Source: Nocardioides aurantiacus (GTDB taxonomy: Bacteria > Actinomycetota > Actinomycetes > Propionibacteriales > Nocardioidaceae). From it: a stretch of DNA of 64,000 nucleotides. Positions 1 through 64,000 of this stretch are shown here, piece after piece. The notes under the pieces were generated by a model. That model was not told where the DNA came from, did no database searches, and saw nothing but the letters and a program-made list of their open reading frames with translations. The stretch covers positions 2,666,001-2,730,000 of the forward strand of contig NZ_RKHO01000001.1 in the NCBI RefSeq assembly GCF_003752505.1. The letters run 5' to 3'. The stretch's first letter is position 1. Each line of letters begins with the position of its first letter. Both the position numbers and the translations under genes were made by a program.

Positions 1-430
1 GCACCAGCCCGAAGTCCCGCTCGGCCGCGACGCGCGCGTCCTCGATCGCCTCGGTGTAGGCCTCGATCGGCACCCCGGCGAGCACCGAGGTGTGGGGCGT
101 GCAGGTGAGCTCGGCGTACCGGACCTGCTGGCCGGTGGCCAGCTCGCGGGCCACCTCGTAGGTCAGCAGCCGGACGTCCTCGGGCGTCCTGACGAGGTCG
201 ACGACGGCGAGGTAGAGCTCGATGAAGTGGGCGAAGTCGCGGAACCGGAAGAACTCGGCCAGCGCGTCGGGGTCGGCGGGCACGACGCCGGGGTGGCGCT
301 GCGCCAGCTCGGCGACGATCCGCGGTGACGCCGACCCGACGTGGTGCACGTGCAGCTCGGCCTTGGGCAGGCCGGCGACGAAGGCGTCGAGCCGACCGGT
401 GGGGAGGTCCTGGGGCATGGCGCTCAGCAT
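1..430 (-). CDS. add: Adenosine deaminase family protein (C-terminus outside window)
   Basis: Metal-dependent purine deaminase of the amidohydrolase superfamily, which converts adenosine or a related purine nucleoside to the inosine form in salvage. The N-terminus reads LPKAELHVHHVGSASP, which matches the family's opening motif (normally LPKAELHLHLEG) with the two zinc-ligand histidines. The ATG at 430-428 precedes this motif; a second ATG four codons on is an alternative. Only the first ~143 residues are present because the gene runs off the left edge, so the catalytic Glu and the distal His/Asp ligands cannot be checked. The HVHHVGSAS variant differs from canonical Add, so it could be an adenosine-deaminase-like paralogue. 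Confidence 0.8.
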   Translation of the reverse strand, partial: MLSAMPQDLPTGRLDAFVAGLPKAELHVHHVGSASPRIVAELAQRHPGVVPADPDALAEFFRFRDFAHFIELYLAVVDLVRTPEDVRLLTYEVARELATGQQVRYAELTCTPHTSVLAGVPIEAYTEAIEDARVAAERDFGLV

Positions 431-444
431 GGCACCGGAGTGCC

Positions 445-1182
445 TCACGAGCCGGCCAGGGTCCGTTCGAGGGAGTCGACCATGTCGCTGATGGAGGAGC
501 CCTCCAGCGGCTCGCCGTCGAGCAGCACCGTGGGGGTCCCGGTGACGCCGGCCTGCTCGGCCTTCGCGTCCGCCGCGTCGACCAGCTGCTGGTCGATCTC
601 GCCCTCGGAGATCCGCCGGAGCAGCGCCTCGTCCTGCACCCCGGAGTCCTTCGCCCACGCGGCGAGCTGGGCGTCGTCGGGCTTGCTGGCGCTCGCCTCG
701 TAGGGCTGCTCGTCGTAGAGCTTGTCGTGGAAGGCGGCCGCCTGCTCCGGGGTGCCGTCGGCGAGCACCAGGCCCCAGGCGTTGAGCGCGCGCTCGGAGT
801 AGTCGTCCTGCAGCAGGTGGAAGGGTCGGTACTCCACCTGCACCGACCCCGTCGCGGCGTCGGCGCGCAGGAAGTCGCGCGAGCCGTTCTCGAACTCGCG
901 GCAGTAGGGACACAGGAAGTCCTCGTAGACCACGACCGTGTGGGCCGCGTCCTCCCGCCCGAGCACGAGGGCGCCCCCCTCCGCCCGCGCGGGCACGGCG
1001 CTCGGCGGCGGCGTCTCCTCGCCCCGACCGCTGAGGACCACCACCCCGGCCACCACGGCCAGCACGGCCACGACGGCGGCCACGCCCAGCAGCAGCCGGC
1101 GTCGTTCGCGGCCGGCGGCCTCGCGGCGCAGCTGCGCGGCCCGGCTGGTGCGGTGGGGCAGGTCGGTCGGGGTGCTGGGCAC
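445..1182 (-). CDS. Membrane-anchored DsbA-like thioredoxin-fold protein
   Basis: Thiol:disulfide oxidoreductase acting outside the membrane. After a basic N-terminus (residues ~1-30) there is one membrane segment (LLLGVAAVVAVLAVVAG) and then a thioredoxin fold whose active site is CPYC within VVYEDFLCPYCREFE. The cis-proline loop is GVTGTPTVLLDG near the C-terminus. I chose the GTG at 1182 because GGAGG lies 5 nt upstream; the open frame continues further but without a good start. Its neighbour is a MauE/DoxX-like protein 19 bp upstream on the same strand, so the pair probably forms an operon for disulfide handling. About 245 residues, normal for the DsbA/DSBA-like family of actinobacteria. 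Confidence 0.88.
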   Translation of the reverse strand: MPSTPTDLPHRTSRAAQLRREAAGRERRRLLLGVAAVVAVLAVVAGVVVLSGRGEETPPPSAVPARAEGGALVLGREDAAHTVVVYEDFLCPYCREFENGSRDFLRADAATGSVQVEYRPFHLLQDDYSERALNAWGLVLADGTPEQAAAFHDKLYDEQPYEASASKPDDAQLAAWAKDSGVQDEALLRRISEGEIDQQLVDAADAKAEQAGVTGTPTVLLDGEPLEGSSISDMVDSLERTLAGS

Positions 1183-1201
1183 GGGTTCCTCCAGGGTCGG
1201 G

Positions 1202-1690
1202 TCAGGCGGGGAAGACGACGTTGTCGAGGGCGAGCCGGGTGCGGCGTACGACGAGGACGAAGGCCGAGGCGAGCAGCAGACCGACGTCGCGGGCGATCTC
1301 CCAGGGGTACTGCGCGAACGCGTCCGGGTCGTAGCCGCCCCCTCCGAAGCAGCCGCAGTCGATCGGGATGCCGCGCAGCCAGACCGACACGATGCCGACC
1401 ACGAACGCAGCGAGCAGCAGCGCGGAGACGACCGCCGCGATCCGGGACAGCAACCCCAGCACGAGCAGCAGCCCGACCCCGATCTCGACGGCCGGGAGCA
1501 CCCGACCGACGGCGTCGGCGACGTCCGGCGGCAGCAGCTGGTAGGCGCGGACGGCGGTGGTGCTCGCCGCGGGATCACCGACCTTGAGCCAGCCGGCGTA
1601 CAGCCAGACATTCCCGACGACGAGGCGAGCCAGGAGTCCGAGCCAGCCACGCACGTCCTCCACCGTAGGTCGCGGCGCTGGACGCAGCAT
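1202..1690 (-). CDS. MauE/DoxX-family membrane protein
   Basis: Integral membrane protein of 162 residues with four predicted helices. The segment RLVVGNVWLYAGWLKVGDP followed later by GIPIDCGCFGGGG is typical of MauE-type DoxX-superfamily proteins, which carry a Cys pair (here CGC) and are thought to pass electrons to periplasmic thiol proteins. It is transcribed together with the adjacent DsbA-like gene, with which it probably works. The ATG at 1690 sits 30 bp from the divergent orn start, so the two promoters share this short gap. Confidence 0.85.
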   Translation of the reverse strand: MLRPAPRPTVEDVRGWLGLLARLVVGNVWLYAGWLKVGDPAASTTAVRAYQLLPPDVADAVGRVLPAVEIGVGLLLVLGLLSRIAAVVSALLLAAFVVGIVSVWLRGIPIDCGCFGGGGYDPDAFAQYPWEIARDVGLLLASAFVLVVRRTRLALDNVVFPA

Positions 1691-1720
1691 GAGACGAGCC
1701 CGTGAGTAGGCTGAGTCGTT

Positions 1721-2341
1721 GTGACCGAACGACTGGTGTGGATCGACTGCGAGATGACCGGGCTCGACCTCGAGCACGACGCCCTGGTCGAGGTGGCGGC
1801 GTTGGTGACCGACTTCGACCTCAACGTCCTCGGCGAGGGCGTCGACGTGGTGATCAAGCCCCCTGCCGCGGCGCTGGAGCAGATGGTCGAGTTCGTCCGC
1901 GACATGCACACCTCCTCGGGGCTGCTCGACGAGCTCGCCGGCGGCGTCTCGCTCGAGGAGGCCCAGGACGCGGTGCTGACCTACATCCGCTCGCAGTGCC
2001 CCGACGGCTCGCGGCCGCCGCTGGCCGGCAACTCGGTGGCCACCGACCGCGCCTTCATCAGCCGGGACATGCCCGAGCTGGAGCAGGCCCTGCACTACCG
2101 GCTGGTCGACGTCTCCTCGATCAAGGAGCTCTCGCGTCGCTGGTTCCCCCGCGCCTACTACAACGCGCCGACCAAGGGCGGCAACCACCGCGCCCTGGCC
2201 GACATCCAGGAGAGCATCGAGGAGCTGCGGTTCTACCGGGAGGCCGTGTTCGTGCCCTCCCCGGGTCCCGACTCCGCCACGGCCAAGCAGATCGCGCGCC
2301 GCCACGGCGGCTCGCTGACCGGCAACGGGGCCGATTCGTAG
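1721..2341 (+). CDS. orn: Oligoribonuclease
   Basis: 3'-5' exoribonuclease that degrades 2-5 nt RNA fragments and linear dinucleotides such as pGpG in the cytoplasm. The DEDDh motifs are visible: [10 protein letters not shown] (Exo I, D and E), [11 protein letters not shown] (Exo II, D) and [17 protein letters not shown] (Exo III, H and D). Length (206 aa) is standard for actinobacterial Orn. Start is the GTG at 1721. It directly precedes tRNA-His, an arrangement often seen in actinobacteria, and marks the host side of the left attachment site. Confidence 0.97.
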
Positions 2342-2401
2342 CAGCCGGGGAGATTCGTCTAGACTGCCTCTCGGCTTCGGACCCCAGGATCCGACGTCGT
2401 G

Positions 2402-2474
2402 GTGGGTATAGCTCAGCTGGTAGAGCGCCGCCTTGTGGTGGCGGATGTCGCGGGTTCAAGTCCCGTTACTCACC
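2402..2474 (+). tRNA. tRNA-His(GTG)
   Basis: Cloverleaf read by eye: acceptor GTGGGTA pairs with TACTCAC, D-stem GCTC/GAGC, anticodon stem CCGCC/GGCGG with loop TTGTGGT (anticodon GTG), T-arm GCGGG-TTCAAGT-CCCGT. A G at 2401 faces C2474, the extra pair expected of tRNA-His. No CCA is encoded. The prophage is inserted in its 3' end; the core from the T-loop outward is supplied by the phage and restores the gene. Confidence 0.97.
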
Positions 2475-2476
2475 CC
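2455..2476. other. attL core
   Basis: 22-bp core beginning TTCAAGTCCC and ending CTCACCCC, covering the T-loop and 3' acceptor strand of tRNA-His. An identical copy lies at 52958-52979, where the upstream tRNA body is missing; this is the expected result of integrase-mediated insertion. Confidence 0.95.
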
Positions 2477-2478
2477 GC

Positions 2479-2520
2479 AACGCCCCGCAGGTCAGAGCAC
2501 AATCTGACTTGCGGGGCGTT
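2479..2520. terminator. Phage-supplied hairpin behind tRNA-His, built from two copies of the phage motif
   Basis: Arms 2479-2496 and 2503-2520 pair over 18 bp with one G-U and a 6-nt loop. There is no long T run, but the stem is very GC-rich. It contains CCGCAGGTCAG (2485-2495) and its inverted near-copy CTGACTTGCGG (2504-2514), the same motif found at four other prophage control sites. It may end tRNA-His transcription in the lysogen and/or serve as a protein-binding dyad in the attachment arm. Confidence 0.7.
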
Positions 2521-2552
2521 CTCCGTTTCCCCAGATTTACCCTGGACGGTGG

Positions 2553-2584
2553 TAAGGTAGGTGCAACCTACTTGCCGATGGGGG
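2553..2584 (+). promoter_or_regulatory. Promoter/operator of left cassette copy
   Basis: A TGG-TAAGGT extended -10 (2550-2558) overlaps the dyad GTAGGTGCAACCTAC (2557-2571), a perfect 6-bp inverted repeat around GCA. GGGGG (2580-2584) lies 5 nt before the ATG at 2590 and can act as ribosome-binding site. The right-hand copy of the same cassette has a related -10 but a different operator and no leader. Confidence 0.5.
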
Positions 2585-2589
2585 CAACC

Positions 2590-2778
2590 ATGACACCGAC
2601 CAGTGAGCGTAAGCCGCTCGGGTTCCTGTACGACGAACTCGGCGACGACATGGATGCGGCCTACGCGGAGCGCCGCAAGCACAAGCCCGGCACGCCGGAG
2701 TACGTCGCGGCCGACGAGAAGATCGAGTCGGTCTACGCCGCCCTGCGCGTGCTCAACATCGAGGCGAAGGCACTATGA
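2590..2778 (+). CDS. Small phage protein, cassette gene A (left copy)
   Basis: 62 residues, charged, mostly helical; the middle (AYAERRKHKPGTPEYVAADEKIESVY) looks like a helical hairpin. No family recognised. First gene of a four-gene coupled cassette, identical in sequence to the gene at 51576-51764. Start ATG follows a GGGGG at 5 nt. Its stop overlaps the next gene's start (ATGA). Confidence 0.7.
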   Translation: MTPTSERKPLGFLYDELGDDMDAAYAERRKHKPGTPEYVAADEKIESVYAALRVLNIEAKAL

Positions 2779-3143
2779 GTGCCGACCGGTGCTGTCCTGG
2801 CGAGGGTTCGATGGCGCACGTTCGTGGCTGCGTTCGTCATCCGGAAAGCGCGCACTGCGTCTGTGAGCAGGTGCCATGCGCCCACACGTTCGCACTCACT
2901 CCCCCCGCGGGTCAGCGTGAGTGGCGCATCGACGAATGGCTTGCGCTACCCGACACCTGCGCCATTCGCGGCTGTGAGAACGATGAGGCCGACCAGCGAG
3001 GCCCCGTGTTTTTCAACGACGGGTCGATGCACAAGGTCTGCCCTGAGCACTGGGAGCCGATCTTCCGCGTCCTCGGTGAGCAAGCAACCTGGGAGGAAGA
3101 CGCCGGACACATGACCCACCAGATCGGAGCAAACCATGAGTGA
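2775..3143 (+). CDS. Cys-rich phage protein, cassette gene B (left copy)
   Basis: 122 residues with about eight Cys and several His (CCPGEG, HCVCEQVPCAH, CAIRGCEND, HKVCPEHW), so probably a zinc-binding protein. The spacing CxC...C and CxxxxC...C suggests two metal sites. Function unknown. Overlaps gene A by 4 nt and gene C by 8 nt, indicating coupled translation. Identical copy at 51211-51579. Confidence 0.7.
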   Translation: MSADRCCPGEGSMAHVRGCVRHPESAHCVCEQVPCAHTFALTPPAGQREWRIDEWLALPDTCAIRGCENDEADQRGPVFFNDGSMHKVCPEHWEPIFRVLGEQATWEEDAGHMTHQIGANHE

Positions 3144-3390
3144 TCGCACGAACCAGATGAAGACCGAGACCCTGACCGTGATGACCCGCCACAGCCTTCT
3201 GATGTACCCCCACATGCGACTGTCCGACGACGGGCTCGTGGCTTACTCGACCGTTGAAGACGAGAGCGGTGTGCGTCAGCGAACGATCTACCTACACCGG
3301 ACCACGGTCAACGAGATGGGCGGCCCGGTCTGCATCACGGTCACCGTTGAGCCCGGCGACCACCTCAACCCCGCGTCGGTGGCACCGTGA
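3136..3390 (+). CDS. Phage protein, cassette gene C (left copy)
   Basis: 84 residues, predicted beta-rich (alternating pattern from MRLSDDGLVAYSTV to CITVTVEPGD). No known family recognised. ATG at 3136 lies 8 nt inside gene B, with GGAGC upstream. Identical copy at 50964-51218. Confidence 0.7.
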   Translation: MSDRTNQMKTETLTVMTRHSLLMYPHMRLSDDGLVAYSTVEDESGVRQRTIYLHRTTVNEMGGPVCITVTVEPGDHLNPASVAP

Positions 3391-3575
3391 GCCACGGACG
3401 CCACCTCCACTTGAGCGACGACAACCTGACCGCCCGTCGCACCGCCCAAGACGCGGTTGAGGCTGCGCTGGTCCTGGTGCACGACGTCATATACGGGACC
3501 GCGAAGCCGATCGAGACGCTATATCGGGTCGGGGTAGTGCTCGAACACTGCTCGGTCGTCAAAGGGGGGGAGTAA
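3387..3575 (+). CDS. Phage protein, cassette gene D (left copy)
   Basis: 62 residues starting at GTG 3387, overlapping gene C by 4 nt. One long helix is likely (TARRTAQDAVEAALVLVHDV). Stop is TAA here but TGA in the right copy (one of the first differences beyond the exact repeat). No family recognised. Otherwise identical to 50779-50967. Confidence 0.7.
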   Translation: MSHGRHLHLSDDNLTARRTAQDAVEAALVLVHDVIYGTAKPIETLYRVGVVLEHCSVVKGGE

Positions 3576-3746
3576 TGCAGAGCCAGCCGAACAGCGAAGA
3601 CCGGGCTGCCATGCAGCGCCTCAATGACTACCTGAACCAGAACCCGACGCTCACTTGGCGACGGCTACGGGCTAGACAGAGCCGTCCGCTACCTGGCCAC
3701 CGTCTGCGCCGGCCACCCCGACTATGAGGTTGACTGGAGCCCATGA
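3575..3746 (+). pseudogene. Chimeric junction: gene E N-terminus fused out of frame to a DUF6221-like C-terminus
   Basis: The first 28 codons (MQSQPNSEDRAAMQRL...) are homologous to the intact gene at 50477-50779 (73 of 84 bases identical, changes mostly silent). After CACTTGG (3658) homology ends. From there another frame encodes a tail ending RYLATVCAGHPDYEVDWSP whose stop overlaps the integrase ATG; this resembles the C-terminal motif of DUF6221-family actinobacterial proteins (HPDY..W.P). So a DUF6221-like gene upstream of int was apparently truncated when the inverted cassette arrived. The in-frame product would be 50 aa and is probably not functional. Confidence 0.65.
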
Positions 3747-4900
3747 GGCAGGTTCGCGAGTACGTCGCCAAGGACGGCACCAAGACCCACCGTGTCCGCT
3801 ACCGCCTCGACGGCACCGAACACAGCCAGACCTTCCGCAGCAAGAAGGACGCCGATACGTTCGCCAAGATGGTCGACGTCGGAGTCATCGACGCGCTCAG
3901 GTGGCTAGCCGACCGAGGAGCAGGCACACCCGACGGACCCACCTTCGCCCAGTTCTTCGAGACCTACGTCGACCAACTCACCGGCGTCACCATCCGCACC
4001 CGCGACGACTACCGCGCCCAGAAACGCCGCTACCTCACCGAGCTCGACCCACTCCCCCTGCCGCTCATCACCCGCGGGCGTGTGACCAGCATCGTCAACC
4101 GGCTCGAGCGTGAAGGCCGCTCACCGAAGACGATCCGCAACGTCGTGCACATGCTGTCCTCCTGCATGGGTCTCGCGCTCTACGACGGCCACATCGCACG
4201 CAACCCCTGCCACCGGATGCAGCTGCCCAAGGAAGGCGTCAACCGCGACCGGGCACGCTTCCTCACCCACGACGAGTTCGGCGCCCTCTACGACGCCATG
4301 CCCGATCACTACCAGCCACTCGCCGCGTTCATGGTCGGCACCGGACTCCGCTGGTCCGAAGCCACCGCGCTCTACTCCCGCCACGTCGACCTCAAGGCCG
4401 GAACCGTGCGCGTCGAACAGGCATGGAAGAAGGTGCCCGGCGGCTGGGAGATCGGACCACCCAAGTCGGCAAAGTCCTGGCGCACCGTCAACGCCGCCAC
4501 CGGAGCACTCGCCGCAGCACAGCCGCTCCTGCGTCGGCCGCGCGACCACGTATTCACCACGCCCAACGGTCTCGTCGTGCGTCACGCCAACTTCTACAAC
4601 CGCGTCTGGCAGACAGCCTGCGTCGACGCTGGCCTAGGCGACTGGGTAGACGGACCAAACAAGCGCCAGTGGGAAGGCCCGAGCCCCCACGACCTGCGCC
4701 ACACGCACGCGTCGTGGCTCATCAGCGACGGACAATCGCTGGAGTCCGTCCAGGACCAGCTGGGCCACGAATCGATCCTCACGACCCGCAAGGTCTACGG
4801 CCACCTCCTGCCAGCGATCGGCGTGGAGGTGGGCCGTAGTGCCTCGGCGGGGCTTGAGCGCGCCCTAGCGAACCGGGTGCAGCCCCTCGCTCTCGGCTGA
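3743..4900 (+). CDS. int: Prophage tyrosine integrase
   Basis: Catalyses site-specific recombination between attP and the tRNA-His attB. 385 residues: N-terminal arm-binding domain (1-60), core-binding SAM-like domain (~65-165) and catalytic domain (~170-370). Catalytic residues seen: R203 (GTGLRWSEA), K241 or K244, H316-x-x-R319 (HDLRHTHAS), H342 (LGHESILTT) and nucleophile Y352 (KVYGHL). Next to attL as expected. Its start overlaps the stop of an upstream truncated gene (ATGA), suggesting it was once co-translated with it. Confidence 0.96.
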   Translation: MRQVREYVAKDGTKTHRVRYRLDGTEHSQTFRSKKDADTFAKMVDVGVIDALRWLADRGAGTPDGPTFAQFFETYVDQLTGVTIRTRDDYRAQKRRYLTELDPLPLPLITRGRVTSIVNRLEREGRSPKTIRNVVHMLSSCMGLALYDGHIARNPCHRMQLPKEGVNRDRARFLTHDEFGALYDAMPDHYQPLAAFMVGTGLRWSEATALYSRHVDLKAGTVRVEQAWKKVPGGWEIGPPKSAKSWRTVNAATGALAAAQPLLRRPRDHVFTTPNGLVVRHANFYNRVWQTACVDAGLGDWVDGPNKRQWEGPSPHDLRHTHASWLISDGQSLESVQDQLGHESILTTRKVYGHLLPAIGVEVGRSASAGLERALANRVQPLALG

Positions 4901-5140
4901 CCTGGCCGCGTCACGCATCAACAGCGTCCGCATCAGCGTCTGCGTCCGGCACGTGAAGCGCCGGATATGCAGCGTCGCCGCCACGGCTGACGACGCGCAC
5001 GCCGTGAACCCGCACGCCTGAGCCACCGGCTCGTGCCCAACCCACAGCGATACCCATAGGCCGACGATCAACGCGCCGACCACTCCCCACGCGCCCCAAG
5101 TCGCTACTGCCATCGTGCTGTGCTGCTGTCCTTCGTTCAT
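4865..5140 (-). CDS. Membrane protein of immunity block
   Basis: 91 residues with two hydrophobic segments (TWGAWGVVGALIVGLWVSLWV and a shorter one around ACGFTACASSAVAATLHI). ATG at 5140 preceded by GGGG. Its 3' end runs antisense into the end of int. Small membrane proteins beside the repressor in temperate actinophages often act in superinfection exclusion; that role is inferred from position only. Confidence 0.65.
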   Translation of the reverse strand: MNEGQQHSTMAVATWGAWGVVGALIVGLWVSLWVGHEPVAQACGFTACASSAVAATLHIRRFTCRTQTLMRTLLMRDAARSAESEGLHPVR

Positions 5141-5255
5141 CCCCGAGTCTCCACTCTCATCCTTGACTTCCAAAGAGGAGTCAACGACCGAGGTGTGACA
5201 ACCGGCACGAGTTCGGCGTGTCCTGTCCCGGATGGTGAACAGAAGGTGCTAACGC

Positions 5256-5269
5256 CACCCCTCGGGGTG
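5256..5269. terminator. Short hairpin between repressor and membrane gene
   Basis: CACCC-CTCG-GGGTG stem-loop about 35 bp downstream of the repressor stop on the minus strand. No T tract, so a weak terminator at best. Upstream, at 5164-5180, TTGACT and AGTCAA flank AGAGG in a way that recalls the SD hairpins at 11707 and 16998, but no convincing rightward gene follows. Confidence 0.35.
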
Positions 5270-5302
5270 AGGTTGGTGGGCCGCGCGGCAACCGGTGAAC
5301 CA

Positions 5303-5608
5303 TCACGACGCCTCCTCCGCCCGCTGCTCACGAAGCTGCCGCAGATAAAAGCCCACCACGACGTGCTGCCGGTCCTCGCTCAACTCTGAGCGGTACACGG
5401 CAGCCTCGACCGGATCGCCGGCGTAGTCATAGGCGCCCAGCAGGTCGCGCAGTTTCGCGCGGTCGGACTCGCTCGGCATCGTGTGACCGGCGCGCCAGTT
5501 GTAGACCGTCTTCTTGCCTACGTCGATGGCGTCGGCCAGCGCCTCGTTGCTCACGCCATGCGACGCCATAGCCGCTTTCAGGCGCTTGCCGTGGTCTGCC
5601 TTGTCCAT
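5303..5608 (-). CDS. XRE-family phage repressor (candidate immunity repressor)
   Basis: 101 residues with an N-terminal helix-turn-helix: GVSNEALADAIDVGKKTVYNWRAGHTMP (residues ~19-46) is a classic lambda-Cro/C1-type HTH. The remaining ~50 residues are helical and could dimerise. It is transcribed leftward, divergent from a Cro-like gene across a 212-bp region with inverted repeats. No protease-like C-terminal domain is present, so it is not a LexA-type self-cleaving repressor; induction must work differently. Confidence 0.82.
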   Translation of the reverse strand: MDKADHGKRLKAAMASHGVSNEALADAIDVGKKTVYNWRAGHTMPSESDRAKLRDLLGAYDYAGDPVEAAVYRSELSEDRQHVVVGFYLRQLREQRAEEAS

Positions 5609-5820
5609 GCCCCAAGACTGCCGCAGGTTGCCGCTTAGGGCGAGGTTCTGTGCCTTTCAAATGCTGAGACAAGTCTGAAAATCCGGCTTGAAACACAAGA
5701 TTCCGATTCGCAGCAGAACCGCAGGTCAGCGCCACTTTCGGGCAGTTTCAAGGCGATCATTTGCAAGAACTTGCCGCGTTGGCGTTGACCCTGTCGGTAG
5801 TCGGGTGCATCCTTACGTCT
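5609..5820. promoter_or_regulatory. Divergent immunity switch region
   Basis: Holds TTTCAA (5657) facing TTGAAA (5690), a further TTTCAA (5750), the palindrome GCAAG-AA-CTTGC (5763-5774) and one phage motif CCGCAGGTCAG (5719-5729). On the plus strand TTGACC (5785-5790), a 17-bp spacer and CATCCT (5808-5813) place a transcript start at about the ATG at 5821, suggesting a leaderless Cro-like mRNA. Confidence 0.6.
5719..5729 (+). promoter_or_regulatory. Phage motif CCGCAGGTCAG, immunity-region copy
   Basis: One of five exact copies in the prophage (others at 2485, 11611 reversed, 16910 and 52929). Its place between repressor and Cro-like genes makes it a candidate repressor operator. Confidence 0.5.
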
Positions 5821-6042
5821 ATGAGTAAGAGAGTGGTTCTCCACCGGGGCCTGCGGACCATCCGCCAGCTCAAGTCCATGAGTCAGGGCCAGCTCGCAAC
5901 GGCGGCATACATCTCGTCGCCGCAGCTCAACAACATCGAGGCCGGTCGACGGCCCGCCAGCCAGGAGTCCATTCCGCTCCTTGCTGCCGCCCTCGGCGTC
6001 GAGGTCGACGCCATCTCCTACGAAAGCGAGTCCGTCGCATGA
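5821..6042 (+). CDS. Cro-like XRE protein
   Basis: 73 residues. HTH at residues ~18-45 (MSQGQLATAAYISSPQLNNIEAGRRP) of the XRE type. An upstream in-frame ATG at 5761 would add a hydrophobic stretch lying over the promoter, so I chose 5821. First rightward gene of the early operon; overlaps the next start by 4 nt. Role as Cro-type early regulator is inferred from position opposite the repressor. Confidence 0.78.
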   Translation: MSKRVVLHRGLRTIRQLKSMSQGQLATAAYISSPQLNNIEAGRRPASQESIPLLAAALGVEVDAISYESESVA

Positions 6043-6257
6043 CGCTCCCCGAGCTCCACCCCCTGGCCCAAGTGGCGAAGTCGCTCGGCATGTCCGAGCG
6101 GTGGGTCCGCCAGAAGCTGGCCGAGGGTGCCGAGCACACCCGCCTCGGCCACAAGATCCGCTTCACCGACGAGCAGGTCGAGGCGCTGATCTCCTCGCAC
6201 GCCCAGGTGCCGGTCAAGCAGTCGATCACCACCGGTCGCCGGAAGAAGGCGTCGTGA
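6039..6257 (+). CDS. MerR/excisionase-like HTH protein
   Basis: 72 residues. LAQVAKSLGMSERWVRQKLAEG...HKIRFTDEQVEALI fits the winged-helix domain of the DNA-binding excisionase family (HTH_17). Could be the recombination directionality factor (Xis) for the integrase or an early regulator; position two genes after the switch fits both. Confidence 0.7.
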   Translation: MTLPELHPLAQVAKSLGMSERWVRQKLAEGAEHTRLGHKIRFTDEQVEALISSHAQVPVKQSITTGRRKKAS

Positions 6258-6553
6258 CCACCACCCCCCTCGCCCTCAAGACCCACGGCCAGCACCAGGC
6301 CGAGTCCGCAGCCGACCCCCGAGTCATCGCCGCCATCGACGCAGCGATCGCCCGTCACGCGAAGTCGGGCCGGCGCTTCTCGGCGAACACGATCCGCGAC
6401 GAGTTCCCGACGACCTCGAGCCGCGGTCTCGTCGGAGCCAGGGTCGACGCAGCCAGGAAGCGCGGCGAGCTCATCGCCACCGACCAGCGCGTGAGGTCGA
6501 CGCTGCTGTCGACGCGGGGTGCGTGGCTGACCGTCTGGGTCGGTGTGTCGTGA
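6254..6553 (+). CDS. Small phage protein, winged-helix-like
   Basis: 99 residues from GTG 6254 (GTGA overlap with the preceding stop). The segment DPRVIAAIDAAIARHAKSGRRFSANTIRDEFP then GLVGARVDAARKRGELI resembles a small winged-helix, as in phage proteins annotated helix-turn-helix. Function unknown. Confidence 0.65.
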   Translation: MTTTPLALKTHGQHQAESAADPRVIAAIDAAIARHAKSGRRFSANTIRDEFPTTSSRGLVGARVDAARKRGELIATDQRVRSTLLSTRGAWLTVWVGVS

Positions 6554-6705
6554 GCGCCGCCGAGGTCCGGCTGGCCGAGAACCTGTCCCGCCGCATCGAG
6601 CTCATGTGGCAGCGCTTCGACGAGACCGGCGACGTCCGCTGGCTCATCGCCGCCGACAAGTCCGAGGCGGCGTTGCAGCGGCTCAGGCAGCGGGTGGCGT
6701 CGTGA
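6550..6705 (+). CDS. Small helical phage protein
   Basis: 51 residues from GTG 6550, overlapping its neighbour by 4 nt. Single amphipathic helix pattern (EVRLAENLSRRIELMWQRF). No family recognised. Confidence 0.55.
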   Translation: MSAAEVRLAENLSRRIELMWQRFDETGDVRWLIAADKSEAALQRLRQRVAS

Positions 6706-6938
6706 CGACCTCGCTCATTGGCGGCTTCGGTGTCGTCGGCCTGGGTGTCTCCGGTCAACCCGCGCGCCACCGTCCGAGCCCCGAACTGTGCGCCGAGTTT
6801 GACCACCCGGGCGCGACCTACAACCCGTGGCAGGACAAAACGTGGTGCCTGTGTGGCGACGTCATCCGTCAGGGCAACCACGCGACGCACGACGCCTGCT
6901 GCTGCGGTGGTCGGCTCGTCGCCTGCCAGCACCCCTAG
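6702..6938 (+). CDS. Cys-rich small phage protein
   Basis: 78 residues from GTG 6702. C-terminal half has CLCGD...HATHDACCCGG...CQHP, probably a zinc-binding knuckle. No family recognised. Ends the first run of overlapping early genes; a hairpin follows. Confidence 0.6.
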   Translation: MTTSLIGGFGVVGLGVSGQPARHRPSPELCAEFDHPGATYNPWQDKTWCLCGDVIRQGNHATHDACCCGGRLVACQHP

Positions 6939-6950
6939 CCCCACAACAGC

Positions 6951-6992
6951 AGCGAAGCCGGCTGCCACATCCCCGCAGAAACCGGCCTCGCT
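6951..6992. terminator. Hairpin in early operon
   Basis: AGCGAAGCCGG (6951-6961) pairs with CCGGCCTCGCT (6982-6992), one mismatch, 20-nt loop. GAAAGG for the next gene lies just downstream. No U tract, so attenuation or mRNA protection is as likely as termination. Confidence 0.4.
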
Positions 6993-7013
6993 ACCAACGG
7001 AAAGGTACCGCAA

Positions 7014-7304
7014 ATGAACATCCTTGAGGCGCGTGCTGCGATCGAGGCCATCTTGGCCGCGATCCCGGACAAAGAGCTTCCCAAGTTCGACAGGCGCGAG
7101 GTGCAGGCCGATGGCCGTGTCCTCGTATGGTGGGGCGGCACCGGGCACTACCTCGGCAGCGCCACCACCGACGGCGAACGCGACCCGCTGGCTTACCGCC
7201 GCAGTGCTTCCTGGTCCGCCATCGAAGGCGAGATGACGTGTCGCGCCGACGCTAAGCACCTCAAGCGCGAACGTGCCGGCCGCGCCAAGCAGGTTTCGGC
7301 ATGA
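7014..7304 (+). CDS. Hypothetical phage protein
   Basis: 96 residues with GGAAAGG 9 nt before the ATG. Mixed alpha-beta, basic C-terminus (KHLKRERAGRAK). The sequence WWGGTGHYLGSA is not diagnostic. Ends in an ATGA overlap with the next gene. Confidence 0.6.
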   Translation: MNILEARAAIEAILAAIPDKELPKFDRREVQADGRVLVWWGGTGHYLGSATTDGERDPLAYRRSASWSAIEGEMTCRADAKHLKRERAGRAKQVSA

Positions 7305-7453
7305 CCCCCCTCACCCACCTCCACACCGGCCGCATCGCCAACACCCTCGTCCTGGTCCGCACCTACGCCGACCACACCCTCACCATCGAACCCCTCGACG
7401 CTGACGGACGCGGCACGGGCGAGTGCGAGCTGACGGCGCAGGGAGTGTCGTGA
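7301..7453 (+). CDS. Small phage protein
   Basis: 50 residues, beta-rich, starting MTPLTHLHTGRIANTLVLV. Overlaps both neighbours by 1-4 nt, which supports that it is translated. No family recognised. Confidence 0.5.
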   Translation: MTPLTHLHTGRIANTLVLVRTYADHTLTIEPLDADGRGTGECELTAQGVS

Positions 7454-7668
7454 TGTCGCGCGAGTTCGAGTTCAAGATGCGCGTCACTGCTTGCGACCGC
7501 GAGGGCTACTACTACCCGCGCTGGGACCAGGCCCGCACAGTCACCGCGATAGCCACCACCGAGCAGCAGGCCATCAACGATGTCGCCGCCGCCCTCGGTC
7601 CGTGCCGCGACGGTCGCAACTGGTACTGGGGCTTCAAGGTCGACGCCATGAAGGCGGTGACCCCATGA
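7453..7668 (+). CDS. Small phage protein, aromatic-rich
   Basis: 71 residues from ATG 7453 in TGATG overlap with the previous stop; an upstream in-frame start (7423) would overlap more. REFEFKMRVTACDREGYYYPRWDQ is rich in aromatic residues. Resembles many short unnamed actinophage early proteins. Confidence 0.55.
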   Translation: MSREFEFKMRVTACDREGYYYPRWDQARTVTAIATTEQQAINDVAAALGPCRDGRNWYWGFKVDAMKAVTP

Positions 7669-7817
7669 TCCGCCTGGCTCCCGACCTCGCCCTCGTCACC
7701 CACAACGGCACCTCGACCGTCCACCACATCCCCACCCGCGGCGAGGTGCTGGACAAGCACGGGCTGCACGGGGTTGTTGGGCTCGCTGACGTGCTGCACG
7801 GGTGGGCTGTCCAGTGA
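7665..7817 (+). CDS. Small phage protein
   Basis: 50 residues, ATG 7665 in ATGA overlap. Pattern IRLAPDLALVTHNGTSTVHHI then a short helix. No family recognised. Confidence 0.5.
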   Translation: MIRLAPDLALVTHNGTSTVHHIPTRGEVLDKHGLHGVVGLADVLHGWAVQ

Positions 7818-7996
7818 GCGCCGAGATCTGTCCCGTATGTGGTGGACCCAACTCAACCGGAACGCGGGCATGCGGCGTCAGTTGCGACCTGGTAATGGGC
7901 TCGCCGGAACCCTTCGGAGAAGTGCTGCTTTCGCTGTCCTTTGGCCTTGCTTCTCTCGTGGTGGGCATCTGGATCTTGGCGGTGGTCCTCTCATGA
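7814..7996 (+). CDS. Zinc-ribbon plus transmembrane small protein
   Basis: 60 residues from GTG 7814. N-terminus CPVCGGPN...CGVSC is a CxxC zinc ribbon; C-terminus LLSLSFGLASLVVGIWILAVVLS is a membrane helix. This layout recalls small zinc-ribbon membrane proteins; role unknown. Confidence 0.6.
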   Translation: MSAEICPVCGGPNSTGTRACGVSCDLVMGSPEPFGEVLLSLSFGLASLVVGIWILAVVLS

Positions 7997-8172
7997 CCCC
8001 CGACCACCTCGTAGGCGCCGCACTGGTCCTCCTGTCACTCGCCGTCCTCCTCGTGATCTACGGCCCCCGGTTCGCCGCGTGGGTCGGGGGGCGCAAGGAC
8101 GACCTCGCCCGTGACCGACAGGCGCGCGACGACAAGGCCGTGCGGACGTGGATGGACCGGGGTGCGGCATGA
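7993..8172 (+). CDS. Single-pass membrane protein
   Basis: 59 residues: one N-terminal transmembrane helix (VGAALVLLSLAVLLVIYG) and a charged cytoplasmic tail (GGRKDDLARDRQARDDK). ATGA overlap with the neighbours. Function unknown. Confidence 0.6.
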   Translation: MTPDHLVGAALVLLSLAVLLVIYGPRFAAWVGGRKDDLARDRQARDDKAVRTWMDRGAA

Positions 8173-8510
8173 GCGGGCGCAGGTTCGACCACGGCGAGCT
8201 CAACATCCCCGGCCGACTCAAGAACCTCGACCGCGAGATCGACCGCCACCTGGCCGAGCAAGCGCGCGAGGGACGCAAGCAAGCACGTCTCGACATCGCT
8301 CAGCGGAAGGCGGACCGCGAGGCCGAGAAGGCAGCCGAGGCAGCGCGGGTCAAGTTCACCGCCGCCGACCTCGCCGACGCCATCGCGGTCCGCGACAGGT
8401 GGGGATGGCACCGAGTCGCCCGCGTCTCAGCCAAGTCCGTGACGGTGGAGACCGCCTACTCGTGGACTGAGCGCATCCCGCTCGCCAACGTGCTGGAGGC
8501 CAAGCCATGA
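8169..8510 (+). CDS. Coiled-coil early phage protein
   Basis: 113 residues. Residues ~15-60 form a charged coiled coil (REIDRHLAEQAREGRKQ...RKADREAEKAAEAA); the C-terminal half (IAVRDRWGWHRVARVSAKSV) looks like a small beta domain. Also seen among unnamed actinophage early proteins. ATG 8169 in ATGA overlap. Confidence 0.6.
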   Translation: MSGRRFDHGELNIPGRLKNLDREIDRHLAEQAREGRKQARLDIAQRKADREAEKAAEAARVKFTAADLADAIAVRDRWGWHRVARVSAKSVTVETAYSWTERIPLANVLEAKP

Positions 8511-8665
8511 CCCGCCGCCGACCACCCACCTGGATCACCACCGCCGCGGGATGGGTGGGGGGCAAGGTCGCCGACGGGTGCAGCTGGTTCTTCGAGACGA
8601 AGGTGGACGAGCCCCGCTGTCGGTGGGCGAACGAGACGCACATGGGGCGTGGTCCCGATGACTGA
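8507..8665 (+). CDS. Small phage protein
   Basis: 52 residues, basic N-terminus (MTRRRPPTWITTAAGW). Overlaps its neighbours at both ends. No family recognised. Confidence 0.45.
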   Translation: MTRRRPPTWITTAAGWVGGKVADGCSWFFETKVDEPRCRWANETHMGRGPDD

Positions 8666-8972
8666 GTCCCACGCCCTCGCCGCCGAGCGCGACGAGCAGA
8701 ACCGCAACCCCGACCGCCGCAGCCACCTGTCCGTGGCGCGGGAGGAGTGGGCGGGGGGTGAGCCGATGCCGACACGACTCGTCTACGGCCCACGAGGGTC
8801 CGACCCCTGGTTCTGCTGGTGCGGCGAGGCCATCGACATCGACGAGCCGGCGTGCATCCACGGTCGATACCTCTGTCCCGAGCACGTCGACGAGTGCGGT
8901 GAGTGCGTCGACGAGAAGGCCGACGCGCGTGAGGACTTCGAGCGCAAGTACGAGAAGGAGCAAGGCCGATGA
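8658..8972 (+). CDS. Cys-rich phage protein
   Basis: 104 residues from ATG 8658 (an ATG-preceding GTG at 8649 is possible). CWCGEAIDID...CIHGRYLCPEHVDECGEC is a probable double zinc site; the C-terminus is charged. Immediately upstream of the exonuclease and overlapping it by 4 nt. Confidence 0.6.
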   Translation: MTESHALAAERDEQNRNPDRRSHLSVAREEWAGGEPMPTRLVYGPRGSDPWFCWCGEAIDIDEPACIHGRYLCPEHVDECGECVDEKADAREDFERKYEKEQGR

Positions 8973-9781
8973 CGCTCGTTGAGTACCCCCGCCTGGAGCA
9001 GGGCACATCGAAGTGGCACGAAGCCCGTCGCGGCATCGTCACGGCCTCAGTCGTGGGTCGCCTCATCATCCTGGGGCCGCCTGACGCCACGACTGTCGCC
9101 TGCCCGGCATGCAAGGTCGAGGTGGGCGCATGCATCAGCCTGTCGCGCAAGGTTCCGACCGCTCTCAAGAAGGTGCATGACGAGCGGGCCGCGGCCGCCG
9201 GCGAGCTGCCGTCTATCCCTCGGGTTGCCGACAACGAGACCTCGAGCACCCTGACGGCCAGCCTCGTCGCTGAGCGCATCACCGGCATCAGCGAGACCCT
9301 GCCGCCGAACCGCGACATGAACCGCGGCATCTGGTCCGAGCCCTACGCCCGCGACCTCTACGCCGCCCACTACGGCAAGGTCGCCGAGGTCGGCTTCATG
9401 CGCTACGACGGCGACGGCTGGACGCTCGGCTACTCCCCGGACGGCCTCGTTGGAGACGACGGGCTGATCGAGATCAAGGCGCCCAGGTCCAAGACGCAGG
9501 TGCTCACCGTCCTCACCGACGACGTACCCGCTCACTACATGGCCCAGTGCCAGGCCGGGCTACTCGCGTCAGGCCGCAAGTGGCTCGACTTCGTGTCGTA
9601 CGCGGGCGGGATGCACGTCTACGTCAAGCGCGTCCTGCCCGACCCTGCGTGGTTCGCAGCCATCGAGGCCGCCTGCCGCACCTTCGAGACCACCGCCGCC
9701 GCGATGGTCGCCGACTACCACGAACGCGTCGCGGGTCGGCCCGTCGCGCCTCTCATCGATTTCGAACTGGAAGTGATCTGA
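8969..9781 (+). CDS. YqaJ-type phage exonuclease with embedded zinc finger
   Basis: 5'-3' exonuclease of the lambda-Exo/YqaJ PD-(D/E)XK family, used in phage recombination. Motifs: GTSKWHEARRGIVTAS (residues 12-27), E124 (WSEPYARD), D158 (GYSPDG), E168-x-K170 (LIEIKAP) and QCQAGLL. Between the first motif and the core, residues 45-73 carry CPAC...C...H..R, like the small actinobacterial CxxC-C-H zinc finger; this insertion is unusual for YqaJ. 270 residues. Next gene may encode its partner. Confidence 0.88.
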   Translation: MTLVEYPRLEQGTSKWHEARRGIVTASVVGRLIILGPPDATTVACPACKVEVGACISLSRKVPTALKKVHDERAAAAGELPSIPRVADNETSSTLTASLVAERITGISETLPPNRDMNRGIWSEPYARDLYAAHYGKVAEVGFMRYDGDGWTLGYSPDGLVGDDGLIEIKAPRSKTQVLTVLTDDVPAHYMAQCQAGLLASGRKWLDFVSYAGGMHVYVKRVLPDPAWFAAIEAACRTFETTAAAMVADYHERVAGRPVAPLIDFELEVI

Positions 9782-9782
9782 C

Positions 9783-10352
9783 ATGCCCGACATCACCGAC
9801 ACCCTCGCCCCCAAGAGCGACCAGCTCGACAACATCGACCTCCGGGGAGGCGAGCCGCGCATCTTCACGGTCACCGGGGTCGACGTCCGAGTGGGCAGCG
9901 ACCAGCCCGTCTCGGTCTACCTCGCCGAGTTCGATCGCCCTTGGAAGCCCGGCAAGAACATGCGCCGCGTCATCGCCCACTGCTGGGGCCGCGAGTCCGA
10001 CAACTGGGTCGGCAGGCGCGTGGAGCTGTTCGCCGACGAGAGCGTGACCTTCGGCAAGGAGACGCCGGGCGGGACTCGGATCTCGCGGATGTCCCACATC
10101 GACGGCGTACAGAACGCTCCGATCCTCGTCAGCCAGGGACGCGCCGGCACCTACAAGGTGTCGCCCCTCCCCGACACCCCCAAGCCGCCCCCCGAGCCCA
10201 CCGCCGAGGAAGTCGCCGCGTGCGTCGACCTGGACGCACTCCGGGGCATGTGGCGTGCGTCCGGCCCGGATCTTCGCAAGGTGATCGAGGTGCGGATCGA
10301 AGACCTCAAGAACGAGCCGACGCGTGACGAGCTGCCGATGGACCAGCCATGA
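9783..10352 (+). CDS. Conserved phage protein, probable recombination partner
   Basis: 189 residues. Beta-rich N-terminal region (FTVTGVDVRVGSDQPVSVYLAEF), a motif DRPWKPGKNMRRVIAHCWG and WVGRRVELFADESVTFG, then a Pro-rich linker and a helical tail. I know similar proteins next to YqaJ exonucleases in actinophages without assigned function; an OB-like single-strand-binding role would fit but is inference. Starts 1 nt after the exonuclease stop. Confidence 0.65.
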   Translation: MPDITDTLAPKSDQLDNIDLRGGEPRIFTVTGVDVRVGSDQPVSVYLAEFDRPWKPGKNMRRVIAHCWGRESDNWVGRRVELFADESVTFGKETPGGTRISRMSHIDGVQNAPILVSQGRAGTYKVSPLPDTPKPPPEPTAEEVAACVDLDALRGMWRASGPDLRKVIEVRIEDLKNEPTRDELPMDQP

Positions 10353-10501
10353 ACTCCCTCATCCGCCGCCGCCTCAAGCCCGACGCCCAGCGCAGCAACT
10401 ACGGCGACTCATGTGCGGGTTGCGCGCCACATCGGTGGCACGGGCTCGCCTGCAACGTGAGCCTCTGCCCGTGCCCGACGTCGTGGATGGAGCCGGCATG
10501 A
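10349..10501 (+). CDS. Small Cys-rich phage protein
   Basis: 50 residues; CAGCAPHRWHGLACN...CPCPTSW suggests a zinc knuckle. ATGA overlaps on both sides. Function unknown. Confidence 0.55.
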   Translation: MNSLIRRRLKPDAQRSNYGDSCAGCAPHRWHGLACNVSLCPCPTSWMEPA

Positions 10502-10890
10502 TTACCGAGCTCACCTTCGAGATCCCCAAGTCGTTGTGGCTCACCAGCAACCGCCACATCGTCAACCTCCCCTACCGCGCCCGTCTCGTCCGCGACCTGC
10601 ACCAACTCGCAGCAGCCACCGCGACCATCGCGCGGCTCGAGCCCGTCAAGGGACAGGTGCACGTCCACTGGACAGTCCGCTACCCCAAGGGCGTCCGGCG
10701 CGACAAGGGCGAGGCTAGCAACGCGCAGCCCACGACGAAGGCGCTTCTCGACGGCTTGGTGCCGACCTGGCTGACAGACGACGGCCCGCAGTACGTCGTC
10801 GCCGAGACCTTCCAGCGCGGCCCCAACCTCGACGAGCGCGAGATCCACACCGTGCGGCTCGTGATGACGCCGCAGGAGGTGCCGTGGTGA
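10498..10890 (+). CDS. RusA-like Holliday junction resolvase
   Basis: 130 residues. The pattern SNAQPTTKALLDGLVPTWLTDDGPQYV fits the RusA core (N..P..K..LDGL....DD...V), with D-D as metal ligands. The N-terminus (LWLTSNRHIVNLPYRARLV) matches the opening strand. RusA-type enzymes cut four-way junctions and commonly follow phage exonuclease genes. The canonical first Asp (D-x-D/N) is replaced by E-A-S-N, so activity is not certain. Confidence 0.75.
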   Translation: MITELTFEIPKSLWLTSNRHIVNLPYRARLVRDLHQLAAATATIARLEPVKGQVHVHWTVRYPKGVRRDKGEASNAQPTTKALLDGLVPTWLTDDGPQYVVAETFQRGPNLDEREIHTVRLVMTPQEVPW

Positions 10891-11084
10891 GTTTCGACTA
10901 CCGCACCCTGAGGAACGAGCCCTTGCTGCTCGAGTCCCCGATGTTCCGCTACGAGTGCTGCGAGCACTGCCGCACGAGTCGGTGCCCGCGACACGACGGG
11001 CACCCCGACCCGTGCTCAGCCGACCCGCTAACGACTAACGGGTGCCAGGCGGGCAACACGATGCTCGGCGAGGTGAGGCCATGA
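10887..11084 (+). CDS. Small Cys-rich phage protein
   Basis: 65 residues from GTG 10887. YECCEHCRTSRCPRHDGH...C indicates zinc binding. GTGA overlap with the upstream gene. Function unknown. Confidence 0.55.
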   Translation: MSFDYRTLRNEPLLLESPMFRYECCEHCRTSRCPRHDGHPDPCSADPLTTNGCQAGNTMLGEVRP

Positions 11085-11215
11085 CCGACACCCCGCACCC
11101 CCCAGCCCCCTTCCCCCACCACCTCACCCCCAAGGTCCGCGCATCCATCGCCGCCCACGAAGCCGTCGCCCGTCGACAGCGCGAAGCCGACACCGAGCAG
11201 GAGGAAGCAGCATGA
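11081..11215 (+). CDS. Very small phage protein
   Basis: 44 residues, Pro/His-rich N-terminus and charged tail. Overlaps the WhiB start by 4 nt and carries its ribosome-binding site (GAGGAAGCAGC), so it may serve mainly to couple translation. Confidence 0.4.
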   Translation: MTDTPHPPAPFPHHLTPKVRASIAAHEAVARRQREADTEQEEAA

Positions 11216-11595
11216 AGACCCCCGAGAACAGCCCGCCACCACCATGTGCCGGTCAGCACGAACTGTTCGACAGCCGCGAGGAGGAAGACCACCTCCAGGC
11301 GCGCGCGCTCTGCAACGGCTGCCACGTGTTCGCCGCCTGCTGGGACAACTTCCAGGCTGTCAGGAACGCGCCCTCCCACCTCGGCGGCGCACCCGAAGGC
11401 ACCTGGGCCGGGATGCTCATCGGCACCGCGAAGCTCCCGTCCAAGTTGGCGCCGTGCGGCACCGAAAGCGCCTACCAGCGGCACCGCTACAACCGCGAGG
11501 ACGCCTGCGAGGACTGTCTCCAGGCGCACCGCGACATCGTCAGGCAGCGAGCGGCAGCCAAGCGTGCTGAGGCGAACCCGATGGACGCGGCATGA
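11212..11595 (+). CDS. WhiB-family regulator
   Basis: 127 residues. Four Cys for a 4Fe-4S cluster: C12, C34, C37, C43 (C-x2-C-x5-C), then GTWAGM, the equivalent of the family's G-[V/I]-W-G-G turn. A second Cys pair lies near the C-terminus (CEDC). WhiB proteins bind sigma factor region 4 or DNA; phage-encoded WhiB proteins can interfere with host WhiB control (known for mycobacteriophage TM4). Last gene before a new promoter/leader. Confidence 0.88.
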   Translation: MKTPENSPPPPCAGQHELFDSREEEDHLQARALCNGCHVFAACWDNFQAVRNAPSHLGGAPEGTWAGMLIGTAKLPSKLAPCGTESAYQRHRYNREDACEDCLQAHRDIVRQRAAAKRAEANPMDAA

Positions 11596-11610
11596 CAGGC
11601 AATTCGGCGT

Positions 11611-11726
11611 CTGACCTGCGGGTTTACGGCAATCAGTCTGCTAGACTGTCGTTGGAAACAACGGAGCCCCAGCCGCGTTTTTGGCGATCCGCAGCTGAGG
11701 CTCCTATCGACTGTAAGGAGTCGACA
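11611..11726 (+). promoter_or_regulatory. Promoter and structured leader A
   Basis: Contains the phage motif reversed (CTGACCTGCGG, 11611-11621), an extended -10 TGC-TAGACT (11639-11647), a hairpin of GGAGCCCCAGC (11663-11673) with GCTGAGGCTCC (11694-11704), and a second hairpin TCGACT (11707-11712)/AGTCGA (11719-11724) that covers the AAGGAG ribosome-binding site. An alternative pairing ACTGT/ACAGT would free it. The same order of elements recurs at 16903-17019. Confidence 0.65.
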
Positions 11727-11927
11727 GTGCCTAGTTTGCCACCCACCACGGCCACCCGCATAGGTGACCCGCTGACTGCCGCGATGAGCCGCCTCGATGG
11801 CTGCCCGCGGTGCGTCCACAACACCGAGACGCCCACCGCCGCTGTGCCCACCGATACCGGCTGGCGATGCCACTACCGATGCACCGACTGCGGACACACG
11901 TGGGTCGCCTGCTGGATGGAGGACTGA
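11727..11927 (+). CDS. Small zinc-ribbon protein
   Basis: 66 residues from GTG 11727, 6 nt after AAGGAG. GCPRCVHNTE...CHYRCTDCGHTW is a two-CxxC zinc ribbon, the form found in many nucleic-acid-binding proteins. First gene behind leader A, overlapping the HNH gene by 1 nt (TGATG). Confidence 0.7.
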   Translation: MPSLPPTTATRIGDPLTAAMSRLDGCPRCVHNTETPTAAVPTDTGWRCHYRCTDCGHTWVACWMED

Positions 11928-12355
11928 TGGCGAGCAATCGTGAAGCTATCGGGGCCCGACTGCGGTTCGAGGTTCTGCGCCGCTGCAACTTCGCTTGCTA
12001 CTACTGCGGCGTCCCGGCCTCGATGGGCATCAAGCAACTGCACATCGATCACGTCGTCCCTGTCGACCTGGGTGGCGCCAATCAGCCATGGAATCTCGTC
12101 GCTGCGTGCTGGGACTGCAACGCAGGCAAGACCAACGGCGTCCCGACCAGGGAGTTGATCGACCGCGTTCGCAGCGACTACTGCGGATATCTCGAGTCCA
12201 CTGGCGAGCAGGTCGTCTCCTGCAAATTCTGCTCCTTGCCCTTCCAGCTTCTTCCCGACGAGGACTGGACCGACCGTTGCGACACCTGCGACGCGATCCT
12301 GTTCTACGGGTATGACGCCGGCGCCGGAACCCCTCGAGAGTGGGTGGCTCCCTGA
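11927..12355 (+). CDS. HNH endonuclease
   Basis: 142 residues. CNFACYYCGVPAS...HIDHVVPVDLGG...NLVAACWDCNAGKTN is a full HNH motif with the two CxxC zinc knuckles. C-terminal part has a second zinc motif (CKFCSLPF...CDTC). Free-standing HNH genes in phages can be homing nucleases or packaging factors; the position within the early operon behind an autonomous promoter favours the former. Confidence 0.9.
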   Translation: MASNREAIGARLRFEVLRRCNFACYYCGVPASMGIKQLHIDHVVPVDLGGANQPWNLVAACWDCNAGKTNGVPTRELIDRVRSDYCGYLESTGEQVVSCKFCSLPFQLLPDEDWTDRCDTCDAILFYGYDAGAGTPREWVAP

Positions 12356-13149
12356 TGCGCATCCGATCCATCCGACCAGAGTTCTGGTCATCCGAGGACG
12401 TCGCAGCGATGGACTGGCACACCCGCCTCGTCTACATCGGACTGTGGTCCTACGTCGATGACAACGGCGTCGGGCGCGACAAGGAGCAGCTGGTGACAGC
12501 CGCCCTCTTCCCGCTAGACGAGGCACTACGGGAGTCCTCCCGGAGGGTTACCGGAGCCCTCCGGCACCTTTCCGACCATGGTCAGATCACCCGCTACGTG
12601 GTCGACGGCAAGCCATTTCTGCACGTCACCGCCTGGACCACCCACCAGCGCATCGAGAAGGCGTCGAAGGGTCGCTACCCCCTTCCGACCTGCGACAAAG
12701 CAGAAATCACGGAGCCCTCCCGGAATACTCCCGGAGCCCTCCCGGACATGTCGACCCTTGGAGAAGGGGAGAAGGGGAGAAGGGGAGAAGGGGAGAAGTC
12801 TTCTTCGTCCGACACGTCGGACAGCCCCGACCGCTTCGATGACTTCTGGGCGACCTACGGCTACAAGATCAAGCGGGCCGATGCGGCGAAGGCGTGGGCG
12901 AAGGCCGTCAAGAAGGCGGACGCGGACCAGATCATCACCGCCGCTGCCGCCTACGTGAAGCGAGTTCGAGCCGACAAGGCAGCCCGAGGGGACCGGGCGC
13001 CCGACCAGGCGCACGCCTCCTCCTGGCTCAACGCCGAACGATGGGCCGACGAGCCAGATGGCGGCAACATCCACTACCTCCCAGGTGGCGAGGTCGACCC
13101 AAGCACGATCGTGTGGCCCGAGCACCAGGCTGACTGGATGAACTCGTGA
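12355..13149 (+). CDS. Phage replication initiator / replisome organiser
   Basis: 264 residues. The N-terminus RIRSIRPEFWSSEDVAAMDWHTRLVYIGLW is characteristic of the phage replisome-organiser winged-helix domain (residues ~1-110). A low-complexity linker (~130-160) rich in Gly/Glu/Lys/Ser follows, then a DnaT/DnaD-like helical domain (FDDFWATYGYKIKRADAAKAWAKAVK, ~165-235). It should bind the origin and recruit the helicase encoded next. The linker DNA contains tandem octamers that may be the origin. TGATG overlap with the HNH gene. Confidence 0.8.
   Translation: MRIRSIRPEFWSSEDVAAMDWHTRLVYIGLWSYVDDNGVGRDKEQLVTAALFPLDEALRESSRRVTGALRHLSDHGQITRYVVDGKPFLHVTAWTTHQRIEKASKGRYPLPTCDKAEITEPSRNTPGALPDMSTLGEGEKGRRGEGEKSSSSDTSDSPDRFDDFWATYGYKIKRADAAKAWAKAVKKADADQIITAAAAYVKRVRADKAARGDRAPDQAHASSWLNAERWADEPDGGNIHYLPGGEVDPSTIVWPEHQADWMNS
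12760..12798 (+). repeat. Tandem GGAGAAGG octamers (candidate phage origin)
   Basis: Almost five copies of the 8-bp unit in a row, inside the replication initiator gene. The unit is not a multiple of three, so the peptide register shifts between copies. Four GGAG(C/T)CCTCC sites lie nearby (about 12534, 12556, 12712, 12733). Lambdoid origins lie in the initiator gene as iterons, so this is a natural candidate. Confidence 0.45.
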
Positions 13150-14372
13150 TGGGCGACGACGAGCGGCCGACCTACGACCGCAACGCCGAGGTCTCAACCC
13201 TCGCCGCCTGCCTCTCGACGCGCACCGCCCGCGACGAAGCGCGCCGCTACGTTTCCGGTCGCGACTTCCTCGATCCGGCCCACGAGCTGCTGTGGAACAC
13301 GATGGCCGACCTTGACCGCACCGAGGCCGGGGTCGACCCTGCGGCGCTCATGTCCAAGGTGCAGGGCAAGGGGCCGCTCAAGGAGACCGCAGCCCGACTG
13401 CTGCCCGACCTGATCACCTGGCCCGCGCTGCCCGACCACGTGGCGCAGTACGCCGAGACGGTCCGCGAGTGGGCCACCCGTCGCCGGCTCATCACTGAGG
13501 CGACCCGCACCACCCAGCAGGCGCTCGACACCAGCGAGCCTGCGACCAGCCTCGCCGCGGCCGTTGCCAACCGGTTCGCTGCGATCCGCGACACCGGCAA
13601 CCCAGACGACGTCGAATCGCTGACGCTGGGCGAGGTTCTGTCGCAGCCGGAGGACGAGCCGGACTGGCTGGTGCCGGGGCTGCTCGAGCGCCGTGACCGG
13701 TTCATGCTGACCGGCGAGGAAGGGCTCGGCAAGTCGCACCTGCTGCGGCAGATGGCGATCCTCCCCGCCGCTGGCCTCGACCCGTTTGGGCTGGACCGGA
13801 TCGACCCCGTCTCGGTGCTGATCATCGACTGCGAGAACTCGGTCCGTCAGGTGCGGCGCCGGGTCCGCGGCCTGGTGGAGAACGCCCGCCGCTGGGGCAA
13901 CGGTGACCCCGACCGCGTCAACCTGCTCTGCTCGTCGCGGATCGACATCACCGCCGACCGCGACCTGGCCCGCATCCACCGCGAGCTCGACGCTTGCCAG
14001 CCGGACCTCGTCGTCATCGGCCCGCTGTACCGGCTGGTCCCGCGTGCATTGCAGACCGACGACGACACGGCACCGATGCTGGCTGCGCTCGACACGATCC
14101 GTGACCGGGGTGCTGCGTTGCTTATGGAGGCCCACGCGGGTCACGCGGTCGGCAAGCAGGGTCAGCGCGACCTGCGGCCCCGCGGGTCCTCCTCACTGCT
14201 GGGTTGGCCGGAGTTCGGCTACGGCCTGCGAGGTGTGGCGTCCAAGTACGCGGCGCTCACCAAGTGGCGCGGCGACCGTGACCAGCGCGCATGGCCGACG
14301 CAGCTTCGTCACGCCGACGACGGGACTCGCTGGGTTCCGCACGACCTGCCTGAGCCCTGGGAGGCCGCATGA
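13149..14372 (+). CDS. DnaB-N/RepA-like replicative helicase
   Basis: 407 residues. Residues ~10-150 match the DnaB N-terminal helical domain; residues ~170-370 are a RecA-like AAA_25 ATPase with Walker A GEEGLGKS (189-196), Walker B VLIIDCEN (D227) and later VIGPLYRL and LLMEAHAGH. It probably unwinds phage DNA after recruitment by the initiator. ATG at 13149 overlaps the initiator stop (TGATG). Confidence 0.85.
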   Translation: MGDDERPTYDRNAEVSTLAACLSTRTARDEARRYVSGRDFLDPAHELLWNTMADLDRTEAGVDPAALMSKVQGKGPLKETAARLLPDLITWPALPDHVAQYAETVREWATRRRLITEATRTTQQALDTSEPATSLAAAVANRFAAIRDTGNPDDVESLTLGEVLSQPEDEPDWLVPGLLERRDRFMLTGEEGLGKSHLLRQMAILPAAGLDPFGLDRIDPVSVLIIDCENSVRQVRRRVRGLVENARRWGNGDPDRVNLLCSSRIDITADRDLARIHRELDACQPDLVVIGPLYRLVPRALQTDDDTAPMLAALDTIRDRGAALLMEAHAGHAVGKQGQRDLRPRGSSSLLGWPEFGYGLRGVASKYAALTKWRGDRDQRAWPTQLRHADDGTRWVPHDLPEPWEAA

Positions 14373-14431
14373 GCCACGCACCCCGCCCCACACCCGTCCC
14401 CGCAGATGACCACCAACCGGAGGAAGCATGA
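14369..14431 (+). CDS. Tiny coupled ORF
   Basis: 20 residues (MSHAPRPTPVPADDHQPEEA). It overlaps both neighbours by 4 nt and ends over the CGGAGGAAGC ribosome-binding site of the next gene. Probably a translational bridge rather than a functional protein. Confidence 0.35.
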   Translation: MSHAPRPTPVPADDHQPEEA

Positions 14432-14760
14432 GCACCGAGATCCGCCGCACGACGCAGTCCAGGTACGCCGTGACCGTTGAGGACGGCGAGATCCGCGCAT
14501 GGCCGTACACCAGCTCGGGTCGACGATTTCAGGTTTCCCGGGTGGAGGTGGTGGTCGACCACGAGCGCGGTGGGCCTGCGCTACAGACGCCCCACCTGCT
14601 TGGTCCGCTGGTCAAGAAGGACGGCAGCCACGGAGTCGACTGGGCCGACGAGTCGATCTGGTACTCGGATGAGACGCCTGAGTGGCTCCCCGCCGTGCTT
14701 GAGCGGGTCCGCAAAGACGCCGACCGCCTGACGTGGACCACCACCGAGACCCACCGATGA
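14428..14760 (+). CDS. Hypothetical phage protein
   Basis: 110 residues, alpha-beta; GGAGGAAGC gives a strong ribosome-binding site. Sequence RRFQVSRVEVVVDHERGGPALQTPHLLGPLVKKDG has no family I recognise. Confidence 0.6.
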   Translation: MSTEIRRTTQSRYAVTVEDGEIRAWPYTSSGRRFQVSRVEVVVDHERGGPALQTPHLLGPLVKKDGSHGVDWADESIWYSDETPEWLPAVLERVRKDADRLTWTTTETHR

Positions 14761-14897
14761 CCCCCACCCTCGCCCTCACCGACGCCATCACCTGCCTCGG
14801 CATGGAGTGGGCCGAGCGGGTCCGTGAGGCAGTAGACACCACCACCCGCACCAGGCCCACCCGGGCCGCCAACCAGGAGGACGACCGTGGGAATTGA
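14757..14897 (+). CDS. Small phage protein
   Basis: 46 residues, helical (LALTDAITCLGMEWAERVREAVD). Overlaps the next gene by 11 nt and carries its CAGGAGGA ribosome-binding site. Confidence 0.45.
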   Translation: MTPTLALTDAITCLGMEWAERVREAVDTTTRTRPTRAANQEDDRGN

Positions 14898-15375
14898 CGT
14901 GAACCTGTACGCCGAGGTCAACCCGACCGACGAGCGACTAGCGCAGGCCGAGGAGGCGTTCTTTGCACGCTGTGGAATCGCTGACCGCTACGAGAGCGAC
15001 GGCAAGGTGCGCTGGCTGTCGCTGGCCCGCGAGAACTACGAGTGGACCGGCCCGCGGGTCGTCGCCAACGTGACGTGCCGCTACTGGGGTCCGGGCTACG
15101 AGCGCGGCGACTGGCCCGCGATCTACGGCGCGATCCGGCTGATGCAGGCGCTGTTCCCGGAGGCGCGCGTCTTTTACGGCGGCGACTCGTCCGACGACGG
15201 CGAGATGTGTGACGAGGCCATGTTCGCCGAATTCTGGGAGCACTACCTGAGCCCGGCTGGTGACAACTACCGCAACCGGATGCGCGTCGAGTTCAGCGAG
15301 CACCCGCCGTCGCCGTGGCCCACAACCCCCACCCCCGTTGCCTCGGCGACCGACACGACAGGAGCAGGCGCATGA
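14887..15375 (+). CDS. Conserved phage protein
   Basis: 162 residues from GTG 14887. GIDVNLYAEVNPTDERLAQAEEAFFARCG and MQALFPEARVFYGGDSSD suggest a compact alpha-beta fold; similar proteins occur in actinophages without known function. The C-terminal ~20 residues are Pro/Thr-rich and end TTGAGA, a tail shared with the following small genes. Confidence 0.6.
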   Translation: MGIDVNLYAEVNPTDERLAQAEEAFFARCGIADRYESDGKVRWLSLARENYEWTGPRVVANVTCRYWGPGYERGDWPAIYGAIRLMQALFPEARVFYGGDSSDDGEMCDEAMFAEFWEHYLSPAGDNYRNRMRVEFSEHPPSPWPTTPTPVASATDTTGAGA

Positions 15376-15584
15376 GCGAGACCGGCTACCCGGCGTTGAT
15401 CTGCGACCACGAGGACGGCTGCGACGAGTACGCACTCGACCACACGCTCGGTGGTTTGGGTCGGCTCATCGACAGCGAGACGCAACTACCTGAGGGCTGG
15501 TCTGGTGCGCGGCCGGGCGACAAGGGCGAGCACTTCTGCCCCGAGCACAGCGCCGACCGAGCCACCGAGGGGGCAGGCGCATGA
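15372..15584 (+). CDS. Small Cys-containing phage protein (array member 1)
   Basis: 70 residues starting MSETGYPALICDHEDGCDEY; C-terminus TEGAGA. CDHEDGC...FCPEH suggests zinc. First of four ORFs joined by a repeated junction (GCAGGCGCATGAGCGAG). Confidence 0.55.
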   Translation: MSETGYPALICDHEDGCDEYALDHTLGGLGRLIDSETQLPEGWSGARPGDKGEHFCPEHSADRATEGAGA

Positions 15585-16111
15585 GCGAGACGCTGCGGGA
15601 GCGCCAGTTGCGGTCCATCGTCCGGCGCATCGAGAGCGAGGCCGATACCTCGAGCCGAGCCGGGCAGTACGCCAGCCTGAACCGAATCGCCGACGATCTG
15701 CGCGAGGTGATCGAGGGGCTGGCCGCCACCGCCCCGACGCCCGAGGCGCACGGTGTCGCAAGCCTCAGCCTGGAGGAGCGGGACGAACTGACGCCCTTCG
15801 ACAACGGGTCGTACATCTGCGCCTGTCCGACCGACCAGTGTCCAACGCTTCCCTGCCCGACCGCCGAGGGTCTGACTCACGCCGTCGAGCGCATCCTCGC
15901 CGCACGCACCCGGGCCGCCCCAGTTGTCCACCAGTGCCCGGCTGGCGACGACACGCTGACGGGCTGCTGCAACCGCTCGCCAATGTCGCTGCCGCGCACC
16001 GACCGCATCACGGTCGACGACGCGCTGGTGACGTGCGCCACCCCCGACCCCACCCGCACCGTCCACCCGGCCGGCGCGGCAGACACGCACACGACAGGAG
16101 CAGGCGCATGA
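15581..16111 (+). CDS. Small phage protein (array member 2)
   Basis: 176 residues. N-terminus MSETLRERQLRSIVRRIESE, middle ATAPTPE, and ERILAARTRAA all recur in the ORF at 16260-16556, so the two are paralogues. The C-terminal half has Cys-rich CACPTDQCPTLPC. Ends TTGAGA. Confidence 0.55.
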   Translation: MSETLRERQLRSIVRRIESEADTSSRAGQYASLNRIADDLREVIEGLAATAPTPEAHGVASLSLEERDELTPFDNGSYICACPTDQCPTLPCPTAEGLTHAVERILAARTRAAPVVHQCPAGDDTLTGCCNRSPMSLPRTDRITVDDALVTCATPDPTRTVHPAGAADTHTTGAGA

Positions 16112-16263
16112 GCGAGCAGGTGGCTAGGGCAGTCGACGAGGTGCTGGCACCCAAGACGTGCGCAATGGACGACCCGGCGGTGAACATGTGCCCGCACGAT
16201 GCGTGCTGGCTGGGCATCACGTGCGCGGTTCCCAACGTCACCACCGAGGGGGCAGGCGCATGA
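16108..16263 (+). CDS. Small phage protein (array member 3)
   Basis: 51 residues with Cys at four positions (CAMDDPAVNMCPHDACWLGITC). Ends TEGAGA, like array member 1, and overlaps the next start by 4 nt. Confidence 0.5.
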   Translation: MSEQVARAVDEVLAPKTCAMDDPAVNMCPHDACWLGITCAVPNVTTEGAGA

Positions 16264-16556
16264 GCGAGACGCTGCGGGAGGTTGAGCGGTTGGGTCGCAT
16301 GGCCGCGCAACAGGGCGACGACTACTGGCTCACCCACCTCCGCGCTCTGCTGGCCGCCACTGCCCCGACGCCCGACGAGGTGGGGTTGGTGGAGTACCCG
16401 CTTGCTGGCCTCACTGAAGACGAGGTGGCCGAGATGACGGGCCGTTTCATCGGCACCTCGTTTGCACGAACGGGAACGGCCGATGTGAATCTGATCCCGC
16501 ACCTTCTGGGTGACGTCATCAAGATCCTCGCCGCACGCACCGGAGCCCGAGCATGA
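16260..16556 (+). CDS. Small phage protein (array member 4)
   Basis: 98 residues, shorter paralogue of 15581-16111: shared MSETLRE start, LLAATAPTP and KILAARTGA segments. No family recognised. Confidence 0.55.
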   Translation: MSETLREVERLGRMAAQQGDDYWLTHLRALLAATAPTPDEVGLVEYPLAGLTEDEVAEMTGRFIGTSFARTGTADVNLIPHLLGDVIKILAARTGARA

Positions 16557-16891
16557 CCGCCCCGGTGCCCGAGGTCGACCCGGGGCTGCTCGAGGTGTTG
16601 GCGGCGAGGCTGTCCGAGCTGGACATCGAGCGCGGCAACGAACTGGCCACCCACCTCGCTCGTGCCGTGCAAGCCCACGTCGAGGGTCGCGTCGAGGCGG
16701 CTGTGGTGGGGGCGCTGGAGGGGGCGGCTGCTGCTGTCGAGGGCGTCACGCGAAACCACACGTTCGGCGACTGGAGCGACGCTGAGCAACACTGCCTGAC
16801 CATTGCCGCCCGCATCGTCCGCGAGCAGGCCCCAGACGCGCGACGTTCGCCGGAGACGGCCTCAACGCCTGACGGTGGGCGCGAGCTGTGA
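16553..16891 (+). CDS. Helical phage protein
   Basis: 112 residues, strongly helical (LLEVLAARLSELDIERGNELATHLARAVQAHVEG...). Last gene before leader B. Resembles short unnamed actinophage proteins. Confidence 0.55.
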   Translation: MTAPVPEVDPGLLEVLAARLSELDIERGNELATHLARAVQAHVEGRVEAAVVGALEGAAAAVEGVTRNHTFGDWSDAEQHCLTIAARIVREQAPDARRSPETASTPDGGREL

Positions 16892-16902
16892 CGCCCGCCA
16901 TG

Positions 16903-17019
16903 TGCATAACCGCAGGTCAGCGGCCTGTTGTGCTAAAATCGGAGGACAACACAAGACGGCGCCGGACGCGGAGTTGGTACCTCCGGCCGGCGCCTAATCG
17001 ACTAACGAGGAGTCGACTA
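16903..17019 (+). promoter_or_regulatory. Promoter and structured leader B
   Basis: TGCATAACCGCAGGTCAG (16903-16920) carries the phage motif; extended -10 TGC-TAAAAT (16931-16939); hairpin GGCGCCGG (16958-16965)/CCGGCGCC (16987-16994) with an inner GGAG/CTCC; then TCGACT (16998-17003)/AGTCGA (17011-17016) enclosing the GAGGAG ribosome-binding site, 7 nt before GTG 17020. Same architecture as 11611-11726. The TGCATAACCGCAGGTCAG 18-mer recurs next to attR. Confidence 0.68.
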
Positions 17020-17670
17020 GTGACAGATGCTATGCCCGCCCTGCGCCCAGCGCAGCAGCACCCCACGTTCCAGTTTCAGCACAAGGCACGCTCGCCCCGA
17101 TGGATGGGCGCCCGAGGTCTCTACCAGCGGGCCGCGCTCGCTAAGTACGCCTCCACGACCGGCCGTGACGTGTCGATCTGGGCCTACGTCACCACGGCTT
17201 GCGACCTGGACGACTGCCTCGACGTTGAGTGCATGTTCGTCCATGCGCCAACCCACATCGACTACCCGAGTCGGATCTGCGTCTACTGCGGCGACCCGTC
17301 CGGAACCCGCGACCACCTCGTGCCCCGGGCGTGGTCCAACGGTGCGGCTCGCCTGTTCGTAGCGGTGGTCCCGGCCTGCTCGGACTGCAACGGGCGGATC
17401 AACGATTCGTGGGCGGTCTCGGTCTCGGAGCGGCGCAAGGTGGCTCACGCCTCGCTGCGGAAGAAGTATCGCGACCTCCTGACCGAGAAGCCGTGGCGGC
17501 AGGAAGACCTGGACGAGCTGGGGCACGCTCTGCGTGAGCACGTCATCAAGGGCCAGCACAAGCGGGAGTGGGTGAAGGCCCGCCTCGCGTGGCCCATCGA
17601 CCCCGAGTACGACCTGCGCGCGTTCCAGCGCACGGGCATTGAGGACCCGGCCGAGAGGGGGCTGATCTGA
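17020..17670 (+). CDS. HNH-type endonuclease
   Basis: 216 residues from GTG 17020; the longer open frame upstream runs through the promoter and is rejected. ICVYCGDPSGTRDHLVPRAW...VVPACSDCNGRINDS is an HNH/zinc-knuckle motif with D-H in place of the usual H-H. The N-terminal region has a further Cys pair (CDLDDCLDVEC). Behind its own promoter, so possibly a selfish homing-type nuclease. Confidence 0.8.
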   Translation: MTDAMPALRPAQQHPTFQFQHKARSPRWMGARGLYQRAALAKYASTTGRDVSIWAYVTTACDLDDCLDVECMFVHAPTHIDYPSRICVYCGDPSGTRDHLVPRAWSNGAARLFVAVVPACSDCNGRINDSWAVSVSERRKVAHASLRKKYRDLLTEKPWRQEDLDELGHALREHVIKGQHKREWVKARLAWPIDPEYDLRAFQRTGIEDPAERGLI

Positions 17671-18131
17671 TGAGCCAGCAAGGTGACTTGCTCAACGGCC
17701 TGCGGACTCACGACCTGCCGCCCAAGTGGGATGGGCGCGCGGTGTCTTGGACCGCGTGGGAGTACGCGCGGTCCGGCGTGTTCATCTGCCCGCCACCCAG
17801 GAACGAAGTGTGCGAAGGCTGCCGGAAGCCGACGACCGAGAAGGGCTTTCCCCTCTGGTCCATCTGCAAGGGATTGCGGGCCGACTCGCCTCACCTGACG
17901 CTGGATGACTTCGCAGCAGAGGAAGCCGCGCGGGCACGGCTGCCGTGGTTGGTCCGAGGCAAGATGCCGCGCCACTGGTGGATCGAGCTCTATGCGTCCC
18001 GGTGCCACCTCTGCGACCTCGACACCGTCACCGACATGACATCCGGCGAGGTGTGGACCTTGGACCACACGGACTACGGCGACGAAGGCTCGAGTCAGCC
18101 CGAGGGCGTGCGGGGCGGTGAGGGGGCGTGA
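17670..18131 (+). CDS. Zinc-binding phage protein
   Basis: 153 residues. CEGCRKP...CK and CHLCDLDTVTDM...TLDHTDYGD give two Cys-pair sites; the last part looks like a degenerate HNH/zinc knuckle. Overlaps the upstream HNH gene by 1 nt. Function unknown. Confidence 0.6.
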   Translation: MSQQGDLLNGLRTHDLPPKWDGRAVSWTAWEYARSGVFICPPPRNEVCEGCRKPTTEKGFPLWSICKGLRADSPHLTLDDFAAEEAARARLPWLVRGKMPRHWWIELYASRCHLCDLDTVTDMTSGEVWTLDHTDYGDEGSSQPEGVRGGEGA

Positions 18132-18364
18132 GGGGCGAGGTTGGCAACTGGCGGCCCCTGCGTCGACGACTGGCAGACGAAGCCGTGGCGCTGATGGATG
18201 AGCAGCGGGCGGCCGGACACAAGCCGCTGCGGGTTCACCTGATGCTCGTCAACGACGACACCGGCCGCGGACGCACCGGCTGTGACGGCGGGCTCGGTGA
18301 GTGGGTTACGGGCGACACCGCTCAGGTGACGTGCAGGCCATGCCTTGAGGTCGCGCACGCATGA
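18128..18364 (+). CDS. Small phage protein
   Basis: 78 residues from GTG 18128. Helical N-terminus, beta middle (LRVHLMLVNDD), C-terminal Cys pair (CRPC). No family recognised. Confidence 0.5.
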   Translation: MRGEVGNWRPLRRRLADEAVALMDEQRAAGHKPLRVHLMLVNDDTGRGRTGCDGGLGEWVTGDTAQVTCRPCLEVAHA

Positions 18365-18570
18365 CACACATCCCCGGACCCAGCTGGAACGTCCAGGACT
18401 ACATCGACCACCTCGTCAGCCGAGTGCAAGTCACCAACCCGCCACTGCCGCCCGCGTTCCGACCGTTCCCCAAGGCCGACCTCAGCGCCTACATCCACGT
18501 CATGGACCTCTACTGCCGCCAGGTTGCAGCAGCGGTCGCCACAGAGCCCGCAGCCAAGGAGAAGCCATGA
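18361..18570 (+). CDS. Small phage protein
   Basis: 69 residues (MTHIPGPSWNVQDYIDHL...). ATGA overlap upstream; carries the AAGGAGAAG ribosome-binding site of the following gene. No family recognised. Confidence 0.5.
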   Translation: MTHIPGPSWNVQDYIDHLVSRVQVTNPPLPPAFRPFPKADLSAYIHVMDLYCRQVAAAVATEPAAKEKP

Positions 18571-19571
18571 GCAGCATCAGTGACGTCAGCGACAACCTCG
18601 CCAAGATCATCGACATGGCGGGCAGGCTCGAAGACCGCGCCATCGACCGCGCCTGCGACCGACTCATGCCCGGCGGGGAAGCACTCGCAGCGATGATCCC
18701 CACCGCCAACCGGGAAGCGTTCGGCTACCGGCTCGACACCGCCGAACAGAACGAGATGGCACGCAGGTTCCGAACCGGCGACCACTCCGAGAAGCCGTTG
18801 GTCGACCTGGAGCACGAAGACCCCGACGAGCTGTGGACCCCGGAGCAGATCCTGCGCTGGTGGTCCGACGACTACCGGCAGCAGCTGGGCATGGAGCACG
18901 ACGACCCAGCGTGGCGACCAACCCTCGTCAGTGAGGCGACGTTCCTGCGAAACCGGGACGTAGCCGAATGGATCTGGGAGCACGAAACACAGTGGGACGC
19001 CTACGCCGCCGACGTGTCACGGGCGCGCGCCAAGATGGAGTCGATCCTCCTCGAAGGCAACCGCTCCGAGAGGTCGCGTGTCGTCTGCGGCAACGAGCAG
19101 TGCGACGACCCGCGGACCCTGATCCGGGTCTACGCCAAGCGGCAGCCCGTGCTGTGGGGTTGCGGCGCGTGCGGCGAGACCCAGGACCACCCCGAAGCGT
19201 GCGGCACCTGTGGGTCGGCGGCGCTGGTCGAGGAGGCGTGGTCGTCCAACAAGGACGACGACCTGTGGAAGTGCGGGTCGTGCCGCAACAAGTACACCCA
19301 CGAACAGGTGCGCGACTTCTACGCCAAGCAGCTCCGACGAGTCCCCGAGAAGTGGATGTCGATCTCCCACGCCATGCAGTTGATGCGCGAACAGGGCTGG
19401 CAGGAGCGGGTGTCGCGGTCGTGGCTGGACGACCTTGAGGTGCGCACCGAGGACGTGTCTGGGCGGCGTGAGGTGTTGTGGTCTTCGCTGTGGCGCCGGC
19501 ACCTGTTGGAGACCAACGCCCGGCAGCAGCGGGCGCACGAGAGGGCCAAGAAGGCGCCGAATGTGGCGTAA
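18567..19571 (+). CDS. Multi-zinc-ribbon phage protein
   Basis: 334 residues. N-terminal ~190 residues helical; residues ~175-240 contain CGNEQC, CGACG, CGTCG and CGSCRNKYTHEQV, at least two zinc ribbons; the C-terminal ~80 residues (ISHAMQLMREQGWQERVSRSWLDDL) look like a helix-turn-helix. Similar large zinc-ribbon proteins occur in the middle of actinophage early regions; I know no function. Ends the overlapping gene run. Confidence 0.65.
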   Translation: MSSISDVSDNLAKIIDMAGRLEDRAIDRACDRLMPGGEALAAMIPTANREAFGYRLDTAEQNEMARRFRTGDHSEKPLVDLEHEDPDELWTPEQILRWWSDDYRQQLGMEHDDPAWRPTLVSEATFLRNRDVAEWIWEHETQWDAYAADVSRARAKMESILLEGNRSERSRVVCGNEQCDDPRTLIRVYAKRQPVLWGCGACGETQDHPEACGTCGSAALVEEAWSSNKDDDLWKCGSCRNKYTHEQVRDFYAKQLRRVPEKWMSISHAMQLMREQGWQERVSRSWLDDLEVRTEDVSGRREVLWSSLWRRHLLETNARQQRAHERAKKAPNVA

Positions 19572-19808
19572 ATCCTCAGCGTGTGATTTACTTAAGGGGC
19601 AGGGGTCCCGAATCGCTGTTTTCAGTGGTATTGACGACCCCTGACGGCAGGGCTTTTACTCACCTCGTTCGCTCGTCGGCGAGGTCCCTGCCCCCCTCTC
19701 GGACCAGAAGCTGCCGCGGACCGTCGCGTTGCGCAGGCAGGAACCCCGCGGCCAGGTCGTGCGCCGCCGGCAACCCGTGCGACCTGGCTGGTCGGGAGGT
19801 ACCTCGTG
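19572..19808 (+). ncRNA. Structured non-coding region with three hairpins
   Basis: 237 bp with no credible gene. Paired arms: CAGGGGTC (19600-19607)/GACCCCTG (19636-19643); GGCAGGG (19646-19652)/CCCTGCC (19686-19692); GCCAGGTCG (19751-19759)/CGACCTGGC (19790-19798). TTGACG at 19631 could be a -35. It may terminate the operon above and act as leader for the genes below; an independent small RNA is possible. Confidence 0.4.
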
Positions 19809-19946
19809 ATGGTTGGCGACAACTCCCCCGCGCCCGCCGACTGGCGACTCCCGCCCCGTTGCTGCGGCGACTGGTGCGTTGATCCGTTCTGCCCCATGTG
19901 CGGCAACCGCGTCGTCGAGACCCACCTGGTTCGCGGCGAAAACTAG
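19809..19946 (+). CDS. Small zinc-binding protein
   Basis: 45 residues, GGGAGG 10 nt upstream. RCCGDWCVDPFCPMCGNR carries five Cys, probably one zinc site. Function unknown. Confidence 0.5.
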   Translation: MVGDNSPAPADWRLPPRCCGDWCVDPFCPMCGNRVVETHLVRGEN

Positions 19947-20000
19947 CACCACCCCGATCCGCAGGACGCCGATGCCTCCTGCCGACGTGAGGACAACGGT

Positions 20001-20249
20001 ATGGCTCTGTCTCAGCTCGCAGCCGCCAAGCAGCGGCCAGTCGGTCGCTGCCAGGTCTGCATCGCGCTCGTTGAGCTGCCCTCCGATGAGGCTGCGGCTC
20101 TGCGTCAGATGCTCGCTGACCCGGCGTGGCGCTACACCGAACTGTCGGACGCACTCGCTGCCGACAAGGACTACCCGCTGCACATCAACGGGGACGTCCT
20201 CGGGAAGCATGCGCGGGGTAAGTGCGCAGGCGGCGAGAAGCTGCGATGA
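20001..20249 (+). CDS. Small Cys-containing phage protein
   Basis: 82 residues. CQVC near the N-terminus and a C-terminal H..GKC, with a helix (SDEAAALRQMLADPAW) between. It resembles small actinophage proteins with a split zinc site. Overlaps the exonuclease start by 4 nt. Confidence 0.6.
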   Translation: MALSQLAAAKQRPVGRCQVCIALVELPSDEAAALRQMLADPAWRYTELSDALAADKDYPLHINGDVLGKHARGKCAGGEKLR

Positions 20250-21073
20250 GCCTGACCGAGATCGCGCGCAGGGTGACCATCGTTCCCGGCGTACGTAACC
20301 GCATCCTCATCCTCGACGTCGAGCGCCTGGACGGAATCACCCAGCAGCACTACTGGGACCGGGGCGATCTCAAGAACCGGTATGTGCACTACGAGACCGT
20401 GATCCGGCACCCGAGGACCACGGTCTTTTGCTCGAAATGGCACGACTCCGACGAGGTCACGCGCCTGGCCGAGTGGGACGAGGGCGGACGGCCCGAGTTC
20501 CTGCGCAAGGTCCACGCGATCCTGTCTGAGGCCGACATCCTCATCGGGCACAACATCGACAACGCGGACGTGCCCTGGTTGCGTGGCGACCTGTTCCTCG
20601 AGGGTGGCCTGCCTCCGCTGCCGCCGTTCAAGACGGTGGACACACTCAAGGTGCTGCGCCGGGAGTTCAAGTCCGGTGCGCCCTTCAAGAGCCTCGACGC
20701 CTTCACCCAGATCGTGAAGCTCGCCGACACCAAGACCGACCACTACGACCGGCATGCGATGGAGCGTGCGGTCACTGAGGGTTCGGTTGAGGACCGTGAG
20801 CGCTTGGTCGAATACTGCGCCGGGGACGTCATTGCGACCCAGGGCCTGGTCGACTACTTGCGTCCGCATATCCGCAACCATCCGGCGCTGTTCGTCGATG
20901 GCGAGTCGCGGATGAACGTCTGCAATCGGTGCGGCTCCAGTGAGACGCTGCCCACTGGTAAGCGGTACGTCGCAAACGTGCTGACCTACACGCTTCTCAG
21001 GTGCGCGAACTGCAAGGGCTACCGCCGGCTGTCGATTGAGCCCGAGCGCATGTCTCTTGTGCGGGGTGTCTGA
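20246..21073 (+). CDS. DnaQ-like 3'-5' exonuclease
   Basis: 275 residues. DEDD motifs: LILDVERLD (Exo I, D24 and E26), LIGHNIDNADVPWL (Exo II, D105/D108) and RLVEYCAGDVIATQGL (Exo III). A C-terminal zinc ribbon (CNRCGSSE...CANCKGYRR) follows. Could proofread or process phage DNA ends, or degrade RNA; no polymerase domain is attached. Confidence 0.82.
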   Translation: MSLTEIARRVTIVPGVRNRILILDVERLDGITQQHYWDRGDLKNRYVHYETVIRHPRTTVFCSKWHDSDEVTRLAEWDEGGRPEFLRKVHAILSEADILIGHNIDNADVPWLRGDLFLEGGLPPLPPFKTVDTLKVLRREFKSGAPFKSLDAFTQIVKLADTKTDHYDRHAMERAVTEGSVEDRERLVEYCAGDVIATQGLVDYLRPHIRNHPALFVDGESRMNVCNRCGSSETLPTGKRYVANVLTYTLLRCANCKGYRRLSIEPERMSLVRGV

Positions 21074-21074
21074 C

Positions 21075-21215
21075 ATGAGCGCCCCGTTCCGAGTTCGTAA
21101 GGCTGGCAACGGCTGGGTCATCTCCAGCCGCGGCTGGAACTTCGCCATGGTCGGTTTCGAGACCGCTGGCGACGCGATCGACCACGTCTACCGCAACTGG
21201 CCGTGGTGGCCGTGA
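21075..21215 (+). CDS. Small phage protein
   Basis: 46 residues, aromatic (GNGWVISSRGWNFAMVGFETAGDAIDHVYRNW is its body); looks like a small beta-beta-alpha domain. Ends in a GTGA overlap. Confidence 0.5.
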   Translation: MSAPFRVRKAGNGWVISSRGWNFAMVGFETAGDAIDHVYRNWPWWP

Positions 21216-21352
21216 AGCCCCACAAGAACTGCATGATTGCCCAGGGTCAGACGGACCCGGCGACTGTCCGCTGCCGGTACTGCCGCCTGATCGCGGTGGC
21301 TTGCCAGTCGGTAGCTGACGGCGACTGTTGCAGCGAGTGCTCGCATGGCTGA
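21212..21352 (+). CDS. Small zinc-ribbon protein
   Basis: 46 residues from GTG 21212. CRYCRLIAVACQ...CCSEC is a short zinc ribbon. Function unknown. Confidence 0.5.
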   Translation: MKPHKNCMIAQGQTDPATVRCRYCRLIAVACQSVADGDCCSECSHG

Positions 21353-21467
21353 CTGCTCATGTGGCTCGCCGGCCAACAACACGGGCGGTCTGATGTGTCG
21401 CTCTTGCTACGCCTACTGGTCGGCTGTCGATGACGCCGAACTGGAACCCCACGATCCCCGACCGTGA
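21345..21467 (+). CDS. Small zinc-ribbon protein
   Basis: 40 residues; MADCSCGSPA...CRSCYAYW, a CxC/CxxC zinc motif. Overlaps the previous gene by 8 nt. Confidence 0.45.
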   Translation: MADCSCGSPANNTGGLMCRSCYAYWSAVDDAELEPHDPRP

Positions 21468-21793
21468 CGCGAGCCCAGCGCCACGCACGGTCGGCACAAC
21501 GTAGCGCCGTTTGGATGCCGGGCTTTCCGGAGTAGGCGCGAGGAGTGACGGCGGAACCGCAGCGTCGTCAGCTGGATTACCGAGGCATCGGACCAGACCC
21601 GGACAGGCCATCACGGGCGACACTGCGGCCAGCTTGCATAACCACCCACCCACTACTTGCCCTCGCACCTGGCACTCCAACAACCCCCGGCCGCGGCTTA
21701 GGTCCGACGGCAGACACCAGCGTGCTTCCAGTTGATGCGAGCGGCAGAACTTCATTCCGGCGACCTGAACCTCAACGCTTAAGAGGTGGCGGC
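21468..21793 (+). other. Gene-poor stretch before virion module
   Basis: 326 bp without a convincing gene. One frame stays open from GTG 21545 into the next gene, but has arbitrary composition. TTGCATAACC (21634-21643) matches ten bases of the site at 52921. A small hairpin CCGG-GCTTT-CCGG sits at about 21520. It probably holds the promoter for the following genes, but I cannot point to a -35/-10 pair. Confidence 0.4.
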
Positions 21794-21967
21794 ATGGCGA
21801 AGGTGACCATCAGTCGGTCTTGGCCCGACGACGACTTCCTGCGGGTTGTGGTCGTGGCTGACAGCGGCTACCCGCAAGAGCTCAGCGAGGCCAAGCGGGT
21901 TGCGCTCGATGCCTTCACCGAAGCGGTGGGCGTGATCGCTGGGGTTGCGCGCGAGGACCGGCCGTGA
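21794..21967 (+). CDS. Small phage protein
   Basis: 57 residues (MAKVTISRSWPDDDFLRVVVVADSGYPQEL...). Start ATG 21794 chosen for AGAGGTGG upstream. Beta then helix. No family recognised. Confidence 0.6.
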   Translation: MAKVTISRSWPDDDFLRVVVVADSGYPQELSEAKRVALDAFTEAVGVIAGVAREDRP

Positions 21968-22158
21968 GTGTGCCGGTCGTTAGCCGCGAGGAACTACTCG
22001 CTTTTGTACTTGATGAGAACCGGCAGGCCAAGCGCGAGGTCTGCGTCGTGCGCGTGCCCGGTCCCTACCCGAGCGGCTGGGACAAGCGGCACCAACACCT
22101 CAACGACCTGCTCGACGACTACCTCTCGTTCATCGCTCTCGAGGCGCTGGAGGTCTGA
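21964..22158 (+). CDS. Small phage protein
   Basis: 64 residues from GTG 21964 in GTGA overlap; mixed fold with an acidic helical C-terminus. No family recognised. Overlaps the next start. Confidence 0.55.
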   Translation: MSVPVVSREELLAFVLDENRQAKREVCVVRVPGPYPSGWDKRHQHLNDLLDDYLSFIALEALEV

Positions 22159-22463
22159 TGCCTGACGTGACAGTGGCGGCTGGGAAGGTCGCGGCGCACG
22201 GAGTGGTGCTGGTTGCCACCCAGATCAGTACCGTGGCGTTCGCCGACAACATTGAGTCCGTCGACATCATCAGCGACGGAACCGCCGCCGTGTTCTACAC
22301 CGTCGACGGCAGCGACCCCACCATCGCGGGACAGCACTGCTACCCCATCCCCGCAGGCGTACTCAGCGTCGACAACCGGCACACCCTGAACAGCAGCACC
22401 ACCCAAGACAAGGTGAAGCTCATCAGCGCCGGCACACCCACCGTCACCGTCGTGCGAGCCTGA
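22158..22463 (+). CDS. Beta-rich phage protein, possible virion component
   Basis: 101 residues, all-beta, with GTAAVFYTVDGSDPTIAGQHCYPIPAG reminiscent of small structural Ig-like proteins placed ahead of actinophage terminases. Function unknown; decoration or tail-tip role is a guess. Confidence 0.55.
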   Translation: MPDVTVAAGKVAAHGVVLVATQISTVAFADNIESVDIISDGTAAVFYTVDGSDPTIAGQHCYPIPAGVLSVDNRHTLNSSTTQDKVKLISAGTPTVTVVRA

Positions 22464-22464
22464 C

Positions 22465-23019
22465 GTGGCGCTCAGAGTCATCGGCATCGTCGGACAAGAC
22501 CTATCCGGTCTCCAGTCCCAGATCGACGCGGCAATGCAGGCAGCTACCACCGCCCAGGCAACCGGCGCCAACGCCCGCAACATGGTGCTCACCCGCGACG
22601 CCACACTCAACACCCTGACCAGCGGACAGGCCACGCTCGCCACCCAGCAGGCCAGCCTCGAGTCACTGGCTGCGACCCTCGGCGCTGCGATCCCTGCGTC
22701 CGAGGTGACACACGCCGCGCAGTGGGCTGCCATCAACGCGCTCATCGCGAAGGCTGCAACGTTCAAGCTCAAGCGCGTCAGCAGTGCAGCCACCCTCGCG
22801 CTCGGTGCCACCGTCGACCTGGCTGTCACGTGGGACGCGCCGTTCCCCGACGCCAACTACGTGGCGCTGCCCGTCCTCGACGCGGCAACCGGGGTCGTCA
22901 ACATCACCACGCCCGGGATCAAGAGCCAGACCGCAACCGGGTGCGTCGTGTCATTCAAGACGAACATCGCCCTGCTTGCTGCGGTCAACATCAACGTGAT
23001 CGGGCTGCGGTTCGGGTAG
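22465..23019 (+). CDS. Fibre-like protein (coiled coil plus beta domain)
   Basis: 184 residues from GTG 22465. N-terminal ~90 residues form an Ala/Gln-rich coiled coil (LQSQIDAAMQAATTAQ...); the C-terminal ~90 (VDLAVTWDAPFPDANYVALPVLD...NINVIGLRFG) is a beta domain like those at the tips of actinophage fibres. Odd for a fibre to lie upstream of the terminase. Confidence 0.6.
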   Translation: MALRVIGIVGQDLSGLQSQIDAAMQAATTAQATGANARNMVLTRDATLNTLTSGQATLATQQASLESLAATLGAAIPASEVTHAAQWAAINALIAKAATFKLKRVSSAATLALGATVDLAVTWDAPFPDANYVALPVLDAATGVVNITTPGIKSQTATGCVVSFKTNIALLAAVNINVIGLRFG

Positions 23020-23333
23020 TGGCCACCGCGCCGGCAAGCCGATGCCCGGACTGCAAACAGCTTCACGCGGGCCCGGGTCGCTGCCCACCTTGCGACCGGG
23101 CCAAGGACCAGGCTCGAGGTACGCGACAGCAGCGCGGTTACGGCGCGGCCCACGAAGCGGAACGCCGGCGTTGGGCCCCGCGCGTTGCGCTCGGACTGGT
23201 CCAGTGCTGGCGATGCCGCCGCCTGATTTCAGGCAACGAGCCGTTCGACCTTGGGCATGACGACAACGACCGCAGCAAGTACCGCGGACCCGAGCACGTG
23301 TCCTGTAACCGTGCAACCTCGGGCCGCCGCTAA
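23019..23333 (+). CDS. Small HNH endonuclease near terminase
   Basis: 104 residues from GTG 23019, overlapping the preceding TAG. N-terminal zinc knuckle CPDCKQLH...CPPC, then VQCWRCRRLISGNEPFDLGHDDNDRSKYRGPEHVSCN, a typical compact HNH. In HK97-like phages an HNH protein next to terminase stimulates cos cleavage; this gene or the next one could do so. Confidence 0.85.
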   Translation: MATAPASRCPDCKQLHAGPGRCPPCDRAKDQARGTRQQRGYGAAHEAERRRWAPRVALGLVQCWRCRRLISGNEPFDLGHDDNDRSKYRGPEHVSCNRATSGRR

Positions 23334-23350
23334 CTCAACAGAGAACAGGT

Positions 23351-23382
23351 AGCCCCCGCGCGACTGCGAATCGCCGGGGGCT
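23351..23382. terminator. GC-rich hairpin between HNH genes
   Basis: AGCCCCCG (23351-23358) pairs with CGGGGGCT (23375-23382); GCGA/TCGC extends inside. Downstream, TTCCC/GGGAA flanks the GGAAGGGG ribosome-binding site of the next HNH gene. Confidence 0.5.
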
Positions 23383-23411
23383 TGGTCGATTCCCTCGGAA
23401 GGGGAACCAAC

Positions 23412-23924
23412 ATGGCTAATCGTACTTGCACCATCGGCGCCTGCACTCGCAAGCATGTGGCTCGCGGCATGTGCGGCACCCACTACAACCAGACGCGCTA
23501 CACCCCAGAGCAACGCCACCGCACGCATGACGTGGCGTGCGTGGTGTGCGGCACTCAGGTCAGGCGCAGGGTCGAGAGCAAGTACGCACCCACCTGCTCG
23601 GTCACCTGCCGCACCGCCGTGCAGTGGGGCGAGCACCACGCGCCGGCCGACCCGTACACTTGGCGCCGAGATGCGATCACGCGGGCCAAGCGATACGGCG
23701 CGCGGATCGTGGATGAGTTCGACCGCGGGGTTGTGTTCGACCGCGACGACTGGCTGTGCCAAGAGTGCGGCATCACCTGTACGCCACCCGATCCTTACGT
23801 GCTGACCTCAGCGACTGTCGATCACGTCGTGTCGCTCGCTGCTGGTGGCCCCCACTCACTGGCTAACGCCCGGACCTGCTGCCTGTCGTGCAACTCGCGA
23901 CGCGCGGGAAACCTCGCCGCCTGA
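23412..23924 (+). CDS. HNH endonuclease adjacent to terminase
   Basis: 170 residues from ATG 23412. Several zinc motifs (CTIGACTRKHVARGMCGTHY; CVVCGTQVRRR), then WLCQECGITCTPP...TVDHVVSLAAGGPHSLANARTCCLSCNSRR, a complete HNH. Likely works with the terminase in DNA packaging, as known for HK97 gp74-type proteins, or is a homing nuclease beside the packaging site. Confidence 0.88.
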   Translation: MANRTCTIGACTRKHVARGMCGTHYNQTRYTPEQRHRTHDVACVVCGTQVRRRVESKYAPTCSVTCRTAVQWGEHHAPADPYTWRRDAITRAKRYGARIVDEFDRGVVFDRDDWLCQECGITCTPPDPYVLTSATVDHVVSLAAGGPHSLANARTCCLSCNSRRAGNLAA

Positions 23925-24018
23925 CCCCAGGGGGAGGGGGGGGCGCGACACCCCCTATCGGGACCGGGGGGCAGGTCAACTCACGCAATCTCAACCTCAG
24001 CGATAGGGGGTCGGCGTC
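23925..24018 (+). promoter_or_regulatory. Terminase leader: G/C-run segment (cos candidate) and SD-covering inverted repeat
   Basis: After the HNH stop comes a run of CCCCAGGGGGAGGGGGG type. ACCCCCTATCG (23950-23960) is a perfect inverted repeat of CGATAGGGGGT (24001-24011); the right arm includes the GGGGG ribosome-binding site 8 nt before ATG 24019. The pairing could silence terminase until late; the G/C-run block is where cos sites lie in related phages, but cohesive ends cannot be read from sequence. Confidence 0.45.
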
Positions 24019-24474
24019 ATGGGAGCACAACAGCCGGCCGCCTTGCAGCTCCTCAAGGGCCGCGGCAATGGCACAGACTCTGGTGGCCGCAAGGTCAAGG
24101 AGCCCCCGAACTTCAAGCGCGTCCCGCCGACCGCACCTGACTGGCTGAGCGCCGAGGCCGCCGCCGAGTGGGCCCGGGTGGTACCCGGCTTACAGCGGCT
24201 CGACCTCCTCAAGGAGGAGGACCGTGCCGTCCTGGCGGCCTACTGCGAGACGTGGTCGACCTACGTCGTCGCTGTCCGCCTGGTCGCAACCGAGGGCCTG
24301 ACGATCGAGGCCAAGCAGGGGATGCTCCCGCATCCGGCGGTGGGCATCGCTCGCAGCGCGGGTCGCGAGCTCCGAGCCTTCGCCGGTCAGTTTGGCCTCT
24401 CCCCCGTGGCCGAGATGGCTCTAGGACAGGTGGGCGACGATGGCGCGGAGGACAGCAACCCCTTCTCCGGCTGA
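24019..24474 (+). CDS. terS: Terminase small subunit (P27 family)
   Basis: 151 residues. LQLLKGRGNGTDSGGRKVKEPPNFKRVPPTAPDWLSAEAAAEWARVVPGLQ and the following helices match P27-type small terminases, which recognise packaging sites. Overlaps the large subunit by 35 nt. Confidence 0.9.
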   Translation: MGAQQPAALQLLKGRGNGTDSGGRKVKEPPNFKRVPPTAPDWLSAEAAAEWARVVPGLQRLDLLKEEDRAVLAAYCETWSTYVVAVRLVATEGLTIEAKQGMLPHPAVGIARSAGRELRAFAGQFGLSPVAEMALGQVGDDGAEDSNPFSG

Positions 24475-26167
24475 CGTCGAACTGCCTGACGCCGACACTT
24501 TGGCGCGGCTGAAGCTCAGCCCCGAGGTCGCCTGGTACTTGGTCTCGCGCGGCATCGCGCTCCCCGACTGTCCGCCGCTCATCAAGACCCCTGAGCCTGG
24601 CGAGACGTGCCCTGGCGCCCAGTTCGACCCTGAGCGGGTTGACAAGGTGCTCGTGTCGTTTGGGTTGCTACGCCACACGAAGGGCAAGTGGGCGGGCACC
24701 CCGCTCAAGCCTGACCCGTGGCAGGTCGCCTACGTCCTGGCGCCCGTCTTCGGGTGGGTGCGCTTCGACGAGGACGCCGACCGATGGGTTCGCGTTGTCC
24801 GCGAGCTCTACGTGGACATCCCTCGCAAGAACGGCAAGAGCACGACGCTCGGCGGCATCGCGATCTATATGACCGCAGCCGACGGCGAGTCGGGCGCGGA
24901 GGTCATCGCCGCTGCGACTACGACGGCCCAGGCGGGCTTCGTGTTCGCGCCGATCAAGGCGATGTGCGACAAGGCTCCGGCGCTCAAGGGTCACCTGAAG
25001 GCGTACACGGGTCGCATCGTCCACCCGGCTTCGGCGTCGTACTTTCAGGCGATCTCGTCGGTGGCCGATGCCCAGCACGGCGCGAACATCCACTGTGCTG
25101 TGATCGACGAGCTGCACGTCCACAAGTCGGCCGAGATGGTCGAGACGCTAGAGACTGGCACCGGCTCGCGCGACCAGCCGCTGGTTGCGACGATCACGAC
25201 CGCCGACGATGGTCGACCGGGCACGATCTACGCGCGGAAGCGCAACCGGATCGAGCAGTTGGCCCAGCGCGTGCTGCACGACTCGACCACGTACGGCGTC
25301 ATTTGGGCGGTAGAGGAGACCGACGACCCGTTCGCCGAGGCGACATGGCGCAAGGCCAACCCTGGCTTCGGGATCTCGCCGACGCGCTCGTACCTGGCGA
25401 AGGAAGCCGCGCGGGCGAAGGACTCCCCCGCCGACCTGGCAAAGTTCCTGCGCCTACACCTTGGACGCCGGACCAAGCAGGACACCAAGTACCTCGAGTT
25501 GCCCTCGTGGGATGCATCCGCCGGCCTGGTGGTGCCCGAAACGCTCAAGGGCCGCACCTGCCACGGTGGGCTCGACCTCGCAAGTGTCAACGACCTCACG
25601 GCGCTGTGCTGGGACTTCCCTGACGGCGACAAGCACGAGCTGCTGTGGCGGTTCTGGCTGCCCGAGGATCGCCTCAAGGATCTGGACCGCCGCACGGCCG
25701 GCGAAGCCACAGTGTGGGTCCGCGAGGGTCGCCTGACGACCACGCCCGGCAACGTGATCGACAACGACTTCATCGTGACCCAGATCCTCAAGGACGCAGA
25801 GACGTTCGACGTCAAGACGCTCGGATTCGACCGCTGGGGCGCCAATGACGTCGTGAGGCGACTGGGTGACGAAGGCATTACCTGCGTCCCTGTCGGCCAG
25901 GGCTTCGCCACGATGTCGGCGCCGCTCAAGGAAGTCCTGCGGCTTGTCCTGTCCAAGCGCTATATCCACGGCGGCGATCCCGTCATGCGATGGATGGTCG
26001 ACAACCTGGCCGTAGCGATGGACCCCTCCGGGAACGTCAAGCCCGACAAGGCCAGAGCCGCCGAGAAGATCGACGGCGTTTCCGCCGCCGTCACTGCCAT
26101 GCGCGAGGCGATGGACGCCACCGCCGCCGATGAGTCCGATACGACCGTGCTCGTCTTCCGCCGCTAG
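24440..26167 (+). CDS. terL: Terminase large subunit
   Basis: 575 residues. ATPase domain with a Walker-A-like DIPRKNGKST and Walker B IHCAVIDELH; nuclease domain with GGLDLAS (D), TLGFDRWGAND and ADESDTT (C-terminal acidic). Terminase_1/HK97 type. It cuts and pumps phage DNA into the prohead with TerS. Confidence 0.95.
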   Translation: MARRTATPSPADVELPDADTLARLKLSPEVAWYLVSRGIALPDCPPLIKTPEPGETCPGAQFDPERVDKVLVSFGLLRHTKGKWAGTPLKPDPWQVAYVLAPVFGWVRFDEDADRWVRVVRELYVDIPRKNGKSTTLGGIAIYMTAADGESGAEVIAAATTTAQAGFVFAPIKAMCDKAPALKGHLKAYTGRIVHPASASYFQAISSVADAQHGANIHCAVIDELHVHKSAEMVETLETGTGSRDQPLVATITTADDGRPGTIYARKRNRIEQLAQRVLHDSTTYGVIWAVEETDDPFAEATWRKANPGFGISPTRSYLAKEAARAKDSPADLAKFLRLHLGRRTKQDTKYLELPSWDASAGLVVPETLKGRTCHGGLDLASVNDLTALCWDFPDGDKHELLWRFWLPEDRLKDLDRRTAGEATVWVREGRLTTTPGNVIDNDFIVTQILKDAETFDVKTLGFDRWGANDVVRRLGDEGITCVPVGQGFATMSAPLKEVLRLVLSKRYIHGGDPVMRWMVDNLAVAMDPSGNVKPDKARAAEKIDGVSAAVTAMREAMDATAADESDTTVLVFRR

Positions 26168-26175
26168 AGAGGTTG

Positions 26176-27585
26176 GTGACCGCTGTGCCGCTGACCAAGG
26201 ATGAGACGGACACACTCCTTCGCCTCAAGTCGCGTCTCGACCGTGACGCCCGCGACCACTGGGTCAACAACCAGCGGGTGCCGGGGTTTAAGTCGCTACG
26301 GCACTACTACGACGGCCTCCAGCGCCTCGAGCAGCTGGGTCTGGCGGTGCCGGAGGATCTGCGGAAGTTCACGACGATCGTGGCGTGGCCGCGGACCTAC
26401 GTGGATGCCGTGGTCTCTCGTCTTCGCCCGCAGGGGTTCCTGCTCGACGGTGAGGCGGACGCCGAGATGTGGCGCCGCTGGCAGGCCAACAACCTCGACG
26501 GCGAGTTCCGCATGGCGCTGGTCGACATGCTGGTCTGTGGTCGCGGGTACCTCTGTGTCGGCACCAACGAGGACGACGCCGGCACGCCGCTCATCACGGT
26601 CGAGTCGCCGCTGGAGATGATCCACGAGTGGTCGAACCGCTACCGCAAGGTGACGGTCGCTGCCCGCTTCTACTCCGAGGACGTCGCTGGCCGCAAGGTC
26701 CCGAAGGCTGTCCTGTACTACCCCGACGCCACCATCTGGATCACGATGGAAGCCGGCCAGTGGGAGCAGGAGGGCGAGCGCGACGAGCACAACCTCGGCC
26801 GCGTCCCCGTGCACCCGCTGGTCAACCGCGGCACCTCCGACGACCGCTATGGCACGTCGGAGATCATCCCCATCATCGGCCTCACTGACGCCGCCGCTCG
26901 CGCGCTGACCAACGCCCAGGTCGCGACCGAGGTCATGGCACTTCCCCAGCGGTACGCGGCCGGCATGACGGCTGCGGACTTCAAGGACCCGGACACGGGT
27001 GAGGCGCTGAGCGCCTGGGAGTCCTACTTCGGTGCGGTGTGGGCCACGTCGAGCAAGGACGCCAAGTTCGGGCAGTTCTCTGCTGCGGACCTGAGCAACT
27101 TCAAGACGATCGTCGAGATGTACGCCGGTCTCGTTGCGAACGTGACCCGTCTCCCGATGCGCTACTTCGTTCTTCGCGGCGGTAGTGGTGACGCCCCCTC
27201 TGAGGGCAGCATCCGCGCAGAGGAGGAGGGCCTGATCGGGATCTGCGAGGAGAAGCAGGAGTTTGCCTCGGATGGCCTCGAGGACACTCAGCGGACCGCC
27301 GACCGTCTCGTCACTGGCGAGATCGACCTGCTGTTGGTCGAGATGGTCACTGATTGGCGCAGCCCGGCCACCCCGACGCTGGCCCAGGCTGCCGACGGTG
27401 CCGTGAAGCTCCATGCACAGGGCTTGTTCTCTCGGCGTGAGGCGCTGCGCACGATGGGCAAGTCTCCCAAGCAGATCCAGGTCATCGAGACCGAGCTGCG
27501 CGAGGAAGCCTTCGACCCCATCACGGCTGCACTCGCGGCCCAGGTGACTGGCAATGGCAGCACAGCCCCCGCCGTCAGCCAGTAG
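26176..27585 (+). CDS. Portal protein (SPP1 gp6-like)
   Basis: 469 residues from GTG 26176, with AGAGG just upstream (TTG 26173 is an alternative). Long alpha-beta protein with VPVHPLVNRGTSDDRYGTSEI and NVTRLPMRYFV, typical of actinophage portals of the SPP1-gp6 family. Twelve copies form the DNA entry ring of the head. Overlaps the MuF gene by 32 nt. Confidence 0.9.
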   Translation: MTAVPLTKDETDTLLRLKSRLDRDARDHWVNNQRVPGFKSLRHYYDGLQRLEQLGLAVPEDLRKFTTIVAWPRTYVDAVVSRLRPQGFLLDGEADAEMWRRWQANNLDGEFRMALVDMLVCGRGYLCVGTNEDDAGTPLITVESPLEMIHEWSNRYRKVTVAARFYSEDVAGRKVPKAVLYYPDATIWITMEAGQWEQEGERDEHNLGRVPVHPLVNRGTSDDRYGTSEIIPIIGLTDAAARALTNAQVATEVMALPQRYAAGMTAADFKDPDTGEALSAWESYFGAVWATSSKDAKFGQFSAADLSNFKTIVEMYAGLVANVTRLPMRYFVLRGGSGDAPSEGSIRAEEEGLIGICEEKQEFASDGLEDTQRTADRLVTGEIDLLLVEMVTDWRSPATPTLAQAADGAVKLHAQGLFSRREALRTMGKSPKQIQVIETELREEAFDPITAALAAQVTGNGSTAPAVSQ

Positions 27586-28321
27586 CCACTACGCCACGTC
27601 AGCCCTGGTTGCACAGCAGGCCGCCGCCGCTGCGCTGAAGGTTCGCCCCCAGGGGGCCGCTGCTGTCGCAGGTCTGGTGAACACCTATCAGGCGACACAG
27701 GCACTCCTCTCGGAGCGGGCTGTCGCGCAGATGCTGGTTGAGCAAGAGATCGCGGTCGAGGCCGAGGCGATCCTCAACTCGTTGGCGTTCACCACCGATG
27801 TGCAGTCGTTCACGGCGATGGCTGAGCAGACCGACACGGACGCCGAGTTCGAGCGGCTGGTGGCGTCGCTGGTGCAGGACGCCGGCCGGGCGGCTGAATC
27901 CGTCTCGGTGGCGGTCCGCGAGGACGTCCACCACGTCCGCTTCGTCTCGCTCCCCTGTTGCTCTCGGTGTGCGCTACTTGCAGGTCGGGTCTACCGCTAC
28001 TCGGACGGGTTCCTACGACACCCGAACTGCGACTGCTTCATGATCCCCACGACGGTCGCGAGCCCCTTGCGTCAGAGCCCCGAAGACCTGGCTGCCACCG
28101 GCCAGGTGCGAGGACTCTCGAAGGCTGACACCGCGGCACTCGCAGCTGGTGCCGACATGGGCCGCGTCGTCAACGTGCGAGCCAAGTCCGCCGGCCTCAA
28201 AGAGGCGGGGCGCGTCCTCGCCCGCGCGGGTCGCCCAACGCCCGAAGGCATCTACCGCCTGGCCGGGACTGACCGAGACGAGGCGGTCGCCCTGCTCGCC
28301 CAGTTCGGCTACATCCGCTGA
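27554..28321 (+). CDS. MuF-like minor head protein
   Basis: 255 residues. Long helical N-terminus, then CCSRCALLAGRVYRYSDGFLRHPNCDCFMIP (cited in part), the Cys/His-rich motif shared by MuF/VG15 proteins of actinophages. Normally packaged in the head with the portal. Confidence 0.85.
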   Translation: MAAQPPPSASSHYATSALVAQQAAAAALKVRPQGAAAVAGLVNTYQATQALLSERAVAQMLVEQEIAVEAEAILNSLAFTTDVQSFTAMAEQTDTDAEFERLVASLVQDAGRAAESVSVAVREDVHHVRFVSLPCCSRCALLAGRVYRYSDGFLRHPNCDCFMIPTTVASPLRQSPEDLAATGQVRGLSKADTAALAAGADMGRVVNVRAKSAGLKEAGRVLARAGRPTPEGIYRLAGTDRDEAVALLAQFGYIR

Positions 28322-28402
28322 ATCTTCCCGCCTTTCGGCGGAAGGCGTCACGTCCGCGCTCAAGGACGGTGCAGCACCTGACGAGGTTACGGAGCCACGC
28401 CC

Positions 28403-29059
28403 ATGAAGAAGACGCTCACCCCTACCCTGTCCGCGTTCGCGCGCGGCGAGGCAATCCAGCCGATCGGCTTCCTGCCGAACGGACGCCCGGTCTACCCGAT
28501 CGCTGGCGGTGCAGAAGATCCCCCGGTCGACCCCCCGGCGGACAAGACGTTCACGCAGGCCGAGGTTGACGCGATCGTGCTCAAGCGCGCTGAGCGTGTG
28601 GCCGCAGACAAGTTCCCCGACTACGCCGACCTCAAGGCCAAGGCCGCACGGGTCGACGAGCTCGACGCCGCCAACGCGACCGAGCTCGAGAAGGCCGTCG
28701 CTAAGGCGCGCGCCGAGGGTGCGGCCGAGGTTCAGTCCTCAGCCAACACGCGCCTGGTCAACGCCGAGGCCCGCGCCTTGGCGGCCGAGCAGAAGTTCCG
28801 CAACCCGGGCCTCGCCGTCAAGGCGATTGACCTGCGTGACGTCAAGGTCTCCGACGACGGAACCCCCGACGCGGCGGCCATCAAGACGCTCCTCGCTGAT
28901 CTGGCGAAGGACGAGCCCTACCTGATCGACGAGGGCAAGAACACTCCCCGCCCCGACCCCACCCAGGGCGGCGGGCAGGGGAGGCCCAGCAAGGCCGCGG
29001 ATGGTCTCGCTGAGGCAGAACGACGTTTCGGCAAGCAGCGCGCCGGGACGCAGCAGTAA
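28403..29059 (+). CDS. Scaffolding protein
   Basis: 218 residues; N-terminus PTLSAFARGEAIQPIGFLPNGRPVYPIAGG then a long Ala/Glu/Lys coiled coil (residues ~45-130) and an acidic, Gly/Pro-rich tail. Position before decoration and capsid genes and composition fit a capsid scaffold. A small hairpin (28324-28345) lies in the gap upstream. Confidence 0.82.
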   Translation: MKKTLTPTLSAFARGEAIQPIGFLPNGRPVYPIAGGAEDPPVDPPADKTFTQAEVDAIVLKRAERVAADKFPDYADLKAKAARVDELDAANATELEKAVAKARAEGAAEVQSSANTRLVNAEARALAAEQKFRNPGLAVKAIDLRDVKVSDDGTPDAAAIKTLLADLAKDEPYLIDEGKNTPRPDPTQGGGQGRPSKAADGLAEAERRFGKQRAGTQQ

Positions 29060-29110
29060 GCGGATCGGTACCAGTCCGTCCGCCTCAACCCCAAGTAGTT
29101 AGGAACCCAC

Positions 29111-29488
29111 ATGACTGACATTTCTGTCGTCAGCACGGGCTACCAGGCGGAGAAGCGGAGCTGGCTCCTGAGCCAGCACGGCACGGACCCTGGCGCCAAC
29201 CCCGGCATCACCCTCGACGCCTCACTGTTCACGGCGGGCACCCACTTCCCGAACGGCTACCTGCCGTCCGGGACCGCGATCTCCCCCGCGGGTGGGCCGT
29301 ACTCGGGCACCGGCGCCTGCGCCGGCATCCTGTTCAGCTCGGTGCGGTTCGCGACCCCCACGTCCAAGGTCGGCGGCGCTCTCGTGCGTCACGGCTTCGT
29401 CAAGACGAGCAAGCTCCCGTTCTCGTCCGGCACCGGTTCGCTCGGTGCTGGCGGCGCGGCTGCCCTTCCGCTCATCGACTTCTCCTGA
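29111..29488 (+). CDS. Head decoration protein
   Basis: 125 residues, Gly/Ala/Ser-rich and beta-rich (ITLDASLFTAGTHFPNGYLPSGTAI), resembling lambda gpD-like decoration proteins that stabilise the capsid. Directly before the major capsid gene. Confidence 0.78.
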   Translation: MTDISVVSTGYQAEKRSWLLSQHGTDPGANPGITLDASLFTAGTHFPNGYLPSGTAISPAGGPYSGTGACAGILFSSVRFATPTSKVGGALVRHGFVKTSKLPFSSGTGSLGAGGAAALPLIDFS

Positions 29489-29505
29489 TCGGAAGGAACT
29501 GACTC

Positions 29506-30537
29506 ATGGCTATCGTCTTCGACGGTCCGGTCACCCCGGACGCTCTCACCACGTTCGTCCGCGAGGTCCCCTCGCCGGCCGACCAGGTGCTCAACACCAT
29601 CCTCCCCGACCGCGTGCTCAACCGGAACACGGTCGACCTCTCGGAGTTGACCCGCACCAACCGGACCGCGCGGTTCCGGGCGTTCGACGCTCGCCTGCAC
29701 GTCTCCGAGCGGGACACTGTGGCGACGAAGCAGGTCAAGCTGCCGCCGCTGTCGTCCTCGGTGAGTGTCGGTGAATTCGAGCGTCTCCAGCTGGAGTTCG
29801 CCCGGCTCGGCGGCACCAACCAGGCCGCGATCGTGGACGCCATCTACGACGACGCGACCAACCTGACCCGCGAGGTTCGCGCCCGCATGGAGCAGGCTCG
29901 AGGTGACGTCCTCACCGACGGCAAGTTCACGCTTGCTGGCGAGGGCAACCTGACGATGGAGGCCGACTTCGGCGTCCCCGCCAACCACATCGTGGCCCCG
30001 GCCACCCTGTGGTCGAACGTGGCGTCGGCGACCATCATCGCCAACCTCACGGACTGGGTGAACGTCTACGTCGCCACCAACGGCTCGCGTCCGACCGGCA
30101 TGATCGTCTCCACCCGGGCGATGAACTACATGCTCCAGAACGCCGAGATCCGCAGCCTGGCCGCCAGCCTGGCCGGCGCTCCCGGCCTGGTGACCCGTCC
30201 GGCTCTGGACGCGGCTCTGGCTGCGTTCGGCCTGCCGCCCGTGTCGCTGGTCTACGACTCCAACGTGGACGTGGACGGGGTCTCCACCAAGGTCATCCCC
30301 GACGACCGGGTGATCCTGTTCGGCGAGAACGTCGGCTACACCGCCTGGGGCATCACCGCCACGGCGCTGGAGCTCGTCGGCGCGGCCGAGACGGACCTGT
30401 CGTTCGCGGACGCGCCCGGCATCGTCGGTGTCGTCATCAAGGAGGGCCCGCCCTTCCGTCAGTTCTCCTACGTGGACGCGGTCGGTATGCCGGTCCTGGA
30501 GAACCCGCGTCGCCTGCTGATCGCTGACGTCGCCTGA
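29506..30537 (+). CDS. Major capsid protein (E family)
   Basis: 343 residues. Contains VLNTILPDRVLNRNTVDL, a spine-helix segment (NLTREVRARMEQARGDVLTDGKF) and the GYTAWGITATALEL region, as in the phage major capsid protein E family with HK97 fold. Strong GGAAGGA ribosome-binding site, consistent with high expression. Confidence 0.92.
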   Translation: MAIVFDGPVTPDALTTFVREVPSPADQVLNTILPDRVLNRNTVDLSELTRTNRTARFRAFDARLHVSERDTVATKQVKLPPLSSSVSVGEFERLQLEFARLGGTNQAAIVDAIYDDATNLTREVRARMEQARGDVLTDGKFTLAGEGNLTMEADFGVPANHIVAPATLWSNVASATIIANLTDWVNVYVATNGSRPTGMIVSTRAMNYMLQNAEIRSLAASLAGAPGLVTRPALDAALAAFGLPPVSLVYDSNVDVDGVSTKVIPDDRVILFGENVGYTAWGITATALELVGAAETDLSFADAPGIVGVVIKEGPPFRQFSYVDAVGMPVLENPRRLLIADVA

Positions 30538-30680
30538 TGGCGGCCAGCAAGAAGCTGGCGGTGTACGTCACGGTCGACGGGCAGCAGTACGGCCCCGACA
30601 GTGACGTGCCCGCCGAGGTGGCGAAACAGATCGACAACCCCGACGTCTGGGCTCAGGCCGAGAAGTCGGACGGCAAGTAG
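30537..30680 (+). CDS. Small virion-module protein
   Basis: 47 residues in TGATG overlap with the capsid gene (KLAVYVTVDGQQYGPDSDVP). Similar short proteins follow capsid genes in many actinophages; function unknown. Confidence 0.6.
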   Translation: MAASKKLAVYVTVDGQQYGPDSDVPAEVAKQIDNPDVWAQAEKSDGK

Positions 30681-30695
30681 TCGGGAGGGGGCGTC

Positions 30696-31076
30696 ATGGG
30701 TAACCCTGCAACGGTCGAAGACCTGGAGATCCTGTGGCGCCCCCTTGCTGACGATGAGCGCGACCGCGTCCAGGCTCGTCTGGATCGGACGTGGCGCGCG
30801 CTCGTCGCTGAACTGCCCGGCCTTGAGGCTCGGATCGCGTCGGGCGAGGTGGCCGCGGAGACGGTCGCCGACGTGGTGATCGACGCCTCGCTGCGGGTGC
30901 TGAACAACCCCGAGGGTCTGACGACGTTCGATGAGTCGATCGACGACTACAAGCATGCCGGCACGTACGGCGAGCGGTCACAGTCGAACGACCTCTACTT
31001 CACCGCTGCCGAGCTCCGGCGCCTGTCGCCGCGGTCGGTCGGCGGCAGTGCGTTCACCATCACTCCGGGGCGCTGA
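30696..31076 (+). CDS. Head-tail connector (Gp19/Gp15-like)
   Basis: 126 residues. Helical with LYFTAAELRRLSPRSVGGSAFTI near the C-terminus, characteristic of actinophage Gp19/Gp15/Gp42 adaptor proteins that dock under the portal. Confidence 0.85.
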   Translation: MGNPATVEDLEILWRPLADDERDRVQARLDRTWRALVAELPGLEARIASGEVAAETVADVVIDASLRVLNNPEGLTTFDESIDDYKHAGTYGERSQSNDLYFTAAELRRLSPRSVGGSAFTITPGR

Positions 31077-31079
31077 CCG

Positions 31080-31535
31080 ATGCCACCGATCCCGGTCACT
31101 CCTACCCCCACGGTGGCAGCACCTGGGCCGACTGATCGACTCGTTGCGCACGCGCGTCGTCGAACCGAGTCCCGAATGACGTCCCGCGTCACCATCCACC
31201 GCGAGACCTACCCCGACCCCCCAGAGACTGACGCGGCCGGCTTCACGGTCCGCAGTTTCACCACGATCGCCACCGACGTCCCGTTCCGTCTCGCCAGCCC
31301 CCGCAGCACCACGGGCTCGAGGACGTTGCGTGTGGGCGACTCCGAGGTGGAGATCGCCACGCAGGAGGGTCACCTGCCCACCTGGCAGACGGACCTCGCA
31401 GACCGCGACCTGCTGCGCGTCACGGCTGGCGAGCACGCCGGCCGGTGGCTGCGTGTCGTCGAGGCGTCCGCAGCCGATCAGCAGACCGCCCGCCGCGTGC
31501 CGGTGGTCGAGGACCAGAAGCCGGAGGTGCTGTGA
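31080..31535 (+). CDS. Head-tail stopper (DUF6093-like)
   Basis: 151 residues. VTIHRETYPDPPETDAAGFTVRSFTTIATDVPFRLASP and later LPTWQTDLADRDLLRVTAGEHAGRW fit actinophage DUF6093/head-closure proteins. Position second after the adaptor supports it. Confidence 0.75.
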   Translation: MPPIPVTPTPTVAAPGPTDRLVAHARRRTESRMTSRVTIHRETYPDPPETDAAGFTVRSFTTIATDVPFRLASPRSTTGSRTLRVGDSEVEIATQEGHLPTWQTDLADRDLLRVTAGEHAGRWLRVVEASAADQQTARRVPVVEDQKPEVL

Positions 31536-31726
31536 TGGCTGCGCGTCGCCAACGTGTCGAGATCGTGATGCACGACGACTTCTCTGGGCGCCTTGCAAAC
31601 CTCGCCGACGCCGTTAGGTCAATGGGCGCTGCGGTAGATCGTCGGTCGCGCAACACCCACCGCCTCGACCGGATTGACCGCGCACAGCAGGCCGATCCCC
31701 ACCGCTGGCCCGGTGATGACTCGTGA
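31535..31726 (+). CDS. Small connector-region protein
   Basis: 63 residues in TGATG overlap; basic N-terminus MAARRQRVEIVMHDDFSGRL and a helix. No family recognised. Confidence 0.55.
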   Translation: MAARRQRVEIVMHDDFSGRLANLADAVRSMGAAVDRRSRNTHRLDRIDRAQQADPHRWPGDDS

Positions 31727-32115
31727 GGGTCGTCCGCAACACGCTTGACGGTCTGGAGCGCGACCTCAAGGCCCTCCCCGCCAAGTCCGTCCGCGACTGC
31801 AAGGCCACGATGCGACAGGCCGGCATCGTCGGCAACACCGTGGCCCGCGACAATGCCCGAAAGTCGTCTGGCACTCACGGCAAGCTGTACCCGCGTGCGT
31901 TCACCTGGGAGACCGGCGCGTACGTCGGCGGCTTCGGTGCGTCGTTCACCGCCACCTACGGCCCGGACGCGAACCGGCCCCAGGGCGGGATGTCGTTCGA
32001 GTTCGGTTCACGCAACCAGTCCGGCCCTCACCTTGACCTGGCGCGTTCCGCTGACCTGATGGGTCCGGTCGTGGCGAAGGAAGTCCGCGACATGGTGGAC
32101 GGCTGGTTCTGGTGA
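31723..32115 (+). CDS. HK97 gp10-like tail-completion protein
   Basis: 130 residues from GTG 31723. GLERDLKALPAKSVRDCKATMRQAGIVGNTVARDNA and a C-terminal FGSRNQSGPHLDLARSADLMGPVVAKEV match the HK97 gp10/tail neck family. Confidence 0.78.
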   Translation: MRVVRNTLDGLERDLKALPAKSVRDCKATMRQAGIVGNTVARDNARKSSGTHGKLYPRAFTWETGAYVGGFGASFTATYGPDANRPQGGMSFEFGSRNQSGPHLDLARSADLMGPVVAKEVRDMVDGWFW

Positions 32116-32498
32116 GCGAGGCCAAGAGTCTCGCCGTCGTGATCGCCGCCCTCCGCGCGCAGGGTTCCAACGCCCAGTCGCTCGCTGACCTCAACCGCAT
32201 GACGACGAAGCCGGAGCGTTACAACCAAGTCGTCCTCACCGAGCGCCCCGAGTCCACCCGCCGCGTCGGTGGCTCTGGTGGCGCCCGTGCGTGGCGGATC
32301 TCGATCCTGTCGGTTGGCCGCATCTACGGCGACGCACAGAACGAGCGCGAGGTCGCTCGCCGCGCCCTCAAGGACCAGTTCCTCACCTTCGAGGACGGCT
32401 CGACCGCTGGTGTCGGCGTCGACTCCGTGGAGCACGACCCGATCGTGCCTGACGAGGGCTGGTTTAGCGGCTCTTCGAGCTACGTCTTCGACAACTAG
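32112..32498 (+). CDS. Tail terminator-like protein
   Basis: 128 residues from GTG 32112. Mixed fold with ARAWRISILSVGRIYGDAQNEREVARRALKDQFLTFEDG, typical of phage tail terminators that cap the tube. Position before the major tail protein supports it. Confidence 0.72.
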   Translation: MSEAKSLAVVIAALRAQGSNAQSLADLNRMTTKPERYNQVVLTERPESTRRVGGSGGARAWRISILSVGRIYGDAQNEREVARRALKDQFLTFEDGSTAGVGVDSVEHDPIVPDEGWFSGSSSYVFDN

Positions 32499-32545
32499 CG
32501 CCACCCCACCTGTTCGACCAACCAACCCGACAAGGGAGCACAGCC

Positions 32546-32755
32546 ATGCCCGACTATCTGCGTGTTCGCGACAAGAGCACGGGTCACGAGTACAGCGAGA
32601 TCGCGTCGGTCGTGGAGGCCAACCCCGACGCCTACACCGTGTTCTCGGAGAACTCCAAGGATCACCCGGCGCTCGACCACAACGGCGACCCCGCCGCTCC
32701 GGTCTTCGCCAAGGAGAGCGGCCAGAAGGCCCCCACCCAGAAGGAGAGCAACTGA
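32546..32755 (+). CDS. Small tail-module protein
   Basis: 69 residues (PDYLRVRDKSTGHEYSEI). Starts with a short beta hairpin and ends in a charged tail; similar proteins precede major tail genes in actinophages. GGGAGC upstream. TGATG overlap with the next gene. Confidence 0.6.
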   Translation: MPDYLRVRDKSTGHEYSEIASVVEANPDAYTVFSENSKDHPALDHNGDPAAPVFAKESGQKAPTQKESN

Positions 32756-33285
32756 TGGCTGCCCCGACTCGCCCCGCTGATGCCAAGTGGTATCTGCGGG
32801 AGAAGATCATCTTCGTCCCCACGCTCGCGAACCCGGCCGTGCCGACCGTGACCGAGCTGACCGGCACGTCCTCGCTGGACGTGACCTACATGTTCTACGC
32901 CTCGGCCGCAAAGCCGTCGCTGTCGACGAACATGGCGACCGCTCCGAAGCGCGTAGGTGACGGCCAGACGTACCAGTTCGTCGGTGAGTCGCAGGCGTCG
33001 ATCGGTGAGGTCCGCTATTCGTTCGACCCGCAGTCGGCGGCGCTGGCTGAGGGCCGCAAGGCGTTCGAGAAGTTCCCTGCCGGCACCACGGGCTACCTCG
33101 TGTACCGACTGGGCAAGAACCGCGACCTGGACATCACCGCGACCGACAAGGTCACGGTGTACCCGGTGGAGGCCGGCGAGCAGCACGAGACCCCCGAGGG
33201 TGAAGGTGAGGGCGCCGTGGTGGCGATCGTCCAGTCATTCGCGCAGACGGGTCCGAAGAAGCTCAACGTGGCCGTCGCTGCCTGA
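32755..33285 (+). CDS. Major tail protein
   Basis: 176 residues, beta-rich, with TSSLDVTYMFYASAAKPSLSTN and GEVRYSFDPQSAA...TTGYLVYRLG, as in actinophage tail-tube proteins. Followed by a strong hairpin, then the tail chaperones. Confidence 0.82.
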   Translation: MAAPTRPADAKWYLREKIIFVPTLANPAVPTVTELTGTSSLDVTYMFYASAAKPSLSTNMATAPKRVGDGQTYQFVGESQASIGEVRYSFDPQSAALAEGRKAFEKFPAGTTGYLVYRLGKNRDLDITATDKVTVYPVEAGEQHETPEGEGEGAVVAIVQSFAQTGPKKLNVAVAA

Positions 33286-33295
33286 GCCCCTTGAC

Positions 33296-33331
33296 GACGT
33301 GCGGCCGGTTGTCGAGGGCCGGCCGCACGTC
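33296..33331 (+). terminator. Hairpin after major tail gene
   Basis: Perfect 13-bp stem: GACGTGCGGCCGG (33296-33308) with CCGGCCGCACGTC (33319-33331), 10-nt loop, no T tract. Probably reduces read-through so that tail tube is made in excess over downstream proteins. Confidence 0.65.
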
Positions 33332-33369
33332 CCTACCTCGACTCCTCGACCACCTCGACAGGAGTTCCC

Positions 33370-33981
33370 ATGAGCACGAAGGTCACGATCTATGACGGCG
33401 ACGACAAGGCGCGACTGATCGACCTGCGCCAAAAGGCTGCGGTCGCTCAGGGCCGCTACTTTGAGGCGCTGGACCGCGAGGAGCACGCCCCGCTACGTGC
33501 CGGCGATGCGCTGGAGAGCACGAGTTTGCGTGAGGCGTGGGAGAAGGCTGAGGCTGACTTTGACGCTTTCGTCGACAAGGCCGCCGAGCGTGCCACTGAA
33601 GTTATCGTCGGCCACATTGGTCGTCGCCGGTTCCGCCAACTGCGGCTCGAGCACCCGCCCCGCACCCACGAGGTGGAGCGCGACGGGGAGACGGTCAAGG
33701 AGACGCTGCCCGACGACGTGCAGTTCAACTTCAACACCGACACCTTCCCGTCGGCCCTCTTGGCGTTCGTTGATGTTGACGACCCCAAGGTTCGCACGGT
33801 CCTAACGCCAAAGAAGACGCCCGCGAAGATGACGGCGTGGCTTGACGACGAGCTTTCCGAAGGCCAGTTTGAAGATATCTGGGCGGCAGCCTGGACCGAG
33901 AACACCGGGGGCGTGGGGCCGGACCCTCGCTTGTTGAAGTTCTCCGACGGTCCCCCGATCTTCGACGAGACATCCGCCTAG
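33370..33981 (+). CDS. Tail assembly chaperone (G-like)
   Basis: 203 residues, helical, acidic. Located between major tail and tape measure as expected. The -1 frame stays open from 33846 to 34343, so part of the translation is likely to shift into it, as in lambda G/GT. Confidence 0.85.
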   Translation: MSTKVTIYDGDDKARLIDLRQKAAVAQGRYFEALDREEHAPLRAGDALESTSLREAWEKAEADFDAFVDKAAERATEVIVGHIGRRRFRQLRLEHPPRTHEVERDGETVKETLPDDVQFNFNTDTFPSALLAFVDVDDPKVRTVLTPKKTPAKMTAWLDDELSEGQFEDIWAAAWTENTGGVGPDPRLLKFSDGPPIFDETSA

Positions 33982-34343
33982 GTCGTCTCTACGGCCTCAC
34001 GGGGTCGCAGTTCGCCGACCTGCCTGACTACGCCGAGATCGTTGCTGACGACTCGGTGCCGCGGTGTCCGACCTGCGGCCTGGACCCCGAGTTGTGTGGC
34101 GACGAGCAGCGGGTCTGGTATCCGCACCGCAACGTCTGCTATCGGGATCGGGCGCAGAAGGTCGCCGAACGGAAGTGGCGCGAGCTGCACGCCAAGGAGC
34201 CGTTCCACGACGGCACGGGCAAGCGGTGGGCGAAGGAGTATTCGCCGCAGACGCCCTACCACTACGACGACGGCGTGACGGTCAGTGTGCACCCGACGGA
34301 CCTGTCGCCCGACGACACCTTCCAGACGGAGCGGCAGGCTTAG
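33846..34343 (+). CDS. Tail chaperone frameshift extension (T-like)
   Basis: Reading frame -1 relative to the chaperone, open from 33846 through the zero-frame stop at 33979-33981 and on to 34343. The continuation LGRLYGLTGSQFADLPDYAEIVADD then CPTCGLDPELC is protein-like well before the first in-frame start (GTG 34056), so it must be reached by a shift. GGT-CCC-CCG at 33949-33957 is the best slip site I see, although it is not a canonical heptamer. Confidence 0.7.
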
Positions 34344-34630
34344 TAGCCCGAGTTCAGGCGCAGGAACACGTAGAACCATCCGAAGCCGAACAGCAGCGAC
34401 AGCGTGAGAATCCACCAGGACTCTTTGCGCTCGAGCACGATCCCGACGATGAACCCGCCTATGGGAAACAGGATCGCCAGGGCGAACCCGAGTGCGACCA
34501 GCGCCGACTGGTCTTTGGGTGCCGTGGCGGCTTGACCTGGCGCGCGGTGGTTGGTCCAGACCTGTCCGTCCCAGTAGCGCAGTACGCCCTGGGATTCGGG
34601 GTCGGGGTGCCAGCCTGCGGGCGCGCTCAT
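34340..34630 (-). CDS. DUF2510 membrane protein (moron)
   Basis: 96 residues on the opposite strand between the tail chaperones and the tape measure. N-terminus GWHPDPESQGVLRYWDGQVWTNH is a DUF2510 domain (WHPDP...RYWDG..WT); two membrane helices follow (ALVALGFALAILFPIGGFIVGIVL and ILTLSLLFGFGWFYVFL). Orientation suggests expression from the lysogen. DUF2510 proteins are host-like; role in the lysogen unknown. Confidence 0.85.
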   Translation of the reverse strand: MSAPAGWHPDPESQGVLRYWDGQVWTNHRAPGQAATAPKDQSALVALGFALAILFPIGGFIVGIVLERKESWWILTLSLLFGFGWFYVFLRLNSGY

Positions 34631-34704
34631 GTCGTTGAGAGTAAGCCGCGACCGTTCGCGGCGCTAGAGATCCAACTTCAAATCGACCGACAGGGGGCGC
34701 CGAG

Positions 34705-37700
34705 ATGGCCGTGCGCCGCGAGTCCGTCGTATTGGACCTCGAGACGAACTTCCCGCCCGAGGCCGTCAAGGCTGCTGCGGCGATCCAAATGCTCAACGAC
34801 AAGGTCAAGGGCCTCAACAAGGGTGCGGTCGAGTCGTCGCGCGCTAACCAGCAGTTGGCTAAGTCGGTCGACGAGGTTGGTCGGTCCACGCAGCGAAGCG
34901 GCAAGGAGATCGACCAGTTCTCGGGTCGTCTCAAGCTGATCGCGCAGGCCGTTGCCGTCCTCGGTCCCGGCCTGGTCCCGATCGGCGCTGTCGGCATCCC
35001 GGCGATCTCCGGTCTCGCTGCGTCGATGGGCTTCGCGGCCATCGCTGGCGGCACGATGATCGCCGCGTTCCAGGGCGTCGGTGACGCACTCAAGGCCGCC
35101 AACGAGGCTGCGATCAACCCGACGGCCGAGAACCTGGACAAGGCCCGCGAGGCGATGTCTGCGATCTCGCCCGAGGCTCAGGGGTTCGTGCGGCAGATCC
35201 GCGAGATGGCTCCGGCCCTCAAGGGCCTGCGCGACACCGCCGCTGCTGGCATGTTCCCCGGCTTCGTCGAGGGTCTGCGCGAGATCGAAACGGCGCTCCC
35301 GAAGGTGGAGCGCATCATCGCCGCCGTATCCGGCGAGCTCGGTGACATCGCGGCTGACGCGGGCGGTTCACTGGCTGGTCCGCGGTGGGCTGAGTTCTTC
35401 GACTTCCTGGCGACCGATTCGGCTCCGGCGCTTCGTCAGATGGCTACGGGTGTCGGCAACATCGCTCACGCGATGGCTGAACTGTGGATGGCCTTCGACC
35501 CGCTGAACGACGATTTTGGGTCGTTCCTGGTCAACACCACCGGCAAGCTCGATGACTGGGCCTCGAGCCTGTCCGAGACGCAGGGTTTCGCCGACTTCAT
35601 CAACTACGTCCGCACGACGGGTCCGCAGGTCGCTGAGACGTTCGGCGCCATCGCCAACATGGTGGTGCAGATCGTCCAGGCTGCGGCTCCGCTGGGTGGT
35701 CCGGTTCTCGCGGGGCTCGAGGCCGTCGCCAACGTCATCGCGTCGATCGCCGACTCTGACCTCGGTACCCCGATCTTCACCGCGCTTGCCGCCCTAGCGC
35801 TCTACAACCGGGCGCTCCAGGCGACCGCGGCGCTGTCCAAGACGGCGTTCTTCGGCGGCGGCACCAAGGCTCCCGTAACCGGAGTGCCGGCGGCGCCTAC
35901 TCGTCGCCAGCAGCTCACCACGATGCGCTCCGACTACGGCGCAGCGCGCGCTTCGCAGGCACAGACCCGCGCTACGACGTCGGGCATGGTGCCGATCCCG
36001 TTGCTCAAGCAGGGCACGGTCGAGTCTGACCGTCTGCGCACTTCGCTCACCGGCATGGGCGCTGCGGCCGGAAAGGCTGGCGCTCTCGTCGGCGGTCTTG
36101 CTCTGGCCTCGTCCGGCGCTGCGGACAGCATCGGCGTCACAAACACGGTCTCGCTGGGCCTGCTGGGCACGATGGCTGGCCCGTGGGGTGCGGCGATTGG
36201 CACCACGGCTGGCGCGATGATGGACCTTCGCGCCGCCAGTGACGACGTGCGCGACGCGATCACTCGGGCTAACGCAGCCATGTCCGACATGGACGTCTCG
36301 GGCATGGCTGCGAGTTACGACCAGATCACCGCCAAGCAGCGCGAGTGGTCGAAGTCGATGAACGATCCGATCAACAACCCGTTCGACATCGGGGCGATTC
36401 AGGCTCGGGCGACGATGCTGATGTCGCTGCTGGACGGGACTGCTCGTGCGGCCGAGAAGGCGAAGCGCGAGCTCGCTGGATCGATGAACGCGGGCGCCGC
36501 CCTTGGTGCGGCCGGGTCGATTCTCCAATCGCAGGGTCTGCTTGCGAAGGGCATGAACCTCACGGCGGACTCGGCCAAGAAGCAGGCCGCCGCTCTGGCC
36601 GCCGCCCGCACTGCTGCGAACTCGACGGGCGCCGCCTTCACTGGCCTCGGTGCCGACGTCAACAACGCCGAGGTGTCGCTCAATGGGTGGCTGCGGTCGC
36701 TCGAGCAGCAGAATGCGGCGCTCCAGGGGTTCGCTACCAACAGCATTCGTGCGGCCAACCGCGGCCTGCGTGACGGCCTCATCAAGCAGCTCCAGGCGGC
36801 CGGTCCCGAGGGTGCGATGCGACTCAAGCAGCTCGCTAACGCCACCGACCGCGAGATCGGTCGGGCCAACCGGACGTTCGTTCGCGGCAAGCAGGCGGTC
36901 GACCAGTACGGCGACGCTGTTGAGCGGAACATGACCGGGTCGGCAGGCAAGGTTGAGCGGTTCTCGGGTGCAATCAAGTCGCTCCCGAAGAAGGTGCAGA
37001 CCGAGATCCGGCAGAACGGCCTCGAGCGCACCCGGTCGGCTGTCGTGGACCTGACGCGCCGCTACAACCTGACCCCCCGCCAGATTCGCACGCTGATCCG
37101 CGAGCAGGGCGGCGCGGGCACGAAGCGTCAGGTCGACGCGGTCATTGCCTCGGCTCGCCTGCTTGATCGTCAGAACCCCAGGCCGCGGCTGAGCGTTCTC
37201 GACCAGGCGTCTCGGGCGATCTTTGGCGTGCGGGCCGAGTTGAACTCGTTGAACGGACGGGTAGCCACCTCAACGATCCGCATCAACACGCTTCGAACCA
37301 CGACGTTCTCGGTCGGCGGGATGCGGGCGTCCGCTGACGGCGGCTCGGTTCCCAAGACGGGCATGCCCTACGCAGACCGCCACCACTACCTGCTTGCTGA
37401 CGGCGAAGAGGTCATCTCCAACCGTTACGGCCAGGCTGACCGTCACCGCGACCTGTTGAAGGCGATCAACGCGAACCGACTGGCTGACGGCGGGACGGCG
37501 TTGGATGCGGTGAAGTCCAGCATCGCGTCGGCGAACCGTGGCGGCGCGTACTACGGCAGCGGGTCGTCTTCGTCGGCCCCGTCGCTGTCCGGCCTGCGGA
37601 TCTCGGGCCAACTGATGACCCCGTTCGGTCCCGCTGACATCGAGGGCATGATCGTGGACGCCATCGCAGACGACCGTGAGATGACCAGCATGGTCGAGAG

Positions 37701-37728
37701 GACGGCTCCGGCGTATGGCGGTTACTAA
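34705..37728 (+). CDS. Tape measure protein
   Basis: 1007 residues, the longest gene; Ala/Gly-rich with several hydrophobic segments (~95-125 and ~455-505) and long coiled coils. C-terminal repeats around DGGSVPKTGMPYADRHHYLLADGEEVISN are typical of actinophage tape measures. At ~0.15 nm per residue it predicts a tail of about 150 nm (rule of thumb). Overlaps the next gene by 14 nt. Confidence 0.92.
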   Translation: MAVRRESVVLDLETNFPPEAVKAAAAIQMLNDKVKGLNKGAVESSRANQQLAKSVDEVGRSTQRSGKEIDQFSGRLKLIAQAVAVLGPGLVPIGAVGIPAISGLAASMGFAAIAGGTMIAAFQGVGDALKAANEAAINPTAENLDKAREAMSAISPEAQGFVRQIREMAPALKGLRDTAAAGMFPGFVEGLREIETALPKVERIIAAVSGELGDIAADAGGSLAGPRWAEFFDFLATDSAPALRQMATGVGNIAHAMAELWMAFDPLNDDFGSFLVNTTGKLDDWASSLSETQGFADFINYVRTTGPQVAETFGAIANMVVQIVQAAAPLGGPVLAGLEAVANVIASIADSDLGTPIFTALAALALYNRALQATAALSKTAFFGGGTKAPVTGVPAAPTRRQQLTTMRSDYGAARASQAQTRATTSGMVPIPLLKQGTVESDRLRTSLTGMGAAAGKAGALVGGLALASSGAADSIGVTNTVSLGLLGTMAGPWGAAIGTTAGAMMDLRAASDDVRDAITRANAAMSDMDVSGMAASYDQITAKQREWSKSMNDPINNPFDIGAIQARATMLMSLLDGTARAAEKAKRELAGSMNAGAALGAAGSILQSQGLLAKGMNLTADSAKKQAAALAAARTAANSTGAAFTGLGADVNNAEVSLNGWLRSLEQQNAALQGFATNSIRAANRGLRDGLIKQLQAAGPEGAMRLKQLANATDREIGRANRTFVRGKQAVDQYGDAVERNMTGSAGKVERFSGAIKSLPKKVQTEIRQNGLERTRSAVVDLTRRYNLTPRQIRTLIREQGGAGTKRQVDAVIASARLLDRQNPRPRLSVLDQASRAIFGVRAELNSLNGRVATSTIRINTLRTTTFSVGGMRASADGGSVPKTGMPYADRHHYLLADGEEVISNRYGQADRHRDLLKAINANRLADGGTALDAVKSSIASANRGGAYYGSGSSSSAPSLSGLRISGQLMTPFGPADIEGMIVDAIADDREMTSMVERTAPAYGGY

Positions 37729-39541
37729 GGTCACGTGCAAGGTCACCGCCTCGACGCGGATTTCTTCGACGAAGCCGACGAGTGCCCTGTCTGCTGCGGC
37801 TCAGTCGCAGCTTGCGGTGAAGTCGGGCCAGGCGCATTCGTTCGTGCAGTTCGGCCTCCCCCGCGACTTGGGTGGCTCGGTTGTGCTGTCGGCGAAGTTG
37901 CAGCTGTGGGCGACCGGTGTCTGGGGTGGCACGCGGACTTTGACGGCTCAGCGGATCAGTGGTCCGCGGACGTATTCGAAGATGACGTGGAAGAACTCGG
38001 TGTCGAACATTCTGGCGGCGGGTTCGACTGCTCGCACGGGTGGTCCGGCGGGTGCGCGCGCCCACGAGATCGACTTGACCGACGACTTCCAGTTGATCGC
38101 GTCGGGCGCGAAGTACTACGGCCACCGCATCCTCGGCTCGGAGGACGTGGCGCGGTTCTTCTACGGCCGCACGAACGCCACCCAGTACCCGCGGTTGATT
38201 CTGGAGTACGCCCGGGAGACGCCGGCGCCGGCTCAGGTGTCCCCGGATGGTGTGGTGGGTGTCGCTAAGCCGACGTTCACGTGGGCTGCGTCGTCGGACA
38301 TCACGAAGGTGCAGGCTCAGGCGGATGTGGTGGGCGGTTCGTTCGCTGCTCCGTCGTGGGATTCGGGCGACCTTGTGACGAACCTGGGCAACGTGAACAC
38401 GAACGCCGCGGGTTGGTCTGGTCTCGCTGACGGTGGGTCGGCTGATCTGCGGTTCCGGCAGTACGGGTCGCTGGGTTGGTCGTTGTGGTCGTTGCCGGTG
38501 ACGGTGACGCGCGAGGACTACCCGGTGTTGACGACGACGCTGCCGACTCCTGGTGGCACGTCGAACGACCCGACGCCGCAGCACGACTGGACGTTCGCTG
38601 GGCAGACGCAGTTCCAGCTCCAGATCCGTGACGCCTCGAACCGGGTGTTGTACGACTCGGGTGTGGTGGCGTCGGATGACGATTCGTGGACTCCGGTGGC
38701 GTCGTCGTTCAAGGTGTCGTCGAAGGCGACCCTGACGTCGGTCCTGCGGGTGTGGGATGACGTCGATGGTCGTGTGGCGTCTCCTGGTGACCCTGGGTAT
38801 GTGGAGCGGCGTTGGTCGTGGACGATCACGCCGACTGCTGCGACGACTGGCGTGACGGGTTTCTCAGCGCAAGTGTCGGCTGAGCGTCCGGTGGTGCGGC
38901 TGTCGTGGTCGCGGGCTACTGGTGCGGCTGACGAGTTCGTGGTGTACCGCAACGGTTTGCAGGTGGCGCGGTTCGACGGCGGCGAGCATCAGGTGTCGAG
39001 CACGACGTGGCGTTTCGAGGACTGGTCGGTTGAGCCGAACCGGGAGTCGGTGTACAAGGTGCACGCGGTGGTGGCTGGGAAGATGTCTCTGGCGTCGTCG
39101 GCGGTGTCGGTGCAGTTCGACCTCAACGGTCTGGTGATCTACGAACCGTTGTCGGGTGCGTGGTTCAACGTGGCGGGCCCGTCTGCTGGCGACAACCTGT
39201 CGAAGGGTGAGGCGTCGGTGATGTACCGGAGCCCGTTCGCTCAGGCGCCGATCAAGCGCGTCATGTCGCTGGGTGGTCTGGGTGGCAACGTGAGCGGCTT
39301 CTTGCACCCGTACGGCGACCGTCCGGTGCTCGAGCAGCTCGCGGATGTGGCGACGGTGCGGGCGAACCCGACGCGCGAGTGTCGGCTGATATGGGGTTTT
39401 GAGAACGTGCCGGTGACGGTGTCGATGCTCAGTCCGGTGTTGTCGTCGGACGCGGTGCGGCCGTCGATGATGCACAAGGTCGACTTCACGGTGGATCAGG
39501 TGGACGAGTTCGACACGGACGTGACCGGCGCGGAGGACTGA
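37715..39541 (+). CDS. Minor tail protein with DNRLRE-like and FN3-like domains
   Basis: 608 residues. N-terminal ~170 residues resemble the DNRLRE beta domain (VQFGLPRDLGGSVVLSAKLQLW...). The middle has Ig/FN3-like repeats (PTFTWAASSDITKVQAQAD; PVVRLSWSRATGAADEFVVYRNG) and the last ~120 form another beta domain. Located where distal tail proteins lie. Confidence 0.8.
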   Translation: MAVTKVTCKVTASTRISSTKPTSALSAAAQSQLAVKSGQAHSFVQFGLPRDLGGSVVLSAKLQLWATGVWGGTRTLTAQRISGPRTYSKMTWKNSVSNILAAGSTARTGGPAGARAHEIDLTDDFQLIASGAKYYGHRILGSEDVARFFYGRTNATQYPRLILEYARETPAPAQVSPDGVVGVAKPTFTWAASSDITKVQAQADVVGGSFAAPSWDSGDLVTNLGNVNTNAAGWSGLADGGSADLRFRQYGSLGWSLWSLPVTVTREDYPVLTTTLPTPGGTSNDPTPQHDWTFAGQTQFQLQIRDASNRVLYDSGVVASDDDSWTPVASSFKVSSKATLTSVLRVWDDVDGRVASPGDPGYVERRWSWTITPTAATTGVTGFSAQVSAERPVVRLSWSRATGAADEFVVYRNGLQVARFDGGEHQVSSTTWRFEDWSVEPNRESVYKVHAVVAGKMSLASSAVSVQFDLNGLVIYEPLSGAWFNVAGPSAGDNLSKGEASVMYRSPFAQAPIKRVMSLGGLGGNVSGFLHPYGDRPVLEQLADVATVRANPTRECRLIWGFENVPVTVSMLSPVLSSDAVRPSMMHKVDFTVDQVDEFDTDVTGAED

Positions 39542-39542
39542 C

Positions 39543-40751
39543 GTGGCGATCCCCTCCGGCTGGTCCGCAACCGACTGGGCGGCCTACAAGCAGCAGACGC
39601 TGCTCCCCTCGCGGATCGCCAACCGCGTCAAGATCCTGGACCTCAACCACAAGCTCCTAGTCGACGTGCCACCGATCGCGTTCACCGAGGGCCAGTGGAA
39701 CCTCGTCCCCGAAGCAGACGGCGGCGTAGACCGCACCTTCCAGGGGACGTTCTTCGACTTCGCCGACACCCTGGGCGCGCACCTCGACCCCGAGATCGCA
39801 CCCCGCAGGCTGATCCGCGTCGAGCAGGGCATGTGGATCGAGTCGCTGTCGAAGTGGCTGTGGGTGCCGACGTTCACCGGCCGCCCCCACGTCTCCAACG
39901 ACAACGGCGGCGGACTCTGGGGCATCGAAGCGCAAGGCAAGGACTGCTTCCACAACCGGGGTGTCCCCGCACAGACGTTCCGCAAGGGCTCCCGCATCGT
40001 TGACGCGATCCGCAACTACCTCGTCTCCACGGGCGAGACGAAGATGCTGATCCCGTCCTCCACGGTGTTCACGAAGCGGCTCACCTCCGACATCAAGTTC
40101 GGTGGTGCGTCCGACCAGATGACGCCCCTCGCGGCACTGAGGAAGGCTGCGTCGCTACTCGGCTGCCAGCTCTACTGGGACGGCGCCGGGACCGCGATCC
40201 TCCGACCCTGGCCCACCGCGTCGTCGCCCGTGTTCTCGTGGGACGGCGAGAAGGGCGCGGTGCTGTCCGAGCCCACGTTCGCCACCGACATGTCGACGCT
40301 GAAGAACCGGTGGACGGGTGGCGGTCGGAACACCCTGCGCGCCGACGTGCCCGCGATTGGGGCCTACTCCCCCACGTCGCTCCAGCGCGGCGGTGTCGCA
40401 TGGTCCGACATCGACTTCGGCGAAGACAACGACTCGCTCTCGTCCACTGCCCTCGCGCAGTTCGGCCGGACCCGCGTCAACCAGCTCGTGACGCTTTCCA
40501 CCAACGTGTCGTGTGACCTGCTGCCGTTCTTCGCTGTCGACCCGATGGACTACGCCGAGATTCGCATCCCCGGCCGGACCGAGAAGTGCACCATCCGCAC
40601 CGCGTCGTTCCCCATCGTGGGCGCGTGGACCGCTGGCAGCGACGGGCCCACGATGTCGCTCGGGTCGCACCACAACACCCGCCGCGGGTCCTACGGGTCC
40701 GTGCGCGTCACCGGCACCTCACGGAAGCCCACGAAGAGGAGGAAGCGGTGA
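39543..40751 (+). CDS. Minor tail protein
   Basis: 402 residues from GTG 39543. Pattern RIANRVKILDLNHKLLVDVPPIAFTEGQWN and a central AALRKAASLLGCQLYWDGAG resemble the tail-hub/baseplate proteins of actinophages (DUF5047-like). Basic C-terminus (KPTKRRKR). Confidence 0.75.
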   Translation: MAIPSGWSATDWAAYKQQTLLPSRIANRVKILDLNHKLLVDVPPIAFTEGQWNLVPEADGGVDRTFQGTFFDFADTLGAHLDPEIAPRRLIRVEQGMWIESLSKWLWVPTFTGRPHVSNDNGGGLWGIEAQGKDCFHNRGVPAQTFRKGSRIVDAIRNYLVSTGETKMLIPSSTVFTKRLTSDIKFGGASDQMTPLAALRKAASLLGCQLYWDGAGTAILRPWPTASSPVFSWDGEKGAVLSEPTFATDMSTLKNRWTGGGRNTLRADVPAIGAYSPTSLQRGGVAWSDIDFGEDNDSLSSTALAQFGRTRVNQLVTLSTNVSCDLLPFFAVDPMDYAEIRIPGRTEKCTIRTASFPIVGAWTAGSDGPTMSLGSHHNTRRGSYGSVRVTGTSRKPTKRRKR

Positions 40752-41608
40752 TCCAGCGCGGCACCCTCGACAACGTCACCGCGATCCCCGCCGGCACACT
40801 CCTCACCGCCGACGTCGCTGCCGGGGAGGCCGTGCTGCCGGTGGACTGGACGGCCGAGTTCGACGAGTTCGGCGGGCTGCTGTCACTCAACGGCACCGCG
40901 CTCGCCTACGTCTCGGCCGACGAGGACGCTTCCACGATCCTGCTCATCGACCCGCTCGCGGCATCTGCTGCGGCTGACGACCAGGTGCTGTCACTGTCGG
41001 CTGCCGGGGAGCAGCGCAACCGGATCACCGCCTACGTGCAGATCGACGAGGGCGAGGAACCAGTGCCCCACGAGGTGCCGTCGTCGCTCGAGGGCCGCCT
41101 CACCGAGACCACGCCGTCGGGCACGCTCGTCCAGGTCGACACCTCCACCCGCATTGTCGTGGGCGTCGACAACGTGGAAGCGCCGATGGATGGCGCGGTC
41201 GTGTGGAACCCCTACCTCGTGCGCCGCATGGCTCCGGCTGTGGTGCCGACCGGCGAGTGGTACACCCCTGAGGCGTGGCTCGATGAGTTCGTGCAGATGG
41301 TCGACTACACGACCACCTCCGCGACCGTGAAGATCCCCGGCCTCTACGACGTCAAGGCAGCAGTCGCGTTCGTCATCAACTCCGACGACCGCCGCTACAT
41401 CCGCATCCTCCTCAACGACGTCCAGGTCGGGTTCAACGCCGCCAGCGCTGAGGCTTCGATCACGACGTTCGTGGACTGTTTCGCCACGGTGGTTCTCGAG
41501 GAGGGCGACGTGTTGCAGGTGCAGGTCATGCAGGGCACGGGTGCCGGGTTGGCGCTGTCCACTGGCGCCGGTCGTTGTGCGTTCTCGATGTACCGGGTGT
41601 CGGTGTGA
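40748..41608 (+). CDS. Minor tail/fibre protein
   Basis: 286 residues from GTG 40748. All-beta; the C-terminal ~120 residues (IPGLYDVKAAVAFVINSDDRRYIRILLNDVQVG...) look like a C1q/TNF-like receptor-binding jelly roll. Overlaps both neighbours by 4 nt. Confidence 0.72.
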   Translation: MIQRGTLDNVTAIPAGTLLTADVAAGEAVLPVDWTAEFDEFGGLLSLNGTALAYVSADEDASTILLIDPLAASAAADDQVLSLSAAGEQRNRITAYVQIDEGEEPVPHEVPSSLEGRLTETTPSGTLVQVDTSTRIVVGVDNVEAPMDGAVVWNPYLVRRMAPAVVPTGEWYTPEAWLDEFVQMVDYTTTSATVKIPGLYDVKAAVAFVINSDDRRYIRILLNDVQVGFNAASAEASITTFVDCFATVVLEEGDVLQVQVMQGTGAGLALSTGAGRCAFSMYRVSV

Positions 41609-41919
41609 CCCGCTTCGACCAGATCACCCTGCCCCGCCCAGCCGACTCGGTCGACGTGTCGCCTGCGACCACCGCCAAGCGCACCGGTCCCGCGATGTGG
41701 ATCGCGCCCGGTTCGCTGGAGGTGCCGTTCGACCGCGAGCTCACTACCACCGAGGTCGCCGCGGTCCGGGCACTGCTCACCGTGCCCACCGACGAGGCGG
41801 CAACGTGGCGCAGCGACCTGGAGAAGTACCTGGCGCTGACCACGCCGACGACCGCGCAGAACACTGCCGCGATCCGAACCCTCGCGCACCTCGCGCTGGA
41901 CATGCTCGACCGCAAGTAA
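41605..41919 (+). CDS. Hypothetical tail-region protein
   Basis: 104 residues from GTG 41605. LTTTEVAAVRALLTVPTDEAATWRSDLEKYLAL is helical; N-terminus beta. No family recognised. Last gene before a hairpin and 128-bp gap. Confidence 0.6.
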   Translation: MTRFDQITLPRPADSVDVSPATTAKRTGPAMWIAPGSLEVPFDRELTTTEVAAVRALLTVPTDEAATWRSDLEKYLALTTPTTAQNTAAIRTLAHLALDMLDRK

Positions 41920-41924
41920 GTGAC

Positions 41925-41953
41925 GGGCGACCGGTCGCACTGACCGGCCGCCC
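41925..41953 (+). terminator. Hairpin after tail genes
   Basis: GGGCG-A-CCGGTC pairs with GACCGG-C-CGCCC around a 5-nt loop. No T tract. Separates tail from membrane/lysis genes. Confidence 0.5.
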
Positions 41954-42046
41954 TCCCCGCAGAGCCCTGGCTGCAACCGGTGCCCTGCGGATAGCGCGTC
42001 AACCTACCGACCCACCGCCCTCCGCACTAGGGCCGAGAGGGGACTA

Positions 42047-42463
42047 ATGCCTATCCAGCGAACCTCAGCCAAGGTGGCGTTCCGTCGCCCCTGGCCGGGG
42101 ACACGTCGCGGCCTGAAGCTCTGGCTGCTGTCCATCGTCATCGGGCTACTCGGGTTCAACTACATCGTCTCCCCCGTGCCGACCTCGACCGAGCAGGCAC
42201 TCACACTCCCCGGCGAGGTGATGCCGCTGGAGTGGTGGGGCATCGGCATCGTGGGGCTCTGCGTCGTGGCTGGTTTCTGCTCCTACTGCCACATGGGCCG
42301 CGACCGCTACGGCTACTACATGCTGAGCGTGTTCGCCGTCGCGTGGGGCACCGCGTACCTAGTCAGCCCGTTCCTGTTTGACGCATCGACACGCGCCTTC
42401 TCGGGTGCGCTCTCCTGGTACGTCATCTTCGGGTTCCTGGTGCTTTCGGCTGGTGACGAGTGA
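42047..42463 (+). CDS. Three-to-four-helix membrane protein
   Basis: 138 residues with hydrophobic segments at ~24-44, ~66-83, ~90-107 and ~115-133. GAGAGGGG upstream. Position just before a coiled-coil membrane protein and lysin suggests a lysis role (holin or antiholin), not proven. Confidence 0.65.
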   Translation: MPIQRTSAKVAFRRPWPGTRRGLKLWLLSIVIGLLGFNYIVSPVPTSTEQALTLPGEVMPLEWWGIGIVGLCVVAGFCSYCHMGRDRYGYYMLSVFAVAWGTAYLVSPFLFDASTRAFSGALSWYVIFGFLVLSAGDE

Positions 42464-42882
42464 CTGCGGCGCAGGCGACCGTGATCGGTGCGCTGCTGGT
42501 GTTCTCGGCGTCCATCATCGGCGCCCTGCTGGTCCGCAACAGCACGAAGAAGGCTCAGGCTCTCGACGCCCGGAAGGTCGACCTCGACGAGTTCCGTGAG
42601 GTGCAGGCCCGTAACGAGGCTGCGCTAGATCGTGCGGACAAGCGGATCGCCGACCTGGAGGCCCGTCTGGTGACTGAGCACGAGGCCCGGCAGCGGTCCG
42701 ACGAGCGCGCGGACGAGGCCGAGAAGGCAGCCCAGCGCGCCGAGCGACGTACGGCCGAGGTCGAGGAGCAGGGCAAGCGCCTGGCCCGTCGACTGTCGCG
42801 TTCTGAGCGGCGCGTGAAGCAGCTCGAGAAGGCGATGGCCGACGCGGGCGTGCCCGTGCCCGACCCACTCCCCGACGACTGA
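42460..42882 (+). CDS. Membrane-anchored coiled-coil protein
   Basis: 140 residues from GTG 42460. One N-terminal helix (ATVIGALLVFSASIIGALLV) and then ~95 residues of continuous charged coiled coil (ARNEAALDRADKRIADLEARL...). Architecture recalls actinophage proteins encoded upstream of lysins, some of them spanin-like; function not established. Confidence 0.65.
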   Translation: MTAAQATVIGALLVFSASIIGALLVRNSTKKAQALDARKVDLDEFREVQARNEAALDRADKRIADLEARLVTEHEARQRSDERADEAEKAAQRAERRTAEVEEQGKRLARRLSRSERRVKQLEKAMADAGVPVPDPLPDD

Positions 42883-42926
42883 CCCGCCACCCCCATCTAC
42901 GAAGCCCCTCGAAGGGCGGTCTCGTC

Positions 42927-44426
42927 ATGCCCACCAACATCTCTGTCACCCACGCCTCGATGCGTTGGGATCGCATCCGCAGCAAGACCATCGCGGCCGA
43001 CCTCGCGCACCTCCAGGAGTCGTGCCTGGTCGTGACGCTCACCGAGATCGGCGGGCTGACGGACCTCGAACTGCGGAAGCTCGCGAACGGGTGGCCCTTC
43101 TTCCGTGGCGCGAACGTCCCCGGGGTCGACGAATGCGCGATCCTCTGGCACCCCAGCCTCACCGCCGCCGCGCCCGGCTACGTGCAGAAGATCTCCGACC
43201 TGCAATACCAGCAGGCCGACGCCGACTGGGTGCCCAAGGTTCACGCCGCCGTCCAGCCGCTCCGGTTCCCCGACGGCCAGGTCGTCACCTTCATCACCCT
43301 GCACGCCGCGCTTCGCAACACCCCCCGCCGCGTCAAGGTCTCCGACGACGGGCTCCGGTTTCTAGGTGCGTGGCTGCCGACGATCGCCGGCCCGAAGGTC
43401 GTCATGGCCGACTGGAACCTCGGCTACCGCGTCGCTGCCCACCGCGCCGCCCTTGAGCGCCTATCCAATGCCACCGGCATGACGTGGGCGTGGCAGGACA
43501 ACGTCGAGGGCTTCGACACCAAGAAGTCGCTGATCGACGGAGTGCTGACCGACCTCCCCGTCCGCGAGTCGACTCTGCTGCCTGCCATCGCGTCGTCCGA
43601 CCACTGGCCCGTGCGCGTCGACCTGACGCTGCCCGACTCCGCTCCCCTGCCCACACCGCCCCAGGAGGCACCCGTGGCACGACTTCCGATCGACCTCCCC
43701 ACGACTCTGCGCAAGGCGGGTCTCAAGGTCCAGGTCCACGGCAACGACTGGCAGGCGCGTGGGCGCCCGGGTTCCTTCAACCCGGTCGGTGTGCTGTGCC
43801 ACCACACGGCCACCTCGAAGCGCACTTCGGACGGGGCGACCATCCAGTTGCTGATCGACGGTCGCCCGGACCTGCCGGGGCCGCTCTGCCAACTGGGTCT
43901 CTCGCGAGATGGAACTGTCCACGTGATCGCGGGCGGTCGCACCAACCACGGCGGCAAAGCGAAGTCGTCGGGCACGGTTTCGGCGGGTGACGCCAACAGC
44001 CTCTACATCGGCATCGAGGCGTTCAACGACGGCGTGGGCGAGCCCTGGCCCAAGGAGCAGGTCGACGCCTACGTACTGCTCGCCGCGACGCTCTGCAAGA
44101 AGGTCACGGGCAACTCCGCCGAGACGGTCCGCGGCCACAAGGAGACCAGCGTCACCGGGAAGATCGACCCGACCTTCTCGATGCCGGACTTCCGCAAGCG
44201 CGTCGCCGCGGCAATCAGCAGCGGCCCCACCAAGCCCTTCAGTCCCAGCAAGGAGGCCCCCGTGGTCAAGCTGAACGGCGTCCAGATCTTCCAGCGCGAG
44301 GCTCTTGCCCTGGTCGACAAGCACGCCCCCGCGATCATCGCCGCCCGCAGCAAGCAGGCAGGCAAGGGCGTCGGGGCCAGGGCGTACTTCGCTCTGCTGC
44401 GAACCACGATCAAGGGGTTCAAGTGA
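42927..44426 (+). CDS. Lysin with fused EEP nuclease-like domain and amidase
   Basis: 499 residues in three parts. Residues 1-235 are an endonuclease/exonuclease/phosphatase fold with its catalytic set: E40 (LTEIGG), H126 (TLHAAL), D162/N164 (MADWN), D204 (LIDGVL), D225-H226 (SSDHWPV). A Pro-rich linker (237-250) leads to an amidase_2 domain (250-435) with zinc ligands H292 (CHHTATS), H404 (RGHKETS) and D414, and K412. The last ~54 residues (446-499) are a small helical, basic domain, perhaps wall-binding. Both linkers read EAPV and each encodes AGGAGG-N5-GTG, so amidase-C-term and C-term-only products may also be made. Amidase should cut the MurNAc-L-Ala bond; the EEP substrate is unknown. 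Confidence 0.85.
   Translation: MPTNISVTHASMRWDRIRSKTIAADLAHLQESCLVVTLTEIGGLTDLELRKLANGWPFFRGANVPGVDECAILWHPSLTAAAPGYVQKISDLQYQQADADWVPKVHAAVQPLRFPDGQVVTFITLHAALRNTPRRVKVSDDGLRFLGAWLPTIAGPKVVMADWNLGYRVAAHRAALERLSNATGMTWAWQDNVEGFDTKKSLIDGVLTDLPVRESTLLPAIASSDHWPVRVDLTLPDSAPLPTPPQEAPVARLPIDLPTTLRKAGLKVQVHGNDWQARGRPGSFNPVGVLCHHTATSKRTSDGATIQLLIDGRPDLPGPLCQLGLSRDGTVHVIAGGRTNHGGKAKSSGTVSAGDANSLYIGIEAFNDGVGEPWPKEQVDAYVLLAATLCKKVTGNSAETVRGHKETSVTGKIDPTFSMPDFRKRVAAAISSGPTKPFSPSKEAPVVKLNGVQIFQREALALVDKHAPAIIAARSKQAGKGVGARAYFALLRTTIKGFK
43663..43676 (+). promoter_or_regulatory. Internal ribosome-binding site and GTG, lysin codon 250
   Basis: AGGAGGCACCCGTGG: SD AGGAGG (43663-43668), 5-nt spacer, in-frame GTG at 43674. 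Starts exactly at the amidase domain. Almost identical to the site at 44251. Confidence 0.65.
44251..44264 (+). promoter_or_regulatory. Internal ribosome-binding site and GTG, lysin codon 446
   Basis: AGGAGGCCCCCGTGG: SD AGGAGG (44251-44256), 5-nt spacer, in-frame GTG at 44262. Would give a 54-residue C-terminal product, as known for some phage endolysins that make separate wall-binding subunits. Confidence 0.6.
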
Positions 44427-44650
44427 CCGCGATCAACGTCCCGGCGCGGGTTCGGTTCTGGCTCTACATCGTTGGCGCCGTGGCTGCGCCGCTGGTCACC
44501 TACCTGTTTGCCGAGGGCATCTTCAACGCCGCAGCGGTGGCTCTGGCGACGGCCTACATCTCACTGCTCAACGCGCTCGCTGCCGCCAAGACGGACCTGA
44601 GCGAGCCGAACACCCGGCCCGTCCACCCGGTCGAGCCCGACGGTCACTGA
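44423..44650 (+). CDS. Holin-like protein
   Basis: 75 residues from GTG 44423, GTGA overlap with the lysin stop. Two membrane helices (FWLYIVGAVAAPLVTYLFA; FNAAAVALATAYISLLNALAA) and a charged tail, as in small actinophage holins. Confidence 0.78.
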   Translation: MTAINVPARVRFWLYIVGAVAAPLVTYLFAEGIFNAAAVALATAYISLLNALAAAKTDLSEPNTRPVHPVEPDGH

Positions 44651-44652
44651 CG

Positions 44653-44784
44653 ATGCGCGCCTGGCTCCGCGACAACGGCTGGACCGGCGTCCGTGAAGCC
44701 GCCTCGATCTTCGCGCTCGTCCCCGTCGAATGCGCCCGCAACGCACGCGACGCCCTGCTGCGCCGCCCCCACACCTACCGCTAG
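44653..44784 (+). CDS. Small phage protein after holin
   Basis: 43 residues (MRAWLRDNGWTGVREAASIFALVPVECARNARDALLRRP), amphipathic with a short hydrophobic centre. Could be a lysis accessory; not recognised. Confidence 0.5.
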   Translation: MRAWLRDNGWTGVREAASIFALVPVECARNARDALLRRPHTYR

Positions 44785-44793
44785 GAGCGCCAC

Positions 44794-46410
44794 GTGCCGA
44801 TCCCCGCCGCCGACCCGTTGACCGACGGCGTCACCGCAACCATCAGCGGACCCGTCAAGCTCCCCGGCGGTCTCGCCCCACTCGAGGGCACCTGGTACGC
44901 ACGCATCCGCACCCTCAACGGTGCCACCATCGACTCCGACGGCACGATCCGTGGCGGCATCCAGGGTGTCTACGACGACGGAGACGGCGCCGTGATGGTG
45001 CTGCCGCTGGGGTCGTATGAGTTCCGGTTCGAGTCCTCCAACATCAACCCCCACACCGGACAGCGCGACCAGTACGGCTGGTACCCCTTCGACCTCGTCG
45101 AGGACACCCTGTGGGGCGTCATCATGGAGACCCCCGTCGAGGTGCCCGTCACCCCGTCGGACGTCACCCGCGCTGAGGCTGCACGCGACACAGCCGAGCA
45201 GTTCGCGGCCGACGCCCAGGTCGCCGCAGAATCGGTCTACCAGATCGGCACCGACAACGACACCGCGGTCGCTGGCGCAGTCAACACCACCGGCACGGCG
45301 CGAGAAGCCGTCAAGAACGCCGCCACCACCGTCGCCGTCACCATCAAGGAAGCGCCCCTCTCCCCCTTCCGCTACGGCCTGACCGTGGCGATGGAGGGCG
45401 ACCCTAGTGCCGTCGCCGCCGTCACCGCCGCATTCCAGGCCACCATCAACGCACTCCCTGCCTCGCAGGGCGCCATGCTCATCCCCCGCGGCAGCTGGTT
45501 CTGCTCCGGCCTTAAGAGCCAGGGCCGACAGTTCGACATCCACGGCCTCGGTCGCCAGGTCAGCGCACTGCGACTCGTGCACCACGCGGGCACTGCGACG
45601 CCCATGATCCACATCCTCGCCGACACCGCACCCAACTATGGTGCGGGCGTCATCCGCGACTTCACCATCGGCCTCGCCTCCGGTGTCGAGGCCGCGACCC
45701 CCGGTGCGTGCATCAAGGTCGAGGGCGCCTACGCAGCCGATATCGGCGTCGAGGACATGTGGCTCGGTGGCGGCTCGGTCGGGGTCTGGTGGGCCGGCGC
45801 CACCAACGGCCACGTCTCCCGGACCACCATCGAAGGCTGCCAGGGGTCCGGCATCTACGCCGAGAACTCCAAGCTCCTCAGCTTCGACACGATCCAGACG
45901 TTCCAGAACAACGCCAACGGCATCGAGCTCCAGAACTGCCAGAGCATCGAAATCCTAGGCGGGAAGCACATCGAGAACTACGGCAACGGGCTGCTCGCAA
46001 ACTCCGGTGGCGCCATCAAGGTCGTCGGCGGGCTCTGGGACAACAACTCCAAGCAGTTCGCCTACAACCCCGCCGCGCCGGGCTTCTCGACCTACGACAA
46101 CATCCGCTACATGGGGGTCAACAAGGGTGAGGTCACCGCGACAGCGCACGTCTCTTCCCTCGGTCAGCCGTGGGCAAAGCGCGCCGTCTACATCGACCCC
46201 ACGTCGTACCACGTCAGCATCCTCGGCGGCGAGGTCGACGCCGACGCGGTGACCACCGACTCGTTCGTCAATCTCTCCGAAAACGGCCAGGTCATCACCC
46301 GTGACCGGGTGCAGTTGCGGTCCCCCATCAAGATTGGCGGGATGTTCCTCCGTGACGGTGGTGGTCTGCTCCAGCAGTCCGCCAACGGTTCGACGTGGAC
46401 GAACCTCTAG
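44794..46410 (+). CDS. Tail spike/fibre with beta-helix
   Basis: 538 residues from GTG 44794. N-terminal ~110 residues attach to the particle (beta domain); a short coiled-coil region (~130-180) follows; residues ~200-470 are a right-handed parallel beta-helix (repeats such as SGIYAENSKLL...NNANGIELQNCQSIEILGG), as in polysaccharide-binding or -cleaving tail spikes. Its last 4 nt overlap the opposite-strand methyltransferase. Confidence 0.82.
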   Translation: MPIPAADPLTDGVTATISGPVKLPGGLAPLEGTWYARIRTLNGATIDSDGTIRGGIQGVYDDGDGAVMVLPLGSYEFRFESSNINPHTGQRDQYGWYPFDLVEDTLWGVIMETPVEVPVTPSDVTRAEAARDTAEQFAADAQVAAESVYQIGTDNDTAVAGAVNTTGTAREAVKNAATTVAVTIKEAPLSPFRYGLTVAMEGDPSAVAAVTAAFQATINALPASQGAMLIPRGSWFCSGLKSQGRQFDIHGLGRQVSALRLVHHAGTATPMIHILADTAPNYGAGVIRDFTIGLASGVEAATPGACIKVEGAYAADIGVEDMWLGGGSVGVWWAGATNGHVSRTTIEGCQGSGIYAENSKLLSFDTIQTFQNNANGIELQNCQSIEILGGKHIENYGNGLLANSGGAIKVVGGLWDNNSKQFAYNPAAPGFSTYDNIRYMGVNKGEVTATAHVSSLGQPWAKRAVYIDPTSYHVSILGGEVDADAVTTDSFVNLSENGQVITRDRVQLRSPIKIGGMFLRDGGGLLQQSANGSTWTNL

Positions 46411-47159
46411 CCGGTCGCCAGCATGAGGTAACGCTTGCGACCCGACTCGGAGTGCCGATTCAGGTCCGCCAGCGTCACTAGCTCAGGTGTCTCGGCCACG
46501 AAGGCGTCGACCGCCTCGGTGACACCGGGCCAGTCGGGGTGGTCGTAGTCATCAGCCACGATCACCCCACCCGGCAGCAGGTGGCGGCGAGCGAGCCGTA
46601 GGTCCGACAGGACGTCGTCGCGTTCGTGGCTGCCGTCGACGTGGACGAACCGGAACCGGGCGGCGTCGTCCAGGTGCAGGTCGGTCGAGTAGACCTCGTG
46701 GATCACCAGCCGCGCCTGGTCGAACCCGGGCACGCCGCGCGTGACGTTGCGGCGCAGACCTGTCGGCGTCGGCGGGTCGGCAACGTACACGTCGCCGCTC
46801 TGGAACGGGTCGCACACCACTAGGGTCTCGCCGTCGCGTACTTGCTCGGCGAGGACGATCGTCGACCGCCCGTGAAACGGGCCGATCTCAAGGATGTCGC
46901 CGTGGAGCCCTTGGGCTGACTGCATAGCGAGGACGAGCGTGAAGTGGGCAGCGTCGTCGTAGGTGAACCACCCCTGGATGCCCCGCATCGAAGCGAACGT
47001 GGTCGCGGTCGGGCCGGGCCGGGCGTCTTTCGCGAACGTTGTCGAGTCAGGGTTTGCGCGGCCCTTGACTACAAGGTTCTTCGCTCGGATCTGCGCCGCC
47101 CGGACGGCTCGCGTCGGGTCGTTCCGGATCACGTCGAGACGGCGCTTGTCCAACAGCAT
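46407..47159 (-). CDS. Class I SAM-dependent methyltransferase (moron)
   Basis: 250 residues. Motif I GDILEIGPFHGRSTI, acidic motif VVCDPF, and RFVHVDGSHERDDVLSDLRLARRHLLPGGVIVADDY match the Methyltransf_24/cephalosporin-hydroxylase-like group often found in glycan clusters. It lies leftward between the tail spike and the tail fibre, so is probably expressed by the lysogen and may modify a cell-surface sugar. A trace of a Rossmann-fold gene lies just upstream on the same strand (47200-47260). Confidence 0.85.
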   Translation of the reverse strand: MLLDKRRLDVIRNDPTRAVRAAQIRAKNLVVKGRANPDSTTFAKDARPGPTATTFASMRGIQGWFTYDDAAHFTLVLAMQSAQGLHGDILEIGPFHGRSTIVLAEQVRDGETLVVCDPFQSGDVYVADPPTPTGLRRNVTRGVPGFDQARLVIHEVYSTDLHLDDAARFRFVHVDGSHERDDVLSDLRLARRHLLPGGVIVADDYDHPDWPGVTEAVDAFVAETPELVTLADLNRHSESGRKRYLMLATG

Positions 47160-47199
47160 CGCCGCAACTTAACAGCGCCGCGCTCGGTCACAGCGGCCA

Positions 47200-47260
47200 A
47201 ATCGTGGCGACTTTCCGCCACGAACCCGCCACCGCCGATCACCGCCACCCGCTGCGTCAT
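47200..47260 (-). pseudogene. Fragment of a Rossmann-fold gene N-terminus
   Basis: Reads MTQRVAVIGGGGFVAES, the dinucleotide-binding start of sugar-nucleotide dehydrogenases/epimerases or FAD enzymes, then loses similarity. Sits directly upstream of the methyltransferase on its strand. It is best explained as a leftover from the locus the methyltransferase came from. Very short, so moderate confidence. Confidence 0.5.
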
Positions 47261-47303
47261 GCCCGAACGGTATGCCCAACAGTTCACCTTTGAGGAGCCC
47301 CAC

Positions 47304-48545
47304 ATGGCCGGAATCACTGTCGGCGGCACCACAGACGACTGGATTCTCAACTCGTCGACCGGGCTGCCCCTGAAGCGCGCGTCCAAGCTTCGCCGGTACG
47401 CGACCCTCACGGGCGGGTCACCGCTGACTCTGACGCTGAATGGGCAGTCCGTCACCGAGATCCCCGTGCCGCCCGGTGGGTTCTACCCCGAGCACACCCT
47501 GCCCGAGGGTGTCTCCACCACGTACGTCGTCGCTCTCGAGACCGCCAACGCCACCGACGCGAACTTCGCAGCCGCGCCCCGCTATAAGGAAGTCCCGCCC
47601 GGAAGTGGTGGCGGTGGCGGGACCAGCGACTACAACGCGCTGCTCAACAAGCCGACCCTCTCGACCGTCGCAGGAACCGGCGCCTACGCGGACCTCACCG
47701 GCAAGCCCACCCTCGCCGCCGTCGCTGGCACCGGGTCGTACGGCGACCTGTCCGGGAAGCCGACGATCCCCACCACCCCCGGTGAGGTCGGTGCAGCGGC
47801 GGCCACCCACACGCACTCCGCGACCCAGATCAGCAATTCCACCACCACGGGCCGCAACGTCCTCACCGCCGCAGACAAGGCAGCCGCACGGGCCGCGATC
47901 GGGCTGGTCACCGGGAGCCCCGCCGCCGACGAATACCAGCTCCTCGACACCGCCAACGTCGGACTCGGGGCCGTCCAGCCGCCGCCCGCCAAGGGCCAGT
48001 TCGTAATGCCGTCCGTCACCCACGGCGCACAAACCCCCCGCGCCGGCACCCACTACGTGCCGCTGTACCTCACCCCCGGCACCTACGACGCACTCGGCTG
48101 CAACGTCAACGTCCAGCAGGTCGGCGGCTCCACCACCTTCAAGCTCGCACTGTTCAAGGCGCACCCGCTCGGCCTATGGGACGACTCCACCGGCCCGCTG
48201 CGTGAAGCGACCGTCGACCTCACCACAGGCGGGACCGGACAGCGCACCGTCACCGTCACCGACCTAGTCGTCACCGAACCCGGCTGGTACTACGTCGCCG
48301 CGCTGTACGCCGTCACCACCGCACCCACCACCTCCGCGACACTGCTGTGCTCACAGGGCACCACCGGCTACTCCCTGCCGTGGACCACCATTACCGGCAA
48401 CGTCCCCAAGACCGCCTACATCTACCTCAGCGTCACCGCTTGGCCCACCACCACCATCGCAGCCGACGGAACCGTCAACGCCTCGCTGACCGTCAACGGC
48501 AACCTCAACTCGCCCATCGTCGGCGTCCGTCGCAAGGCCGCCTGA
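47304..48545 (+). CDS. Tail fibre protein
   Basis: 413 residues from ATG 47304 with GAGGAG upstream (an upstream in-frame ATG at 47259 would add 15 residues). Contains short collagen-like/hinge repeats (LSTVAGTGAYADLTGKPT, LAAVAGTGSYGDLSGKPT), a GxxxATHTHSATQI motif typical of fibres, and a C-terminal beta domain. Overlaps the next gene by 1 nt. Confidence 0.82.
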   Translation: MAGITVGGTTDDWILNSSTGLPLKRASKLRRYATLTGGSPLTLTLNGQSVTEIPVPPGGFYPEHTLPEGVSTTYVVALETANATDANFAAAPRYKEVPPGSGGGGGTSDYNALLNKPTLSTVAGTGAYADLTGKPTLAAVAGTGSYGDLSGKPTIPTTPGEVGAAAATHTHSATQISNSTTTGRNVLTAADKAAARAAIGLVTGSPAADEYQLLDTANVGLGAVQPPPAKGQFVMPSVTHGAQTPRAGTHYVPLYLTPGTYDALGCNVNVQQVGGSTTFKLALFKAHPLGLWDDSTGPLREATVDLTTGGTGQRTVTVTDLVVTEPGWYYVAALYAVTTAPTTSATLLCSQGTTGYSLPWTTITGNVPKTAYIYLSVTAWPTTTIAADGTVNASLTVNGNLNSPIVGVRRKAA

Positions 48546-49897
48546 TGGCCGGGTTCCTGGCCGCACGCCCCCCCGCCGGGACGCCTCCACCGACCATCGA
48601 CACGACCCGGTTCGTCGACGCCCACGACATGACGTCCTCCGCGCTCGACATGAACCAATCCGGGACCTACTTCGCGAACAACTACATCAACCCCGCAGGC
48701 GAAGGTGGGGTCCATGCGGCCTACGGCGGCTTCACCCGCGACCAACAGATCGCCTACCCCGGCACCACCACCTCCGCGTGGCAGCTCGAGTACGCCCGCA
48801 CGGAGGTCGCCCGCGCAAAGGCCGCCGGGATCGACGGGTTCCTCGGCAACATGATGTCCGCCAGTGGCGACAATCAGACCCGTGCGCTCGCGATGGCTCA
48901 GGCGTGCGCCGAAGACGGCACCATGCGCTACACCCCGAACGTCGACACCAACGGCAGCATCGCGTCCTTGTCGGCAGCCGGGATCGCGGACGTCCTCGAG
49001 GCCGTCTACGAAACCGGGTCCGCACGGGTCGTCGGCGGGAAGTACCTGCTGTCGTCGTTCAAGGCCGAAGGGAAGACCGTCGCCTGGTGGACGGCACTCA
49101 AGACCGAGCTCGCCAACCGCGGCTACCCCGTCGAGTTCATCGCCGTGCTCCTCAACGCCTCCGACGCCAACATGGAAGCGTTCGCACCGATCTCGTGGGC
49201 GCTGTCGGTGTGGGGTCCCGCTCGACCGCAGAACGTCGTCAGCCTCGCCGGGCGCGCACAGAAGGCACACGCGCTGGGCCGCAAGTGGATGGGTCCGATC
49301 CGACCGCAGGACTTCCGCCCCCGTGACGGCGACGTGGCCGAGGCGCAGAACACCGACCTGTGGCGCGGAATGTGGGGCGCCGCGATGCAGGCCGGCACCT
49401 CGGGTGCCGACTGTGTGCAGCTTGTGACGTGGGATGACTACGCCGAACACACCCACATCTCGCCATCGGTGGGCGGCGGCTATGCGTGGGCGAAGCTGAC
49501 GAAGGTCTATGGGGCGGCGTTCAAGGCGCAGGCCTCGGTGGCGGTGACGAGCCCGCTGGTGGTGCTGACCCACCGCAAGCACCCCGCCGCGGCAACGCCG
49601 AGCAACCAGACCGAACTCGCGTCACCCACCCTCGACGGCACCTCCACGATGCGGAACACCACCGAGGCGCTATGCATCCTCCCCGCGGCCGGAACGGTGT
49701 CGGTCAACGGCGGCACCGCGACCGCCGTGCCTGCGAACACCCCGACCGCCGTCACCGCCCCCCTCGTCGTCGGGGGCGCGAACACTGCGGTCGTCACGGG
49801 GCAGTCGGGCGGCACGTTCACCGTTACCTCAGCCCACACCACGACCGCCACCCCGGCCGTGCAGGACCTGCACTACAAGGCCACCGTCTACGGCTGA
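48545..49897 (+). CDS. GH71-like alpha-1,3-glucanase, virion-associated
   Basis: 450 residues. VDAHDM near the start, ARAKAAGIDGFLGN, TPNVDTNGS, SWALSVWGP and VTWDDYAEHTHISPS follow the layout of glycoside hydrolase family 71 (alpha-1,3-glucan hydrolases with a TIM-barrel). The C-terminal ~130 residues are a beta domain. In a tail-fibre operon it is probably a depolymerase acting on a surface alpha-glucan. GH71 is mostly fungal, so this is a notable assignment and needs profile comparison. Confidence 0.7.
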   Translation: MAGFLAARPPAGTPPPTIDTTRFVDAHDMTSSALDMNQSGTYFANNYINPAGEGGVHAAYGGFTRDQQIAYPGTTTSAWQLEYARTEVARAKAAGIDGFLGNMMSASGDNQTRALAMAQACAEDGTMRYTPNVDTNGSIASLSAAGIADVLEAVYETGSARVVGGKYLLSSFKAEGKTVAWWTALKTELANRGYPVEFIAVLLNASDANMEAFAPISWALSVWGPARPQNVVSLAGRAQKAHALGRKWMGPIRPQDFRPRDGDVAEAQNTDLWRGMWGAAMQAGTSGADCVQLVTWDDYAEHTHISPSVGGGYAWAKLTKVYGAAFKAQASVAVTSPLVVLTHRKHPAAATPSNQTELASPTLDGTSTMRNTTEALCILPAAGTVSVNGGTATAVPANTPTAVTAPLVVGGANTAVVTGQSGGTFTVTSAHTTTATPAVQDLHYKATVYG

Positions 49898-49918
49898 GAC
49901 TCACCCGCACGAACCGCT

Positions 49919-49952
49919 CCCCCTTCCTGGCTCACGCAGCCAGGGAGGGGGT
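49919..49952 (+). terminator. Terminator of late operon
   Basis: 14-bp stem CCCCCTTCCTGGCT/AGCCAGGGAGGGGG with loop CACGC and TGCTTTG after it. It ends the rightward late operon 22 bp after the last gene and faces the leftward operon. Confidence 0.8.
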
Positions 49953-50029
49953 GCTTTGTCGTACCCACCTGGCAACGTGACGCCCATGCTCAGGGATGCT
50001 CGGCGCGCCATGCTCGACTTCGAGCGCAA

Positions 50030-50200
50030 CTACTTCCTCTTTACGTACCTCGCCAGGTAGGCCCGCAACACAGCCCCAAGGTTCGACCCCTCGGCACGCG
50101 CCTTCTCCTGCGCCGCCCGCCACAACTCGACGTCGCAGCGAAACGACTGGAGCGGCGTCTTTGGCTTGTTGGGCACGCGCTTGACAGTAGCGGGTGTCAT
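50030..50200 (-). CDS. Small ribbon-helix-helix-like protein
   Basis: 56 residues. TPLQSFRCDVELWRAAQEKARAEGSNLGAVLRAYLARYVK fits a ribbon-helix-helix (CopG/Arc-type) fold: one beta strand, two helices. Probably a DNA-binding regulator. Last gene of the leftward operon. The start overlaps GGTGTCATAACGCC, a near copy of the operator at the operon promoter, so it may be self-regulating. Confidence 0.7.
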   Translation of the reverse strand: MTPATVKRVPNKPKTPLQSFRCDVELWRAAQEKARAEGSNLGAVLRAYLARYVKRK

Positions 50201-50206
50201 AACGCC
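50193..50206. promoter_or_regulatory. Operator-like palindrome, third copy
   Basis: GGTGTCATAACGCC, one base from GGTGTCATAACACC at 51757. It overlaps a start codon, as the copy at 51757 does. Confidence 0.45.
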
Positions 50207-50355
50207 ACGAACTCGGACTCGGTCTCTACGTAGGCGCAGGGGCGGCCCGGGGTTGAACCGGGATCTACCTCTCTGTTCCCACCCGAAGGCGAGGTGGCCA
50301 CGGCTCGCTCTGACGTTGAGCTACCGCCCCTGCTGGTATCAGTGTAGTCACTCAT
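50197..50355 (-). CDS. Small coupled ORF containing a tRNA-like sequence
   Basis: 52 residues (MSDYTDTSRGGSSTSERAVA...). Start overlaps the previous stop and stop overlaps the next start, both as ATGA, the rule in this operon. The reading frame runs through the tRNA-like element at 50238-50330, and its Ser/Gly/Arg composition is what translated tRNA genes give. Either it is a real bridge ORF or only a fortunate frame. Confidence 0.4.
   Translation of the reverse strand: MSDYTDTSRGGSSTSERAVATSPSGGNREVDPGSTPGRPCAYVETESEFVAL
50238..50330 (-). tRNA. tRNA-like element, anticodon not assignable
   Basis: 93 nt. Acceptor GGGGCGG/CCGCCCC (7 of 7), D-stem GCTC/GAGC, T-arm CCCGG-TTCAACC-CCGGG (5 of 5) are perfect. 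The central part is too long (44 nt between D- and T-arms) and offers several competing stems (GCGAG/CTCGC, ACCTC/GAGGT, CACCT/GGGTG), none with a normal anticodon loop. It may be a degenerate or class II-like phage tRNA, or a tRNA mimic. Confidence 0.6.
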
Positions 50356-50480
50356 TCGACCGGCCCCCGCTCAGCGCCACAGACCCAGCACCGTTGCCAC
50401 ACGGGGCGGCGGCTACTGGTGGGCGACTCTCGGGTGATGCGCCACTCGTGGCGGCCGAAGACGCAACGCAGGACGGTCAC
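50352..50480 (-). CDS. Small Cys-pair phage protein
   Basis: 42 residues from GTG 50480 (VTVLRCVFGRHEWRITRES...WQRCWVCG). One CxxC plus C/H suggests a zinc site. GTGA/ATGA overlaps on both sides. Confidence 0.55.
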   Translation of the reverse strand: MTVLRCVFGRHEWRITRESPTSSRRPVWQRCWVCGAERGPVE

Positions 50481-50779
50481 GACGGCCTCGCCGCAGCCTT
50501 GCGCCAACGTCGCAGCGCGAGATACGCCGTCGCCGGGTTGGCGTGGCGGGACACCCCCCGACAGCCGTCGCTCACGCCGAACCGCTCAAACCGCGGCTCG
50601 CGGCGGTCGTACTCCCATGTAAGCCCGAACAGACGCTTACGGGGCGCGGCCTTCTTGAACTGGAGGCCGTCGAGTGCGGGCAGGTTGACCTTCTGCCAAG
50701 TGAGTGTCGAGTTCTGGTTCAGGTAATCACTGAGGCGCTGCATTGCCGCCCGATCCTCACTGTTCGGCTGGTGCTGCAT
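50477..50779 (-). CDS. Phage protein, cassette gene E (intact)
   Basis: 100 residues (MQHQPNSEDRAAMQRLSDYLNQNSTLTW...). The C-terminal half is basic (RKRLFGLTWEYDRREPRFERF). The left prophage end has only its first 28 codons, diverged to 87 percent identity. No family recognised. TGATG overlap with gene D. Confidence 0.65.
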   Translation of the reverse strand: MQHQPNSEDRAAMQRLSDYLNQNSTLTWQKVNLPALDGLQFKKAAPRKRLFGLTWEYDRREPRFERFGVSDGCRGVSRHANPATAYLALRRWRKAAARPS

Positions 50780-50967
50780 CACTCCCCCCCTTTGACGACC
50801 GAGCAGTGTTCGAGCACTACCCCGACCCGATATAGCGTCTCGATCGGCTTCGCGGTCCCGTATATGACGTCGTGCACCAGGACCAGCGCAGCCTCAACCG
50901 CGTCTTGGGCGGTGCGACGGGCGGTCAGGTTGTCGTCGCTCAAGTGGAGGTGGCGTCCGTGGCTCAC
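50779..50967 (-). CDS. Cassette gene D (right copy)
   Basis: 62 residues, same protein as 3387-3575. GTG start in GTGA overlap with gene C; stop TGA overlaps the start of gene E. Confidence 0.7.
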   Translation of the reverse strand: MSHGRHLHLSDDNLTARRTAQDAVEAALVLVHDVIYGTAKPIETLYRVGVVLEHCSVVKGGE

Positions 50968-51218
50968 GGTGCCACCGACGCGGGGTTGAGGTGGTCGCCG
51001 GGCTCAACGGTGACCGTGATGCAGACCGGGCCGCCCATCTCGTTGACCGTGGTCCGGTGTAGGTAGATCGTTCGCTGACGCACACCGCTCTCGTCTTCAA
51101 CGGTCGAGTAAGCCACGAGCCCGTCGTCGGACAGTCGCATGTGGGGGTACATCAGAAGGCTGTGGCGGGTCATCACGGTCAGGGTCTCGGTCTTCATCTG
51201 GTTCGTGCGATCACTCAT
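50964..51218 (-). CDS. Cassette gene C (right copy)
   Basis: 84 residues, identical to 3136-3390. Beta-rich protein of unknown function; overlaps gene B by 8 nt. Confidence 0.7.
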   Translation of the reverse strand: MSDRTNQMKTETLTVMTRHSLLMYPHMRLSDDGLVAYSTVEDESGVRQRTIYLHRTTVNEMGGPVCITVTVEPGDHLNPASVAP

Positions 51219-51579
51219 GGTTTGCTCCGATCTGGTGGGTCATGTGTCCGGCGTCTTCCTCCCAGGTTGCTTGCTCACCGAGGACGCGGAAGATCGGCTC
51301 CCAGTGCTCAGGGCAGACCTTGTGCATCGACCCGTCGTTGAAAAACACGGGGCCTCGCTGGTCGGCCTCATCGTTCTCACAGCCGCGAATGGCGCAGGTG
51401 TCGGGTAGCGCAAGCCATTCGTCGATGCGCCACTCACGCTGACCCGCGGGGGGAGTGAGTGCGAACGTGTGGGCGCATGGCACCTGCTCACAGACGCAGT
51501 GCGCGCTTTCCGGATGACGAACGCAGCCACGAACGTGCGCCATCGAACCCTCGCCAGGACAGCACCGGTCGGCACTCAT
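51211..51579 (-). CDS. Cassette gene B, Cys-rich (right copy)
   Basis: 122 residues, identical to 2775-3143. Probable zinc protein of unknown function; ATGA overlap with gene A. Confidence 0.7.
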   Translation of the reverse strand: MSADRCCPGEGSMAHVRGCVRHPESAHCVCEQVPCAHTFALTPPAGQREWRIDEWLALPDTCAIRGCENDEADQRGPVFFNDGSMHKVCPEHWEPIFRVLGEQATWEEDAGHMTHQIGANHE

Positions 51580-51764
51580 AGTGCCTTCGCCTCGATGTTG
51601 AGCACGCGCAGGGCGGCGTAGACCGACTCGATCTTCTCGTCGGCCGCGACGTACTCCGGCGTGCCGGGCTTGTGCTTGCGGCGCTCCGCGTAGGCCGCAT
51701 CCATGTCGTCGCCGAGTTCGTCGTACAGGAACCCGAGCGGCTTACGCTCACTGGTCGGTGTCAT
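51576..51764 (-). CDS. Cassette gene A (right copy)
   Basis: 62 residues, identical to 2590-2778. The ATG is 7 nt after a TAGGGT -10, so the mRNA is probably leaderless, unlike the left copy. The start codon lies inside the palindrome GGTGTCATAACACC. Confidence 0.7.
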   Translation of the reverse strand: MTPTSERKPLGFLYDELGDDMDAAYAERRKHKPGTPEYVAADEKIESVYAALRVLNIEAKAL

Positions 51765-51795
51765 AACACCAACCCTACCACGGTGTTATGACACC
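51757..51795 (-). promoter_or_regulatory. Promoter with paired palindromic operators of the right operon
   Basis: GGTGTCATAACACC (51757-51770) and GGTGTTATGACACC (51782-51795) are each self-complementary at their ends (GGTGT/ACACC) and together form a large inverted repeat around the -10 (TGG-TAGGGT on the minus strand, 51780-51772). One site covers the start codon, the other the -35 region: a strong repressor arrangement. Confidence 0.65.
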
Positions 51796-51855
51796 AAACT
51801 ACAATCTGACCAGCGCCTACGCCCGGCTGTCAGACCCCGCTGACAACCTGCGCGG

Positions 51856-52107
51856 ATGGGCGACCTCACCGACACACACCGCGCGATCATCGACTTCGAA
51901 CGCGACCACCCCGTCTGGCGCTATCCGGCCGCGAAAGAGACCGCCGTGCGTCAACGGTTCGGGATGACAGCGGCCAGGTACTACCAGGTGCTCGGGTGGG
52001 TGATCGAGCAGCAGGAGGCGGTGGAGTATGCGCCGTGGACTGCCAACCGTTTGCGGCGGCTGACTGAGAAGCGGCGTGAAGCTAGGAGCTCAAGTCGCGG
52101 GGAGTGA
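51856..52107 (+). CDS. DUF3263-family protein
   Basis: 83 residues. LTDTHRAIIDFERDHPVWRYPAAKETAVRQRFGMTAARYYQVLGWVIEQ (cited in part) is the DUF3263 pattern, a small helix-turn-helix-like domain common in actinobacteria and their phages. Rightward gene facing the leftward ones; 92 bp from the divergent cassette start, so it may share that control region. Confidence 0.8.
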   Translation: MGDLTDTHRAIIDFERDHPVWRYPAAKETAVRQRFGMTAARYYQVLGWVIEQQEAVEYAPWTANRLRRLTEKRREARSSSRGE

Positions 52108-52236
52108 AGCGGTGGGGTCGTCGTAACGCGGGCAGTCAGTACCGTGCTCACCCGACGACTCGGGGTTACCGCACCCGCCGCAGTAGGTCTCGACCCAATT
52201 GTGGTGCATCTGGAATCCAAGGGACTCTGCGTTCAT
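52090..52236 (-). CDS. Small Cys-containing phage protein
   Basis: 48 residues from ATG 52236 (GATGAGG upstream; a longer start at 52275 is possible). CGGCGNPESSGEHGTDCPRY is a zinc-ribbon-like motif. Converges with and slightly overlaps the DUF3263 gene. Confidence 0.55.
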   Translation of the reverse strand: MNAESLGFQMHHNWVETYCGGCGNPESSGEHGTDCPRYDDPTASLPAT

Positions 52237-52302
52237 GTCCTCATCCTCCCTCTCGTTTGACGTGCGACTGAGCATTCTGTGTGCACGGTCAGGGGTTGGG
52301 GG

Positions 52303-52479
52303 CTAGGCGAGCTGCCGCGGGAACAGATTGTCCAGCGCGGCGACCGCGGCCACCCCGGCCAGCTGGTCACACAAGTCGTAAGGGTCGATCTGCCAGTCGC
52401 CCGCGATCTCTTCCCAGTCGACCTCGGCAAACATGGCGGACGACAGCCGGGCGACGAGATCTGGCGCGTCGGCGGTCAC
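52303..52479 (-). CDS. Small acidic phage protein
   Basis: 58 residues from GTG 52479, GTGA overlap with the gene before it. VDWEEIAGDWQIDPYDLCDQLAGVAAVAALD is helical. No family recognised. It is too short for a quick ORF scan but well coupled. Confidence 0.55.
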   Translation of the reverse strand: MTADAPDLVARLSSAMFAEVDWEEIAGDWQIDPYDLCDQLAGVAAVAALDNLFPRQLA

Positions 52480-52820
52480 TGCGCGGCCATCTCCATCTCA
52501 GACGAGCACTCGGCCACCGGGGTCTCGATGAACACCGCCTCGAACACGACCGGCGTGCCGTCGTGCGCGGGCCAGGTGGCGCGGAGGGCGTGGTGGTAGG
52601 TGCCGTGGTGCGTGAGGCGGTCGCCGCCCGTGAGCTCGACGCCCAGCATCTGCGCCCACTCGCGCATGTCGGCCAGGGTGTCGAACGCCAGGTTGACCTC
52701 GGCCTGCCGGTGGAGCGAGCCGTAGATGTGGACGGCGCGGGGCTCGGGCAGGTCGCCGGCCGTGGCGCGCATGAAGCCGGCGAAGGCGGTGGCTGCGTGG
52801 AGGGTGTTGGTGGTGGTCAT
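52476..52820 (-). CDS. Hypothetical phage protein near attR
   Basis: 114 residues (AATAFAGFMRATAGDLPEPRAVHIYGSLHRQAEVNLAF...). Alpha-beta fold; similar unnamed proteins occur in actinophages and Streptomyces. First gene of a leftward pair; upstream lies the phage motif copy at 52929. Confidence 0.65.
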   Translation of the reverse strand: MTTTNTLHAATAFAGFMRATAGDLPEPRAVHIYGSLHRQAEVNLAFDTLADMREWAQMLGVELTGGDRLTHHGTYHHALRATWPAHDGTPVVFEAVFIETPVAECSSEMEMAAQ

Positions 52821-52928
52821 CGCTGTCCTCAGATCGACTAGTGCCGGGTACGCCGTACCCCCTGACGAGTCCTACCCTGCCACTACCTGCCCTTAAAGCG
52901 CAAGGCCCTGCCACCTTAGTTTGCATAA

Positions 52929-52939
52929 CCGCAGGTCAG
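52929..52939 (+). promoter_or_regulatory. Phage motif CCGCAGGTCAG, attR-arm copy
   Basis: Preceded by TTGCATAA, so TGCATAACCGCAGGTCAG (52922-52939) equals the site in leader B. It lies 18 bp from the attR core; with the copy at 2485 it would flank the core on both sides in the excised attP. Confidence 0.55.
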
Positions 52940-52957
52940 AAAGGCACGAGTAACGGA

Positions 52958-52979
52958 TTCAAGTCCCGTTACTCACCCC
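52958..52979. other. attR core
   Basis: Second exact copy of the 22-bp core found at 2455-2476. The DNA to its left has no tRNA body, as expected for a phage-derived junction. Confidence 0.95.
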
Positions 52980-52982
52980 AGA

Positions 52983-53026
52983 AGCACGAGAGCCGCAGAC
53001 CCGGGTGGGTCTGCGGCTCTCGTGCT
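52983..53026. terminator. Original terminator of tRNA-His
   Basis: 20-bp perfect stem (left arm 52983-53002, right arm 53007-53026) with loop GGGT, 3 bp after the core. It must have followed tRNA-His before phage insertion; it may also end the leftward chromosomal operon beyond. Confidence 0.8.
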
Positions 53027-53044
53027 GTCAGGTCGTACGCCGGG

Positions 53045-53716
53045 TCAGCGACCCAGCCCGGTCCGGTCGACCTTGCGGTGGAACCGCATGCCGGCCAGGC
53101 CGCCGACGATCGCGCCCAGCAGCGTGGCGAGGAGCACCGCGACCAGGGCGATGATCCCGCCGGTGGTGAGGTCGCCCTCGCTGACGGGGATGCGCGGGAA
53201 GCTGTTGAGCTGCGACAGCACGTTGTACTTGCTGCCGAAGACCGCTCCCAGCACGGCCACGACGATCGCGATCACGATCGCCCAGACCCACACGGCGATG
53301 CCCTGCTTGATGCCGTCGAAGCGCGCCATGCGAGCAGCGACGTAGCCGCCGCAGTAGTACGCCAGGAACAGGATCACCAGCAGCACGATGCCGCTGACGA
53401 TGCCGATGGTGTCCGCCGAGGACTTCGCGCTGCTCGCGCTCGTCGTGCCGGTGGACAGCCCGACGGCCGCACCGGCCGCCGTGGCGATCGCCGTGAGCAG
53501 GACGCCCACGCCGACGGCGGTCAGGAAGCCGAAGAAGGCCGACCCGATCTTGATGCCGCCGTGCTCGGCACGCTCGCGCGCCACGACCTCCTTGCGGTCG
53601 GGGGTGACGACGTCGCGGTCCCGCGAGCGGTCGGGGTGACCCGGGTCGCGGTCGGCGTCGAGGGTGTGGGCCCCGTCGTCGTCGCGGCCGGAGGTGGTGC
53701 GGTGGGAGTCCCTCAT
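53045..53716 (-). CDS. Multi-pass membrane protein (YrzE-like)
   Basis: 223 residues. Hydrophilic N-terminus (~60 residues, charged), then five or six membrane helices (SAFFGFLTAVGVGVLLTAIATAAG; GIVSGIVLLVILFLAYYCGGYVAARMARF; VWVWAIVIAIVVAVLGAVFG; GGIIALVAVLLATLLGAIVGGLAG). The GGYVAARMAR motif is typical of the YrzE/TIGR04086 family. Overlaps the upstream gene by 4 nt. Confidence 0.75.
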   Translation of the reverse strand: MRDSHRTTSGRDDDGAHTLDADRDPGHPDRSRDRDVVTPDRKEVVARERAEHGGIKIGSAFFGFLTAVGVGVLLTAIATAAGAAVGLSTGTTSASSAKSSADTIGIVSGIVLLVILFLAYYCGGYVAARMARFDGIKQGIAVWVWAIVIAIVVAVLGAVFGSKYNVLSQLNSFPRIPVSEGDLTTGGIIALVAVLLATLLGAIVGGLAGMRFHRKVDRTGLGR

Positions 53717-54729
53717 CGACGGTCCTCGCCCTCGCCCGTGGTGCCGCGCGTGCCGGCGGCGTCGGTGTCGATCTGCTCCTTGCGGACCTGCTCGTCGACG
53801 GTCTGGTCCTCGGTCACCGTCTCCTTGCCGAGGCGCACGCGCTCGACGGGGACGGTCTCCTTGTCGACGACGACGCGCTCCTGCTTCAGCTCGACCTCGT
53901 GCTCCTCCTCGGTGATGCCACCACCGGAGACGGCGTCGCCGCGGTTGGCGTCGGTGATCGGCTCGCGCTCGACCCGCACCTCCTCGTGGCTCACGGGCAC
54001 GGTCTGGGTGACGTTCTCGGTCACGACGTACTTGCGCAGCCGCGCCTTGCCGGCGGACTCGGTCTGCTTGCCGACCTGGACGCGCTCCTCGGAGCGGGTC
54101 ATGGCGTCGTCGGTGTTCGGACCGGAGGTGTCGTGGCCGGCACCGCGGGTGTCGTCACGGATGCCGTCGTGGTCACGGATGCCGTCGTGGTCACGGATGC
54201 CGTCGTGGTCACGGATGCCGTCGTGGTCACGGACCCCGTCGTGGTCACGGACGCCGTCGCGGTCGCCGTCGTGGTCGCGGCCCACGGCGCCGCCCGCGAC
54301 ACCGGCGGCGGTGCCGGTCGTACGGGTGGTGTCGGTGTCGTGACGGGTGTCGTGACCGGTGTCGCGACCCGTGGTGCGACCGGTGGTGGTGCCGGAGTCG
54401 TCGCCGACGCTGGAGACGCCGTAGTAGGTGAAGAGCTCCTGCTCCTGCTCCACGTCGAGGTGGCCGTTCTCGTCGTCGACGCGGGGGGCGTCCTTGACCT
54501 TGTCCTTGTCGTGGGGCACGACGATGTCGTCACCCTGGACCTCGGCGCCCGACAGCGGCACGAAGCTCTCGGCGCCGCCGAAGAGACCGGTCTTGACGGT
54601 GACCCACTCGGGGCGGCCCGACTCGTCGTCGAGGAAGACCTGCGAGATGGACCCGATCTTCGAGCCGTCCCGGCTGGTCACGTTGCCCTTGTTCTTCAGC
54701 AGGTTCTGGGCCTGGTCGGTGCTGATCAT
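53713..54729 (-). CDS. PRC-barrel/DUF2382 stress-type protein
   Basis: 338 residues. N-terminal PRC-barrel (~1-85; LLKNKGNVTSRDGSKIGSISQVFLDD), a central Asp/Arg/His/Gly repeat (RDHDGI-type), and a C-terminal DUF2382 domain (EERVQVGKQTESAGKARLRKYV...VPVERVRLGKETV). Such proteins occur in actinobacteria and cyanobacteria under desiccation or radiation stress; role poorly known. ATG 54729 is preceded by GGGAGAACC. Confidence 0.85.
   Translation of the reverse strand: MISTDQAQNLLKNKGNVTSRDGSKIGSISQVFLDDESGRPEWVTVKTGLFGGAESFVPLSGAEVQGDDIVVPHDKDKVKDAPRVDDENGHLDVEQEQELFTYYGVSSVGDDSGTTTGRTTGRDTGHDTRHDTDTTRTTGTAAGVAGGAVGRDHDGDRDGVRDHDGVRDHDGIRDHDGIRDHDGIRDHDGIRDDTRGAGHDTSGPNTDDAMTRSEERVQVGKQTESAGKARLRKYVVTENVTQTVPVSHEEVRVEREPITDANRGDAVSGGGITEEEHEVELKQERVVVDKETVPVERVRLGKETVTEDQTVDEQVRKEQIDTDAAGTRGTTGEGEDRR
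54151..54258. repeat. 18-bp tandem repeat (minisatellite)
   Basis: Unit GTCGTGGTCACGGATGCC, four exact copies in a row plus diverged flanking ones, coding for the RDHDGI repeat in frame. Copy number likely varies between strains. Confidence 0.85.
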
Positions 54730-54790
54730 GTGGTTCTCCCTGGTGGTGGTGCGGATGGATGGGTGGTGCGGGTGGTGCGGGTGGTGCGGG

Positions 54791-55627
54791 TCAGTACCGG
54801 GGACGCCCGTCGGCGTCGTCGGCGGGACCGTCGTACGGCTCGGAGTAGGTCTCGGTGGGTGCAGCGTCGACGAAGCCCGTGGAGGACCCGCCGTTCGTGC
54901 CGCGGTCGGAGACCTGGTCGCGGGCCCGCTGGGCCTGCTCACGCACGCTCGGGGCGGACGCGGCGTGCTCGCGCAGGCGGGGCGCCTCGGCCTCGGCGTT
55001 GCTGAGGTAGCGCTCCCACCGGTGCTGCATCGGCTTGATGAGCCCGCCGCCCGCACCGACGATGATCACGCCGGCGACGGTCGCGAGGATGGCGACGAGG
55101 ACCGGGGTGGTGACCGTGGTGGCGACGCCGACCTGGTCGAGCGCGGCGATGACGCCGAGGAACAGGATGAAGACGCTCGCGGCGTTGGCGAGGAACGTGC
55201 CGTAGGACAGCCCGCCGAGCGTGTTCTGGATGAGGCCCTTGACCGCGGCGGCGACCGCAGCGGCGACCACGACGATCACGATGGCGACCACGAGGCTGGG
55301 CAGGAAGGTGATGATCTGCGTCAGCAGGTCGGAGATCGGGTTGGGGCCGAAGACGCCGAACGCCATCTGGAGCACGAACAGCACCAGGGCGTAGTAGACG
55401 ATCTTGGCGACGATGTCGCTGGCGTCCAGCGAGGACTGGGCCAGCGCGCGCTTCACGCCGCCCCGCTCGACGGCGCGGTCGAAGCCGACCTTCTCGAGCA
55501 GGCCGGAGAGGGCCTTGCTGATCAGCTTGGCCACGATCAGGCCGATGACCAGGATCAGCAGGAAGGCGACGAGCTTGGGGACGAACTCGGCGATCGTGCT
55601 GAGTCCGTCGTTGAGTGCGGTCTTCAT
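54791..55627 (-). CDS. Mechanosensitive-channel-like TM helix protein
   Basis: 278 residues. Five membrane helices; the pattern FVPKLVAFLLILVIGLIVAKLISKALSGLLEKVGFDRAVER near the start is the conserved TM helix repeat (PF05552 type) of CmpX/MscS-related proteins. The C-terminal ~70 residues are hydrophilic. Upstream of the PRC-barrel gene on the same strand, probably one stress operon. Confidence 0.8.
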   Translation of the reverse strand: MKTALNDGLSTIAEFVPKLVAFLLILVIGLIVAKLISKALSGLLEKVGFDRAVERGGVKRALAQSSLDASDIVAKIVYYALVLFVLQMAFGVFGPNPISDLLTQIITFLPSLVVAIVIVVVAAAVAAAVKGLIQNTLGGLSYGTFLANAASVFILFLGVIAALDQVGVATTVTTPVLVAILATVAGVIIVGAGGGLIKPMQHRWERYLSNAEAEAPRLREHAASAPSVREQAQRARDQVSDRGTNGGSSTGFVDAAPTETYSEPYDGPADDADGRPRY

Positions 55628-55901
55628 GGATCTCCTTGCGGGGGTGCGACCTGCCCGGGGGCAGGACGACGCGACCTACCGGCACGGTCTGTGCGCGACA
55701 GGTTGACCCGGGGCCGGCGGGCGACCGGCGCAGCGGGATCGAGGGGGTGTGAAGGACTCGCCAGGCCCGTGACCTGCGGCTCGTGCGAGTTGGTGCTCCC
55801 CCCGGTGCCCGACGGCGTACGACGTAAACCTGGGGTCACCTGGGATTCGAGACTCGGTGTCCCACCCAGGGATCCCCTCCCTCGCCGGTAGGTTGCCGAC
55901 C

Positions 55902-57485
55902 ATGGGAGCGCAGCGATCGACGTACGACGTGGTGGTGGTCGGGGGCGGGCACAACGGACTGACCGCCGCGGCCTACCTGGCCGGCGAGGGCCTCTCGGTC
56001 CTGGTCCTCGAGCGGCTGGGCCACACCGGCGGGGCGGCGGTGAGCGCGCAGGCGTTCCCCGGCCTCGGCGCCCGGCTCTCGCGCTACTCCTACCTGGTCT
56101 CGCTGATGCCCGAGCAGGTGGCGCGCGACCTCGACCTGCCGCTGGAGCTGCGCTCGCGCCGCACCGCGTCGTACTCCCCCACGGTGCGCGGCGGCCGCCC
56201 CGTGGGCCTCTTTGTCGAGCACGAGGAGGGCGAGGCGACGCGACGCTCGTTCGCCGAGCTGACCGGCGGCGAGGAGGAGTACGCCGCGTGGCAGCGCTTC
56301 TACCGCGAGGTGGGCGACCTCGCCCGCGTCGTCGCCCCGACCCTCACCGAGCCGCTGCCGACCGCGCGCGCGCTCCGCGAGCAGGTGGACCCCGCAGTCT
56401 GGGACGACATCGTCGCCCGGCCGCTGGGCGAGGCGATCGAGCAGCGCTTCGCCGACGACCTGGTGCGCGGGGTCGTGGCCACCGACGCCCTCATCGGGAC
56501 CTTCGCCTCGCTCAGCGACCCGTCGCTGGTGCAGAACCGGTGCTTCCTCTACCACCTGATCGGCAACGGCACCGGCGAGTGGAAGGTGCCGGTCGGCGGG
56601 ATGGGCGCGGTCACCACCGCCCTGGCCCGCACGGCGACCGCACGGGGCGCCGAGATCCTGACCAGCGCCGGCGTCAGCGCGATCCGTCCCGGCACCGAGG
56701 GCGCCGCTTCCGAGGTGGTCTTCCACGACGGCGAGCGTGAGCACGTCGTGACCGCCGGCCGGGTGCTGGCGAACGTGGCGCCGTGGGTGCTGCGCATCCT
56801 GCTCGGCGAGGAGGACACCTCCGGTGACAAGCCCTCGGGCGCGCAGCTGAAGATCAACTTCCTGCTCTCCCGGCTCCCCCGGCTGCGCACCGGCCACGAC
56901 GCCGTCGAGGCGTTCGCCGGCACGCTGCACGTCGCGGAGGAGTACTCCGCCCTCGAGCGCTCCTGGGCCGAGGCAGCCGCCGGCGAGGTGCCGTCCTCTC
57001 CCCCGGGCGAGTTCTACTGCCACTCGCTCACCGACCCCTCGATCCTCGGCGAGGACCTCGCCGGCCGGGGCGTCCACACGCTCACCTACTTCGGGCTGCA
57101 CATGCCGACGCCGCTGTTCGAGACCGACCGGGCGGCCGCACGCGAGGAGGCCGTACGCCGCGCGATCGCCGCGGTCGACGTGCACCTGGACGAGCCGCTG
57201 ATGGACTGCGTGCTGCGCGGGCCCGACGGGCAGCCGTGCCTGGAGGCGAAGGTGCCGCAGGACGTCGAGGACGACCTGGCCATGCCCGGCGGCCACATCT
57301 TCCACGGCGACCTGGAGTGGCCCTGGGCCCCCGACCGCGCCGCGCTCGACACCCCCGCCCAGCGCTGGGGCGTGGCCACCGAGCACGACGCGGTGCTGCT
57401 GTGCGGCTCCGGTGCACGCCGCGGCGGAGCGGTCAGCGGGCTCGGCGGCCACAACGCCGCCCGGGCGGTGCTCGAGGAGCGCTAG
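55902..57485 (+). CDS. Phytoene-dehydrogenase-like FAD oxidoreductase
   Basis: 527 residues. N-terminal dinucleotide fold DVVVVGGGHNGLTAAAYLAGEG with downstream E (LVLER) and GGAAVS; C-terminal FAD closing motif VLLCGSGARRGGAVSGLGGHNAARAVL. Family of CrtI/PYROXD2-like amine or carotenoid oxidoreductases; substrate unknown. The 274-bp gap before it holds no gene I can see. Confidence 0.88.
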   Translation: MGAQRSTYDVVVVGGGHNGLTAAAYLAGEGLSVLVLERLGHTGGAAVSAQAFPGLGARLSRYSYLVSLMPEQVARDLDLPLELRSRRTASYSPTVRGGRPVGLFVEHEEGEATRRSFAELTGGEEEYAAWQRFYREVGDLARVVAPTLTEPLPTARALREQVDPAVWDDIVARPLGEAIEQRFADDLVRGVVATDALIGTFASLSDPSLVQNRCFLYHLIGNGTGEWKVPVGGMGAVTTALARTATARGAEILTSAGVSAIRPGTEGAASEVVFHDGEREHVVTAGRVLANVAPWVLRILLGEEDTSGDKPSGAQLKINFLLSRLPRLRTGHDAVEAFAGTLHVAEEYSALERSWAEAAAGEVPSSPPGEFYCHSLTDPSILGEDLAGRGVHTLTYFGLHMPTPLFETDRAAAREEAVRRAIAAVDVHLDEPLMDCVLRGPDGQPCLEAKVPQDVEDDLAMPGGHIFHGDLEWPWAPDRAALDTPAQRWGVATEHDAVLLCGSGARRGGAVSGLGGHNAARAVLEER

Positions 57486-57524
57486 GTTGAGGCTCCCCTC
57501 ACCCCCCTCACTCCGGGAGCACCC

Positions 57525-57821
57525 ATGAGCGTCCACGTCGTCGCCGTCATCACCGCCCGGCCCGGAGCCGAGGACGCGGTCCGCGCCGCGCTCGAGGCGC
57601 TCGTGCCCCCGACCCGCGCCGAGGCCGGGTGCCTGGCCTACGAGCTGTCGGAGTCGCTGGCCAGCCCCGGCACCTTCGTCACCGTCGAGGAGTGGAGCGA
57701 CCCCTCCGACCTCGACACCCACCTCGCCACCGACCACGTCCAGGCCGCCCTGGGTGCCGTCGGCGAGCAGCTGGCCGCCCCTCCCGCCATCCACCCGCTG
57801 CGCCCGATCCCGGTCGGCTGA
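57525..57821 (+). CDS. Antibiotic biosynthesis monooxygenase (ABM) domain protein
   Basis: 98 residues. VVAVITARPGAEDAVRAALEALVPPTRAEAGCLAYELS...VTVEEWSDPSDLDTHLATDH is the ABM dimeric ferredoxin-like fold with the conserved E-x-W. Usually a quinol or small aromatic oxygenase or a stress-related protein. Confidence 0.88.
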   Translation: MSVHVVAVITARPGAEDAVRAALEALVPPTRAEAGCLAYELSESLASPGTFVTVEEWSDPSDLDTHLATDHVQAALGAVGEQLAAPPAIHPLRPIPVG

Positions 57822-57884
57822 GCACCGGGGACCACCCGTTTTGCTGGGCGGCCCCCCGGGTTGGTAACGTTCCTCTCGCTTCAC

Positions 57885-57957
<73 letters not shown>

Positions 57958-57969
57958 CAAAGACCAAGG

Positions 57970-59199
57970 TCAGGTCCCTCCGGGGACCTGGCCTTCGTCG
58001 TTCCCCATTGTTTTGCCATTACTTACGCCCAGCGGAGCGATGTCCCGTAACCCGGCCTCCAGCGCGAGGGCCGCCGGGGATCCCACCGATCGCCGCGCCA
58101 GGTAGACGTCCTGGGTCATCGAGATGCGGCTGTGGCCGAGGTGGTCTGCGATCAACCGGGCCGAGAGCGCCGCCTCGTCGAGGATGGTTGCGGCCGTCTT
58201 GCGGAACGTGTGCGAGGTGACCCAGGGCATCCCGGCGGCTTCCCGCGCCTCGCGCAGCTCGCGACGGACGTTGGCAGGATCGCGGAAGCCACCGAAGATG
58301 TCAGGAAACAGCGGCTGGTCCAGGCGAGCCCCGGTCATGAACCGCCGCTGCAGCACGGCTACTGCCGAAGGCGGCAGGTCGAGCAGCCGCTCCCCCGCGC
58401 TGGTCTTGGTGCCCTTGCGGAGCAATCCCTCGCCGCGTACCCGGACCAGGGTGCTCGTCACATGGACCGTGCCCGCCTGCAAGTCGACGTCGGACCACAC
58501 CGTGGCCAGCGCCTCGCCGATGCGCACCCCGGTGGCGAGCATGAAGAACACCAGCTCAGGCAGGTCTCGACGGCGGGCTTTGGCATCATCGACCAGCCAC
58601 GTCAGCAGCTGCACGCGCTCCTGCTCCCCCAGCGCTCGAGGCTGGCGGCGCGCCCCGCTTTCCACACGCTCGACCTCGCGTACCGGGTTGGCGACCACGG
58701 CCCCATGGCGGACGGCCTGACCCATGACGCCCGAGATGACCGACCGAGCCGTCTTGGCCGTGGCCGGACTGATGTTCGTCTTGATGCCAAAGATCACCTT
58801 GTCAGCCAGCGGGGTGGTGATCTCGCCCAGACGAACCTCGCCCATCGCCGGCAGCACGTGGAGCCTCAGCTGCCGGCGGTAAATCTCGACGGTGGAGGGA
58901 GACCTGCGACCGTCGGCCACCATCGACTCGACCTTCTCGAGCCAGAGGTCGGCCGCCTCAGCGAAGCGCGACATGCCAGTGAGGTCGCCCCGACGTCCCG
59001 CTTGCGAGCGCTGCTGCAGCTTGGTGCGAAGCGCCTGAGACGCCTGGGTGGACGTCCTACCGCTGGCTTCGACCAGACGAGTCACTCCGTCGAAGTCTCG
59101 GTAGTACGCCCGCGCGCGGAACCGATTGGTGCCCTTCCCTCCGACGGGCTCCGTCCTGATGAGGCCTGACGACCCCAGTGGCAGCGGTTTCCGGCCCAT
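57970..59199 (-). CDS. int: Tyrosine integrase of second element
   Basis: 409 residues. N-terminal arm domain (FRARAYYRDFDGVTRLVEASG), core-binding domain (~75-190) and catalytic domain with R (ATGVRIGEAL), K (GTKTSAGERLLDLP), H-x-x-R (SHTFRKTAA), H (LGHSRISMT) and Y (DVYLARR). Typical of pSAM2/AICE-type integrases. Its end abuts tRNA-Lys. Confidence 0.95.
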   Translation of the reverse strand: MGRKPLPLGSSGLIRTEPVGGKGTNRFRARAYYRDFDGVTRLVEASGRTSTQASQALRTKLQQRSQAGRRGDLTGMSRFAEAADLWLEKVESMVADGRRSPSTVEIYRRQLRLHVLPAMGEVRLGEITTPLADKVIFGIKTNISPATAKTARSVISGVMGQAVRHGAVVANPVREVERVESGARRQPRALGEQERVQLLTWLVDDAKARRRDLPELVFFMLATGVRIGEALATVWSDVDLQAGTVHVTSTLVRVRGEGLLRKGTKTSAGERLLDLPPSAVAVLQRRFMTGARLDQPLFPDIFGGFRDPANVRRELREAREAAGMPWVTSHTFRKTAATILDEAALSARLIADHLGHSRISMTQDVYLARRSVGSPAALALEAGLRDIAPLGVSNGKTMGNDEGQVPGGT

Positions 59200-59202
59200 G
59201 AC

Positions 59203-59406
59203 TCACGACGCGCGCGACGACTGCTCGGCAACCCACGCGCGCACCTCCTCCGGTCGGTAGCGCACCTTGTTTCCCAGGCGGTATCCCGGCGGTCCGTAGC
59301 CCCGGCTGCGCCAGCCGTACATCGTGGCGACCGCCAGACCGAGGTATGCAGCGGCCTGATTCACGGACCACAACGGCTCGAACCGGCTCGGTGACTCGGT
59401 CGGCAT
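59203..59406 (-). CDS. xis: Excisionase
   Basis: 67 residues from ATG 59406. SVNQAAAYLGLAVATMYGWRSRGYGPPGYRLGNKVRYRPEEVRAWV is the MerR-like/HTH_17 excisionase fold, normal beside AICE integrases, 3 bp upstream of int. Confidence 0.88.
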   Translation of the reverse strand: MPTESPSRFEPLWSVNQAAAYLGLAVATMYGWRSRGYGPPGYRLGNKVRYRPEEVRAWVAEQSSRAS

Positions 59407-59675
59407 GAACAACACCCCTCAACGGCTCGACACCGGGTTACATCACCCGGAAGTCATGGAACCGCTCCGCCTGCGACCATCACACCCCCAGACGAAGACG
59501 TCTGGACGCGTCCGTCACAGATCACCAGGAGCATGGGCAGGTCCAGTGTGCCCGCTTGCCGACGTGGCAACAGCCGGACCGAGCGCGGCGGCTGCTCGGG
59601 TGCGCAAAGGGTCCGAGACCGAGCCATCGAGCATGTCCACTTGCTCATAGAACGCCGCCTCGATAACATCGCCGC

Positions 59676-60062
59676 ATGTCGATGACAACTACCTCCCGGC
59701 AGCAACATGCAATCGGCGAGGCGGCAGCACTGAACCCCGCGGCATGCCTGTTCCACGGCTTCAGCGACCCCCACCGGCTTGCCATTCTCCAGCACCTGAG
59801 CCTGGGTGAGCACCGGGTCGTGGACCTGGTCGCTCACCTGGGGCTCGCACAAAGCACCGTGTCGAAGCACCTGGCCTGCTTGAAGGACTGCGGACTCGTG
59901 TCGTCCCGGCCGCAGGGTCGGGCGTCGATGTTCTCCCTCAATCACACCGACGCACTCATGGACCTCTTGTCCGCGGCCGAGCGGCTGCTCGCCCTGACCG
60001 GGGACGCGGTCACATTGTGCGCCAACCACGGCACCACGTCGCACGGGGACGAGGTCCAGTGA
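59676..60062 (+). CDS. ArsR/SmtB-family metal-responsive repressor
   Basis: 128 residues. Winged helix FSDPHRLAILQHL...LVAHLGLAQSTVSKHLACLKDCGLVSSRPQG (residues ~28-80); Cys in the N-terminus (AACLFH), recognition helix (HLACLKDC) and C-terminus (TLCANHG) recall CmtR/CadC-type Cd/Pb sensors. It leads an operon with two CDF transporters, so it probably represses them until metal binds. The 269-bp gap upstream should hold its promoter. Confidence 0.85.
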   Translation: MSMTTTSRQQHAIGEAAALNPAACLFHGFSDPHRLAILQHLSLGEHRVVDLVAHLGLAQSTVSKHLACLKDCGLVSSRPQGRASMFSLNHTDALMDLLSAAERLLALTGDAVTLCANHGTTSHGDEVQ

Positions 60063-60862
60063 CGGCCGCGCAGGTGCGCGCGGCGACGCCACTCACCGCA
60101 ACGGAACGAGCGCGGCTCGGTCGCCGGGCGCAATTACTCGCCGGGGCGTCGGTGACGTACAACGTCATCGAGGCTGTGGTTGCCATCACCGCCGGCGTGG
60201 TCGCTGGTTCCGTCGCCCTGGTCGGGTTCGGTCTGGACTCGATCGTGGAGGTGTCGAGCGGTCTCATCATCCTGTGGCAGTTCCGACACAAGATGCCTGA
60301 GACGCGGGAGAAGCAGGCGCTTCGCCTGATGGCATTCTCGTTCTTCGCTCTCGCCGCCTACGTCACGCTCGAGTCAGTCCGGGCGCTACTGGGCGACGGA
60401 GAGCCGGACGTGTCCCGGGTCGGCATCGTCCTGGCCGCCGCGTCGCTGGTCATCATGCCGTTCCTCTCGTGGGCACAACGACGGACCGGACGCGCACTGA
60501 GCTCCGGCGCGGTCATCGCCGACTCCACCCAGACGCTGCTCTGCACCTACCTGTCGGCAGTCCTCCTTCTCGGACTGGTGCTGAACGCCACCCTGGGCTG
60601 GTCCTGGGCTGACCCGATCGCGGGTTTGGTCATCGCCGCTGTCGCGGTCAAGGAGGGCCGTGAGGCGTGGCGCGGAGAAGCGTGCGGCTGCGGTGCCCCG
60701 GGCGGGCTCGCTAGCGAGGAGGACGGCTGCGGTTGCGGCGACGGATGCAGCGACTCCTGCTGCGCGCTCCCGTCGTACACGGATGCCCTCGGCTCTGCAA
60801 CAGCTCACCAGGGTCAGCCGCTGCTGACCACCACCCAGACCCTCGATGGAGAAGACCGATGA
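60059..60862 (+). CDS. Cation diffusion facilitator, short form with Cys-rich tail
   Basis: 267 residues from GTG 60059 (GTGA overlap with ArsR). Membrane core of a cation transporter with metal-binding pattern GFGLDSIVEV and IADSTQTLLC, six helices; the usual cytoplasmic domain is replaced by a Cys-rich tail (CGCGAPGG...CGCGDGCSDSCC) that may bind metal. Exports divalent cations, probably Zn/Cd type. Confidence 0.82.
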   Translation: MTAAQVRAATPLTATERARLGRRAQLLAGASVTYNVIEAVVAITAGVVAGSVALVGFGLDSIVEVSSGLIILWQFRHKMPETREKQALRLMAFSFFALAAYVTLESVRALLGDGEPDVSRVGIVLAAASLVIMPFLSWAQRRTGRALSSGAVIADSTQTLLCTYLSAVLLLGLVLNATLGWSWADPIAGLVIAAVAVKEGREAWRGEACGCGAPGGLASEEDGCGCGDGCSDSCCALPSYTDALGSATAHQGQPLLTTTQTLDGEDR

Positions 60863-60899
60863 CCGCTGCCTTGCTGTTGAACGCCTGGATCGTGGCCTG

Positions 60900-61805
60900 A
60901 TGGGCGCCGGCCACAGCCACGGTGGCGGGCACGCGAGTGGTCGGCATCGGTGGCGGCTCGCGGTCGCGTTCGGCCTCGTGGCCACGTTCTTCGTGGTCGA
61001 GCTGACCTTCGGACTCCTCTCGGGGTCACTGGCGCTGCTCTCTGATGCTGGGCACATGGCGGCCGACGTGGTCGCCCTCGGTGCCGCCCTGGTGGCGACC
61101 CGCATCGCGACGCGGAAGGACACGACCGGGCGGCGGACCTACGGCTCGTACCGGGCCGAGGTGTTCGCCTCGGGGCTCACGGTCCTGCTGATGCTCGGCG
61201 TGGCTGTGTACGTGGTCATCGAGGCCATCGGGCGTATCGGTGAGACCGTCACGGTCGAGACCGGACCCATGATGATCGTCGGCGGCATCGGCCTGCTGAT
61301 CAACATCATCTCGATGGTGCTGCTGCGCGGCGGGGCCTCGGAGAGCATCAACGTCAAGGGCGCCTACCTCGAAGTGGTCGCCGACGCTGCCGGGTCCGTC
61401 GGCGTCATCGTCGCGGGACTCCTCGTCGTCCTCACCGGCGAGGGCTTCTGGGACACCGTGGTTGCGCTCGCCATCGGCGCGTTCGTCGCCGTCCGCGCCG
61501 TCATGCTCGGGCGCGAGGTCCTCGCCATCCTCGGCCAGCACGTCCCCGCCGGGACCGACGTCGACGACGTCACGACCGACCTGTGCGCCATCGATGGCAT
61601 CGCCAGTGTCCACGATCTGCACATCTGGACCCTCACCTCTGGCATGCACGTCGCCACCGCACACCTGGTCGCGGACTCCGTCGAAGTGGGGCCGTCGGTG
61701 TTGAACGAGGCCCGTACGGTCCTCAGCAGAGACCACGGCATCGAGCATGCCACCCTCCAAGTCGAACCCTCAGCACAGCCCGGCTGTGACGCCCTCGACT
61801 GGTGA
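60900..61805 (+). CDS. Cation diffusion facilitator, CzcD type
   Basis: 301 residues from ATG 60900 (longer start at 60846 possible). GAGHSHGGGHASGRH His-rich N-terminus, LLSDAGHMAADVVAL (H-D site in TM2), LEVVADAAGSVGV (TM5 site) and a C-terminal HDLHIWTLTSGMHVATAHLV domain are standard for Zn/Cd/Co CDF exporters. Confidence 0.92.
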   Translation: MGAGHSHGGGHASGRHRWRLAVAFGLVATFFVVELTFGLLSGSLALLSDAGHMAADVVALGAALVATRIATRKDTTGRRTYGSYRAEVFASGLTVLLMLGVAVYVVIEAIGRIGETVTVETGPMMIVGGIGLLINIISMVLLRGGASESINVKGAYLEVVADAAGSVGVIVAGLLVVLTGEGFWDTVVALAIGAFVAVRAVMLGREVLAILGQHVPAGTDVDDVTTDLCAIDGIASVHDLHIWTLTSGMHVATAHLVADSVEVGPSVLNEARTVLSRDHGIEHATLQVEPSAQPGCDALDW

Positions 61806-62538
61806 ACCTGCCGACGACCCACCGCCGACGAGCAACTGGAGACCTCCGTTGAGCAAGCAAGCCAAGATGTCTGTCGCCATCTTCGCGGCGTTCGCGCTCG
61901 TCGTGGTCGGACTTCTGGCCGTGGTCGGCAGCCGCGACACTCCGGCCAAGCCCGCCCCGGCGGCCGGCTCCGCAGAAGGAACCGGCACGGCTCCAGGCGA
62001 CGGAGGGGCGCAGCTGGTGCGCGCCGACAGCCACGTCCTGGGCGAGAAGGCCGGCACCGGGGTGGAGTTCGTGGAGTTCCTCGACTTCGAGTGCGAGGGG
62101 TGTCGTGCCGCCTATCCGGCGGTCGAGCAGCTGCGGGAGGACTACGCCGGGCGGGTGACGTTCGTGGCTCGCTACTTCCCGATGCCGGGCCACTTCAACG
62201 CCGAACGTGCCGCCCGCACCGTTGAAGCAGCCGCCCAGCAGGGCCAGTTCGAAGCGATGTACTCGCGCATGTACGAGACCCAGGAGCAGTGGGGCGAGCA
62301 GCAGGTGCCGCTCGACGACCTCTTCCGAGGGTTTGCCGAGGACCTCGGCCTCGACATGACCAAGTTCGACCGCGACTACGCCGACCCCGCGACCGCCGCG
62401 CGCATCAAGAAGGACCAGGCCGACGGCCTCGCCCTCGGCGTCCAGGGCACACCCACGTTCTTCATCAACGGCCAGCAGATCCAGCCCCGCGACTACACCG
62501 ACCTCACCGACGCGCTCGATGTCGCCCTCGCCGAGTAG
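61747..62538 (+). CDS. DsbA-like thiol-disulfide oxidoreductase
   Basis: 263 residues. One membrane anchor (VAIFAAFALVVVGLLAVVG), then a thioredoxin fold with active site CEGC (FLDFECEGCRAAYP) and cis-Pro loop GVQGTPTFFINGQQI. ATG 61747 overlaps the CDF gene by 59 nt; TTG 61850, 34 codons on, is an alternative. Pairs with the VKOR gene next to it. Confidence 0.88.
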   Translation: MPPSKSNPQHSPAVTPSTGEPADDPPPTSNWRPPLSKQAKMSVAIFAAFALVVVGLLAVVGSRDTPAKPAPAAGSAEGTGTAPGDGGAQLVRADSHVLGEKAGTGVEFVEFLDFECEGCRAAYPAVEQLREDYAGRVTFVARYFPMPGHFNAERAARTVEAAAQQGQFEAMYSRMYETQEQWGEQQVPLDDLFRGFAEDLGLDMTKFDRDYADPATAARIKKDQADGLALGVQGTPTFFINGQQIQPRDYTDLTDALDVALAE

Positions 62539-63193
62539 CGCGGCAGACGCGGCTCAGCACACCCGGACAGCCCACGGTCACGCCCCCGACAGGTCGCCCC
62601 TACGGGAACCGTTCCCGCGACTCCTGCCGTGGCTCCTCCTCGTCGGAGGCCTGCTCGGTGCCGGCGCAGCGTTCGTCCTCACGGTCGAGAAGATCGCGCT
62701 CATCACCGATCCGGAGTTCATCCCCTCCTGCAGCCTCAACCCGGTCCTCAACTGTGGGTCGATCATGAAGACCGACCAGGCCGAACTGCTTGGGTTCCCC
62801 AATCCGCTGATCGGGCTCGCCACCTTTCCCGTCCTTGCCGCCACCGGGGCGCTGCTCCTGGCCCGAGTCCGGCTACCGCGCTGGTACTGGCTCGGACTCC
62901 AAGCTGGGGCCACGCTTGCCGTGGTGTTCGTCGGCTGGCTCATCTTCCAGAGCCTCTACCGCATCGGCGCCCTCTGCCCGTACTGCATGGTCGTCTGGGC
63001 CATCGTCATCCCTGTGTTCTGGTACCTCACCCTGTCCAACCTCGCTACCGGGCGCCTCGGGGTCGCTGGCACCGGCACGCCGATCCGGATGCTCGTCACG
63101 AACCACGCCGTCGCACTCACCCTGATCACCACCGTGATCGCCGCCCTGGTCACGCACAGGTTCTGGGACTACTGGTCGTCACTCATCACCTGA
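62519..63193 (+). CDS. VKOR-family membrane oxidoreductase
   Basis: 224 residues. CSLNPVLNCGSIMKTDQAELLGFPNPLIGL (loop Cys pair) and GALCPYCMVVW (CxxC active site) with four to five helices are diagnostic for bacterial vitamin K epoxide reductases, which reoxidise DsbA using quinone. DsbA-VKOR pair carried on a metal-resistance element. Confidence 0.93.
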   Translation: MSPSPSSAADAAQHTRTAHGHAPDRSPLREPFPRLLPWLLLVGGLLGAGAAFVLTVEKIALITDPEFIPSCSLNPVLNCGSIMKTDQAELLGFPNPLIGLATFPVLAATGALLLARVRLPRWYWLGLQAGATLAVVFVGWLIFQSLYRIGALCPYCMVVWAIVIPVFWYLTLSNLATGRLGVAGTGTPIRMLVTNHAVALTLITTVIAALVTHRFWDYWSSLIT

Positions 63194-63284
63194 CTGATGC
63201 CTCGCCGCACGTTGGACTCGAGGTGGTTCGGCGGCGTACCAATGCTCCAGACCTCGTCGTGGAGAGGCTGCCGCGTTCGTCGTG

Positions 63285-64000
63285 CTACGCGGCGACTGGT
63301 CCCGCCCTGGGGTGAGGAAGCGACGTCGCAAGTCCACGCCCGACGTAGACGAAGCTCGAGACGACCTCAAATCCCGCAGGCACCGCATCCTCAGCCAACA
63401 GACGCACGTCCCAGGCCGACGCGTCCTCGCTGCGTCCACCTCGATGTAGTCGCCGGGCGAGTCGCAACTGACCGAACGTCACGGAATAGGCCCGCGACTT
63501 GGTGATCGGGTGTCCCCGGTAGCCCAGCGTGGCGAGGCATCGGCGCATGCGGGCGTAGTCCTCGTGCTCCCGGCTCAGCCTGTAGGCGGTGCGGACGATG
63601 TTTACGGCATGAGGACGAGCACCGGCTGCGCGAGCCTGGCCCGGAGTCGCCACCCGGGCGGGGAGCCCGAAGTCCTCGGTGGTCTTGGTCAGGTACTTCG
63701 CGAGGTACGCCGCCACCTGCTCCGGGTGGACGACGCGTCCACACCGATCGGAGTCTCTGGCTGCGGTGTCGACGATCGAGCGCAGGTCGACCTGCGTTCC
63801 CCAGGCCAGTCGTCTCGTGGCTCCGTCTCGCAGCGGCTCGGAGTCGATCGCCACACGGCTGGCGGCAATGACGACGGCGTGCTCCAGCTCGGCGGTCCCC
63901 AGGTGCAGTCCGCACGCCGGGCCGTCGGGGCCCTCGGGGCCGTCGAGACGGATGGGCGCGTGGAGGTGCACGACTCCACGGGCCTGGAACTCGACCACCT
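63285..64000 (-). CDS. RepSA-like replication initiator (N-terminus outside window)
   Basis: About 238 residues visible. VEFQARGVVHLHAPIRLDG is the conserved motif of pSAM2 RepSA-type rolling-circle initiators (H-x-H metal site), followed by VAAYLAKYLTKTTED (Y..K catalytic region). Strongly supports AICE identity. The visible first Met is only an internal codon; the gene continues beyond 64000. Confidence 0.88.
   Translation of the reverse strand, partial: VVEFQARGVVHLHAPIRLDGPEGPDGPACGLHLGTAELEHAVVIAASRVAIDSEPLRDGATRRLAWGTQVDLRSIVDTAARDSDRCGRVVHPEQVAAYLAKYLTKTTEDFGLPARVATPGQARAAGARPHAVNIVRTAYRLSREHEDYARMRRCLATLGYRGHPITKSRAYSVTFGQLRLARRLHRGGRSEDASAWDVRLLAEDAVPAGFEVVSSFVYVGRGLATSLPHPRAGPVAA

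Follow-up and report, generated by a model that had tools for sequence, protein, structure and literature searches.

Endolysins are usually described as peptidoglycan hydrolases combined with binding domains. The Lysin A proteins of mycobacteriophages fall into 26 organizations, built from peptidase, amidase, muramidase and binding modules, and an EEP domain is reported in none of them (PMC3314691). Nor was a lysin with an EEP domain found in PMC full text (open-licence papers, searched by literal wording), in keeping with the original prediction for the locus studied here, whose author did not know of such a combination. Odd lysin fusions do exist, as demonstrated by a Microbacterium phage amidase joined to an adenosylhomocysteinase domain (PMC7302621). 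Phosphodiesterases of the GDPD type are present in the tails of Enterococcus phages, where they are thought to act on teichoic acids (PMC10194240). In phage Ms6, Lysin241 has been proven to arise from an element within the lysA gene (TGGAGGT-accgcc-GTG), and efficient lysis requires both lysin forms (PMC3111421).

Here we describe an endolysin gene in a 64,000-nucleotide stretch of the Nocardioides aurantiacus genome (hereafter the window). We conclude that its product, an EEP–amidase lysin, represents a genuine variant of modular endolysins that recurs and for which we found no earlier description.

A prophage lysin gene with an uninterrupted frame

The lysin gene (42927–44426, forward strand, as are all parts of the gene and the adjoining lysis ORFs given below) is a single uninterrupted ORF of 499 codons. 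Its open frame, an Amidase_2 match and an EEP profile delineate an EEP domain, a Pro linker, an Amidase_2 domain and a basic tail. The complete host genome (a single 4.06-Mb contig) has the same ORF, and a 48,954-base IMG/VR contig encodes the lysin at 100% identity. By its match coordinates, this viral contig should cover about positions 2590–51543 of the window and is probably the same prophage. A stop or frameshift between the domains, named in the original prediction as one observation that would speak against it, is absent from the window, the complete genome and the public viral contig; because the ORF is open in the latter two, an assembly error between the domains was also rejected.

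The gene sits in a prophage, marked by Pfam-confirmed genes for an integrase (3743–4900), a large terminase (24440–26167) and an SPP1-type portal (26173–27585). A capsid gene near 29506 has ~71% DNA identity to the capsid gene of Arthrobacter phages. The lysins of Faja and Seahorse, two Arthrobacter phages whose capsid gene is related, were set aside, as they look by eye like peptidase-type lysins rather than amidase fusions. Outside the prophage, a host gene shares 69% identity with a Pimelobacter simplex gene, which makes a Nocardioidaceae-like host likely.

Several neighbouring ORFs may take part in lysis. Two small ORFs with hydrophobic stretches lie 5′ of the lysin (42047–42463 and 42460–42882, together 42047–42882) and could encode lysis proteins. 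A small membrane-protein-like ORF (44423–44650), whose first codon shares bases with the stop codon of the lysin gene (GTGA), is a candidate holin and gave no match to holin profiles. Directly after these genes, positions 44794–46410 encode a right-handed beta-helix protein (PF13229, above cut-off) that is likely a tail spike or depolymerase. A large ORF further 3′ (48347–49897) resembles by eye a GH71-like glycoside hydrolase, and a reverse-strand ORF within the prophage (46407–47159) likewise resembles a class I methyltransferase.

The C-terminal half is a predicted zinc amidase

Residues 253–430 (43683–44216) form an Amidase_2 domain (Pfam PF01510, E 1e-13). The C-terminal half is closest to phage endolysins (PHROG phrog_880, E 5e-42) and has a solved amidase relative in the PDB (9hna, E 1.5e-13). 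The amidase relatives show little or no variation in the AmpD-type zinc-site motifs (H-H-T, E, G-H-x-E and K-x-D). Alignment and family knowledge assign H292, H404 and D414, together with E364 and K412, as the putative zinc site, and the conservation of the three ligands bears out the amidase that had been predicted behind a proline-rich linker (residues 236–252; 43632–43682). A basic tail follows (residues 431–499; 44217–44423), with a pI of 10.8 over residues 436–499. An apparent match of Streptomyces phage Eklok across two genes was rejected: it consists only of the amidase and a stretch ahead of it, and Eklok gp18 and gp19 show, by eye, no EEP motifs.

The N-terminal half has an EEP fold

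Residues 1–235 (42927–43631) gave no direct family match in Pfam (including PF03372), PHROGs or NCBIfam, and tblastn of this half against 50,697 phages found nothing, such that a profile route was needed to detect its identity. The half weakly matches, at 28% identity, a protein from a genome of the same family (L004) that itself passes Pfam Exo_endo_phos (PF03372). In this host protein (L004:736-2229, reverse strand), an apparently secreted EEP domain precedes a weak PLD-like match (PF13091, E 0.045). We gathered its relatives and built a profile from 16 of these host EEP proteins, leaving out the window protein; the N-terminal half scored 55.5 bits against it, with almost all of the domain aligned (profile positions 35–256); the maximum among 5000 shuffles was 8.6 bits. 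Residues E40, H126, D162, N164, D204, D225 and H226 align to the EEP motif columns, and Ser12 occupies the motif-I Asn column. The original prediction of all EEP catalytic positions therefore holds for the seven residues that it named, with ‘all’ slightly too strong in view of Ser12.

An AlphaFold2 model of the EEP domain, built from a 5-sequence alignment, reached a pLDDT of 76 and a pTM of 0.81; the single-sequence model of the full-length lysin had a pLDDT of 35. In VIA comparisons, the domain model matched the Bacteroides EEP 3mpr with a Z of 22.0 (rmsd 2.8 over 219 residues), followed by TDP2 (about 21), CNOT6L (20.3) and neutral sphingomyelinase (19.9). APE1/ExoIII scored 18.7–18.9, a small gap to the 20–22 of TDP2, CNOT6L and the Bacteroides EEPs. 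Enzymes of the AP endonuclease/ExoIII subfamily have Tyr at the position matching H126, where His is kept in all six EEPs from lysis loci described below. The profile score, shuffle control, AlphaFold2 model and structure matches make the EEP fold secure. The proposed structural check thus came out in favour of an EEP fold over an unrelated one. With this fold and a complete EEP active site, the domain would be a metal-dependent phosphodiesterase or phosphoesterase.

The EEP and amidase pair recurs in lysis loci

Amidase alignments served to scan contigs from IMG/VR and GTDB, which yielded ~200 loci after overlaps were taken into account, and we sought EEP domains in all frames. The pair was present in 6 of about 200 amidase loci, the window and five more. 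In two, the order is reversed, with the EEP domain fused behind the amidase: L065 encodes a 487-amino-acid protein of amidase, SH3-like stretch and EEP (Pfam EEP E 3e-9, passing the cut-off), and L190 a 456-amino-acid protein of amidase and EEP (host-EEP profile E 4e-26; Pfam 6.5e-5), directly followed on its 3′ side by an r1t-type holin gene (PF16945, E 3.7e-20). The other three have a separate EEP gene close to the lysin. In L143, a Nocardioides MAG, the EEP gene begins just past the amidase stop codon, and a holin-like ORF is joined by an ATGA overlap; L191 has amidase, holin-like and EEP genes in that order; and in L238, a 126-kb viral contig, an amidase–SH3 gene and an EEP gene overlap at GTGA. 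Across 15,594 translated frames from the amidase loci, the host-EEP profile matched EEP proteins only; the L191 protein needs an extended profile and is supported by this and its motifs only.

Each of the six lysis EEPs retains the seven catalytic positions. The motif-I Asn is present in L065, L190, L143 and L238, and absent in L191 as in the window. A search with the N-terminal domain through about 990 sampled related genomes found no second copy of the window’s own fusion. Weak N-domain matches in G479 and G498 (L007 and L008) look like chance. A scan of the viral contigs with host-type EEP proteins returned nothing, and single-protein scans returned the query alone.

These order swaps and gene splits indicate that the two partners stay associated even though the way in which they are joined is not conserved. 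Linkage that survives such rearrangement typically points to enzymes sharing one task. That EEP repeatedly accompanies the amidase, whether fused to either terminus or encoded nearby in the lysis cassette, points to a lysis-linked role.

Further extra domains were seen on related lysins. Those of L064 and L068 are homologous to each other (42% identity), but one precedes the amidase (L064:3323-3901, N-terminal) and the other follows it (L068:4610-5293, C-terminal), and L221 has a C-terminal extra domain on a closely related amidase lysin (L221:4604-5311). We considered whether a GDPD-type phosphodiesterase replaces EEP in these three and did not adopt this assignment, which rests on motif order with weak statistics: the L064/L068 domain reached a Pfam E of 0.057 for GDPD, failing the cut-off, ranked 3rd and 13th against 400 background ORFs in hhalign and had no PDB match. 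In another viral contig, a clear GDPD domain (E 7e-16, host GDPD profile) is encoded by a long ORF located upstream of the lysin gene (L288:1079-3898).

A putative internal start at the domain boundary

Within the linker, an AGGAGG (43663) is followed after 5 nucleotides by an in-frame GTG (43674), and the element (AGGAGG-CACCC-GTG; 43663–43676) would constitute an internal ribosome-binding site and a start at residue 250. A similar element, CGGAGG-TACCC-GTG, is found at the homologous place in L064, the nearest amidase relative, which has a different N-terminal domain, and the one-domain amidase of L218 has its native ATG start at the homologous place. The window element suggests that a second, amidase-only product of 250 amino acids (43674–44426) is made.

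A second AGGAGG-5nt-GTG occurs in frame at 44251–44264 (V446), just before the basic C-terminal tail. The linker peptide EAPV flanks the amidase on both sides, and such elements may be by-products of repeated EAPV linkers, which calls for caution in reading the internal start.

Proposed role in lysis and its alternatives

The explanation that we favour, plausible but held tentatively, combines these observations: the EEP domain would be an auxiliary metal-dependent phosphodiesterase that acts on the envelope after the holin has opened the way. The gene would encode the endolysin of a tailed actinobacterial prophage, whose host is probably of Nocardioidaceae type, and join two enzymes in one protein. 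Having no evident signal peptide, the lysin would gain access to the wall once the holin opens the membrane. There, the amidase, judged by its family, would cleave the MurNAc–L-Ala bond of peptidoglycan, and the EEP domain would most likely cut an envelope phosphodiester, in either a wall-linked teichoic-acid-type anionic polymer or a membrane-anchored lipid, helping the amidase to dismantle the wall. With the in-frame ribosome-binding site and GTG, EEP–amidase and free amidase would probably be made together. An envelope target is suggested because the EEP domain is linked to a wall amidase and because a cytoplasmic DNase would be hazardous before lysis. Against this explanation, the structural neighbours mix nucleases (TDP2 and CNOT6L), sphingomyelinase and sugar phosphatase, with Z values close together, and the closest annotated phage relative of the L143 EEP, Celiavirus gp4, lies outside a lysis cassette. 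Most lysins of this amidase group are without EEP, which makes the domain dispensable for lysis in general. The original prediction had proposed either degradation of released DNA or attack on an envelope phosphodiester, and the computed results fit both. Overall, some phages probably cleave an additional target that contains phosphate when they burst their hosts. A bolder proposal is more doubtful: that these loci represent an undescribed lysis strategy of actinobacterial phages, in which an EEP enzyme, either joined to the amidase or produced alongside it, cleaves a phosphodiester polymer linked to the wall at lysis and so is the first dedicated ‘teichoicase’ of a lysis cassette, with a fused form alongside an amidase-only product from the internal start.

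The evidence bears differently on other roles. Many EEP enzymes are nucleases, TDP2 and CNOT6L are among the best structural neighbours of the model, and the Celiavirus relative adjoins HNH and terminase genes, all of which would fit a nuclease that degrades the DNA or RNA of the host during cell opening, thereby lowering viscosity and freeing the phage, or that destroys nucleic acid late in infection. Charge cuts both ways: a strongly basic character (pI 10.0–11.4) in four of the six EEP domains favours a nuclease, but the domains of the window (6.4) and L065 (6.0) are slightly acidic. A cytoplasmic store of such an enzyme would also endanger unpackaged phage DNA, and being joined to a wall amidase would presumably be of no help to a DNase. 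We consider a nuclease possible but less likely than an envelope-directed enzyme. The chance is slimmer that the domain is a phospholipase C- or sphingomyelinase-type enzyme that harms the host membrane and so supplements the holin. The top Foldseek match of the model is human neutral sphingomyelinase (E 1.6e-11) and beta-hemolysin is among the profile matches, but the sphingomyelinase VIA Z of 19.9 falls below several EEP groups and no membrane-binding segment was identified in the EEP domain.

The remaining alternatives would deny the domain an enzymatic or lytic role altogether. Ser12 in place of the motif-I Asn and the strong divergence from Pfam EEP could reflect lost catalysis, leaving a binding or folding module; keeping E40, H126, D162, N164, D204, D225 and H226, the metal and catalytic positions, in six divergent copies is unexpected for a dead enzyme, and we regard this reading as improbable. 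That the fusion arose by chance in one prophage and is meaningless for lysis would agree with the lack of a second copy among the genomes sampled, but this view is already contradicted by the same pair in five further phages, fused or as nearby genes, and is very improbable indeed.

If the favoured role as an envelope-directed phosphodiesterase holds, or indeed if the partner handles nucleic acid, its recurrence would mean that some phages can exit their hosts only by clearing a further envelope polymer or by coping with nucleic acid that has been released. The domain would offer a defined enzyme with which to learn which phosphodiester of Nocardioides-type walls impedes lysis, and it extends the lysin tool-box by one enzyme module. 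The locus also illustrates that phage EEP domains can escape standard family searches.

Comparison with known systems

The window protein resembles mycobacteriophage Lysin A, likewise modular and from actinobacterial phages, in its central Amidase_2 domain, its extra N-terminal module and its putative binding region at the C-terminus; the N-terminal modules of Lysin A are predicted peptidases (M23, N1–N5), whereas that of the window is an EEP domain (PMC3314691). With Ms6 LysA/Lysin241 it shares an in-frame GTG and Shine–Dalgarno sequence within the lysin gene, upstream of the amidase. The two products are experimentally shown in Ms6, the window counterpart being known from its sequence element alone, and the N-terminal module of the window lysin is distinguished by its EEP fold.

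The GDPD domains of tail lysins, in Enterococcus phages (PMC10194240) and Lactobacillus phage Ld17, are phage-borne phosphodiesterases with a presumed action on teichoic acids during wall attack, but they have another fold and act from the virion tail for entry, whereas the window EEP belongs to a lysis gene. Celiavirus gp4, from Streptomyces phages Itza, Urza, VieEnRose and Celia, is a stand-alone phage EEP with 32% identity to the L143 EEP; these proteins (Itza gp4 is L321:1408-2112) are annotated as ‘phosphoesterase’ or ‘hydrolase’, and the gene, unlike the lysis EEPs, does not lie next to a lysin gene and adjoins tRNA-Trp, HNH and small terminase genes. Finally, the window domain has the fold and catalytic residue set of the EEP superfamily (PF03372), which includes DNase I, TDP2, CNOT6L, neutral sphingomyelinase and the Bacteroides EEP phosphatases. 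It differs in its motif-I Ser for Asn and in falling below Pfam detection, and the lysis EEPs as a group stand apart from the superfamily in their partner, a peptidoglycan amidase to which they are fused or close to which they are encoded in the lysis cassettes of phages.
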